Origin: Acanthamoeba sp. SK_2022b
Taxonomy: Eukaryota; Discosea; Longamoebia; Acanthamoebidae
DNA: 64,000 nt
Direction of reading: 5' to 3'
Assembly: GCA_027943245.1 (NCBI GenBank)
Contig: JANDJZ010000016.1
Coordinates: 124,001-188,000 of the forward strand
Of this stretch, positions 1-64,000 are shown in pieces; position 1 is the first letter of the stretch, and each line of letters opens with the position of its first letter. A program made the translations under genes and the position numbers. The notes below the pieces were generated by a model that saw only the letters and a list, made by a program, of their open reading frames with translations, searched no databases and had not been told where the DNA came from.

Positions 1-168
1 TCCATCCGTGCGTGGAAGGCCGTTGGTGAGCATCGTCTGGCCCAGCAGCACGGACGCCAAAAGTGGTACAGCGCCTTCACCACGCGCATCGCTCGCGTCG
101 AGCGCGCCTACTCCTTCTACGCCCCTCCTTCTTCAACCCCTCCCGATGATGGTGTCGCCAAGCTCTGA
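1..168 (+). CDS. 3' end of an unidentified protein gene (5' truncated by window)
   Basis: Frame 1 is open from the first base to a TGA at 166-168, giving 55 residues that start SIRAWKAVGEHRLAQQ and end DDGVAKL. The stretch is rich in Arg, Ala and Gln in its first half and Pro/Ser in its tail. I do not recognise a family. It ends about 120 bases before the stop codon of the convergent Sqs1-like gene, which fits the tight gene spacing here. A non-coding explanation cannot be excluded for so short a piece. Confidence 0.4.
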   Translation, partial: SIRAWKAVGEHRLAQQHGRQKWYSAFTTRIARVERAYSFYAPPSSTPPDDGVAKL

Positions 169-285
169 CGCTCAGAAGCCTTCAGCCTTCCTCACGGCAA
201 GTTTGCAAGTTCAACACGCGTGTTTGTTGTTGATTACAAGGCTAGTGGTTGATTACACGCACAACACAACCTACAGTTACTAACA

Positions 286-2142
286 TCAGAAGCCGAGGCC
301 CTTGCGGTTGTTCTTGACGATGGCCATGAGCGGCTCCGCGATACCCTGGCCATTCGTGCCTGAGGAGAGAGAGAGAGAGAGAGAGGAGCGTGAGCACTCA
401 TGGACTGTTACAATGATGACGGAAGCGGGAAGTAGGGTTGTACCGACAAGGCCGCCGCCGGTCCAGCCCATGGATTGGAGCAGACGTGCGCCGATGGTCT
501 CCTGGCCCAGCGGGTCGGCACCCTCGCCCACCACCTTGCCGTCCATCTCACGCTTGGTCGACACAAACGTCTCCTTGCCCTGCACACGAACGCCAAGAGC
601 CAATGCATGAGCTCCGCGCGAACGCTTGAATGCTCCCCCAGTCCAGACAGACGAGCAAGAAGGCCACGTACGCCGTCGCGCTTTCTCATGTTCTTCAGCT
701 TTCTCAGCTGCTTGTTCTCCTCCTTTGAATTTTTCTTCCTTGGCATTGGCGCGCCGTTGGTGGCTTTGATCTGCGCGACGCGCGGATGAAAGGTGTGTGC
801 GTGGTGAGCAGCAATGGCGCTGCGGCCAGGGAGGTGGCCGTAGGCGTACCTTGGCGGCGTGGTTAAGGAACGCAAGAAGCTCGGCCTGGGGCGGATAGCT
901 CGAATAGATCGTTTTGACGAGCGTAGGGAATCGGTGACGCCCTGCACGAAGGACTCGAGCGGTGAGACATGTCCACGCACGGGCGCAGGGTGTCGTTGTG
1001 TGCGAGGAAGGGGGAGGAGGCATACCCATTCCGTAGCTCTTGCTCTTGAGGTGGTAGAGCTGGGAGAGCTGGTGAACCATCACGCGCTGCTTCTTGTTCA
1101 TAGGCGGGAGCTCAAGCCTGGAGACAAAGAGACAACACCCGGGCGCAACAGAGTGAGCAACTGGCATTGGGGTGGAGGGGGAAGGTCGACTAAGGAGAAA
1201 CCACAAGAGGAGCCCACCACGCACCATTCCTTGTCGTCGTTGGCGATGAAGTTGCGAATGGACTCGTTGATCGAGTGGACGGTGATCATCCCGCTAGGGC
1301 TGCGTGGCTGGCCCTTCAGCGGCGTGCGGTCGATATAAGGCAGCTCCTACGCGACAAGTCAAAAATAAGCAAAAAATATATAAATTGTTGGCTGCTGCGA
1401 TCCTCGGTGACAGAGAGAACGTCGTACCTCTTCATCGGTAATCGTCTCCTCGTTGAACTCCTGGTCGTACCACTTGCCCTTCTTGGTGTGTCGACCTCGC
1501 CCGCCCTTTTCGGGGGTCTTCCACTTCTTGTTGTTTTTGTTGCCTCGCTGGTAGGGCGCTCCGCGCTGCTCCTCCCTGGGCCAGCTTCCACCGCCGCCTG
1601 ACTTCCGCAGTCTATGCTGGAAGCCTGTGCGTCGTCGAAAGATGGTGAGGAGCTGGAGGGATAGGGGCTTGGTGTGCGCGGGTCATGGCGTGCACGCTTG
1701 ACGAACAGCGTGAACGCTAGGCCATTTGAAACAACGTTGGGCTTCAGCTGCGCGCTCGCGCACGCACACAGCCACCCCTTCGCTTCCGTCGTGCACGCGA
1801 CCCCGTCAGCCACAGCCAGCTCCGATAGGAGAGTGGGCCGACAGATGGGCCGCGCTCACATCGAGCAGGAAGGTCATCAGGTGGGTATGGAGCGCGTCGA
1901 CGACGTGCAGCCACACGCGCCCGTGTCTAGCGACTGATCAGATTTTGATGATCAGGTTGGCCACCACCACCTCCCACTTTCTGTCAACCCTCTCGCCCCT
2001 ACAGCGGGCAGCGGCGCGCAGTGCGACACAAACGAACACTCACATCGCATCCTTCGTTATTCGTTCTCACCACACTTTTCTCCTCGGTTCTTAAGGTGGC
2101 AAAACAATAATCAGCAGCGAACCACACAACACACAACACACA

Positions 2143-2193
<51 letters not shown>

Positions 2194-4476
2194 CGCATGC
2201 ACACACACAACGTAAACGATGAGCGACGTACTTGGAGGGCGGTCGGATCGCAGGAGGGCGAAATCGCCGTTGAGCACAGCGTCAAAGGCCTCGTCATCGA
2301 CAGCCGCGTTGACCACAACTGCGAGCGCAAGCCCCCGAACCGCCACAAATGAACAAAGACGGGCTTCACGCTGCCACAACGACGCGGAGGCCAACGTACC
2401 GGTCTCTGCGTCGTCCCAGGCCGCAAGCCCCATGGGTGTCTTCTTGGTCTTGGCGGCCATGGTTTTTTCTTTGAGCTTCTTGGCCAACTCCTTCTCCTCC
2501 TCTTTTTCGTCGTCGCCATATTCATCGTAGATGTCCTCTTCGCTGTCATCCTCTTCACTCACCTCTTCGTCGCTGTCCTCTTCGTCGCTTTCGTCGTCAT
2601 CATTTTCATCTTCGTCGTCTTCGTCGTCCTCATCATCGTCATCTTCGTCATCATCGTCGTCCGACAGATGATAGTCGTTGAGTTGCGATACGATGTGAAG
2701 CAAGAGGTGCTCCTCCATGGCCTCCTCCTGTTGGCATAGTCACGTGATTAGTCGCAACGACAACTAGCTCCCCTACACACATTCCGCACACTGTGTATAG
2801 TGGTCGAGAGACGCCGTACGTCCAGGTTCAGGTCGGAGAGTTCGGTGTTCAGCATGTAATCGCGAATGAGCTCGTCGTCGAGCACCATTCCGTCGTCGTC
2901 ATCGCTGTCCTCGTCATCCATGTCGTACACGAATCCCTTCTTGCCCTTCTTATGCTGGTTCTGTTTCTTGCCTGGAGGATGGTGAAAGAAGCGCCAAATA
3001 AAGAGTCGCGGTCACCGGCCAGGTTGGTCAATTGTGGTCACGCATTACGATAGCAACTGGAGACGAGGACTCACCCTTGGGCTGCGTCTTGCCCTTGACT
3101 GGCGCTCCCTTGCGAGTCTCACGGCCGCCCCGACCGAACAGGAAGTCCTCGTCGGCCTGCGCGTTCTCCTCGTCGTCATCGGAGGCCTTGCTGCGCTGAG
3201 CCGCCTTGCCGGTCTGCATTCGCGCTCGCACCAGGTCCCGCGTGGTGAACAGCGCAGAGTCGCTTTCCATCGGCTCGAGGCCGATCCTGTTCCTGTTCTT
3301 CTGTTGCTTCTCCGCCCGCTTCTGGTTCTTGTTGTTCTTCTTTCTGGCCTGCCTATCATCGTACGGCATCGCCTTGCCGTGGCCGATGGCGGAGGTCGTG
3401 GTGGCAGTCGACGAGGCGACGATCACGCCCTCACCCGGTTCGATCATCGCTACCACATCCTCTTCCACATGCTCCTGCTTGACCACCACTCTCATGGAAG
3501 TGGCTGCGTCCTGCGCGGCAGCGTCTTCGAGCATCTTCTCGGAGTAGGTCCAGTGGAAGTCGGCCGGCGAAGTGGGCGAATTGGCCCCGGGCCCGCCTCG
3601 ACCGCGACCGCGCCCTCGACCACGGCCGCTGAAGGGCTGCTGCGGCGTGGCGGCCGGAGGCATGCCAAGCGCGCGCGAAGGGGAGATGACCGGAGTGTAC
3701 TTGGGGATGGCAGGTTCGCTTTGCCAGCGCACCGGTCGTGCGTGGCTGTCGCGAGGCTCCACCTTGACCTGCACCTCGTGCTTGACCTCCCTCCGTTCGA
3801 TCTTGATCTCCACTGGGGTCGCCTTGCCGGCGTCGTCTGTGGACTTTTCGCGCTCATCGTTCATGGTCTCGCCCTTGATGAAACGCATCGTGAAGGAGCT
3901 TGAACCGGTGCTGGGCGACGCGGATCTGAAGTGAGGAGAAGAGGACGATTTAAAGCCGACAAAGGCGTAGTCTGCCGCAGAAGCATCATCCGCTTCGTCA
4001 TCATTGTCCATCATCGACGGCTGCGGATTGGATTTGCTGAAGCCCTGCTGCTGGCCCTTCCTGCCGCCGGCGCTGTTGTTGAAGCTGTTGTGGCCCCTGC
4101 CCCTCTTGCCCTTGTGCGCAGCAGGGAACTCACGACCGAAGTCGCTCAGCTCCTTCAGCGCAGCCTTGGAGTGTCCGCCGTTGCCGTTGATGTCGATGGC
4201 GGCAGACGAGCTTGGCGCTGGGGAGTCATCGGCCTCTCTCGCCACCCAGTGGTTCGTTGAGGCATCGAAGGTCCACAGGAAGTTGCCAAACTCTTGGAAG
4301 CCACCCGATCGACTGCGGTTCCTCCTCGGAGCTGCGTCGCCCTGCGCTGCGCCGTGAGGCGATGCACCTCCCCTGCCTCCGCCGCTCTTCCGCCTCTTGG
4401 AGTCGCCAGTAGTCGACTTGTTGTGGTAGGTGCTTCCCTTCCCCTTGGGGCTCTTGCCGTAGTGTCCCCTCTTCAT
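286..4476 (-). CDS. Sqs1/NKRF-like R3H and G-patch domain protein
   Basis: Twelve exons fit GT-AG and phase: 4476-3075, 2971-~2837, 2727-2400, 2318-2232, 1933-1860, 1601-1428, 1346-1225, 1117-1026, 941-850, 770-672, 579-444, 359-286. The N-terminal third is low-complexity, Gly/Arg-rich (RGRGRGRG), then comes a long Asp/Glu run coded at about 2540-2670. An R3H domain follows: SINESIRNFIANDDKEW joins LELPPMNKKQRVMVHQL and RHRFPTLVKTIYSSYPP. The C-terminus is a G-patch: GARLLQSMGWTGGG then GIAEPLMAIVKNNRKGLGF. This order and the terminal G-patch match yeast Sqs1/Pfa1 and animal NKRF. In yeast Sqs1 uses the G-patch to bind and stimulate the DEAH helicase Prp43 in ribosome biogenesis and splicing; the same role here is inference. 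Exons 4-5 are the least certain, supported only by splice sites and phase. Confidence 0.9.
2144..2191. repeat. (CA)n microsatellite in an intron of the Sqs1-like gene
   Basis: About 24 uninterrupted CA units lie in the intron between the exons ending at 2232 and starting at 1933 (minus-strand gene, so TG in the transcript). Apparent open frames here are only the repeat read as alternating Cys-Val or His-Thr. Confidence 0.95.
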
Positions 4477-4722
4477 CGAAACCCAAGGGCGCGGTTCAAG
4501 TTACTTGCTTCGATGTATGCCGCTGTGGCTAGCGATTGATAAAATGGGAAGACGCCTGTCTGATTCTTGTCAGATGTGAGTGTAGGCAATCTCCCGACCA
4601 ACCAAGCACGTCCTGGTTCAACGCTCTTCCTGCCTTCTTCCTACCGCCCACCTTCGCTGCAGCGGTTCCCACAAGTTTCTTCCTGATTTCTTTTTTCCTC
4701 ATGCTTTCCTCTCCATTTTCCT

Positions 4723-4884
4723 TGACTTGCGTGGCCTCGGGAATTATTTTTTTTGCCTTTGGTGTTCCTCACGTTATTTTAGGCACTGTTATCTCCGGAT
4801 GCGTGGGTTCAAATCCCACTCCGCTCAAAATAACGTGAGGAACACCAAAGGCAAAAAAAATAATTCCCGAGGCCACGCAAGTCA
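4723..4884. repeat. Perfect 58-bp inverted repeat with 46-nt spacer
   Basis: The left arm 4723-4780 (TGACTTGCGTGG... to ...ACGTTATTTT) is an exact reverse complement of the right arm 4827-4884, including the run of eight T/A. The spacer is 4781-4826. A transcript through it would fold into a 58-bp hairpin. The right arm ends 20 nt before the DHFR start codon. No clear target-site duplication is visible. It may be a miniature inverted-repeat element, a fold-back duplication or an assembly artefact; the sequence alone does not decide. Confidence 0.95.
4789..4826 (+). pseudogene. tRNA 3'-half remnant (leucine-like)
   Basis: The spacer of the inverted repeat carries a complete T-arm, GTGGGTTCAAATCCCAC, which includes a match to the polymerase III B-box consensus (GGTTCAAATCC), preceded by a short CTCCGG(A)T piece like the variable arm of class II tRNAs and followed by a 3' acceptor-like strand. 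The variable-arm piece plus GCGTGGGTTC resembles eukaryotic tRNA-Leu. No partner 5' acceptor strand, D-arm or anticodon arm occurs upstream, so this is a fragment and not a tRNA gene. Confidence 0.6.
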
Positions 4885-4904
4885 CCAAAGGACGAGCATA
4901 AAAG

Positions 4905-5698
4905 ATGAAGGGCCCAAGGAGGGTAAGCATGATAGCCGCAGTGGCTGAAAATGGGGTAATTGGTCGCAAGGGCGCTCTGCCTTGGCGCATACCTGAAGAC
5001 TTCCGTTATTACTTGGATAAGGTGCGAGATCAAATAATCATCCTCGGCCACCACTGCTACAACGAAGCGGACCATCCGGCAGCGCTCACCATTGCCCTGT
5101 CGCACAATCCGCAATGGCAACCTCTTCCTGTGAAGGTGACGCCTGCATTCTCGTTTTCACTTCAATTATTCTAAATTAAAGTATTAAATATTTAAATACA
5201 AAACATAATGCGTGCGATAGAGCGGGGGAAGGCGATGTCTGGTGGCACGATCGCTCCCCGAAGCACTGCAACTCGCTCAGGACTTTTGCTTCATTCCTAA
5301 TCACGAGAAGGACGTCGCCGACGCTCCCGAACAGAGCACAGGTACAGACCTGCTCCGTAGCGCTCAGGCCCGATGGACGTGATATGCCTGATGTCTCGTT
5401 GTGTTCAGACAAAGAGATACTCGTGTGCGGCGGTGCCAAGGTATTCGAAGAGGCCATGCCAATCGCTACGCGCCTCTATCTCACTCAGGTTTTGAGAGAC
5501 TTCGTCGTCCTCGCGTTCATCCCACACACCAGCTAACTCCTGGCCTCCTTGGATGGTGGTGGTCAGGTGCATGCGGAAGTGGAAGGGGACAGATTCTTCC
5601 CCAAGGATTGGAGGACTCACTTCCCCGTTTTGGTGAGCGAGCGCCCCAGTGCCGATTCCAACTACCGCTACACCTTCTGCGTGTTTGAGAAGCTGTGA
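4905..5698 (+). CDS. Dihydrofolate reductase, stand-alone
   Basis: Four exons: 4905-5135, ~5219-5341, 5409-5488, 5567-5698. The protein (about 180 residues) has the DHFR start SMIAAVAENGVIGRKGALPW, then RIPEDFRYY with Glu where eukaryotic DHFRs have the catalytic acid, DQIIILG, then EILVCGGAKVFEEAMP (the nucleotide-binding GG motif), LYLTQ, HAEVEGDRFFP and a C-terminal YTFCVFEKL. DHFR reduces dihydrofolate to tetrahydrofolate with NADPH. No thymidylate synthase domain is attached, unlike the bifunctional enzymes of plants and many protists. The usual GRKTYES segment is GHHCYNE, so cofactor binding may differ; activity is inferred, not shown. The promoter must lie in or near the 58-bp inverted repeat that ends 20 nt upstream. 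Confidence 0.87.
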
Positions 5699-5766
5699 AC
5701 CGCTATGTGCAGCCGTCCCATCAGCCTTACTAGTGTGTCCACAAGCAGACGCACATATACGTGCAT

Positions 5767-5826
<60 letters not shown>

Positions 5827-6240
5827 CCGGAGAGGCCATGATGCCCGTCATACCCGTGGTTGGAATTTCCAGACTCGAAGGTTCGGATACAACGCATACC
5901 TGCATTACAACGCAACAGAATAGGGTTACCTATAAATAGACAAACAAGCTTCAATGGAATGCTAGGTATCGAATCGGGAATAACCAAATCGGAGGATAGA
6001 CGGGAGTGACCGACAAGGCTCCGGCGGAGAGCTATCACAGCCGCAAGCCAAACCCCCGTGTCAAGCGTGCGATACCAGGCGTGACGACAAAAACGAAGTG
6101 AAGTGGAGGCAGGACACGTTGTCGAGTGCGAACTGATTCACCTCGTCACCTCTGGGACCGATTTGAACAAAAAAGTCGCGTTCGAGTTCGTGCTCAACGT
6201 TGACGAAGAGAAAGCTCGGTCGAGTTAAGCTGGAGGACAA
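5699..6240. other. Intergenic: DHFR 3' side to kinase start, with CA repeat
   Basis: Apart from a pure (CA)n tract at 5768-5825, I see no gene, RNA or clear regulatory motif. Open frames through it are repeat translations. Confidence 0.7.
5768..5825. repeat. (CA)n microsatellite, intergenic
   Basis: Twenty-nine CA units without interruption, 70 nt after the DHFR stop codon, possibly within its 3' untranslated region. Confidence 0.95.
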
Positions 6241-7949
6241 ATGTCTAAACAAGCGGATCCCGAGGACAAGACACGTTGGTCGTTGACGAAGGTGAGGCCT
6301 CACTCCCCCCCCCCCCTCTTGAAATCCATCTACCTCCATCGACCTGATAACGATCCCTCAGAGCTCGTCGCAGAGATCGGCGCAGACTCGACGAAGTGGA
6401 AGTGTCGGGCGATCTACCTCACATCGAGAACTCTCTAACCTAGAACAGGAAAAGGAGAAAGAGAAGGAGAAGGAAAAAGATGAGGAGAAGAGGTACTAGT
6501 GAGCAGCTACCTCCCTCTCCAAAGGTTCTCTCAAAATCGGCCATCGTCGTCGACTGATCTCGTGGGTTCGCTTCCAAACATACTACAGGGGGACACGAAT
6601 AGGCGGTAGTTTGTTGGCCAAGTTCGCCAAGGCGAGGCTCAAAACCAAGGGCCGACCGGAAAGCAACACCATGCCGGCAGACCGCGGGCGAGCGGACACC
6701 AGTCCCGCCCAGCGGAAGCCCCTCCGTCACCGCAGGTCGGGCGAGCTGGCCACGAGGGACACGCCAGCGCTAGAAGTCGATCCGTCAGCAGTAGGGCTCC
6801 CTACACTCCCCTTTTTCGCCTACTCACGCTCTTTCTGCTTAACTCTCGATGTCTCACTCTCGTTTTCTCTCCTGCCAACAGCACTTAGCAATCAACAAGC
6901 GGGCGTCCCTGACGTTCCGTACTCGTACGCTTTGCTTGCCTTCACAAAATCTGAGTTGGCCGACTCAGTCTCACCCTCTTTGTGTGTGTTGTGTAGAAAA
7001 CGTGCGAGAGAGAAAGAGCACATGGCGTTTTTCGCTCCCAGAGCAGCTACACAATCGCGTGGGCGAAGACAAGCGCGTGTTTCCCGCTCACTCGCTCAGT
7101 TCCGCGGCAAACGGCGATCCCAACGAGCTCTTCACCCTGCGCCGCAAACTGGGCGATAGGTGTGACCCGCACTCCCGCTTCCAAATGAGCCAACCGCCTC
7201 ACCGTGCCTCTATGGCTCTCTTCCCTCTCGCATTATCCAGTTCGTATGCGGTGGTACACAAGGCCACGGTCAAGGAGACAGGCTTTGAGGTGGCGTCCAA
7301 GATCCTACTGATGCGGAGTCAGGAGGATGCGCCCACGATCGCTGTGTACGCGCTCTGATCTTCTTGCTGTCCCTCTTCCTCTCTCTCGCCCCGCAGGATG
7401 TTCATGGCGCCCCTTTCTCCAAACAACAGGGCGCAAGTGGCCAGCGAGGTCTCCCTGCTGCAGCGGGCTCGTCATCCCAACGTGGTCCGCTACTACGGCA
7501 CGTTCTACAACGACGACTTTATGTGGGTGCGGTTCCTCTGCCAACCTTGGCCAGCTCTGCTATCATGACGTAGACCGCAATTGACGCGATCATCACGCCG
7601 TGTGTAATCCGCATAGATCATCATGGAATACTGCGCAATGGGTAGTATAGCAGGGATGCAGAAGTACGGCATCCGCTTCTCCGAGCTTCAGCTGGCCTCG
7701 GTCATCACGTCTGTCCTTCACGGCCTCGCCTATCTGCACACTATGGGAATCGTACGCCACCACACCGCACCTCAGCACCATTGACCTTGTTAATTTCGGT
7801 GCGGGCTCATGTCTTTGTCGCTCTCAGCTGCATCGGGACCTCAAATGCTCGAATATCCTCATGAACGAGCTGGGCGATGCCAAGCTGGGTACCCACCTGA
7901 ACGACGCCATTCATATCCAGTACCACAAGCCTGGCATATCATCCGGTTG

Positions 7950-8020
<71 letters not shown>

Positions 8021-10743
8021 ACACAATGTTCGTGACACGCAGCCGACTTTGGAATGCCGTACCTCTGGATGCGAACGTTGATGAAGGCGCAGGGCATAAC
8101 CCCTGCGCCTCACTGGCTGGCGCCCGAGGTGTACGCGGGCAAGACGTACGATCAAGCGGCGGACATATGGTACCTTAACTCTGACTTCTACTGCAGTTGC
8201 CTTGTCGCTCACATGGTCGTCCCGTTTAGGTCGCTGGGAATAACATTGATTGAGATGGCCGATGGACAGCCTCCCTACATGATGGAAGAGCCCATGCGGG
8301 TTCGTGTTGCACGGTTCATCGCGAAGAATGGTTCTCTGTCTGCGAGTTGTCTAACCCGCGCCTTCTACTCTCCTATTGCAGGCTGCATATTTATTGGCAA
8401 ATCGGCCAGCGCCCACCGTGCAGGACCCCTCTAAGTGGTCGCCCGCCTTCGTCGACTTTATCAACCAATGCCTCCAGAAGGTATGGCTCTGGGTCTTGGT
8501 GTCGTTTATTTCCCACCCTTCACTTAACCTCCCTCTGCGTTTGGTCCAACACGCCAGGACCCAGCGAAGCGACCATCAGCCCGAGAACTGTTGAGGCACG
8601 ACTTTTTCAATGATTACGACAGCAGGTAACCTGTGCGCTCGAGTGCGGTCGTCTCAGTATGAACGAACCAGATGGCTGACTCTTTTCGACTCCCCCAATC
8701 CAATTTGAAGGCGAAGCGAAGAGGTGATAACGAGGCTGCTAAAGCAATACCAGAAAGCCAAAACAAAAAAGGCCGCTCTCATGGTCCGAGACCTCCCTCT
8801 CGCTCGCTCCCTCGCTCCCTCTTCGGTCACTGACACGCACGATCGGCTCTCGTTGTAACATCACAGGCGGAGAACCGGACGCAGAGTGCGCAGGCGCAGG
8901 ACAACATGACCAGCCCGGGCAAATCGGACGCCGTGCTCTCGGAAGACGTGTTAAAAGACAACAAACGACACTCGAGGCAACTCAACGAAGCAAAGGTAGC
9001 CGGCTAGAACTCCCTCTATCGGCCCTCGGCCTCGGGCGAGTGCGCGCCAAACTCATTACGGTGGTGTGCACCATCTCGCAGGGGAGGAGGATGTCGAGGG
9101 AAGTGCTGTCGAGCATAGTTCACTACGTACGAAACGAGCTGAACATCGGCTCCGCCCAGAAGGAGAAGGAGCCGTTCAATCTGGCTTCAGTGGACGAGCC
9201 GGAAGAGGAGCCCAGCATCGAAGCCGACGGCGAGACGACATACACAGCAACCGGTAGGGCATTTCACATTGCTATTTTGGTTAAAAAAAAATATTCATTT
9301 GTCATGAACATGCAGACGAAGGCCACGAGTTTGACGAGGACACGTCGCTCTTGTCGTCCTCCGACTCGTCGTCTCTGACCAGTAGCGGCAACCTCTCATC
9401 GACGTCGCCGCCATCGGCTGCGACCACGATCCTGCCCGCCCAGCGCACGATTGACGATCATCGGCTCGCGGGAAACGAGGCCGTGAGCCTGCCCTACACG
9501 GCGTCGCCCTTCCTGCCCATCCGCAGCTCGTGGCGCGAGGAGTTCGCCGACAAGGCCAAGGAGGATACCCGGAAGGCCACGGTCGGCCCCTACTGCGAGG
9601 AGCCCCGCTCCCCAGTCGAGTTTGAGAACGAGGAGGTAAGCAATCGACACTGTCGAGTAAGTAGTCATGACACAGAGTGGTGAAGAATCTGACTGTGGTG
9701 GCGGCTGTGTCTTCAGCGTATGGCCACGTCGTTGACAGATTCGGGGCGAATGCGCAAGAGGCCCATCAGGTACACCAACCTCCCCCTTGTGGTCGCAGAG
9801 ATGGAGACTAGGGCTCACAACGAACACGCGGATACGAGCAACAGCTCGCGACGGGCCGGCAACGAGAGCTTGGAAACGAGTCACACCGGTGTGAATAAGG
9901 TCGCTAGCATTTCCACCTCGTTCCGGGTAGTGGACGATGTGGTCTCCCCAGGCTACAGCACACCAAACAGGTGCACTACGGCTCTCCCCTCCCTCTCCCT
10001 CTCCCTCTTGTACACTCGTGTCCGTTGTTTCGCTCACCCTCAACGTTGTTGCGTCGAACCGTTGGGCAGTGCGAAGAAGGAGGTCTCCTTCGCGACGGAA
10101 AAGCGAGAGTGCGAGGCTGACAAGAGGCGGGAGATGGAAAAGGCGCTCAACGGCCCGTCGTCGGCCCGACAATCTGCCCGGCGGCCGGGAGGCGAGGAGG
10201 AGATGCTATATCAACAGCAGGACGACCGAGGCACGGTGGAGCACTACCTCAACCTCTCCATAATGAGCGTCGTCAACGAACTGCTGAGCTGGAAGGCCAG
10301 GTATGCTGTTCACTACTCTTGACTCCTTTCCGCCTCTGCCAAAACTGAATCGAGCTACTCGCAGGTGCCAGCAACTTGAGATGGAGATGATAATGGAGAA
10401 GCAGAAGCAAAGCCATCTCATCCAACAGTCGCAGCAGCTCCTGCAATACATGATATCCTCGCAGCTGACCTCGACGCTCCCATCGCCCCACCCCACCCAC
10501 CAACCGATGCCGCTGAGCTCGCCTGTTATGCCCGCCCGTGGGGGCCCGATGGCGTCGCCCGGCTCTCCTGCGGGCTACTACGCGACACAGATGCCAGGAT
10601 CGGCCCTGCCGCCGCTGCAGCTCGCGCGGCCCACCACGCCCACCAACGCCACGCCACCACCGGCCTCTGGTGTGAGCCGCACCTCCAACGCCGACAGGGA
10701 CAAGCGGAGACGCTCCACCTCCTCCGTGCAGAACATCTGGTGA
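6241..10743 (+). CDS. STE20-family (MST/GCK-like) serine/threonine kinase
   Basis: Start ATG at 6241 (MSKQADPEDKTRW), stop TGA 10741-10743, roughly twenty exons. A Ser/Arg and Lys/Glu-rich N-tail leads to the kinase domain: DPNELFTLRRKLGD, SSYAVVHKA, EVASKIL (ATP-binding Lys), SEVSLLQRARHPNVVRYYG (helix C Glu), IIMEYCAMGS hinge, HRDLKCSN catalytic loop, ADFGMPYL, WLAPEVYAGKTYDQAADIW and DPAKRPSARELLRHDFF. These are the hallmarks of MAP4K/MST-type STE20 kinases. The glycine loop is odd: LGDSSYAVV replaces GxGxxG, with only the first Gly kept. After the kinase come a Ser-rich acidic region, a Lys/Glu-rich segment and a Gln-rich coiled coil (CQQLEMEMIMEKQKQ) near 10370-10450, then a Pro/Ser-rich tail ending SVQNIW. 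Substrate and pathway are not visible from sequence. Confidence 0.9.
7952..8017. repeat. (CA)n microsatellite in a kinase intron
   Basis: About 33 CA units in the intron between the exon ending NELGDAKL and the exon beginning ADFGMPYL, that is, directly before the DFG motif. Confidence 0.95.
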
Positions 10744-11145
10744 CGACCTCCAGAGGCAAACCGCCGAATAGAACCGGGAGCTGCGTGCGCCGGTGTGATC
10801 AATCACCACCTGTACAGACCCACAGAAAAGAAGCTCTCATTGCGAATATTGTTTGTATTTTTCTCATTTGTCGATTGTGAAATTTCGACCGGAATGTGCT
10901 GCAGTGGAACAGAGCGCTTTAGGGAGGGATTCGGGGCCGTCGTATTGCTGGGTGGGCGATGCTCTCGAGTTTTCCGTGCGCCCTCGGACAACCAGGACGA
11001 AGGGCTCTTTGTCCCCGATTGGCTTGTGCAATGGGTAAAGTAGCCGCAACGGCTTCCATTATCTTCATCTTGCTCTACCGCGCCAACCTCCCACGCGAAC
11101 ACATCATCGAGCTCAGTAACCGAAACCATAGACCATCCAACAGCC
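10744..11145. other. Intergenic between kinase and secreted protein
   Basis: No gene or recognisable element seen. It must contain the kinase 3' end and the promoter of the gene at 11146. Confidence 0.6.
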
Positions 11146-13176
11146 ATGACCTGGCTTGCAGCGCTTGCTTTAAGCTTCCTGCTCTTGGCACCATCGTGCT
11201 ACGCCAGCAGATACGAGGAGGAGTGGGATGGGGAGGAATACGACGATACCGATTACGACTCTGAAGAAGATGCAAGTGAATACGAAGACTATCACAGCCA
11301 CCAATACAAGCACCGACCGACCAAGTCTCCATGTGCTTCTGAGTCTCCATCTCCACCAGCGGCCACATGCCCTGCAAAGGCCTCGCCGTCGCCGTCTCCA
11401 TCATGCCCGAAGAAGGTGTCACCGTCCCCATCGACCATGGTCCCATCTCGCTCGCCGTCGGCCACTCCCTCTTCCACGTGCCCGAAGAAGTCCTCCTCGC
11501 CTTCGCCCTCACCATCAACAATGGTTCCGTCTCGTTCACCTTCTCCCTCATCTTCCTCCTCCCCGTCTGCTGTGCCTTCGGCTTCGCCTTCGGTTTCTAC
11601 TTCGCCAAGTCCGCCTTCGTCACCGACCGCATCCGCATCAGGTAGCGCGTCTCCCTCCTTCAGTCCTTCTTCTCCTCCGTCTGCTAGTCCCTCCTCGTCG
11701 ATTACTCCTCTGCCAAGCCAATCGGCATCTCCCTCTCCTTCCTCTTCGTTCTCCGTTTCCCCCTCTCCTTCCTTTTCTGTGTCGGCATCGCCATCGCCTT
11801 CAGCATCTCTCATTTCATCGGAATCGCCGTCTCCCTCTCCCTCGTCTTCCACATCTGTCACCCCTTCACCTACTCCCTCCGTCTCTCCTTCAGCTTCCCC
11901 CTCGCCTTCCTCATCGCCTTCCTCTTCGCCCTCTCTGACTCCCTCTACCTCTCCCTCAGGCACTCCCTCTTCCACGCCTTCCCCTTCAGCCTCTCCTACG
12001 CCTTCATCCTCCACCACTCCGTCTGCCACTCCCTCGATCACTCCCTCGCCATCTCCCTCAGCTACACCATCACCCTCTACCTCTGTGTCACCCATCCTGT
12101 CCACTCCCGGACCATCACCCCTACCCACTGGTTCAGCCTCGCCTACTCCTATCTCCTCGGCCTGTACTCAGCCTCTTCTCGGAGTTGCTGCCGGCTTCAG
12201 CGCGTTCATTTTGGGGAACAACAGCTTCAACTCAACCTTTGCCGTTGACTTGGTCAACGGCGACTTCGAGAGCAAGCTTGCGGTCAACGGAGGTCTTCGA
12301 CTTCGTGGATTTGGAATCTTCCAGAACACCCTCTGTACGGGTAACCTGAGCCAGGACATGACTGTGGTGGTCAACGGCGCTGTGGACGTGGTGGACACCC
12401 GTCTCTTCTGTGGCAACCTACTCGTGTCCAACCAGAGCCAGGTCATCAACCTACCAACCTTCCAGTCAGGCAACGGAGTCCAGGTGCGCATGCGACTCGT
12501 CATTGTTGTGTTAGCGCTGTTGCGTGCCTCAAGGTGCTGACACCCGTATCATACGGGTGATGCAGGTCAGCGAGGTAGTTGACTTCAGCGCTATCAGAAG
12601 CAACCTCACCAGCGTGAGCGCTTCTCTGTGTTCCCTGACCAACGTCACTCCGGCCGACACTACGATCTTCGGAGATGTGCGGCTTCCGGCCAGGGGAGTC
12701 GAGACCGAGGTTTGACCAATCTCGTCATGGCAGCTTTAGCCGATGCGCCGCGGCATCTAACCTGTCCCACTTCTGCAGGTGTTTTCAATCAACCTCTCTT
12801 CTCTGGCGAGGACCGGTTTCATGCGCCTCACCAATGTGGACTCCTCGGTGACCAAGTCCGTGATCATCAATGTGGTGGGCAACGGCACGGCTCGCTTCTC
12901 CAACTTCTTCTTCGACAGTGGCGCAATCCCTGAAGGCCTCATCACTTGGAATGTCTGCTCCGCTGATCATGTCATCATTGAGAACATCCTCTTCCCAGGT
13001 ACGCTTCACTTCCAGAGCACTTCCAGTCTGTTTAGCCTAAGACCTCTTTTTCAGGCACACTGCTGGCACCTCAAGCATCAGTTACTCTCCAGAGGGCTCA
13101 AGTCGTGGGCTCAATTGTTGCTTCTTCGCTGAGCGGCGCTGGCGGCGGCCAGATCAACCAGGCCCAGTGCCCTTGA
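11146..13176 (+). CDS. Secreted choice-of-anchor-A protein, Jessie-lectin-like, with Ser/Pro stalk
   Basis: Exon 1 runs from 11146 to about 12483, then three more exons end at TGA 13174-13176. Residues 1-20 are a signal peptide (MTWLAALALSFLLLAPSCYA). An acidic Glu/Asp/Tyr segment follows, then about 270 residues of SPSPS-type Ser/Pro/Thr repeats, a likely O-glycosylated stalk. The C-terminal part is a choice-of-anchor-A domain: AFILGNNSFNSTFAVDLVNGD, AVNGGLRLRGFG, LITWNVCSADHVIIENI, FPGTLLAPQASVTL and a closing QVVGSIVASSLSGAGGGQIN. Acanthamoeba cyst walls contain cellulose-binding lectins with this domain (the Jessie type), so a wall role is a reasonable inference. No TM or GPI signal is seen at the C-terminus, which ends NQAQCP. 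The intron after exon 1 is very short in the best-fitting model (about 31 nt) and needs cDNA support. Confidence 0.85.
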
Positions 13177-13565
13177 CTTCCACACTCATTTTCGCATTTT
13201 TTTTCTCATTCACCACAATAACCCATACTCACTCGACTTCGATCGAAGCCGGGCGCATATATGTTTCATTTTGATGCATCTCCTTTCCTTTATTGGTTGA
13301 AAACAATACAAAAGTTTACCCACGGTGCTGGCAACGGCTGGTGTGGCGAATTCTGCGGAATTGCAGATGCTGATTGAGCCTGTTCTCCAATGAAAGTCAG
13401 CTCGAATGTCGAGTCAATAATCAGTCCTTCACGGTATCTCCTTCCCGCTACTCTCTTTGCTGACGCTCCTCTGCAAACCACGTAATCACACGAAAGAAAG
13501 CCACCAGGCTTGTTGGCCAGCTTTCTCGCCCATCAACGTTGTACGTACCTATCGTTTGGCATCGT
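13177..13565. other. Intergenic between secreted protein and Rac gene
   Basis: No gene seen. The first 100 bases are T-rich, as expected for a 3' untranslated region; the last part is presumably the Rac promoter. Confidence 0.6.
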
Positions 13566-14563
13566 ATGGCACACCTGCAGTGGCGCAACATCAAGTGTGT
13601 GGTCGTGGGCGACGGCAACGTGGGCAAGACCTGCATGCTTATCTCCTACACCACCAATGCCTTCCCATGTTCGCACCACCCTCCTCCCCTGGGTTCTCAA
13701 GACTTTGAGAGACGCTGACCTCATAGGCTGCGATTCCTTACACAGCCGAGTACATTCCTACTATCTTTGACAACTACAGCGCCAACGTGATGGTGGACGG
13801 ACAAGTGATATACCTTGGCCTGTGGGACACAGCTGGCCAAGAGGAGTACGACAGGCTGCGCCCACTCGTACGTCTTACCTCTGTTTTTCAGCAGGATGGA
13901 TTTTTTCTCGACTTGGGTGCCTCTCCTCTCCAGAGCTATCCTCAGTCAGACGTGTTCCTGTTGTGCTTCTCGGTCGTGTCTCCTCCCAGCTTCGAGGTGT
14001 GCGCTGTACACACGAGTGATCGTTTTATTGATTGAAACTCTCACTCACCTTTGGTCTTTAGAACGTACGATCCAAGTGGAATCCCGAGGTGGTGCAGCAC
14101 TGCCCTGCAGTGCCCCGCTTCGTGGTAGGACTCAAGACCGATCTCCGCGAGTACAGCAGCTCTATTTCGATCACCTATACGCACCGAGACTGCGACGCTC
14201 ACCTTTCAATCCCTCGCAGGAAGCCTGAAGTGGTGGAGCGCCTGGGGCAAATGGGACTGCAGCCGGTCACCCGAGAGCAGGGCGAGGCTCTGGCCAAGGA
14301 GATCGGAGCCGACGGGTATATGGAGTGCTCCGCTCTCACCCAGCAAGGCCTTCAGGTATCCGTTTATTCTATTGGGGCAACCCACTGTCTTCTCACCAGC
14401 GCGCTGCCAATAGCGCGTCTTCACGGAGGCCATTAGAGCGGTGCTGCACCCCGATCCAGGAGCCGTGCGCGTGAAGACGCATCGTCAGGTGCTAAAGGAC
14501 AAGCTCAAATCCATCTCTACGAGAGTGTCCCGCAAATGTCAAGCCACATGCGTTCTTTCATGA
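13566..14563 (+). CDS. Rac-type Rho-family small GTPase
   Basis: Start ATG 13566 ([17 protein letters not shown]), stop 14561-14563, seven exons joined in phase. G1 is GDGNVGKT, switch I is [14 protein letters not shown], switch II is [18 protein letters not shown]4 is GLKTDLRE in place of the usual TKLDLR, G5 is ECSALTQ. The Rho insert ([17 protein letters not shown]) is present, placing it in the Rac branch. The protein ends ..[11 protein letters not shown]: a CAAX box with X = Ser, predicting farnesylation, plus an extra Cys upstream that could be palmitoylated. It would cycle between GTP and GDP forms and control actin. The second exon is taken to begin at the CAG just before CCGAGTACATT (about 13749), because that restores the standard AFPxEYIPT spacing. 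Confidence 0.95.
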
Positions 14564-14626
14564 CCATTTTGGTGTGTGCATTTCAACAAACCCACGTATG
14601 TACATAGAAAGAGCTAGGAGAATTGA

Positions 14627-16450
14627 CTAGTGGTAGCGATGGAAAGCTTCCGCAACGGATGATGTCTGGTAACAGCTCACCCTGCCTGGTACGTAGGTCG
14701 GCACGAAGCTCCGCTCCGCCTCATCCACCGTGCGGAGATGCGCCGGCTGGGCCAGTCCAGCGTGCGTGGGATGGGGGTCTAGGTAGGTTCCGCCGCCATC
14801 GCCGGACATCTGGGGCACCGGGTAGTGCGCGAAGGGGTAGTAATGGGTAGGCATCTCGTATCCGTGGTGGTGGCGAGTGGAGAGCTCGTTGGAATGAGAC
14901 GGTTGACCTGCGTAACCCTCCAAATCGGCGAGGTACTGCGCGCGGTAGGTGTGAAGTGGCATAGGGGAAGTTGACGTGCTTGCGTATGCTGGGGTGGGAG
15001 CTGACCACGACGCATAAGTCTCACGCGCGGTGGATGTTGTCAAGAGCTCATGGGACGAGGTCGGCTGTTGCGGTTCGACCAGAGTTGAAGGCATGGCGAA
15101 GGAAGATGAGGCGGGCAGGCTCAGCGACCACGTCGCGGAGTACGAGAGTGGGGAAGAGAGTGAGGCGAAAGACGACATCGCTGATTGCTGTCCTAAAGAA
15201 GTGGTAGACGATCGGGGAGAGATATCTGAGGCGGAACGCGCTGGAGAAGGATGAGTCAGGCACGGAGGCGTGTAGGTTTCTCCCGTGGGCATATCTCCCG
15301 CCACCGGCTCGTAGGTACTGCTGATTTCGCGCGGGGCTGACTTGCAAGGAGTGCCATCTGTATGCTGGCATGAGTTGACAGAGAATGAGGAGGAACGCGA
15401 GGAAGAGGACGGAGTCGATGCCGACCGTGGAGACTCGGATTCAACTGGCGAGCGATGGATGAAAGGAGGGAATAAGTTCTGATGATGAAATGTCTGGTCG
15501 ATATCACTGTGTACACGACCGGTTCGGACGTTGTGTTGCTCCTGCTGGTACTCACCAGAACTTGTCTCTTGGTTTTCCTCCAGGCGATCGGCTCTCCGAG
15601 GGCGCTTGGGCGAGGGTTCTGGGTGAGCAAGCTGAGGTTTGTCTCGCTGTTCTGGCGCTGGTTGGTGCTCCTGCTTCTTCTTCCTCCTCGAGCTGTCGTA
15701 GACGAAAACCCAGTCCCAGTCTCTTTCTTCTACCGCACCAGTCGGCGATGCCTCGCGGATAGTCCTCGCATGCCCGTGGGGCTGGGCCAAAGGGCAATTG
15801 GAGTCGTTGTGGACGGCTACGGTATGGCCTGATGGGTGGGCTTCATCGCTACTGGAAGCTGCAGGTTGGTCTGACTTCTTGAGCAGATAGCTTAGGTAGC
15901 TCAACTCAGAAGAGATGTAGTTCTGGAAGCGCTCCGTCTTGGCACCCTTCAGGCAGGTAGTTCCAGTGGCAGGCGCGGGTCCCTCGACGATCTTGAATCT
16001 CAACCGGTCTGCCTCCCTCTGGTGGTCCACCCGCTGCAAGTGAGTGTAGTGCTGCTTGGCCTTGCCCCTTGGCCCTTTACGGTTGCACCGCACTGCCGGA
16101 AAGGCCTTCTTCACCAGCTTTCCGAAATATCTGTAATGGGACCAGGTTGAGAATTTCGTTGCAACAACGGGCTGAGCTTTGCGAGGTATACGTACGTTGG
16201 GACGATGACAGGGTCTGACCTGTTGGGTTCGAGCAACTGAAGGTAGTCACTGTAGAGGGCTTCCTTGGCAAGCGATCCACTTCGGCCCAAACGATAGTTC
16301 TCGAGTAACCTTCATTCCCAATTATAACTTTAGCATGCTCCAAAAAAAGACAGGTTCTGTGGGCGTAGGAAGTGTAATGAGGTGGTACCAGCAGACGATT
16401 TGAGAGACCAGGGTATCTTTGTCGACCGATAGGGCAACTGGGTCGGACAT
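14627..16450 (-). CDS. RFX-family winged-helix transcription factor
   Basis: Exons 16450-16389, 16309-16220 and 16130-14627. The N-terminus is MSDPVALSVDKDTLVSQIV. Directly after it, the spliced sequence gives WLLENYRLGRSGSLAKEALY, then LQLLEPNR, FGKLVKKAFPAVRCNRKGPR and GKAKQHYTHL. This is the RFX DNA-binding domain (WLxxNY...FGKLxxxxFP..RRLGTRGxSKYHYYG in animal proteins), here with NRKGPRGKAKQHY at the DNA-contacting end. The remaining 430 or so residues are low-complexity Ser/Pro/Thr/Gln and hold no domain I recognise; the dimerisation domain of animal RFX1-4 is not apparent. Target genes are unknown. Convergent with the Rac gene, with only 63 nt between stop codons. Confidence 0.86.
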
Positions 16451-17036
16451 CTTCGGTGTTGTGGTCTCAAGCAGCCCGCGATGGCGGAGAGGTGTGATGT
16501 GTAGGAAGCAAAGAACAAAAGAAGAAGTGGCGAAACAGCGAGGCCGCTGTAACCGTCCATAGGCTCCGCTGGCCGAGAACCTCCGGTCCCGAGAACCTCC
16601 GAGGGGCTACGTCAAATCACGAAGTGTGAGCTAGATGTCGTTTACGCCACCTTCTTAGGGCTGGTTACGTGAGGTATCTTGGTTGCAGGGCACGTGGCAG
16701 GTAACGCCAATACCTAACCTCCGGAATTTTCAGAGATCTCGGGCCTTTTCGTTGTATCCAACTACCGAACAAACCTTCCTTAAACAAGAAATTGGTCTTT
16801 GAAAGGTGATGGTCGGGACGAGGCGTGTAATCGCTGCGATCTTTCCGTCGTGTTGTCATCACGTGACGTGAGTTGCTATAGTTTTCTTCAGATTGCCACC
16901 ACCCCTCTTGTTTTTTGGACGTTACTTAGCGTCGTTTATTGGTTCTGGTCTACAGGCCCGCAGGTTGATGACGTGTAACCACACCCTGGATCATCCGATT
17001 GGTATTCGGCCAAGCCAATCAACAAAAACGCTACGC
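16451..17036. other. Intergenic between RFX promoter and RECQL4 3' end
   Basis: No gene seen. A 13-bp direct repeat, CCGAGAACCTCCG, occurs at 16573-16585 and 16589-16601, about 125 nt upstream of the RFX start codon, and could be a paired factor-binding site. The rest shows no clear signal. Confidence 0.5.
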
Positions 17037-21825
<4,789 letters not shown>

Positions 21826-21925
21826 ACCTGCCGAAGGGTTGTGAATGCTGAAAAATCTAACGATGCGAATCGTGGGGTTTTTTGTTGTGTTTGCTTTGGC
21901 GCCAAAATGTAACGTCTACAGAACA

Positions 21926-23290
21926 TCAGCTAGCCACAGCATCGCCGTACAAGGACACGACCGAGTAGCGCTTCCTCCTCATGTTGAAGATGACGATGTC
22001 CCTGGTTTGCTCGAGGCCATCCTTTCGCTTCTGTTGCTGCTGCTGTTTCACCGCGTTCTTTTGCAGCATCTGCGGTGCGAGGTAGGTGGAGGAAGTAGCA
22101 CACGGGAGGGCAGAGAAGGAGACGATGTTGGAGGAGGTGGACGGAGGTGTCGCTGGTGTGCCGGCCGAGCGCGAAAGCCTACACGGAACTCGATGCAGCT
22201 TGGTCGATGAATAGAACTCGCTCAGCTGCTTAAAGAAGACGCCTGAAGAGGAAAACAGAGACACGCCCAAGGTCAGCAGCCACAGGCAGAGGCACGCTTT
22301 GGTAGGTAGCACCTTCGCTTCGATGTCGTTCCGTGTAGGCGAGCAACAAAACTGTGTTGAAGCCGCTGAGCCTGACGATCGTGTCCAGCAAAGGCTTGAA
22401 CAAACTGCACAGACGTGGCGATGAGTTGCGAGGAGGCAGGTGCACTCATCTCGCTGTCGCAGCAGGCTGAGAGCGCTACCGTTCATCAAACACGACCTCA
22501 GCGGCTACGATGAAGTCATATGTTTCAGTGATCTGGCTCAAGTTGTCGCCCCTGGCAAGCAAAGCCTTGTGAGCTACTACCCCTATACAAGGTGCAGCAG
22601 GCTGGGCGCACCATTTCAGCTCTTGTACGACCAGGTTATCGTCCTCTTGCATGTTGTTGAGCTCCAGGTTCGCACGGATTAGAGGGAGCATCTCGGCCTT
22701 CTCGGTGATCACCACCTTCGTGTCGGAGCCAAAGTACTTCTTGAGTGCCATCGAAGTCAAGCCGCAGCCCGCTCCGAGCTCCAGTATCTTCCTCTATACG
22801 GTTGTGGGCATCAGTTGCCGTGCCGTTGAACGACATGACGGGAGGAAAGCAAGGAGAACGAACCTTGTGCATGTCCTTTGGTGTGAAGGTGTTCATGATG
22901 TAGTCGCTGAGGTGCTTGCTTCCCGCCCACACGTGCGACCCCATTGCCATTCCTAGCCCGGCCCACGCGTGAGTGACAAGAGTGCAAGTCGTTTAAAACG
23001 GATAACCGGAGCAAGCTACCAGCAGTCTCCTTGATCACCACGTCAATGGTAGAGTGGAACTGAAACGTTTTCTGTAGGAAGTCAAGGTCAGAAATCTGGC
23101 CATCACCGTTGATGCACAGACGTTAAAACCGGCTGTACAGTTTGGTCACGGCTTGATGATCGTTGCATTCTCTCAAGGTAGAGCGATTTGAGCAGAGTGT
23201 TGGCTTCGGAGAGTGATTGTGACGAATCTACCTCACCAATAACTCGATTCCGCAACCCATTGTCTCCCGGAGGGGCAGAACCAACGTGCA
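21926..23290 (-). CDS. METTL21-like class I methyltransferase
   Basis: Exons in phase from 23290 (MHVGSAPPGDNGLRNRVIG). The AdoMet site is RKILELGAGCGLTSMAL with VVITEKAEMLPLIRANLELN after it, and FIVAAEVVFDER stands where METTL21/FAM86 enzymes have the D/E-x-x-Y motif region. Before it, IDVVIKETAG and SHVWAGSKHLSDYI match the family (VW...LSxYL). The C-terminus ends VIFNMRRKRYSVVSLYG. This family N-methylates lysines of chaperones, elongation factors and VCP; the substrate here is unknown. The final intron donor is uncertain (GTTCCG or GTGTAG). Divergent from EBP across 173 nt. A second family member sits at 58213. Confidence 0.85.
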
Positions 23291-23463
23291 TGGATGCTTT
23301 TACGACTACTTCACAAACAACCTTTTTTTTTGCGTCTTCTCTCGATTCCTCTCGCCTACGCGTGGTTTGCGAAAGGCGACGCCCGATACACCCTGCGGTC
23401 AAAAGGAGTTTCGAAACTGTTTCGAAAACATAGCCCACTTGTTTCCTCCACAGAACGCAGAAG
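23291..23463. promoter_or_regulatory. Shared divergent promoter region (methyltransferase / EBP)
   Basis: Only 173 nt separate the start codons of two divergently transcribed genes, so both promoters must lie here or overlap the genes. No TATA box is obvious. Confidence 0.5.
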
Positions 23464-24512
23464 ATGGCCGCAACAACGCAAGGAGGAGTGATTGACTTGT
23501 CCTCGGTCATCTATGATGTTGATCCGGTGGTGTTGGTGCCCGTAGGGCTCCTCGTCATCGTGCTCACTGCTTCGCTCCCTAAATCGCGTAGACTATCGCT
23601 CAGGGACTCGCTTGTGGCCTTCTGGTACCTTTTCAACGGCATCATCATCCACATCTTCCTTGATGGGTATTCTCGCTCTTCACTTTCGACCTTCCAGTGC
23701 ATTCGCAGGCGCAGGCTGTGGCCACTTTTTGTGATGAATCTTAACCATGAAATTAGAGTTTTGTCTTTGCATTGACTGGGCAATGTGATTCATCCCTCAG
23801 ATTGGTGGGCTTCGCCAGGCGCGTGCCGTTCCTCTACTCGCTCTACTGCACGCTGGACAAGTACGCTCCTTTGCCCCAACCATTCGTGCTGACCCACCGG
23901 TGCCACGGTGGCTCTGCGCAGGCGCTACGAGCAGGCCGAATCGGCGGTGATGATGATCTCCGTCACCGAGCTGCTCGTTATGGGCCCGCTCTGCATTCTT
24001 CTCTACTATGGCTACCACCGCAACCGGTCCTGGAGAGCCCCGCTGGAGCTCGTGGTACCGAACGGCCACTGCTGCGAACCACCATCGGTTTGCTTCTTAA
24101 CACCACATGCCTCACCGCACTTTCGTTGCACAGGTCTGCGCTATCCAGATCTTCGGCACCATCGTCTTCACCGGCTCCGAGATATGGGAGGGCTTCCCCA
24201 ATATCCCAACCGACTTCGAGATGACCTTTGAACAGGACAAGGTACTCCACCGCCTGGTTCACCTTTGGCTTTCGCCTCTTCTTCGTCACCTAAGCGGTCG
24301 TACCGTGTGCTTCACACGCCATACAGGTCATCTTCTTCTGGATCTTCTTCGTTGCCGCCAACGCCCTGTGGCTCCTGCTCCCGCTCCCCCTCCTGCTGAC
24401 CGCCTTCCACGAGGTCAACGCGGCCATCCTCAAGACTCGCCCGAGCAGCGGCTCGTCGTCCAAGCAGGCCGCCAAGAAGGCTCCCAAGAAGTCGAGCAAG
24501 AAGGCCGACTGA
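23464..24512 (+). CDS. Sterol delta8-delta7 isomerase (emopamil-binding protein family)
   Basis: Five exons: 23464-~23668, ~23803-~23861, ~23920-24055, ~24135-~24240, ~24327-24512. The product (about 240 residues) has an EXPERA fold with several TM helices: PVVLVPVGLLVIVLTASLP, FWYLFNGIIIHIFLDG, MMISVTELLVMGPLCILLYY, CAIQIFGTIVFTG, and FFWIFFVAANALWLLLPLPL. In human EBP the catalytic residues include His76, Glu80, Glu122 and Asn193; here the IHIFLDG motif keeps His with Asp in place of Glu80, and VTELL and NALWLLLP keep the Glu and Asn. It would shift the ring double bond in sterol synthesis in the ER. The C-tail is Lys/Ser-rich and ends SSKKAD, where KKxx-type ER retrieval may apply. Confidence 0.93.
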
Positions 24513-24787
24513 ACATGTTCCCCGCAGTGACTTGTGCGAACTGCTTTCTTGCCCATGCTCTTTGTTTGGCGTTACCAGAGCCCACCTGTATAAGGAAGAG
24601 TCTCAAGGCGACGCCGTAGAGCAACCAGCATGGGCCAATCAGCAGTGGCTGTGCTCATCGGGAACTGGACTGCTCCGCTTTTGGCAGGTTCATACTAGAA
24701 CCACCAGCTGTGCGGCTGGCGTGGCTCGACTGGACTCTCTCATTATTCTCGTACGGCCGTCACTCGTCCAAACCAAGGTCGCAGAGC

Positions 24788-27108
24788 ATGTCAGAGAAGG
24801 GGAGCACTCCGTGGATAAAGAAGCGCTTGAGCCTCACCTTCTTCAACGGCGGTAGCAGCAACAACAAGCCTGGGTCGCGCAGCTCGGATGGCCTGTCCAC
24901 CGTTTCCACAGACTGCGGCGAGGACTCGCCTGACGGGCTCACCCCACCTCCGACAAAGCTCAAGTCTCGTTCGGGCACATGGGATCACCTCTCGGGTTCG
25001 CTACGACGGCGAAGCTCCAGAGGCTCGCCCTTTTCTTCCAGTTCTTCATCACCCTTGTCGTCGTCTTCCTTCGCCCCCACTCCCTCTTCGCCTCTCGCGA
25101 GGTCAGCTTCCTATTCGCCCAGAGAGGAGGGAGGCACCGTCGCACCCCAACCTTTGGCTTCGAACTTCTCATCTTCCTCACCTCGAGCTGTAGAGGCTGT
25201 GGCCACTGTCCGAAGTAAGCGTCGACACAGAGCTACCACATGCTTCGACGCCACCGAGCTGCGAGCCCGTATGGACGCGATCGTGGACGAACAAGCTCTG
25301 GGCGACTCGAACGGGGTGAGGTTCAACCCGCTCTACGCGTTAGGCAGCGAGTCCCATCAACCGGACACGACCACCGTGCGTATCGCCGAGGGCACGAACA
25401 CCGGCGCAAAGAGGGAGCTGCGAAGGAGCGGATCGCTGGCCGACGTCAAGCAGCGGCTGCAGAAGAACGTTATCCCTGCACCCCCCGCTACACAGGCCAC
25501 AGGGTACGTGGGTCCTGATTGGTTGTTATTTGTTTTTTGAGTTCACGAGGAAGCGGAGACAAGCGGTGCTGGCCAGCAACGCAGTTACTTACTAACAATC
25601 ACGCGCAGCGACAACGAGAAGCGACGCGGGGTGGAGCGGGGTGTGCTGAACGTGAGTCATGACCTGCCCGAGGGGCAGCGCAAACGTAACCTGATTATCA
25701 ACGAGATTATTAATACGGAGCTCGACTACATCGCCGACTTAGAGATCTTGATCGATGTCTTCAAGTGCGCCAGCCAGCCTCCTTTTGCCGATACTCGAAG
25801 CTCCGATAGAGGCACAGGAATTGATTGAGTGTGGGTTGCGGCGAACAGGACACCGTTGCAGCAGGAGAACATCATCGACAGAGAGGAGCTGCAGACTATC
25901 TTCGCGGACGTCCACCTGCTGGTCGAAGTCAATCGCATGCTGCTCGAGGACATGGTTGACCGAGTTCGAGCGACAGATGGCAAGGAGCTGGGCGAGAGCT
26001 TCATTCTAGTGGTAACCACGCCCCTTCTTTCTCCCTCCTAGACGACTTGCTCTCTTACCCGCTCTCCAACGCCGTGGTGCTGTATGAGCGTAGGGAGACT
26101 ACCTCAAGATGTACGCCAACTACTGTGCCAACCAGCCGTGCGCGGTGGAGATGGCGAGCCGGTGTCAGCGGGAGAACCCCCGTTTCAAGGAGTTCCTGGA
26201 CAAGAGCAGCCAACTGCCAGTCACCAAGAAACTACTGCTGAGGGACTACCTCATCAAGCCGGTCCAGCGCGTCTGCAAGTACCCGCTGCTGCTGCGGGTC
26301 AGGCTCTCCCCTCCTCCCTTGAACGCACACGCTAGGGCTCACAGCCCACCATCGTTATGCGCAGGAACTGCTGAAATGCACGGAGGAGAGCGAGCCGGAG
26401 CACGGGAAACTGACGGTGGCGCTGGCTAAGCTCCAGAAGGTGGTCGCCGTGGTCGAAGAGAAGAGACAGACCGAGGAGGACGTGGAGGCCCTCGCCAAGA
26501 TCATTGAAAGGCTGCACAGCGCCGACAAGTTCGGGGTTAGGCTCATGGAGCCCGGCCGCAGGTTCTACCAGGAGGGCTCGCTCCTCCAATCCGTGGTAAG
26601 TGTTTAGCAGCCCAACCAATCGCCTTCACGCTGATCTTTACACACCACTTCCCAAATCAAAAAATAGGATCAGAAAGAGTTCACGCCGGTGTGCTATGTG
26701 CTCTTCAACGATCTGCTGGTGCTCACTGAGCCCAGGTCGGGCAAGAACGCGGGGCCCAGCAAGAACAGGCATCCCCACTTGGAGGTGGTCGACGTCGTTC
26801 CCATTACACAGTGCCAGATGGCGAGAACGGGTGCGTGGTTAAGAGGAGCTGTGCGTAGTGGTGTGCCCGAGTTAAGTTCCTCACCGCTCGCGAACTGTTG
26901 GGGTACAGACGAAAAGAGCAGCATGCTAGAGCTTGCGTTTCAGAACAGGATCTTCGTGATCCCCTTCTGCGGCTCTCAGCTTAAGAAGAAGTGGATAGAT
27001 CAGTACACCTCCTCTCGTGCCGCGACAACCAACCGGTTCTGCCGCCGTCGCAGTGTCTCTCTGCCCGAGATGCCCCCTCGCGGCCTCATCGCCCCCACTT
27101 CTTTGTGA
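24788..27108 (+). CDS. Rho guanine nucleotide exchange factor (DH-PH)
   Basis: I take ATG 24788 (MSEKGSTPWIKKRLSLTFF) as start; an in-frame ATG at 24710 would add 26 residues. About 240 residues of Ser-rich sequence precede the DH domain, which begins QRKRNLIINEIINTELDYIA and contains TPLQQENIIDREELQTIFA, YANYCANQPCAVEM, the CR3 helix LLLRDYLIKPVQRVCKYPLL, and KLQKVVAVVEEKRQTEED. A PH domain follows: RRFYQEGSLLQSV, CYVLFNDLLVLTEP, LEVVDVVPI, then SSMLELAFQNRIFVIPFCG and LKKKWIDQYTSS. DH-PH proteins load GTP on Rho/Rac GTPases; the Rac gene at 13566 is one possible client but nothing links them directly. Short Arg/Ser tail ends APTSL. Start choice is the main uncertainty. Confidence 0.92.
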
Positions 27109-27194
27109 TATATTCTAATTTATTTATTCGAAAATGCGTGTGTTTGTGTAACAAATAAATAATCCTTTACAATAAATATTATTGTTGTGGCCAC

Positions 27195-29397
27195 CTAGCT
27201 CTCTGCCGGCTTGACCCGTGTGCTGCGCCAGTTTCTGCTGCTCTCCTTCTTCTCGAGGTCGTTGCCGTCGTTGTCGTCATCCTCATCGTCGTTGCGGGGG
27301 GTGGCGTTGACAGAGGCGACGGTCAGGTGGAGGAACACGACCAGGGCGGTGCCGGTGAGGAGGACGGCGCTCAGTATGGCCATCAGCCTGAAGAGCGAGA
27401 AGAAGGGCCCGAAGACGAAGAGGAGCGTGAAGCCCAGCGCGTTGAAGATGAGTCGACACGAGAACGCTGGCTCCGTATTGTCGAGGAAGAACACGCCCAT
27501 GATCACCGCACTGAACGTTTGATAGCACGCGTCGCCGATTCCGTACAAGCCTACAACACCACACGCGATGTTGGTAAATGGAGAAATGATGGTACATGTG
27601 TGCGTGTGCGTGTGCGTGTGCGTGTGCGTGTGCGTGTGCGTGTGCGTGTGCGTGTGCGTGTGCGTGTGCGTGTGCGTGTGCGTGTGCGTGTGCGTGTGAA
27701 TGGAATGGCTGACCTGCAGTGATGTAGAGGAAGACGGCGTCGATCTCCTTGATGGACTCGTGGTCGTCGTTCGCCCAGCACTTGTAGAGGAAGAAGGCGT
27801 AGAAGGAGAGGTGGGCGACCACGCCGACGATGATGAAGAGCATCTTGCCCAGCTTGTCCGAGAGCTTGCCCAGCAGGAAGCAGCCGAGGCCGTCGAACAC
27901 GCAGTAGCAGATCAGCACCATGGGGATGCCCACCAGGCCCTGCGTGGGCAGGATGATGTCCTTGGTGATGTTGGCCGCCACGAAGCCGCCCTGCAGGCCT
28001 AGGTACAGTATGATCACGCTCAGGAGGTACATGCGCGGGTCGGTGAGCAGCCGAAACACCTTGGCCACCTTGCCCAACACGACCCGCAGGCCGAGCGGCG
28101 GCTCGGCGTCGAGGTCCACGTCGTCGTCTCTTTCCTGATCCAGGGTCACCTCCTTGTGCTTGGGCACGTCGATGGCGTCGTCGTCGTAGCGTTTGGCGAG
28201 CCGGCGCTGCTGTCGCGCTTGCCGGGCCCACTCCCTCTCGCCCGGCTGGTGGCCCAGCGCAGCGAGTACGAACAGGGCCGAGACGGAGATGCCCAGGAAC
28301 GTGTAGAACAGCAGCGCGGTCGAGGGAGAACCGGAGCCGTCACCGGCGCCGCTGCCATCGGGCTGCTGGGCGTCGTCCTCCTTGGTCACGCCGTCCACGC
28401 TCGTCGTCTCCCCCGTCCACAGGAGCACCACGCCGATCGCGTTTCCCACAAGTTGGCACACCTGTTTCCCGTGACACAATGCATCGATCGCATGAGTTGG
28501 TGGTGGTGGTGGTGGTGGTGGTGGTGGTGGTGGTGGTGGTGGTGGTGGTGGTGGTGGTGGTGGTGGTGGTCAGGTGGTGGTGTGTGTGTGACGTGTGATA
28601 TGTGGTGTGTGTCTGATTGTGTGTACTTGCATGCTGGAGAAGAAGATGCCGTTGAAGAGACCCAAGACCGACTTCTTGGGTCGGTTCATTGCCCGGGCGT
28701 AGTTGGCCGCCACGTTGGACAGGTAGGCTCCTTCGCCGGTCCACAGCAGGCCGGCCCCCACGCCGCACAGCACCGCGGCCGGCACGAGAGTCCACCTACG
28801 CACAACGCCGGCACGGCAAGTCAGGACACGTAACGTAGCTAGAAATCGAGAGAGAGAGAGAGAGAGAGTGCACACGTACGCTTGTGGATGGAGGTTGGCT
28901 GCGATGAAGACGGAGTAGGTGAGCGCACCCACAACCAGGCCCCACTTGGGCGTAAGGAGTTCAGTTGCCGATGAACTGCTCGCGTTTGTGTGCGAGTGAG
29001 CGTACGGGCGTAGTTTGTGTGGGTTCACGGTGCATTGCGCTGGAGAGTGGAGGGCAACCTGATGAAGAGGGAAGAGAGGCAGAAGGCGACATAGAGCACA
29101 CCCAGCGTCACGGTTCCAAGCTTGCCGGGAATGAGGCTGCTCACCAGGTTCTGCGTAGTGCTGTGCCAGAAATGCGTGAGCAAAAAATGCCTATAAAATA
29201 TCTTAAAAATTACTACATAATATTGAGAACATAAAAAAGACGGCACAAAGCGAAGCTTGCCTGAAGGCGATGAAGATGAGGAAGAATCCGAGGCAGAGCA
29301 CGATTAAATCGCGAATCGGTTTCTTGGCATCGAGCACTCCTGCTGCCGCGTTGGGCTGCACGAGCAGCGGAGTTGCTTCACCCACGCTCCCCTTCAT
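27195..29397 (-). CDS. UNC-93-like major facilitator superfamily transporter
   Basis: Exon 1 is 29397-29261 and exon 2 starts at 29160. The predicted N-terminus DLIVLCLGFFLIFIAF joins STTQNLVSSLIPGKLG, TLGVLYVAFCLSSLF, WGLVVGALTYSVFIAANLHP and GLLWTGEGAYLSNVA; the last of these and the QNL motif typify the UNC93 group. About 11-12 TM helices are visible, with a charged Asp/Arg/Lys loop in the middle (DVDLDAEPPLGLR region). The first intron has a GC donor (AG|GCAAGC), which is required to restore AFSTTQNLV. UNC93 proteins act as channel regulators or receptor-trafficking factors in animals; transport in this organism is unknown. Two introns hold long simple repeats. Confidence 0.87.
27597..27698. 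repeat. (TGTGCG)n hexamer minisatellite in an UNC93-like intron
   Basis: About 17 tandem copies of TGTGCG, nearly perfect over 102 nt, in a minus-strand intron. Confidence 0.95.
28498..28570. repeat. (GGT)n trinucleotide repeat in an UNC93-like intron
   Basis: About 24 tandem GGT units followed by degenerate GT-rich sequence up to 28620. Confidence 0.95.
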
Positions 29398-30215
29398 CTT
29401 TCTCTTACTCTTCCCTTATTGTGTTTGGAAGACAGGCACGCGCTGCTGCGCTTCCAAGTCCGGTGGCTGGCGGCTTGCGAAAGGGAGTGGCCACCAGCAA
29501 GACCGGTCGCTCCCTGGGAGTTGAAGAGAGAAGAGCGTCGTGGGACGCACGAGCAAAGCGAAGAGAGCGATTGGGGAGAGAGGGGGAATACCGAAACTGC
29601 GAACTGCCTTTCCCCGTTCTGGAAGTCGCTGCTCGGGCGAGGTTTGTTGTCGACAAAGATCCCAAAACAGGTAACATTTTGTTCGTGTTCGTGTCTGTAT
29701 GGGGGCGGTGCGCTGGTGTACGCGCGCGGTTTGCTGACGGTAGCGATGGCGAACGAGGGGCTGATCACCATCTGAAATTGTAGCTTATTGTTGCTGTTGT
29801 AGCTCATCAGCGAACCATTCATAAGGCTCTAGGTAATGCAGCGAGAGACGTAGCTACCTAGGTCCAGAGCAGTGAAAACTTGAGGAAGGACGCCACGGAG
29901 AAGCGCGGTGAGGGGTAGTAAGCCTAGGCATCATTCTGCAGGACTCCGGCTGAACCTGTGGACTAATCTCCTAAGAGGCGGTTTCTGCGGATGGATGTTG
30001 CGAATTACCGTTTCCTCTCAGCACCTGATGCCAGATGATACGCAACAGGCCGAAAACGGAGGCCTCGAGATGAGAATGCGCCCTGGTGCCATGTTACGCC
30101 GGAGTTGCCAGGAGAGGATAGGTGTCACTGTGGCTCAAGGTGGTATAAAACTGCTCACTTACGAGATGAGCAGCAGACTCTTCCCCTGACCAACAGCAAA
30201 CACCAGCAGCAACAG
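29398..30215 (+). promoter_or_regulatory. Intergenic with a TATA box before the finger-protein gene
   Basis: A TATAAAA at 30144-30150 lies 65 nt upstream of the ATG at 30216, a good distance for a TATA-driven transcript. The first 600 nt or so hold no gene I can support; long open frames there lack splice or domain support. Confidence 0.55.
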
Positions 30216-31398
30216 ATGGAGAAACCAGACGAGGAAGAACCAACAGTGGAAGAGTGGGCTGAGTGGGTAGACTGGGGGCAGTCCGATCAGCTAATGCCCA
30301 CCCATGGGACAGGTGGAGATACACCCGTTGTGGGGTTTTCGGAGGCTCCAGCAACAGCGGAGGACGGGTGGCTGTTCAGTCTTGAGGAAGCCCATGGGAC
30401 AGGTGGAAATGCACCCGTACCGGGGAATCCTAGAACAATCATGCCTGCTGGAGAGGAGGTTCCGCCAGCAGCGTTCCTCAATTTGATGGAGACCACGCAG
30501 GAGGAGGCTCATTCCCGGACGGACCATACCACTCACGCGGCCTTTCAAAGTCCAGAGCCAATGAGATCCGAAGCCGGCCGTGCACTCATTCCCGTGCCTA
30601 CCAGACGGGTTCAGCAAGCTCCGCCAAGGACGGGCCGGCGTTCAAATTTAGGAGTGTCGGTACGGCCATTCTCACTTCTCTGGAGCACTCACGCCTAATC
30701 ATTCCTCAGACACCTACCCACCCTTGTGAGAGGTGTGGAAAACTATGCAAGACCACTCAAGCGCTAGGCACCCACCGCCTCTACTGCCGCAGCCACCGCT
30801 TCCAGGTACACTCCGCACGAAACGAGCCGAGATGGCGACCTTTTCTGCTGATCTAGCATCACGCCGGCTCCTGTGTGACAGGGCTTGCGCACCGAAGGGA
30901 ACTTCGACAGCGCACCTCGTCCCACGCCTCGTCAGAGAGGTGATATTGCCCCGGCCCGGGTACCGTTGCTCCCTGTGGGACAGCGAGCGCGCCGTGCTGA
31001 CATTGGGTCTAACTTCCCTCTATCTCTATTACCACCAGCCTGGTCCGCTTCACCTTGAGATTACCTGTATCGAGGACAAGACCTACATGGTGGGACTCTT
31101 CCAGCGGAAGTGGCAGTGGAGCGCTTCAATCAGCATGCCCGATCTCAATTTCTTCTCTCACCACCACAAGAGCTCGACCAGCGGTGCCTACGCGTCCAAG
31201 TACGTGAGGCGGAAGTGCAAGGAGGACGCGCGCCGGGCCTTCGGGCCCGGTGTGACGTTCACGTCAGTCAAGATTTCCCGCCAGCCCTCCCCCTGGCGGC
31301 CGCTCGAAGACGCCATCAAGCAAGTGGCGGCGGAAAGTGCGTCGCGCCTCTTTGCGGCTGTGCTGCAGGGCATCACCATCCACATGACCCAAAGATAA
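30216..31398 (+). CDS. C2H2 zinc-finger protein of unknown function
   Basis: The model: exon 1 from ATG 30216 (MEKPDEEEPTVEEWAEWVDW) to TCG before gtacgg at about 30660; exon 2 from ACACCTACCC at about 30710 to CAG at about 30812; exon 3 from about 30898 to TAA 31396-31398. Exon 1 encodes an acidic, Pro/Thr-rich region with two copies of HGTGG(D/N)xPV. Exon 2 encodes a compact finger, CERCGKLCKTTQALGTHRLY followed by CRSH, whose Cys/His spacing fits a C2H2 zinc finger. Exon 3 encodes about 165 residues (VIILPRPGYRC-like start, DKTYMVGLFQRKWQWS, ending ITIHMTQR) with no family I know. The last intron boundary is the weakest part of the model. Confidence 0.55.
30301..30418 (+). repeat. 28-nt direct repeat pair in coding sequence
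   Basis: Positions 30301-30328 and 30391-30418 match at 26 of 28 bases (both begin CCCATGGGACAGGTGGA). The 90-nt spacing is a multiple of three, so the frame is kept and both encode HGTGG(D/N)(T/A)PV. Confidence 0.9.
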
Positions 31399-31461
31399 GC
31401 GAATATGTTCGAAACAAGTAAGCCCACATTCCGTTCACTGTCCTCTGGCACTGTCGGCCGA

Positions 31462-37141
<5,680 letters not shown>

Positions 37142-37460
37142 CACCTTGGGCTTGGCCGCGTTTTAACGATCAGAGCTTTTCCTCTTCGAAAAGAGCCCAA
37201 AAAGTTCGTGGAAAGATGAAACAATGCGTCGCTGGCGAGCCACCTTACATGTGGGATTGTCGGTTTTCCCTGGTGCGCCGCCATTTTCCTTCTCTTCCCC
37301 ACGAACTTTTACGCTGGCTGCGTTGGCTCCTTTGCAGCTCTCTCTTGCGACGAGAGCCGGCAGAGAATAACACTTCCCCTTGCTGGCACACACAGCCTGC
37401 GTGAACCTATCCGTCTCGAGCATCAGCTACCAGATTATCGCTGCGATCCTTCACGGCACG

Positions 37461-38500
37461 ATGGACCTCACTCCCGGAGTGGCGGCTGTCTTCCTCCAGC
37501 AGCTTCAGAAAGTGCAATCGGGAATTATGAAACGAAAGATGGCCGCCGGTGGCGGATTGATCGCTCTCGCCGCGGCCGCCTACGTGGGTATGGATCGACC
37601 TCAACAAGTACCTTAAAATAGTTGGTTATTATTATTATTATTATTTGTGACAAGCCTTCTGGCCGGGCAAACCCTCACTACCGCCAGAGTGTTCCTCAAA
37701 AAGAATAATGATGTCATATTATTCCTCAGTAAGAACAATATTAAGGAGAAAAGTAAGGTAAAAAAAAAATCAAAGGAGCGTGGTATCACTGTAACCTGCT
37801 CGCGTGCAGGGTCTAACATGATGGCGCGTCGTCGCGGGCCGGGAGAAACACGCCGACGAAGCTATTCCAGCAGCGGGTTGGGCATGGTTGATCCCTCAGC
37901 CCAGAAACGCAAGGCCAAGACCGCGGTCAACCGCGAGTTCTTCAGACAGCTCTCGCGCTTCCTCCCCATCCTCATTCCCGTACATCTCCGCCTTCCCAAT
38001 TTTGGCTCTCTCTTCTCCCTTCTCTTCTTTCTCCATTCGTAACACACGCCTCACTTTACCTGTTCCCTTAAAGGGCATCTGGACCAAAGAGGTGGCCACC
38101 ATGCTCGGCGTCTTTGTCATCCTGATGGTTCGTCGGCCCATGCGCCATATTCTCGTTCAGTTGATCCATTCGTCTGCTTTTGGGCTGATGCATCGAATGG
38201 CTCCCCCCTGCTCACCCGCTCACAAACCCGCGTCGCTTGTAGTCGCGCACGTGGCTCGACTTCTGGATGATCGCCAACAACGCCAACATCCTGGGCGCCG
38301 TGGTGCAGAGGGACTTCAGCCGCTTCCTCAAATACATCATTCAGTTCGCCCTCATGCAGTTCCCCACCTCGCTTGTAAATAACCTTCTCAAACACTTCAT
38401 CGACAACCTCGCCCTCTACTTCCGCGAACGGTACCTCCGTCCCTTTGCCCTGGCTTGACCGCGCTGTTTCGACTGACTGTCGTTCATCGTGGTACACGTA

Positions 38501-38574
<74 letters not shown>

Positions 38575-41136
38575 CCTCACGTTGCATCTTCACCAGCACT
38601 ACATGAAGGGCTTCACCTACTACGCCGTGTCCAACCTCGACAACCGAATCGACAACGCCGATCAAATGCTTACTCAGGTGACACGCTCCACTCTATAGAA
38701 CATGCACCGTCAATTGTTGAATATGCTATGCTATCTTCTGACACTCGGGATTTGCTGCTCGATCAGGACATCGATCGTTTTGCCAACTCGCTGAGCACGC
38801 TCTACTCCAACATCACCAAGCCCATCATCGACGTCATCCTCTTCTACAGAAACCTCGTCCAACAGTTTGGCTGGGGCGGTACTATACTCCCGACCGATTG
38901 CGAGTTCCCGCCACGCCATCTCACTCGCCATTTTTATTTGTTTTATTTTGTTTTGCTTTGCTTACAGGTCCCACTACGATGATCCTCTACTTCGTGTTGG
39001 CGGGCGCAGTAATGACTAAGCTGCGCGCGCCTTTTGCCTGGTATGCCTCGACGCAGGCTAAGCTCGAGGGTACCCTCTTCGCTCTCTTGTTGGTGGTCAT
39101 GTTGTGCTCTCGCTATGGTGGTCGCTGTGGTGGTCGGCTTCGTCGTTCGCATGGCGTCGCAAACTTATGCATGCTTTTCCTTGTCCTTTTCTCTCAGGCG
39201 AGTTCCGCTACTGTCACTCGCGACTCATCACCAACGGCGAGGAGATCGCCTTTTACAACGGCGGAGAGCGGGAGAAGGGCATCATCGACTCTGCATTCCG
39301 CCGAGTGCGTGCACCTCCTGCCCTTTCCTGCTCCCCATTCGCACGCCCGAGCACTTTTGGCCGGCTAGGTCGTGCCTTCTAACGTAAGCCCATGCGTGTC
39401 GCTCGGCCTGAACGTTCAGCTGGTGCGCATCGTCTCGCGCTACCTCCGCTTCCGCACCGTGCTGGGCGTCATCGACTCCTGCGTGACCAAGTACAGCGGC
39501 ACCCTCGTGGGCTACTTCATCGTTACCGCACCGATCTTCGACCCGCGACGCGCCAGCCGCTAGTACGCTCACCTCGTCTTCTTTCTGTTGATGTGTTGGG
39601 CCAGTGGGGAGAGGCTTGCTCACTCATTCATACTTCTATTTACGCAGCGTGGAGTCGCTCGGCGGCAACCCCAAGCAGATCATGGAGGACTACACGCGCT
39701 ACATGCGACTCTTGATGGTTCGCTTTCCCAGCCTTCTCCCGAGTTTACCAATCGTGCATCATCGCTAAACAATCACAAACAAAAAATCACCCAAACAAAA
39801 GGTGATGGTCCGTGCGGTTGGGCGACTGGTGTCCAGCGGACGGGAGCTGTCGCACTTGGCGGGCTACACGTCGCGCGTGGCCGAGCTCTACAACGTGCTC
39901 GGGGATATCAATAACGGCACCTTTGTGCGAACGCAAACTGTGCGCGAACCGCAGGAGGGCGAGGAAAGGACCGTGGACCACATTGACCCGATTACCTCGC
40001 GCGGCGAGCTGATCGAAATCGGGGCCACCGACACGCGTACAGCCACCCATATGATTATTTCTACCATATGTCTACATGTTTTATCTTGTTTTAATTGATT
40101 TTTTTGCAGCGGTCATTCGCTTCGAGCACGTCCCGATCGTGACGCCCAATGGCGATGTGCTCGTACGGGACCTCACTTTCGAGATCGAGGCCGGTATGAA
40201 CTGCCTGATCGCCGGACCCAACGGCTGCGGCAAGAGGTATCCCTCTCTCTCTCTCTCTCTCTGTCCCCACGCCCACGTACGCACAGCATGTCAGACTGAC
40301 CAATGCTTCGTTCAAACAGTTCCCTGTTCCGCACGCTGGGCGACTTGTGGCCTCTCTGTGGCGGTCAGCTCACGCGTCCCGACAAGAAGCACCTGTTCTA
40401 CATTCCGCAGCGGCCCTACCTCGCCATCGGCACCCTGCGTGACCAGGTACCTCGACGACGACCACCCGCCTTCCTTCTCTGTGTCTTCTCACCTAGTCGT
40501 TGCCGTTGGCGGCCTATCAGGTGGTCTACCCGCACACCAAGAAGGACCTGGACAGACTGGGCGTCAAGGACTCTGATCTCCTGCAGCTGATGGACAAGGT
40601 GCGGGCTCGGCCTGTTTATTTATAGGTTTCTCTTATATTAAGTGATCATTTATATTTTTCCCCCTCATTTTGTATTTTATTTTATTTTATTTTTTCGTGG
40701 CTTGGGTGAGCAGGTGGCCCTGTCCTACCTGGTCAAGCGCTTCGGTGGCTGGGACGCGCGTGCGGATTGGTGGGACGTTTTGTCAGGTGGAGAGAAGCAG
40801 CGTATCGCCATGGCCCGCCTCTTCTACCACAGGCCCCTCTTCGCCGTCCTCGACGAGTGCACCAGGTCAGCCACCAACCGCTTTCTCACTCAATGTGCAG
40901 CCCTGTCCGATTGCATCTCGAACGAGGTAATGACGTCTTCTTATTAACAACAACAGTGCGGTGAGCGTGGACATCGAGGCCGCGATGTACGAGTATTGCA
41001 AGGAGATTGGCTGCACTCTCTTCACCATCTCGCACCGCAAGACGCTTTGGCGCTTCCACGAGTATGTCCTCCGCTTCGACGGCAAGGGCGGCTACGAGTT
41101 CTTCCACCTCGACAGCAGCTACGAGGGGCTCTAATC
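37461..41136 (+). CDS. Peroxisomal-type ABC half transporter, subfamily D
   Basis: Start ATG 37461 ([19 protein letters not shown]), exon 1 ends 37587, stop TAA 41134-41136; about 16 exons. The TM domain is of the ABCD type ([86 protein letters not shown] for the EAA-like motif). The ATPase domain has [19 protein letters not shown] (Walker A), a Q-loop ([17 protein letters not shown]), the signature [15 protein letters not shown], Walker B (LFAVLDECT) and the H-loop ([13 protein letters not shown]). ABCD half transporters dimerise in the peroxisomal membrane and import acyl-CoA for beta-oxidation. Human ABCD1-3 are the closest relatives by motif; which one is nearest cannot be judged by eye. 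The ends of the small exons were not all checked. Confidence 0.94.
38503..38572. repeat. (TG)n microsatellite in an ABCD intron
   Basis: About 35 TG units, just before the acceptor of the exon coding [13 protein letters not shown]. Confidence 0.95.
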
Positions 41137-41442
41137 GATCAGAGCGACCAGAGAGCAAAGAACCTTGCAGTTTTTTTACAAAAGAGCTCTAGACGTGCCC
41201 TTCCGCGCTGTTGTCATACCTTGCGTAACACGACCACATGCGCTTATCATCACACAGCGCACACGACTGCTCTCGCAGAAACCAATCCAGGCACGCAAAG
41301 GTCGCGTCATCGTTGTCGTACCTCGCGGGGAGTCGTTACCACGTACCAAGATCACCAGTCGCCCAATCACGGAAGCCAGCCACAAGCTCGCGGTCACGAC
41401 TGGGATTAAACCGCAACATAATCCGTCCGCCACACCCTAACG
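41137..41442. other. Intergenic between ABCD transporter and secreted protein
   Basis: No gene or clear motif seen; must hold the promoter of the gene at 41443. Confidence 0.5.
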
Positions 41443-42134
41443 ATGCAGACAGCCGCGTGTACAGGAACAATCTTCTCCTTGGCGTGGGTCGTCGTAGTGC
41501 TGCTTGGTTGTGCTTCGGGTGGGGCTCGGGCCCAAGGAGTTGACATCACCTTCACCAACGAAACCTTCAGCCAGAACGGCACCAACCTGGTTGCCCGATT
41601 GAGCTTCACCCAGGCCTACTCTGCAGCGGCTGTCAACTGCACTTACACATTCCCTGGAGACCAGACGTTCTTGGCCATCAATTATTACCTCAGCCTTAGC
41701 CCGAACAGCTTCTCCTTAGCTGACGACCTCTCTGTACGCTGCAGCCTTTTCAACTCAGATATTCAGCAAGGCACTAACAAGTCCTGCAGGACCAGACACT
41801 CACGACTGGCAAATTCACTTTCCACAACGTTGAGGCGATCCCTCTCGGTGGGCGATTGACGTACTTGTTGTGGCTGCACCGCCAGAATAAGAACCAAGGG
41901 CAGGCCTTCACGTTCTCGTTGTCGTGCCTCGCCGCTGGCGAGCAGCTTAACTTCACGATCGACAACCTCCGGATCGTCGACAACACCACGCCAGGGATTT
42001 CCTCATCACCATCTCCTTCTCCGTCTCCATCTGCATACTCTTCTGCTTCTCCGTCACCTTCTGCTACACGCGGTGGTCAACACGCGGATAAGTCGGCAGG
42101 GTCGCGCTCCGCGCCCTTCTTCTTGACCTGGTAG
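41443..42134 (+). CDS. Secreted protein of an undescribed family (member A)
   Basis: Exon 1 41443-~41730, exon 2 ~41789-42134. The N-terminus is a signal peptide (QTAACTGTIFSLAWVVVVLL...GGARA). The mature protein starts DITFTNETFSQNGTNLVARL and has AAAVNCTYTFPGDQTFLAIN, then TTGKFTFHNVEAIPLGGRLTYLLW and FSLSCLAAGEQLNFTIDNLRIV, ending in a Ser/Pro-rich stretch (SPSPSPSAY) and KSAGSRSAPFFLTW. Several NxS/T sites suggest N-glycosylation. It resembles the protein at 45827-46482 over about 150 residues. Neither matches a family I know. The C-terminus is not hydrophobic, unlike its relative, so it is probably freely secreted or wall-attached; another 3' exon cannot be excluded. Confidence 0.8.
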
Positions 42135-42429
42135 GCCCGTGGAGCACGGCCTATCTGCGCCGATTGCTCTTGGGCAAGAAACATTTTTTAAAACACATTT
42201 TTTTATGTATTTCGTATTGTAAATAACAACTTGCTGGAGATGAAGAAGGCGAAGGGGATGTCCAAGTTTTTGTTCTCTGGGTGGAAGGCGAAGAGGGCAA
42301 TGGACAAAGTAGAGCCGCTCCTACCAACCACGGCGTTAGGCACGGCCATCTTTGCTGGTGCCTCCCCCCGTACTTGCAGAACCTTTTTCTTTGTCGGGCT
42401 GCACAACGCCCGTGCCTGATACAAAGAAT

Positions 42430-42980
42430 TTGGCCAAACAGGCGAGGATGATGGTGGCAGTGAGAGCTCCACACGGAGCGTGCAGACGTCATGGGACAAG
42501 CCAAAGCAGTGGAAGGGCCGTCGATGTCCCGTGTGGCTCAACGTAGTCAGCATCGCAGCGGGAATAGCAGGGCTCGTCATCGCGCTTCTCGTCCTCTTCC
42601 TTTATTGGCGACCCGATGGCTGGCGGGACGACGGCAACGACTCTCTCAAGCTGACCCTCATCGCCACTGTGGGTGCCGGTACGTCGGCGCACTCTCTCTC
42701 ACATACGCACATGACATTGGTTGTCATTGAACTCACTTCTGCCTCAGGTGTGCTGTTGGGACTGTCGTGCATGTTGATGGTCGGGTGCTGCTACTGCCTC
42801 GTGTGCCACGCTGAGTTCTGGCAGCGAAGGAAGTGGAAGAGGTACCTCGCCCACGAGGAACAGGAGCTGCACTCCATGGGCGAGATCGCGGACAAGTACC
42901 AACGCTCCAAGGACGAGAAGAAGGCCCGCCACGACGCCTACCGCACTCGCGCCTATGAACTCATGCGCGGCGATAAATGA
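42430..42980 (+). CDS. Two-TM membrane protein, start not resolved
   Basis: The supported part reads ...QTSWDKPKQWKGRRCPVWLN with TM1 VVSIAAGIAGLVIALLVLFLYW, an intron at about 42680-42748, TM2 GVLLGLSCMLMVGCCYCLVC, then a charged tail (RKWKRYLAHEEQELHSMG...) to TGA 42978-42980. There is no in-frame ATG between the upstream stop at about 42418 and TM1, so the first exon lies further upstream and could not be placed. Its C-terminal 80 residues are Lys/Glu/Arg-rich and likely cytosolic and helical. No family recognised. Confidence 0.6.
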
Positions 42981-43875
42981 CTTTTTACTCATCTTCTCAA
43001 TTATTGAATTTGTTACGGCCTTCTGGCGAGTTCTGTCTGATCCTCTGGAGTATTCTTTGATTTGTGTTGCTGGCATAAAAAGAGGGCGGTTGGTGGAGGG
43101 AAGGTGGCGTCGCATGTAGAGAGTCCTTCAGCGGTATCGCTCCGTCCTGCTCGAGGCGGTGGTTGAGGCCGGTCCCGGCAGGTGGTTGTGAGGTGGGCTG
43201 CATTCGTCCGTCGCTGGTGTCCCCCCAAGTCCTCGTCCCTCGCAGCCCCCGTTTTACTGAGGGCAGCCAGGAGGCGAGGACCGTATCGAGAGGCTGTGGA
43301 TGGCCGGTGCAGCGCAAGGAGCGACTGAAGGTCAAGGTGTATTGGTAGGATTGGTGAAGTGCCTCGCGTGGACGTGGAGGGCGACGAGTGGTGGTGTCTC
43401 ATGGTCGACCGGATGGCGTGAGAGCCCCGTACCACCCGACGGTGGCACAGGCCCTCCCACCAGTAGCCCGATCTCCCACCTAGGCTGAACCTCGTCGCAG
43501 TTGGTTGAAGGTAACGTCTTTCCTTGGAAGAGGAGGGAGTTTATCAAAGATGATTGTTGGAGGTTGAGGAGGTGTATCATTCATGAGGAGTTGTTGTGTC
43601 GAGATATGCGAAGTAACATGCTGACTGTCGCCGGCTGTCGAGGAGTCGGTCGGTGGGCTTCCCTCTCACTGGCGCCCACACATGAAAAGGGGGGAGTGCC
43701 CTCTTTCAAGGCCGTCTTTGGCCGGCGGTTTCCCATTATGGTTCCCCACACCCCTCAGCGAAAGATGCGCCGTAGCTTTCCAGAAGGCAGAAAAAATATG
43801 GTTTCGTTTTATTTTATGTTTTATTTGGTATTTTAGAAAAAGAAAACAATAAATAATAAATAATAAATACTAAAG
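42981..43875. other. Intergenic, nearly 900 nt without a supported gene
   Basis: Purine-rich, with frames lacking domains and splice support. The last 70 nt (43800-43875) are A/T-rich with ATAAA and AATAATAAAT repeats, consistent with 3' ends of the convergent genes. Nothing else seen. Confidence 0.6.
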
Positions 43876-44771
43876 TCACACCCGGGCGGTGGTGACCGCC
43901 GCGGGAACGAGATCGATGTAGATGCGACCATCGAGGAAGTGGGTGGTGGCCTCTACCCACTGCCGTATGCTGTGCATCTCTTCGCCCCACAGCGTGATCG
44001 AGCTAGCGAGCGCTCGCTGGGCGTCGGTCCGCGTGTGCTGCCGCGCCAGCAATCGCTCCACCTGCGGCCAAGACCGGTGGGCATACCACAGCTGCAACGG
44101 AAACGTGACGTGAGTGCCCTCTTGCACGTGGCCATCGATCAGAGCCAGCATGGCATCGACCATGTCGGCTGTATAGCCCTGCATGTCGCGCTCGTTGGTC
44201 GGGTAGCCAGTTGTCCAGCCGAGCGACAGCACAGCGTTTGGAAGTGCTCGCTGACACATCTCCACAAACGTCCGGCCATTGAACAGAGAAGGCCCACCAC
44301 CTGGTAGTCCATGGGGCACGCCAGATGAGTTGAGCCGGGAAACAGTCACCCCAGCACGAGGTAACGCGCACCAGGACCAGGGAGCACGTCAGCATTGAGC
44401 CAAACGGGAAAGCCAAGAGGGCAGTCCTTGTTTCTAGCCACAAGGAGGGCCAGGCAGGGTTCCACGGCGTCGAACGACTTGAAGTCAAGCTTGATACCCT
44501 TCTTTGTCCTTCCGCTTGCGGCTTGTCGGTTGTGGTCCAAGACGATATCGAGCCAGGCTTCGAAGGTAATGGCGTCAGGTGGGATGGTAGGCGGGTGCGC
44601 CATAACAGGCACGCCTGTCCCCTGGACCCCCTCTTGCTCTGCCACGTCTTTGGCGCTGCGGAACATTATGTCCGCTTCAATCATCGATATTTGGCTGTTG
44701 GCCAGGGCATCGCGAAGATGGGCTTCGTCGTTGGCTGCGTGGGCCCATCCTATCTCCTTGGCCGACAGCAT
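43876..44771 (-). CDS. FAM151/menorin-family (DUF2181) protein
   Basis: Start taken at ATG 44771 (MLSAKEIGWAHAANDEAHLR). The block continues ALANSQISMIEADIMFR, VPVMAHPPTIPPDAITFEAW, KKGIKLDFKSFDAVEPCLAL, PVWLNADVLPGPG; after an intron at about 44370-44305 it reads FNGRTFVEMCQRALPNAVLS, LGWTTGYPTNERD, and so on to RIYIDLVPAAVTTARV. WxHAxN, EADxxxR, PVMAHPP, KGIKLDFKS and PVWLNADxLPGP are diagnostic of the animal FAM151 and nematode menorin family. The fold is related to glycerophosphodiester phosphodiesterases. Function is unproven in most organisms; menorin shapes dendrites in worms. No signal peptide is included in this model. An upstream in-frame extension without an ATG exists. Confidence 0.9.
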
Positions 44772-44876
44772 CGACGTGCGCTTGGTGGAGAAAGCCACGT
44801 CCTGTGGTGTTCCCGATTTCCTTCAACGTTTCTTCCGAGTTTATTTTTTCGTTAGCGGCATGCTTGTAGACAAGTC

Positions 44877-45667
44877 TCAACCGCGAGGCTTTCGTGCGGG
44901 TTCGCGTCTCATTTGGTGAAGGGAGGCAGTCTCGAGGCGAAGCTTCTCATTCTTATGGTTGAGGTCGTCTTGTTGAAACTTCAACACCTGGTGATAGGTC
45001 TTCATGATCCTGTGCCTCTCGGCGTCGATCCTGCCCAGCTTCTTTTTCAGCTCTCGGTACTTGTTGCTCCTGTACTCCTCGAATTCCTCATCAATATCTT
45101 GCAGTGCCCTCTCTTCTGCCTCTTCACTTTCGCCCCCACTCTCTTCACGTTTGTGTGTTGCGTGTGGCGCAATTGACTGGGTGTTCACGACGTACGCTTC
45201 CCAGTTGGTGGGCTGCCCGAGTACGTAAGTGTGATAATGGGGCAGGGTGAGGGAACTGAGTAGAGAGGTACCATGTCCAGCCGTAGCCACTTCTTCAGTT
45301 GATGGTGTGCTTGCTGCTGTAAATTGCTAAACGACCTCTCCCAGCTGGCTGGCACATCTGCGAAGGCCTTGTTCAAGTCTCCAAGCAGGACCAGCCACTC
45401 TGCCCACTCAGCTGGTCCTGCCCACAACATTCCTGTTACACCACCAACTCACTGGGAAGTGGGATCAAATTAGGTACTTTGATGGTTGGTACTCACAACA
45501 AGAGCCATCTGGAGAAGGTCGAGATGCTGGGCGTAGGGCTCACCAGGATGGGGCAGAGCATAGGTGATGCCGCACAGGGTAATGTGCACCACCTCTCCCT
45601 TGTGCTTTGCCCACTCCCTTGATATAGGCCGCACACACCAGCACCCCTGAACCTGTGGCTTGCTCAT
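44877..45667 (-). CDS. Coiled-coil protein of unknown function
   Basis: Model: exon 1 from ATG 45667 (MSKPQVQGCWCVRPISREWA) to about 45494 using donor gtacca; exon 2 beginning just before MLWAGPAEWAEWLVLLGD and ending LKKWLRLDM; exon 3 starting PTNWEAYVVNTQS and ending RREPARKPRG. Phases agree. The third exon is a strong heptad-like region (EEAEERALQDIDEEFEEYRS, KYRELKKKLGRIDAERHRI). I recognise no domain. Its stop lies about 105 nt before the FAM151 start; a single merged gene was rejected because the reading phase does not join. Confidence 0.55.
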
Positions 45668-45826
45668 GATTTTTGTTCAAAAGGTTTCAGGAGTCAATGA
45701 AGCCACCCAGGGATACAAGCCACCAAGAGACACAAGCCACAAACAACGAAAAAGGTAATCTATCTTTAAAGCAAATCAATTATTGAATTAATTTCCGTGT
45801 CTGTACAGCAACTTCGAGCTGTTGCT

Positions 45827-46482
45827 CTAGTAGAGGAGGAAGGTAGTGAGCAGAGGCAAAAGGAAGCTGGTGAGGGCAGCAGCGGCCGAATCGCCACCCT
45901 TGGGATTGTTGATGACGACGTCGGAGAGGGTCGTGTCGGCGAGGACTTCTCCGGCGACCACGCAGCTGACGCCGAGGTTGAACTTGTTACCGAAGTCCTT
46001 CTGCTGGTCGTACGGGTAGAGGTAGTAGACCAGGTGCGTGCCATTGGCGATGGTGTTGTTGTTATGGACCTTCACCAGACCGGTCTCCAGGGTGGCTTGC
46101 TGCAAATAAAAAAAGATGAGCAATTAAATAATAAAAATAAAAACTGAAAATTTCAAGCGGAACGAAGGAGTGGAGAGCGTACGGAGATGTCGCTCTTGAA
46201 GGCGAAAATGACATCATAGCCCAGGGTGAAGTTGATGAGATACCTATCAACAACCTTGAAGAAGGTCTTGCCTCCGGGGAAGGTGAAATTGCACTGCACG
46301 GCGTCGGCGGGGAACTCCTTGGTGAAGTCGAACGTAGCGATGAGGTTGGTGCCGTTCTCGCTAAAGGTTTCGTTGGTGAAGCTGGCGGACACTCCATCCA
46401 CCGCGGTCGCCCTTTCGACAAGGGCGCTGAACGTGCACATCAGCACAACGATCGAAGCCAAGAAAGCAAGCGTGGTCTTCAT
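45827..46482 (-). CDS. Secreted, probably GPI-anchored protein (member B of the same family)
   Basis: Exon 1 46482 to about 46184, intron to about 46103, exon 2 to about 45827. The signal peptide is KTTLAFLASIVVLMCTFSAL. Body: VSASFTNETFSENGTNLIAT, DAVQCNFTFPGGKTFFKV, SDIS then QATLETGLVKVHNNN, LVYYLYPYDQQK, KFNLGVSCVVAGEV, VVINNPKGGDS. The end SAAAALTSFLLPLLTTFLLY is hydrophobic with a small-residue site before it, a typical GPI signal. FTNETFSxNGTNL, the VxCxxTFPGxxTFxxV block and the intron position (after the DxLS/DIS motif) are shared with the gene at 41443, so the two are paralogues. Opposite strands and 3.7 kb apart. Confidence 0.82.
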
Positions 46483-46861
46483 TTTATATCCTTCGGAGCT
46501 GTATCAATCGATTAGATGGTGTGGCGAGGGCAATCTAATCTGAACAGTGGTCGCACGAAAATGAAGTGACTAGCACAACCGCCAACACGGGATAACTTTT
46601 GCTCCTCCTGCGTGGGGATTGGCTGCTTCATTGCGCAACCCGAAGCCCCGGGACAGGCCCTGACGACTATGTCTGGGGGTTAGGAGTTCTAAGCCCAGCC
46701 CGGTTTTGTCAGGCAAAGCTAGCACAAGGAACGATATGAAAGTATCCAAGAAAAGATGGGAAATGGTCAAATAAAAACCTTTCCTGGTACGGGGCGCCAA
46801 TGGCCACGCAGTGCTCTTTTTTTTTAATTCCAGACCATACCGCCCGAAACGTATTACGCAG
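46483..46861. other. Intergenic between divergent genes 45827-46482 and 46862
   Basis: The promoters of both flanking genes must be here. No TATA box or other motif stands out. Confidence 0.5.
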
Positions 46862-49800
46862 ATGGATCCTTGTGCGGTACTCTCGGAGGAGGTTTGCACC
46901 CCCCCCCCAAGCCTTCTCCTCACATACTTGCATGCTAACCCTTCTTCAGGTGTGCTTGCACATCTTTTCATTCTTCTCTGCCCCCGAATTGATTACAAAT
47001 GGGCTGGTATGCAAGCACTGGCACCTCCTTTCTCTCGATCCCTGGCTTTGGGTACCCTCCGCATGCTCCACCTCTCCTCTACGGGGCCACTGGATCAGCT
47101 TACCACGTCCTTCTTTTTGCAAAGAAATGCCTGTGTAAGCGAGACTTCTACGTAAGCGCTACCAACAAAGAGGTTGATTGGAAGGCTCTCTACGCGCAGC
47201 GCAAGCGGCAGCTCGATAGGCTGAGCACAATTCGCCTGTCGCCTAAGGATATCCTTCCAGACTTGCTCGAGATCAGCAACGACGGGCTGAGCGTCAAGTG
47301 CACGGGCCCCTCTGTGGGCGAGCCCTTTGGCATATCCTTTCCTCCACACTCTCGTCCTCAGCGCATCATCTCGCGCGACTCACGTATCGTGTGTGCATCC
47401 ACCCATACATGCCTTAACTCTCGCAATCCGTACAAGCAACTCTGCCGTTACAAGCGCTCCCCTTTGGCGACGACTGCGCAGTGTCGTACTTCGAAGTGCA
47501 CATTGAAGACGCCGGTGACGTTGGGTACTGCTCGTTTGAGCTCTGTCAAGCTTCTACTACGCTGATGATAATGTGCACCCTCTGATCTTGCCTACCGCCT
47601 CTTTTCAGGCAAGTCATGATCGGCATCGCGCTCAATCACTTCCCACGAAGCTTGGCGCCCGCCGGCTGGCGGAAAGGGTACCTCATCCTCGGCCATCGGC
47701 CGTGTGCCACAACGAGTGGCCACAGCTCACTGTCACGCGCGCAGATCGTACGGGTATCACGCTGACGACGGCCGGGTGTTTGCTCAGTCCGGGATTGGAC
47801 GCAAGTGGGGTCCCACTTTCACCACGGGCGACGTCATTGGTATGCACTGCTCTCGGTTCTAGAACCAATCATCGTTCTCACTCCATGCCCGATCCCTTAT
47901 TCGCATGCACCCATACGCCAGGATGTGGTGTCAACTTCCTGTCGCGTTCGCTGTTCTTCACGAAGAACGGGGAGCTGCTCGGTGTCGCCGTGCAGAAGCT
48001 CAGACACTGCCGCAAGTTTTACCCCATCGTCACGCTCCACTCCGCGGGTGCGCGCGTGCGACTCAACTTTGGCGGCTACGGTCGGCCGTTCGTCTTTACT
48101 GTGGGCGAACACATCCGACAGCTCGAGGAAGCGTTTAGAGGTACAACTTCCTCCCCTTTCTTTCTCTCTCTCTCTCTCTACGCGCACGCGTTGCTTAACG
48201 CCTGGCCCCTCCTATCCACAGAGGCGGAGCTCAACGAAGAGCGAGAGAGAAACGAGCGGAAACAAAGGCGGAGGCGTGCTAGTCAAACCCTCGGTGGAGA
48301 CGAGCGAGCAGAAGAGGGCGAAGAGGGGGAAGACGACCAGCGTGATGACAAAGAGGCCGAGGAGAGCGATGACAGCGAAGAGGGCGAGGCTGACGGAGAT
48401 GACGACGAAGGGGATGAAGGAGGCGGCGGCGGCGGTATTGCAGGCGATTGGAGGAGTACTACGCACGACACGGTCGATGACATCCTCGAAAGGATCACGC
48501 ACCAGGTAGGCACAACGCGCTCATCACTTGCGCGGATTGCTTCCAGATTCTCTCACCAACAACTCCACCTTGTCTCCATCTCGTAAGGGTGCCGACAAAG
48601 ACGAAGAGCTCATCGAGTACTGCCGAAGCCAGATCAAGTCTCTTAAGTACGCGCTCTCTCTCTCTCTCTCTCTCTGGTTCTAGACCACTCGACTGCGTGG
48701 GCCACGCAGGCCTTGGGTTGTGTCCTCCTCACAGCTGACCTCATCGGCACCGTGCAGGCCCATGTTCAGAGGCAACATGGACGTGGACACCATCTCCGTG
48801 GACGAGCTGTTCGAGAGGACGCAGGAGCTCGCCATTTACTTCCGCACCTTCCAGGCCGAGAGCAGCGTGTGGGACCTTGCCCCCAAGGTATCGTTGCCGT
48901 GTGCCATTTACTCCCCCTCTTGGGGGGGGGAATGGGGCCTCTGCGCGCTGCTCACGGTTTGGGAATGGGCGGCCCAGGTGATCCGACCGGACCTCACGGA
49001 GAGCGACTACCGACTGATCCTGGACGACATCAAGGTGCTGCGCAACATGGAGGCGTATCCGACGGCGTCGCCGACGATACAGGGCGTACTCGCCTACTTC
49101 CTGCACCCCGTGCAGGCGACGCCCCACATCGGCACCGCCCGGTGGCAGGCCTTCACAGACCTGGAGAAGCGTCAATGCCTCACCCTCGCTCTCGAAGGCA
49201 TTGCCAGGGACTACGAGCTGTGCGTGTGCCGGCGAGACTTGGCCATCCTCAAGAGCACAAAGATTCCAGACAGCAACGGCCAGGTACCGGCCGTGGTGGG
49301 TTGTGGTCATTGTAGTAGGTTGGATGATGGTGACCCAGGTGGTGGGGGGGAATGGTGTTATCAATACAGAAGCAGCACACAGTCCAGCGCATACGAGAGG
49401 AGATGACGCCTCTGCTGCAGCCACCGGCCGCGGTGATGCAGCAGAGCGACAAGGAAATCGCTGTTTGGACCCTCAAAGAGTTTGAACGGCAGCTCACGGC
49501 CAGCCAGCTCGAGATCTTCGGTACGCGCATCACGCCACCACACATTTGCACTCTACCTGTTGTGCAGGTCACTGACCCATTCTCGCCGCTGCCACGCCTC
49601 GCGTGTGGCTTTTAGATCAGACGAGGAAGCTCGTGGGGCTCAAGGACTGGTCCGACTCGCTGCGCGAGTGGCTCGGCGTCGTCGCTCGCCGCGAGCGGGT
49701 CGTGAGCCCGCACATGCGGAGCAGCCCCGTTGCGTGCCTCCTCGGGACCGGCTACCACGTGTGGTCCGCCCTCCGCCAACGCTTCTGGCCGCCTTCTCCC

Positions 49801-49893
49801 ACTCCCCCTCCCGCTACGCCCGCCGCCGCTGCCGCCGCTGCCCCTCCCCCTATCGCTCCAGTGGCACCACCCGATGACCAGCCCGATAGTTGA
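46862..49893 (+). CDS. F-box and SPRY domain protein with C-terminal helical region
   Basis: Start ATG 46862 ([10 protein letters not shown]) spliced to [20 protein letters not shown] with [14 protein letters not shown]: an F-box. Then [25 protein letters not shown] domain follows: [52 protein letters not shown], then [50 protein letters not shown]. After an acidic, low-complexity linker ([16 protein letters not shown]) come helical segments ([59 protein letters not shown]) and a Pro/Ala tail ending PPDDQPDS. F-box proteins recruit substrates to SCF ubiquitin ligases, and SPRY domains bind proteins; the pairing suggests a substrate adaptor. Convergent with the BTB gene. Confidence 0.86.
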
Positions 49894-49950
49894 ACAAAGT
49901 CAAGCGCCGTATTTTATGTCTTGAATGTGACACACTGGAACAACCCCCAA

Positions 49951-51752
49951 CTACCACACAGGCGCAGTGAAGCCAAGTGAAGCGATAGGCGCACTGAAGG
50001 AACTCGTGACCTGGAACAACAACATTGACATGACGATGAAAGGCAGGGAGGGTGAGCTTGATTGTCGACAATATCGCCAAGATGATGCTGGGCGAGATGG
50101 AGAAGGTTGGGGGGGGGTGACGTACGTGGAGAAGGAACTCGGCAAGTAGGTCCTTGTCCAGGCGCATGAGGTCCTGCGCAGTGCATCCGAGGCTGCTGGA
50201 GGCTTCCTGTAGATAGTTCATGCAACCCTTCTTCAGGTGCACGAGACCGTTCTTGTGTGCGGTCTGAGTAACACAACAACACGCGATCAGCACGACGGGG
50301 GGGGGGGGCACGTGATCTTCTGATGGTAAGCGTGGGTACCTCAATCACATCTAGGACGCCATCGACCGAAGTTTCCTTCTTAACCGCGTGCAGGCAACGC
50401 ACTTGGCAGATGGTCCTGCAAACAACGATGATAATTAGATTAGTGAAAATTATTCTTGGTCTTGTTAGAGGAGATGGAAGCGTACGAGAGGGTGACCATG
50501 TTGAACTCGTCGGCCACGAGCGCGATCTGTATGAGCCTGCAGCAGGGCAGATCGGCCTTGAACTTGCCCGTGTAGCAGTACTACGCGCGAAACGGGGAGC
50601 GGTCAGCCCATCGCTCAACCAGACGAACAAAGAGGCTGTGCGTGCGTGCGCCGGATGTACCTTGATGATGCGAGCCACATCGTGAAACTGGAGGCCCTTG
50701 ATCTCGTCGTCGAGGTAGAAGACGGGTTTGCCCGCAGGGCCTGTCGACGGGGTGTCGTCGTGCTCGTTGAACATCTCCTGAAACTTGGGCGAGCCCAGAG
50801 CTAGGATGGCCTTGTGGGCGTAGATCTCCTGTCCCTGATACTGCAGGACCACATCGGGGAACATGTCCTTGCGGTTGAACAGCCGCGACACATCCTATAA
50901 ACAGCAACAACAGCAAAGACACAAGGGGTCAGCAACCATGGTTGACCAACCGCCTCTTCCTCTTGTTACGCGTAGACGCAACCACAAAGCGCGTACCGTA
51001 TGCGTGGCCTTGGACCACAACGACTGTGCGCTGAAGCTCAAGCCAGTGATGGCAGGCGCATCATAGCCAGTAACGGTGGGTGCGCCAAAGCCAGTGGTAG
51101 GTGTTGAGCCGAAGGGAGCGCTGCTCAAAAAGCCAGAGGTAGCTCCAAACGATGAGCTGTCGCTGGTGGCTCCCGTAGAGCCAAACAGTGAACTGGTGGC
51201 CGGCACTGTATGGCCGAACAGCGAACTGCCGCTGGAGGAGCCGAACAGCGAACTGCCGCTGGTGCCGCTGGTGGAGCCGAACAGCGAACCGCCAGTGCGG
51301 GTCGAGGCGGCCGGCGAGGTGCTGCCTAACAGGGAACCAAAGCTGGGAGTCGAGGAGGACGTTGAAGGTGCGGCTCCAAAGCTGAAGGAGGACGCAGCAG
51401 GAGCGGAAGAAGTAGCGGCTGAAAAGGCTACTCCTGATATGGTGTTAATAGCAGTCGTAGAGGCTCCGCCGAAGCTAAACGAAGAGGTAGGGGCGGCCTG
51501 CGACGAAGATGTGGTCGCAGACGTAGAGGCGCCGCCGAAGCTAAACGAAGAGGTAGGGGCAGCTTGCGACGAAGACGTGGTCGCAGACGTCGAGGACGTC
51601 GAGGCACCGAAGCTGAACGAAGAGGTAGGTGCGGCTTGCGAAGCCGCGGCCAAAGAGAAAGAGAGGGCACCTGGCGCGGTTGTGGTGGCAGACGAAGAGG
51701 CTGGCGCAGGCGTGGTGGAAGGAGTTGACGCAGAGGGTGCTTGCTTCGACAT
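49951..51752 (-). CDS. FG-repeat and BTB/POZ domain protein
   Basis: Start ATG 51752 (MSKQAPSASTPSTTP). Exon 1 runs to a gtacgcg donor at about 50998 after SLWSKATHT; exon 2 begins DVSRLFNRKDMFPDVVLQYQ in phase 0 at about 50895. The first 240 residues are Ala/Ser/Thr-rich with FG dipeptides: three SSFSFG motifs, several SLFGS and PSFGSLLG, typical of FG nucleoporins. The BTB part has GQEIYAHKAILALGSPKFQE, YLDDEIKGLQFHDVARIIK, YCYTGKFKADLPCCRLIQIA, VADEFNMVTLS, and ends with a helical tail (LMRLDKDLLAEFLLH then VTSSFSAPIASLGFTAPVW). BTB domains often act as Cullin3 adaptors or dimerisers. The FG/BTB combination is unusual; phase and a good splice site support it. Confidence 0.8.
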
Positions 51753-52206
51753 GTCAATCAAAGTTGGGTCTGGAAGGGAGGAAGTGAGTGCCAGAGGTCG
51801 GTTCTCAAAGCCTCCTCCCCTTTCCCCAGGCCTTTACAAAGAAACGAAGGTGCCCGCCCTCGCGGGTCAGCCGTATTTGCTTTGTATGTCGTTTGGACCA
51901 AGAGCCAAGTTGTTGTAGAAGGCCTTTATTGGCACACGCTAGCAACAAGTGGGGAGGGTAGGGTTTGGCGTTATTATTGCGCAAGGAAGTGAGGGGCGTG
52001 TACCTTGCTGGTGGTACGAGTGTGTAGCTGCGGGTGCGAGTGTCCGCCTGTTTTGTGGGCTCTGCCGCCTTCTTCGCGAACCTTCCAGAAGCTGTCTTCG
52101 TGCACAGGACAACTTTTCATGAAAGGAAATGTGTTGCGAGAAAAGTAAAGAAAATAGAAGAGAAAGTATATAATTAGCTGGCCTCAGAAAGAAGGTCGCG
52201 GCACTC
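51753..52206. other. Intergenic between divergent genes
   Basis: Nothing recognised. Contains the promoters of the BTB gene and possibly of the PH-domain gene. Confidence 0.5.
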
Positions 52207-55200
52207 ATGGATATTGGCCGCTCAGTGCTCGCGAGGGAGAACGTGGTGGCGACCTCTCCCCTTCCTGTACGCCTTCCCACTTGTAGCATTCACCAGAATG
52301 GGCGGCGCAGTCCGTTCCGCGCCCGCGATTATAATATTTTTTTTATATTATTCATAAATACTAGTAATTTTGAACTAGAAGAAGGCCAGTTACTTACGCT
52401 TCTAGGGCCGTGGCATCTTTTATTGAAAAAATACAAAATAATTGCCAACTCTACTACTGTAGTATCCGGTACTGGTGCCCCCTGCCCGAAGAAAAACACT
52501 CACTCCTGTTGTTGTCTTTTTGGTGCTGGCTCGACGTGAATGCACAGCTGTACGGATACCTTCAGAAGAGGGGCGAGAAAGGCCTGGTTCGCAGCTACAA
52601 GAAGCGATGGTTCGAGCAGAACGGGGCCAAGATATTTTACTTCCACGAGAAGGTGGCTAAACCCATCCCCTTCATGTTTGGATCACGTCTCTGACCGGAA
52701 GCGCTTGCTGCCCCCAGGGTGAAAAGACCGCGTTGGGGTTCATCGACTGTCTGGAGATCAGCACGGTCAGGTGAGAGCCCCGACTTGCTCCTCGCTTGGC
52801 CAGGTTTCTCTGGCTGCTCTGCTAACTGACGCCATTGTCATACGCACGAACTGGGCGCCCTCGTTCTCTCTGTTTCGCTCTTCTTCTTCAGGAGGACTGA
52901 TGAAGCCAGCACCGCCAGTCCGGTCAGCAGGTACCGCCGGGTTGCCCCCGAATCCGTGCGCTCATATGCTCCCGAGTCGCCTCGTCCTCACACACATACG
53001 TGTGCGCGCGTGTGCGTGTGTGCGTTGTCGCCTGCCAGGTCGCCAGCCCGCCGCGATGCATCCGTGCCTTTCGAGATCATCACACCCAAGCGCATCTACG
53101 AGTTCATCGCTTCGACCGAAAAGGATTGCAATTATTGGGTACAAGTCTCCCGGTCGACAGTTTGTTGTTTGTTTGTTGTTACTCACCTTGATGGTCGTGG
53201 TTGCGTTATACGTTGGACAGGTGGACGGCATCAATCAGTATCTCCGGTACCAAGAGGCCATGCTCGACACCCAGGGCATGATGGCAGCGCACGACCAACA
53301 GGTCACATCACTGCAAGTATGCGTAGCTCCTCTCAGAGACGGGCATAAGGCTGAAAGAGCCTTCCTCATTGCGCTTATGCATTGTGTCGTGTGTCGTGTG
53401 TCGTGTGTCGTGTGTCGTGTGTCGTGTGTCGTGTGTCGTGTGTCGTGTGTCGTGTGTCGTGTGTCGTGTGTGAAACGGCAGGCAAAGCTGGAGGACGCCA
53501 AGAAACGGCACACGCTGCAGACGATCCAGTGGGAGGAACGGAGCAAAGACTTGGAGAAGGAGCTGGCCGCAGTGCTGGAGCGACTGAAGAAGCAGGAGGC
53601 CGAAACGCAGGCCAAGCAGGCGGAGCTGGACCAGAAGGAGGCCGAGAGCTTCGAGCGCCTGCGTGAGCTCAACAAGGCCAGGAAGGAGCTCGAGTCCGAG
53701 AGGAAGCAAAGAGAGGAGAGCGAAAGCGAAGCCCGAAAGAACGCAGAGGCGGCCAAGCTCGCGCAGACCCGTGCCGAGGAGAGGCTGCTCGAGAAGGTGG
53801 CGGAGCGCGAGCGCGAGATCGACGAGCTGCGGGAGCGGCTGGCCAAGAAGGACGCCGACATGCTCGACTACGTCAAGAGCCAGAACCACAGCGCCGCCGA
53901 GGGGGAGGGCGACGCCGCCAGCGAGAGGGACCGCCTGCGCGAGATGTTTGAGAGCGAGATCGAGGAGCGCAAGCGCGAGACCGAGCGCGTCAAGGCCCAG
54001 TACGAGGAAAGGCTGGCCGAGTTGGCCCAGGCCAAGGACGACGACGCGCGACAGCGAGTCGGCGAGCTCGAGCGGACCCACAGCGCCGCCGTTCGGCGAC
54101 TCGCCGAGGAGGCCGCGCGGAAGGCCGAGGAGGTCAAGGAGGCCGAGGAGGAGTGGGGCCGCAGGGCCAAGGAGTACGAGGCGCGGGGGGACGACCTCCG
54201 CCGACGGGTGGCCGCCAAGAAGGCCAAGGTCAAGCAGCTCAACGGCTGGCTGCGCGAGCTCGAGGCAGCGCAGGGCAAGCAGGGCGAGAAGGCGGCCGGC
54301 GAGGAGGCGGGCCACGTGCGGGACATCGAGCGCGAGCTGCGCGACAGGGAGCAGGAGCTGCGGGACCGCGAGCGGGAGCTCAACGAGGTCAAGGCCAAGC
54401 TCGTCCAGGCCACCAAGCAGAAGAAGGCCATTAAGACCGAGGTCCAGGAGAAGCTCAACGAGATGGAGAAGGTGCTGCTCCGCAAGTCGCAGGAGATGCA
54501 CGCCATGCGCGACGACGTCTTGCAGGACAAGAAGCGCCGGGAGCAGGAGCAGGACAAGGATGCCGAGCTGGCCCGACTGGTCGACCTCGTCCGGGACAAG
54601 TCGGTCGCGCTCGACGAGAAGGAGGAGCTCGTGCGACAGCTCCAGCGCATGAGCGAGGAGCGCGAGCTCGACGCGCAGGCCCGGGTCAAGGCCCTGGAGG
54701 CCCAGCTCGACGAGCGGGACAGGGAGCTCGAGGCCCTCAAGAAGGAGCGGGACGAGCTGCAGCAGGTCAAGGGCGACTCCAAGAGCGCCAAGAAGCTGCG
54801 CGAGGAGCTCGAGGCGGCGCTGATCCGGGCCAAGGACAAGGCCAAGGCCAAAGACGACATGCTGCGCGCGCTCAACCTGAAGCTGGTCGAGGTCGAGTCG
54901 GAGCTCGCGGAGCGTCTGCGCGTCAAGGACGAGACCATCGACCACCTCAACGCTCGCCTGGTCGCCTCCACCGAACAGAAGAACGCCCTCGCCGACCGAT
55001 TCGAGGTGCCCGCGTGTGCTTTGTGTGTGCTGTGTGTGTGCTGTGTGCTCACGCAACAAGGGCCTGCTCTTTCATGATGTTACGCAGGAGCTGCTCAAGT
55101 CTTCGCAGAACGGCTCCAGGGACGAGGCCGAGCGAAAACGCAGGCAGGAGGACGAGATCAACGAGCTGAAGCTGGCCCTGCGGCTCAAGAACGAGGAGAT

Positions 55201-55540
55201 CCTGATGCTCACCGACCTCAGCAGCGGACGGAGCAAGGGCAAGGGCCACAGCGACGAGGAAGTGGAGAGCGCCCTCATGCAGGAGAAGATGGAGGAGCTG
55301 CGCCAGGAGCTCTTCTACTCGCTCGCCGTCGGCATCAAGCTCAACCTCTCCATGCAGGTGCGTCGGTGATCGTGCACCCCCCCCCCCCCTTCATCTCGGT
55401 TGTCTCACTCGGGCGGTGTGGTCGCTCAGGGCATTCAATGCACACAAAGCATCACGAGCCTCTACGACGACGCCAAGCGGGATCTGATACCCACCAGCGC
55501 CTGGAACAGCTGGATCTTCAACCGGCTCAGCCACGTGTGA
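52207..55540 (+). CDS. PH-domain protein with long coiled coil
   Basis: The start is uncertain. ATG 52207 (MDIGRSVLARENVV...SPLP) joins in phase to LYGYLQKRGEKGLVRSYKKR at about 52549 and is my preferred model. The PH domain continues WFEQNGAKIFYFHEK, GEKTALGFIDCLEISTV, PFEIITPKRIYEFIASTEKD and WVDGINQYLRYQEAML. A very long coiled coil starts at about 53481 (AKLEDAKKRHTLQTIQWEER) and runs for over 500 residues, coded by one exon to about 55000 and another from 55088. The C-terminus is a short conserved-looking block ending KRDLIPTSAWNSWIFNRLSH plus Val. PH domains bind phosphoinositides or proteins at membranes. The organisation suggests a membrane tether; that is inference. Confidence 0.84.
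53383..53471. repeat. (TGTCGTG)n heptamer repeat in the PH gene intron
   Basis: About 12 tandem copies of the 7-mer TGTCGTG, immediately upstream of the acceptor at about 53480 of the coiled-coil exon. A 7-nt period cannot be coding in one frame over this length without shifting, which fits an intron. Confidence 0.92.
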
Positions 55541-55611
55541 CGCGAAGTGTGTTGTACCATTTTTGCCGAATTTTTCTGCATTTTTAAGCGATATTTGATT
55601 TTTGCGAGGTG

Positions 55612-58133
55612 TCAAGGCTGCTGCTTCTTGCCGAGGCGCAGGCTGGCGAGCTCGCGCTGGAGGGCGTTCTTCTCTTCCAGCAGGACCTGCTCCTGTCGCA
55701 CCATCAGCCGCTCCATCGCCCGCTGCAGGTCGGTCAGCGCGCGCGAGTGAATTTGCTGCAGCGCCGAGATCTGCTCCATCGACAGGTCCTCGTACTCGCT
55801 CTGCTACCGAGCCACGATTGCAATCTGTGAGCGCGCGAGCACGCGCGGGCAACACAAGCGAGAGAGAGGGAGGGCAGTGGTACGCCGAGAAGGTGCGCGT
55901 GCGTGAGGGCGAGGCTCTCGGCCTGCGGGTGTCTCTCCCTCAACCTTCGGTCCATGGCCCGCTCGCGCTCCACGGCCTGATCTCGCTCTCGCGCCAGCAG
56001 CTGCTTCTCGACCTCGACCAGCGCCTTCTCCTTGCGCAGGATCTCCAGCGATACGGCGAGCTCCTCCTTCTCCCTCCTCTCCCGCTCGTACAATCGCTTT
56101 ATCTGCGCCGGATCGGTCGACGGTTGCTGCTGCTGCGGGGCGCGCTTGGCTGGTGTCGTGGCCCTCTCGTCCGTTCTCTGCTGCGTTTCATGAGTTGCCG
56201 CGCCCGTCGTTGGTCGCGGAGGTGCGGGCATGCCCGGCGGGTGTCGCTTGCCGGCGGCCGCCACCGCGTCTGCGTATCGAAGCACGACTGCTTGCTTAGC
56301 AGCATTGGCTGGCGCTGCTGCTGGTCGCTTCAGTTGTGGTGGTTGTTGCAGTTTCTGCTGTTGGCGTTGGTGTTGGGTTTGCTGCTGCTGCTGCCGCCGT
56401 ATGCTCTGCATCTTTGCCGTTGCCTTCTCTGGCTCTTCCCCTGGGCCTTGGTTCTGTTTGTTGTCGATTGTTTCCGGTGGCGGTCGGTTCTCTTCGCTGC
56501 CCCGACGCTGCGCGGCCTCTCCAGCAGGCAGCGTCTCCTTCACGGCCGTTTCGGGGCCACGCCTCGCCTGGACCACCTCGCGGGGCCGGTCGCTCGACTC
56601 CCCTGGAGCTTCGCGATCGGGGCTGGCGATGTCCCTCGGCCGTCTCTCGGCCTCTCCTACCGGCAGATGCTGGCCTTTGGGAGAGCTCACCTCCTCGCCC
56701 GTCGTTTCGTCAAGTGGCTGCTCCTTCTGCTTCTGCTCTTGCTCCTGCTCCTGCTCCTGCTCCTGCTGCTGCTGTTGTTGCTGCTGCTGCTGCTGTTCCT
56801 TCTGCTTCTGTGAGTGGGAGGCCTTCTTCTGTTTCTGCCTGAGTCGTCGCTTGGTGCCCTTCCGCTCCAGGGAGCCTGTGTTGGCACATTGGGGGCGTTG
56901 AGACGACACGGGGTCAGCATGCACACAAAATGTGTAGAAGGGGGAGGGAAGGAGCGCGACGGTCTCACCCTTGACGAGGTCCATTTCGGCGTTGGCGGCG
57001 GCCGCCTCCAGCTCGTTCCACCTGCGCTGCAGCGCAGCGACGCATTCTTTGGCTCCGACGCCCGGCAATGCATCTTGCGCGACTTGCAGCGGCGTCTGTC
57101 AATAGCGCCAGACCAGCACGCGCCACATGAAACAAAAGGATCGAAGAAGCAGGTCAACGTGTGTAGAGGGGGGAATGAAGCTCGTGTACGTTGGGAAGAA
57201 GGTTGAGACCTTGTTCTGACGGTTCCGTTTGGTGATGTCTGCACCGTGGGACAGCAGTGCATCGATGCACTGCGGTCGTCCCTCCTTTGCCGCATAGTGA
57301 AGTGCTAGCAACACCGGAAGGCGCGTGAGAAGAAGGCCCGTTGGCAAAGACCCGGTTCTCCAGGAGAGGTTTCCCTACCCGTATTGCCGTTCACGTCCTG
57401 CGCGTTAATGTGGTGCGGGTCCCTCACGCTCTTGAGGATCGAGACACAGATGTCGCCTTGGTCCGCCGCCGCACAACACGCGCACATCAACGCCGTCATC
57501 CCTGTGTTGAAGATGGGGAAAGAGCGTCAACGCCTCGGCCAGGGCTGCCTGGCGGTCACCTGCGCAGCGCGAAATCGCCGGTTCAGCAGCGCACCTGCTC
57601 GGTTTGTGCTGGTTGGGGAGACGCCGTAGGCGAGCAGGCACGCCACCACATCCGCGAAGCCGCCCACAGCTCCGAACATGAGCGCTGGGGGAACATTGGC
57701 GTATGTGAGATACGTGCGTGTGATGGCCGCATGAGAGGGTGTACGTGGTACGAGTGTCTCCGTTGGTGTTGGACACGTTGGCGAGTGGCAGGGACTGCTT
57801 CACTTGGGCGGCAGCAGACTTGCCGTGGGCGGCCACGGCCAGTGCGTTGGCCAGCAGGCCGAGCAGGTCGGCCCGTCCGTTCTTAGCGGCTACGTGGATT
57901 AGAGTGTTGCCGCTCTTGCCCAACCGCAGATCGGTCACCATGTGCAGTGCCACTCTCGCATGCTCGTCTAAATCGTGGGATTGCTCCTCCGTCACCGTTG
58001 AATTGAACAGCAGGGCTTGCAATCTTGCAGAATCGTCGGATTGCGGGTTGCGTGGGGATGAGAAGAGTTGCAAGATGGCAGAAGCTCTTCTTTCTTCCTC
58101 TGTCTCCGGCTCAAACACTCCTTGTGCTTCCAT
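55612..58133 (-). CDS. Ankyrin-repeat protein with polyQ and coiled-coil region
   Basis: Start ATG 58133 (MEAQGVFEPETEEERR). Ankyrin repeats: NTLIHVAAKNGRADLLGLLA, ALMFGAVGGFADVVACLLAY, ALHYAAKEGRPQCIDALLSH, TPLQVAQDALPG and a weaker first unit; five exons carry them. Next come a basic linker, a Gln/Glu run (Q(n) then EQEQEQ, at 56750-56810), a Pro/Gln-rich stretch, and a C-terminal coiled coil (LYERERREKEELAVSLEILR, KEKALVEVEKQLLARERDQA) ending at about 55614 ...RLGKKQQP after an intron. Ankyrins bind partners; the target is unknown. PolyQ length makes it a possible site of length polymorphism. Confidence 0.86.
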
Positions 58134-58212
58134 GTTTGCAAGGTTAACCTAAATTCCGCTATTCCTGATTTTGTGCTTTTCCCGCGGTCGCGTTGAGATT
58201 AATCTGGCCGTG

Positions 58213-59280
58213 ATGGAAGGTAAGATGTCACAGAGGCAGTGTACTACAGTTGGATGTATGCTAACGTTAGTGCGGCACTGCAGACAAGAGCCAACAGACC
58301 CGGGAGGTAACCTTTCTATTTGGAGGGGGCGATGAAGTACGTGTGCGCGAGCTGCACGTGGTGTCCAAGGCCAAGTGCGCTACTTCGTCCTCCCCAAGCA
58401 ACGACCTGACGTCACTGCTCTACCATTTCTCTGGTTGTGCTGTCTACGAGGCTGCCGTCGTCATGGCCAGGTTCTCACCCGCGAACGATTGTTTACACCA
58501 CCGGGAAGCCTCACGGCCTCTCTCAGTGCAGGTGGGTCTATGCCAACCCGTCCCTCTTCCACGGCAAGACGGTGATGGAGCTCGGCGCCGGCTGCGGCCT
58601 GGTCGGCCTCGTTTGTGCCCACTTTGCCTCTCGCCTCTACCTCACGGATCGCCTGCCCTTGGTACGCTTACGGCCCTGTCTTCTTCAAATGACGATCGAG
58701 CTCTCACGTCGAGCTCTTCACGTCAGGTCCTCGACAACCTGCGCTACAACGTGGCCACCAACGCTGTACTCGCGGGCAAGGGCCCGCTTCTTCGTACGAA
58801 CATAGCCACTACCGCGCAAGTGCGTCATCTCGAGTGGGGCGAAGCCGACGCCTCAAACCCGCAGTTTGCGCCAGTCGACGTCGCTGTGGGCTCCGAGGTC
58901 ATCTACCTGTCCTCGCATGTGGACCTGCTTCTGAAAGTGCTGGATGCCTACCTGGTGCCAGGAGGCGTGTTCTACCAGATATGTGCTCGGGAGCGAGAGG
59001 TGCCGCCTGCTACCGCCTTGATCTCAGGTGCACAAGTGGCGCTCACTGGCAGGTGCTGCAGGGATTGGACCAAGTAGCGGCCAAGGTCGAGGAAAGGGGT
59101 GGCTACTGGTGTGTAGTAGAACCTCTGAAGCTTCAGGAACTGTTTCCACAAATGCACGATACCGCTACGTCATGCGAGGACGGACACTCGTGCTGCTTGC
59201 TGTTCGACCAGGTGATAGACCTACGGCACTTCACGCCACTAGAGGACTTCAGCTTTGTCACCATCACAAGGCGGTTATGA
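58213..59280 (+). CDS. METTL21/FAM86-like class I methyltransferase
   Basis: ATG 58213 is followed by a tiny exon (Met-Glu), then DKSQQTREVTFLFGGG and REHLVV-like sequence, GCAVYEAAVVMAR, WVYANPSLFHGKTVMELGAG then CGLVGLVCAHFASRLYLTDR (AdoMet site), VLDNLRYNVATNAVL, VDVAVGSEVIYLSSHVDLLL (the SxE/DxxY-type region) and ...KVEERGGYWCVVEPLKLQE to TITRRL. These match the same protein lysine methyltransferase group as the gene at 21926, which shares GAGCGL. Substrate unknown. Stop at 59278-59280. Confidence 0.85.
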
Positions 59281-59458
59281 ATAAAACCCCACCATTTTTT
59301 AATCGAGTGTGCCCTGCCTGTGGGCGCGTGTGCCCGTGACCGGAGCCGTCGGCATGGAGGCCGTTCAGAATGGCCAAAAAGCGCCCTTCGCTACATGTTC
59401 TGTGGAGTCTCCGTGGAGGTTCTGCCCAGCGTTGGCAGTTGGCCCAGCGGTTGCCCTC

Positions 59459-60841
59459 TCACTGGAAGAAGGGTTCGCAGTTGTCTTGTGGGACATACCC
59501 GAGGTTGGCGATAGTCTCCTCCAGGTCGAATACCTGGATGTCGACGTGCGTGAGAAGCAAATTGGGGCGGTATCGTGCACTAGTGATGCCTACCCGGGCG
59601 TCGTTATTACTGACAGCGTAGGCGATCATGAACGGAATCCCGGCGGCAGCAGGTTTCATCACCACCTCGATCGCCTTCAATGCAAGCGCATCGCGTAATA
59701 TGAGCATAGGTTGGTGAGGCAACGGTGAGCTGCCAATTTACCTTTCTGAAGAAACCAGCGGCATCGCGCTGCGAGAGGTACATGGCCCGCATGTGGGCTT
59801 CGTTGACTGTGCCCTTCACGTCAGCGGGGTCATCTGCGTCGGCTACAATGAGCGTTTGACGCAGCGGAATGTTGGCGAGGTTGTTGGTACCGTTCAGTCT
59901 GATCCATCCGATCCGAAATACGACAGTTTCGATGCGCATGTGGAGAGAGAACAGCTTGCACAGGTCTTCGCCACAGGTCTTGGACACCCCGTAGAGCGAA
60001 TCAGGGAAGGCAAAGTCCTGTACAGGCGGATGATCGCAGGGGTAAGGTCCCCGGTCAAAACTGCAAGGCACATCGCGGGGTGGGCATCACCCTGAGGCGC
60101 ACGGATCCTGGCTTGATGCGATCCCGATCCAATGACGCTGCGTGGTGGAGGCAAGCCTGAGCTTCGTTCATGCGTGGCCTCATGAGGCTGGCTTACCAGT
60201 CTCGGCAGGGTCCGCACACATAGTCCCGTTCTGCGTGTGGTTCGTCGACGCAAAGATGAATCTGCCGCGAGCGTGAGTAGTTGGACCGAGGCTCAAGCAA
60301 ATTGCGCGGTAGGCTAACCTCTTGACGTTAGCTCGTACGCATTCCTCGAGCACATTGTAGGTCGCCTCCACGTTGTTTTTAAGCACCACGTGCGGTCCTA
60401 GAGTACATTCATGGTACTGGTCAGATTACCGCGACTTAAACGTAAACCAGTTGCACCCACCTTGCTCGGGGAACGGCACGGCCATGGAGTATGCAGCGAG
60501 GTGGACGACCACGTCCAGTCCCTCGAATAGACCTGGCCGCACTGGTGAATCCAGTCAACTGGCCTCGTTGCTTGGCGGAAGAGTGGTACCCTTAACTTGT
60601 TCCCGGTCAGAGAGGTCGACAACGGTAGTCTCGTAGGGCTCCTTCTCCATCTGTAGCGTCTCTGCATCCGTGCCTGCGAAGTTGGGCAAGTGAGCCAAGC
60701 TCCCATGGTGGTAAACGCTGCGGGCCGTGTACACTCGGGTTTTTCGAAGGAGAAAAGCTTTAGTTGATACTCATCCTTCAGCTGTCTAATGAGTATCGTG
60801 GCGAGCCGTCCTGTAGCACCAGTGATCCCCACCTTCCTCAT
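59459..60841 (-). CDS. Uronate-dehydrogenase-like SDR/NAD-epimerase
   Basis: Start ATG 60841 (MRKVGITGATGRLATILIRQ), eight or so exons, stop at 59459. The Rossmann motif is GITGATGRLA (GxxGxxG). Further: TVVDLSDREQVK, GLDVVVHLAAYSMAVPFPEQ, NNVEATYNVLEECVRANVKR, FIFASTNHTQNG, FPDSLYGVSKTCGEDLCKLF (catalytic YxxxK), TVVFRIGWIRLNG, and the C-terminal DDPADVKGTVNEAHMRAMYL. SxNH, LYGVSKxxGE and FRIG typify uronate dehydrogenases and similar NAD-dependent sugar epimerases, which oxidise hexuronic acids or epimerise nucleotide sugars. The exact substrate is uncertain. The gene starts only 151 nt from the FANCI start on the opposite strand. Confidence 0.86.
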
Positions 60842-60991
60842 CAGGCAAACACTCACGCTCTTTTCCTTTTTCACCGTTCTTTTTCTTTTCTTTTCTTTTC
60901 AGAAATGAAACTTTTAGAAGAACTATTTCCGTCACAAAACAAGGAAAAGCGTAACAGGACAGATCGCAGGTTAGGAAGAAGGGAAGCGGTG
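60842..60991. promoter_or_regulatory. Divergent promoter region (uronate-dehydrogenase-like / FANCI)
   Basis: 150 nt between the two start codons. It contains a long pyrimidine tract ending in CAG at about 60902; this could be an intron acceptor of a 5' leader or promoter sequence. An in-frame ATG at 60905 exists and would add 29 residues before MARTK. Confidence 0.5.
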
Positions 60992-63900
60992 ATGGCTCGC
61001 ACCAAGGTTTCAGCAAAGTACAGTGCCAACGATACGTTTCATGGTTTTAAAGGTTAGCATAGCTAAATTGATCATGCATTTAATCTCCCTCCTTAGGAAA
61101 TCAACAGGCGGAAAGAGTGTTAACAAAGGGGTGAGTTCTAAGATAGCACCCATCAACAAAACGCTGGGAACGAAGCGGAGGTGCGTTCCTCTCTTTGGAC
61201 TTTTGAGGACACGCTTTACAGAGGTTCGGGGTTTCACAGGCGCCCGGCGGAAGATGACGAGGAAAACGGAGACGCCGAAGAGAACGAAGTGCTCAGCGAG
61301 GGCGAGCAGCACGAGGAGGAGCCTAAGAAGCTGGCAGCTCCCGCCAGGCGCTGCGTGCAGAGTGCGTACTACAACTTCGCTGTGTTGGCCTTGCTCATAC
61401 CGCGCCCACTTGTAGTCCTTCAAGAAGACCCCGACGAAGCGGCTGAGGGCAGCTTGGACGATGAAATTGTAGAGATATGGGAGAACAAGACGCATGCCCA
61501 CATTACTGGATCCCAGGTACGTGTTCTGCATCTCACCTTAAGGAGAGTTAACCGCTTGATATAATGACCACGTCGTGCAGGCCAGTAGTCTCTCTGCTTC
61601 GGCTGCCGACAATCAAGGCCTCGTACGCCTGACCAACAAGATCCAATCGGTGCGCATTGGGCATGAGACAGGCGAGAACGACCACCCGTACTGACTGTTT
61701 GATGAATGGGCAGGTATCCGAGCGAGAGCTGCTGGGCTATGTCAACAAACGGACTGCAATGGAGGGCAACTTGGTACAGCTCCTGAAGGCAGTCTTTCAG
61801 GGCCTCCCCTCGTACACCGACAAAGGGAAGGAGATCCGCGGAGCTGTTCTCCACCGCGTGATGTGGCTCATCATCAAAGGAAGGCTTACCAACAAGAAAG
61901 CCGAGGAGGCCGTCAATGCTCTGCTGCCAGAGGTAATGCAATGCTGCCCCTCTTTTCGGAGAGGCAGATGCACTCATCCTATGCCTACTCCTGGCCTCAG
62001 ATGGACGCCATTTCCGACGAGGACTTCATTGACCTGGTCGAGGTCATACTGTGGGGAATTGAAAAAGGTGTGCCTGCTGTGAACAGTTGATTTTGTGGAC
62101 TCCCCATGGATGGCTAATACGCTCAGTCTGACAGCTCGATCGGCCGAGGGACGGTTCCTGGCCTTCCTGCCCAAGACTCTCGCAGCGATAGAGCGGCTTT
62201 CTGCAGTGGGAGTTGATGAGCACACCAACAAGACGGGCCCGCAGTACAAGAGCCATCTCATAGCAAGGTACCGCACATCATCGCGCAGGTAGCGTCAGGT
62301 CATCTGCTCGTCATTTACCGGCGTGACTGCACACTAGGCTGTGTGGTCTTGACTGGTCCGAACAATTGGTCACCCAAATCGCAGCTACGTTGCGAGAAAC
62401 GACCCTCTCACACGATGACATGCAGCGGGTCATACACAAAATCATCAGGTGAGCCACGCGTTTATGCGCTCTCGTACTACAAAGGCAGTGCTCTAATCCT
62501 GGTGTCTCGTCTTCCAGCTTCTTCAAGGAGATCGACCTGAACGAGCTGCCCTCCCTGATCTACCAGCTTATTTTGCTGGCCACAAAGGGCGCTACCGATA
62601 TCAAGGCAAGTCTGTTGCGTGGTATCGCCAACCATTTGGAGAGCGAAGGCAGGAAGTACGATGAAGAGTACGTATGATTTTCACTGTGCGTTGCTGTTAC
62701 GTAATTCCTTGGCGCGCCTCACACCCTTCCCTTTCAAGGAGTCCCGATAAGCGCACGACCGCGTCGAGCGGCGAACAGCTGCTTCGCCACATCGAGGGCA
62801 CCATTCTGCTGCACCTTCAGTTTGCGATCAAGCAAGACCAGGTAATCTATCTTGCCGAGTGCGGCACTGTACCTACTAACTGTCCATGACTCGCCTCGAC
62901 AGGAATTGGGTCGCGCTTTCTTGAAGGTGTTCAAGAGCGAGAACTTCCCCCTAACCTCGTTCACAGTAGCTCTTCTCCTGTCAGTTGCACGAATCCAGCG
63001 CTTTGCCGATCAGGCTCTGGAGACCATCAAGACAGCCATTCAGGTGCGTACCTTCTGTGCTGCGAAGCTTGACTCGATCTGACAACGCCTCCCTCCTCTA
63101 GACCTATTACAAGGAACAGCAGAAAAAATCAAAGTCACACTGGATGGAGAAGATGCGGCAGCACATGGCGCCAACAGGTACCCTCTTCCTCTCCTGCTGA
63201 TGTGAACGGTTTGCGCTCACGCGTTGGACCAACGTGACAGTCAACTTGGATGCTGCGATTCTAGCGACGATCAAGCATTCAGCCTATGGATGGGACCACA
63301 TCACCCCATCCCTCGTCCAGCTGGGCGTCATGCTCATGGACTCAGTGTCGGCCTCCTCGCCGACAACGATCGTTACCTCCGCCTCCGCTGCGTCCGCCTC
63401 TTCGGCGAGTGCGGCCACAACATCAACTCCCACAGCGTCTACTTCTCTCATCTCCGTTTCCTCACCGAACAAGTGAGTGCTGCTTTCTCTTTCGTTCCTT
63501 CAACTGGTAGACTGATGTTGCTCTTCTCTCCCCCTCCCTCCTCTGTCTTCAGGACGCTTCTTCGGCTTGGGGTAGGCATCCTGCTGGAGACCTTCAAGGT
63601 GCATGAGAGTGTCAGAAACGAGATCCTCGAACAGATTCTGTCCCGCGTGGTACGGCATCCCCGGTTGGACCGGACCTAGCAGCAGGTTCCAACTGCCGGA
63701 TGGCTTACCCGGGGGATACAACAGATGATCAGCGGCGAGAACAGCAACGTGCTGCAGTACATTATATTGCTGTCTTCCATTTCACGAGAGTGCCAGGATC
63801 TCCTGCTCGGCAGCGGCGGCGAGTACCTACCCCGCATCAAAGAGGTCTTTGACTATCTGTCCTATGTGCCGCCCACTGTCACCCGAGCCCTGCTCGCCGC

Positions 63901-64000
63901 TGTTGAGGTACTTGCTCATCATCAGGGTGGCCTCGACTTTCGACTAACTGCTCGTTGCTCCATGATGGGCAGCCCATCATGGCCATCAATCCCTCCTTCC
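60992..64000 (+). CDS. FANCI orthologue with N-terminal histone H3-tail-like extension (3' truncated by window)
   Basis: Exons: 60992-61017, 61097-61180, 61222-61361, 61416-61515, ~61581-~61648, ~61715-~61933, then many more to 64000. Residues 1-15 are MARTKVSAKKSTGGK, matching histone H3 at 11 of the first 14 after Met. A Lys-rich then acidic linker (RRPAEDDEENGDAEEN) leads to FANCI: LTNKIQS, SERELLGYVNKRTAMEGNLV, KAVFQGLPSYTDKGKEIRGA, ELPSLIYQLILLATKGATD, LRHIEGTILLHLQFAIKQDQ, TVALLLSVARIQRFADQALE, YGWDHITPSLVQLGVMLMDS, LGVGILLETFKVHESVRNEI, LEQILSRV and FDYLSYVP. The Lys in LETFK corresponds to the human Lys523 monoubiquitination site. FANCI pairs with FANCD2 to clamp DNA at crosslinks. 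Exons join in phase, but cDNA is needed to prove the H3-like start. Confidence 0.9.

Follow-up and report, generated by a model that had tools for sequence, protein, structure and literature searches.

Does the histone H3-like sequence that opens at ATG 60992 belong to the FANCI protein encoded downstream of it, and what would such a tail do on a repair protein? The window, that is, the whole stretch of 64,000 nucleotides analyzed here (C262:124001–188000), is part of a 44.9 Mb genome in 1,129 contigs, whose size and intron density point to an Acanthamoeba-like amoeba; the whole FANCI gene was modeled by hand from the genomic sequence. The first model comprised 41 exons with a single open frame of 1,576 amino acids, and removal of a 54-nt intron gave a refined protein of 1,558 amino acids. 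The gene is complete and extends past the end of the window, with its stop codon at the contig position equivalent to window position 68935. As an earlier note on this DNA had read it, ATG 60992 begins MARTKVSA, which is spliced to KSTGGK (onto KKSTGGKSVNKG), and phase-matched exons then lead into FANCI. A donor AA/GTACAG at 61018 and an acceptor TTAG/G at 61096/61097 give the joined reading MARTKVSAKKSTGGKSVNKGVSSK, and the reading past ATG 60992 and this first splice continues as KKSTGGKSVNKGVSSKIAPINKTLGTKRRRPAEDD. The donor of exon 1, which the same note had called strong, is not strong when judged by the splice-donor consensus, having an A at position −1.

When residues 1–500 of the initial FANCI model served as the query, at least 23 proteins reached E ≤ 1, the scored set being capped at 7,992 candidates. 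The best of them, P0001, is a protein of 1,559 amino acids on a 5,686-nt contig, 86% identical to the refined FANCI; it begins MARTKVSAKKSTAGKSASKG, with the opening MARTKVSAKKSTAGKSASKGAGPKAVPIKTLGTKRRRP, and then runs into FANCI. Its open reading frame of 4,680 nt is uninterrupted by introns on its contig, so that the contig looks like a transcript. P0001 agrees with the start, the splice joins (including that of MARTKVSA to KSTGGK), and the fusion in the window, and it exposes the 54-nt intron at 61362–61415. The phase-compatible path into FANCI claimed earlier is borne out at its joins by P0001; the region 61240–61516, taken before as one exon, consists of two exons separated by that intron. 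The features of this region are listed below.

60839..60841, minus strand: likely start codon of a divergent neighbor, MRKVGITGATGRLATILI..., with 150 nt between the starts of the two genes.
60905..60991, plus strand: alternative in-frame start, ATG 60905, adding 29 residues before MARTK that are absent in P0001.
60992..61017, plus strand: exon 1, with the ATG, MARTKVSA, and the AA of the next Lys codon, ending in phase 2; the start of P0001 has the same residues.
61018..61096, plus strand: intron 1, 79 nt, GT...TTAG; the join agrees with ...SAKKST... in P0001.
61097..61180, plus strand: exon 2, (K)KSTGGKSVNKGVSSKIAPINKTLGTKR(R), which completes the H3-like tail and adds a basic stretch.
61240..61361, plus strand: exon 3a, from (R)RPAEDDEENGD... 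to ...PARRCVQ, an acidic linker aligned to P0001.
61362..61415, plus strand: the 54-nt intron, GTGCGT...TGTAG, located inside exon 3 of the first model; its would-be residues are missing from P0001.
61416..61516, plus strand: exon 3b, (I)LQEDPDEAAEGSLDDEIVEIWENKTHAHITGSQ, in which the 111-residue extension ends, phase 0.
61581..61649, plus strand: exon 4, ASSLSASAADNQGLVRLTNKIQS, the first FANCI-homologous exon, without an in-frame ATG, aligned to the N-termini of vertebrate FANCI.
61714..64000, plus strand: FANCI exons 5 to 16 (numbering of the first model, the last one cut by the window end), beyond which the gene continues to its stop codon.

The neighbor that starts at 60839..60841 is, as we presume by eye, NAD-epimerase-like. 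Use of ATG 60905 could place the H3-like tail internally and bury its ARTK end, although the start of P0001 at MARTK makes this less likely. A scan of 60800–61100 for bacterial promoters gave no match, a result without weight for a eukaryote. That exon 4 has no ATG in frame had been noted before and is confirmed in the sequence, and the concern that the tail might be a separate transcript, or that FANCI might start elsewhere, is largely answered by P0001, the relative with the same start and joins and with tail and FANCI in one intronless frame. At the level of sequence comparison, this agreement establishes that the H3-like tail belongs to FANCI and that the gene fusion is present here and in one relative.

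The tail itself, in the numbering of the mature protein, reads A1 R2 T3 K4 V5 S6 A7 K8 K9 S10 T11 G12 G13 K14 and continues S15 V16 N17 K18 G19 V20 S21 S22 K23, with H3-like residues standing at H3 spacing from the N-terminus. Fifteen of the first 26 residues match canonical H3; K4, K9, S10, T11, K14, K18, and K23 are in place, and as far as K14 the tail departs from H3 by Q5V, T6S, and R8K. When the 48-residue tail was compared with the PDB, 115 sequences were found at E ≤ 1 (best E 0.005), and every one of the 60 listed among them carries the name of H3 or of an H3 derivative. No Pfam family was found in the 129-residue extension of the first model, and the full protein matched no histone family in Pfam, only the FANCI domains and one unrelated match below the cutoff. 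A missed histone fold after the tail is thus ruled out, in agreement with the earlier reading.

A DNA pattern for the start, M-x-R-T-K-x-(S/T)-A, has eight matches in the genome and one in a backwards control. The eight are the H3 genes at C86, C256, C734, and C1002, FANCI, C439, C694, and C409, the last of which reads MRSTKMSA and has no further H3 likeness known. A pattern for the KSTGGK-type core has 14 matches compared with five in the control. At nine of the 14 the codons give exactly KSTGGK, namely in the four H3 genes, the FANCI exon, the H3-fold genes at C356 and C387, C617 (a histone, H2B by eye), and C1065. A narrower form, in which the Lys must follow an R- or S-type codon, is found at six places, with none in the control; the codon preceding the core in FANCI straddles the splice site. 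Since the core alone is not unique, the claim that the resemblance exceeds chance rests on start and core together, and the two patterns occur together (within ~110 nt) only at C86, C256, C734, and C1002, all of them H3 genes, and at FANCI. A recent capture from an H3 gene was also considered and rejected: the sole other match of the tail in the genome is the H3 gene at C734 (E 0.079), and the codons are unlike those of the H3 genes.

Some of these places merit separate description. C1065:1889–1906 is another exact KSTGGK reading in this genome. The genes at C387:2612 and C356:33773 are, by eye, nearly alike and of H3 fold, with KSTGGKRPHWQKRT upstream; in both, the match to the histone profile begins at position 49, and they are possibly centromeric H3 variants.

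Whether other non-histone proteins of this genome carry such a tail was outside the reach of a single window. The pattern ATG-GCN-MGN-ACN-AAR (MARTK or MASTK) gave 35 matches in the genome and 13 in the control, and all 35 translations were read. Besides the H3 genes, only those at C439, C694, C129, and C262 are H3-like by eye beyond MARTK. At C129:60134 onwards the start is MARTKQTERSTY, after which the sequence leaves H3. In this protein, MARTKQTERSTYTLKQQ..., only ARTKQT agrees with H3, and the chain is helical-looking by eye; searches of Pfam, NCBIfam, and the PDB with pieces of it gave no match. It was not counted as an H3-tailed protein, the likeness ending after ARTKQT. The other two, a VWA-RING protein and a zf-PARP protein, start with fuller H3 tails than FANCI itself.

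C439:105594 downwards, minus strand: VWA-RING protein, with a nearly perfect H3 tail carrying T11V, MARTKQTARKSVGGKAPRK; hand-made model.
C694:21243 downwards, minus strand: zf-PARP protein, MARTKQTARKSTGGMAPRKP..., with a PARP-type zinc finger and an acidic stretch; hand-made model.

The zinc finger of the latter scores 54.2 bits against a cutoff of 39.3. The VWA-RING protein begins MARTKQTARKSVGGKAPRKY..., followed by a VWA domain, with the RING at the C-terminus. Its tail matches the Pfam family PF15715 (PAF) weakly, with E 0.023 and 15.9 bits under a cutoff of 23.4. With its first 40 residues as the query, three of 37 candidate proteins reached E ≤ 10. P0024 (E 2.6e-9) shares the VWA-RING architecture and is by eye a close relative. 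P0025 (E 0.30), labeled as coming from the rotifer Rotaria socialis, also combines VWA and RING and shares the same first 19 residues, including T11V; over its full length it is 34% identical to P0024 (E 9e-123). Because the first 19 residues with T11V are identical at an overall identity of 34%, the VWA-RING branch appears to be either old or horizontally shared, and its H3 tail in P0025, P0024, and the C439 protein would reflect ancient conservation or horizontal transfer. The third match, P0026 (718 residues, E 0.71), combines an AAA ATPase with DUF7025, and its H3-like MARTKQTARKSVGGKAPRKQLA, again with T11V, starts from residue 7. The T11V form of the H3 tail recurs across unrelated architectures.

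The window protein retains the FANCI body. Pfam recognizes domains S4 (162.6 bits), S2 (136.4), S1 (136.3), HD2 (131.3), and HD1 (62.2), all over the cutoff, whereas S3, with 21.4 bits, lies under its cutoff of 25. Solved FANCI structures align from residue 124 (best 7ay1, E 3.6e-102). As the likeness to animal FANCI begins only at about residues 110–124, the 111-residue extension, of which the H3-tail mimic forms the first ~24, is to be seen as an addition. The ubiquitinated lysine of human FANCI is K523, as described in PMC9890228. Human K534 is the last residue of LRKAMFANQLDARK, and K523 is therefore the Lys of LRKAMF. This motif is kept at residues 655–660 of the window protein, and with it the equivalent of K523. 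The equivalent of K534 is Leu in both the window FANCI and P0001; among 132 compared sequences with the motif (142 FANCI records minus ten lacking an LRKAMF-type motif by regular expression) Lys occupies this position in 131, the exception being P0001. Loss of the ubiquitination lysine is thus ruled out, only the K534 equivalent being altered. The SSQCSQ-type stretch that follows in vertebrate FANCI is missing from the alignment of the window protein. FANCL is present in the genome, with FANCL_C found at C385 in two exon pieces (46.4 and 34.2 bits), and searches of the genome for FANCD2 gave no match, a result that is uninformative and cannot show absence.

The wider search for FANCI proteins gave 494 matches, of which the best 120 were examined; altogether 145 protein records were collected, 142 of them from the FANCI searches. 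Among these 142, MARTK or RTK near the N-terminus was found in P0001 only, the other 141 having no such tail; 22 records fall short of 1,200 residues and may lack their N-terminus, the named records are from animals, and the sample excludes protist FANCIs other than P0001. Among the papers listed in the literature searched, which included no preprints and few subscription papers, neither a FANCI with an H3-like tail nor an H3-tailed VWA-RING protein was found. The FANCI tail appears to be a form of histone mimicry not yet described on this protein.

Comparison of the two FANCIs shows how the extension varies. Residues 1–12 (Met being 1) are identical, and residues 16–30 are 47% identical. Within mature residues 1–25, P0001 differs at positions 12, 16, 17, 20, 21, 22, 24, and 25, so that K4, K9, S10, T11, K14, K18, and K23 are common to both proteins; all lysines up to position 23 (K4, K8, K9, K14, K18, and K23) are kept in P0001. 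The H3 resemblance at K4, K9, S10, K14, K18, and K23 reported from the window thus holds in both. The composition is likewise as first described, a basic segment (12 Lys/Arg and no Asp/Glu in residues 1–40) being followed by an acidic one (24 Asp/Glu and five Lys/Arg in residues 41–112). Positions that match canonical H3 are kept in 12 of 14 cases, compared with five of 11 for the others (one-sided Fisher P 0.043), and with the genome's own H3 as the yardstick P is 0.077. With two sequences compared, preferential conservation of H3-matching positions is suggestive only. Furthermore, if the whole protein is cut into 12-residue windows, 35% of them show no difference between the two FANCIs, and the identity of residues 1–12 is therefore weak evidence of selection.

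The last point bears on the best surviving alternative, which we consider unlikely, namely that the extension is a basic, probably disordered tail (KTLGTKRRRP followed by the acidic run) serving nuclear import or DNA binding, its H3 likeness being a relic of a captured exon that has no function today. The identity of TLGTKRRRP in both proteins, while residues 16–30 and the acidic linker drift, would fit such a role, as would the alteration of H3 residues Q5, T6, and R8 and the unremarkable identity of the first 12 residues. A relic would not, however, be expected to keep its residues mostly at H3 positions or to retain every H3-equivalent lysine.

The reading that we put forward, which to our minds stands in even balance, is that the FANCI tail serves as a ligand for readers of the H3 N-terminus or as a substrate for H3 modifiers. 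Met1 would be removed, as the next residue, Ala, is small, freeing an ARTK end that could bind readers of the H3 N-terminus such as PHD fingers. The lysines at H3 positions 4, 9, 14, 18, and 23 could serve as substrates of H3 writers, and the tail would then couple the FANCI clamp to factors that modify chromatin where DNA is crosslinked or forks have stalled. This proposal draws on the precedent of PAF15 and UHRF1, on the recruitment of FANCD2 by UHRF1, and on the support that H3K4 methylation lends to FANCD2. The PHD finger of UHRF1 binds residues 2–11 of PAF15 with a Kd of 2.2 µM, compared with 1.5 µM for H3, and PAF15 is ubiquitinated after this binding of its H3-like N-terminus, as described in PMC7060239; a change in PAF15 equivalent to K4A had only a small effect there. 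UHRF1 is described as a sensor of crosslinks that recruits FANCD2 (PMC4386029), and the chaperone activity of FANCD2 as enhanced by H3K4 methylation, at forks in vertebrates (PMC6039718). With V, S, and K in place of H3 Q5, T6, and R8, the tail may be too unlike H3 for some readers or writers. In the genome, SRA matches, sought as signs of a UHRF1 homologue, are over the cutoff at C1053 and C876 and below it at C663; no PHD or RING was seen by eye in minus-strand open reading frames of at least 55 residues at C1053, one of these three places. Given the fusion in a relative and the H3 tails on two further non-histone proteins of this genome, repair factors in this amoeba may come under the action of proteins that read histones.

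A rather less probable alternative than that of a relic requires no outside reader. The tethered H3 tail would act in cis, competing for or tuning the H3-binding surface of the histone chaperone FANCD2–FANCI. As described in PMC6039718, H3 peptides are bound by FANCD2, with a mild gain in binding on monomethylation of K4, and the chaperone activity of FANCD2 is supported by methylated H3K4. FANCI too is named in the title of the 2012 paper by Sato et al. The data of PMC6039718, however, come from vertebrate FANCD2, and the same source itself calls the influence of K4 methylation on binding mild.

Somewhat more doubtful still is damage-induced serine ADP-ribosylation at the K9–S10 pair, by which PARP signaling would mark FANCI directly. 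KKST is kept in both FANCIs, and the same genome encodes the zf-PARP protein with an H3 tail. Work on Dictyostelium implicates ADP-ribosylation in the repair of crosslinks (PMC5087659), and an H3(1–21) peptide and its S10A form are reagents of the HPF1 study (PMC5344681). Marking of Ser10 would nevertheless leave the retention of the ARTK start, K14, K18, and K23 unexplained. Finally, a gene-model artefact, with MARTK and KSTGGK as chance words of non-coding DNA joined by supposed splicing, would be in keeping with a donor of exon 1 that is not strong, a GC3 of 0.53 in exons 1 and 2 compared with 0.74 in the FANCI body, and the presence of each word elsewhere in the genome, but is ruled out as far as sequence can show, to the point of being barely conceivable, by P0001, the same protein in one open reading frame, and by the joint occurrence of both words only in H3 genes and FANCI.

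If the preferred reading of the tail as a reader ligand or writer substrate is extended to the other two proteins, we can speculate that FANCI, the PARP-zinc-finger protein, and the VWA-RING protein, each presenting an H3 N-terminus, belong to a lineage-wide tagging of repair and ubiquitin proteins, a tentative idea that we would not call probable. Were such a system real, H3 readers and writers would treat damage-response factors like nucleosomes. In vertebrates FANCD2 is linked to histones, and a FANCI that bears its own H3 tail offers a natural experiment on that link. With three H3-tailed proteins in one genome, of which the VWA-RING protein also occurs in a rotifer, long H3 self-mimicry becomes testable as a recurring device.

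Among known systems, the animal FANCIs (7ay1, 3s4w) have the same body as the window protein, with domains S1, HD1, S2, HD2, and S4 and the K523 equivalent. The window protein differs from them in its added H3-like N-terminal extension, in lacking the SSQCSQ-type stretch, and in the sub-cutoff score of its S3. PAF15 (PCLAF), a PCNA-binding protein and the nearest case that is understood, likewise carries an H3-like N-terminus on a replication or repair protein, with lysines further along. The FANCI tail is nearer to H3 (MARTK...KSTGGK) and, unlike that of PAF15, stands at the start of 111 residues added to a large repair solenoid, without a PIP box there, residues 1–111 containing neither Phe nor Tyr. 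Short internal H3 mimics with ARKS or ARKT motifs, such as those of G9a and viral NS1, also recall H3K9 through a lysine followed by serine or threonine, whereas the likeness in FANCI runs from residue 1 over ~24 residues at H3 spacing. In the VWA-RING proteins (C439, from the same genome, P0024, and P0025 of Rotaria socialis) the tail is a nearly perfect H3 N-terminus with T11V and the body consists of VWA and RING, the same N-terminal device being placed on another non-histone protein.
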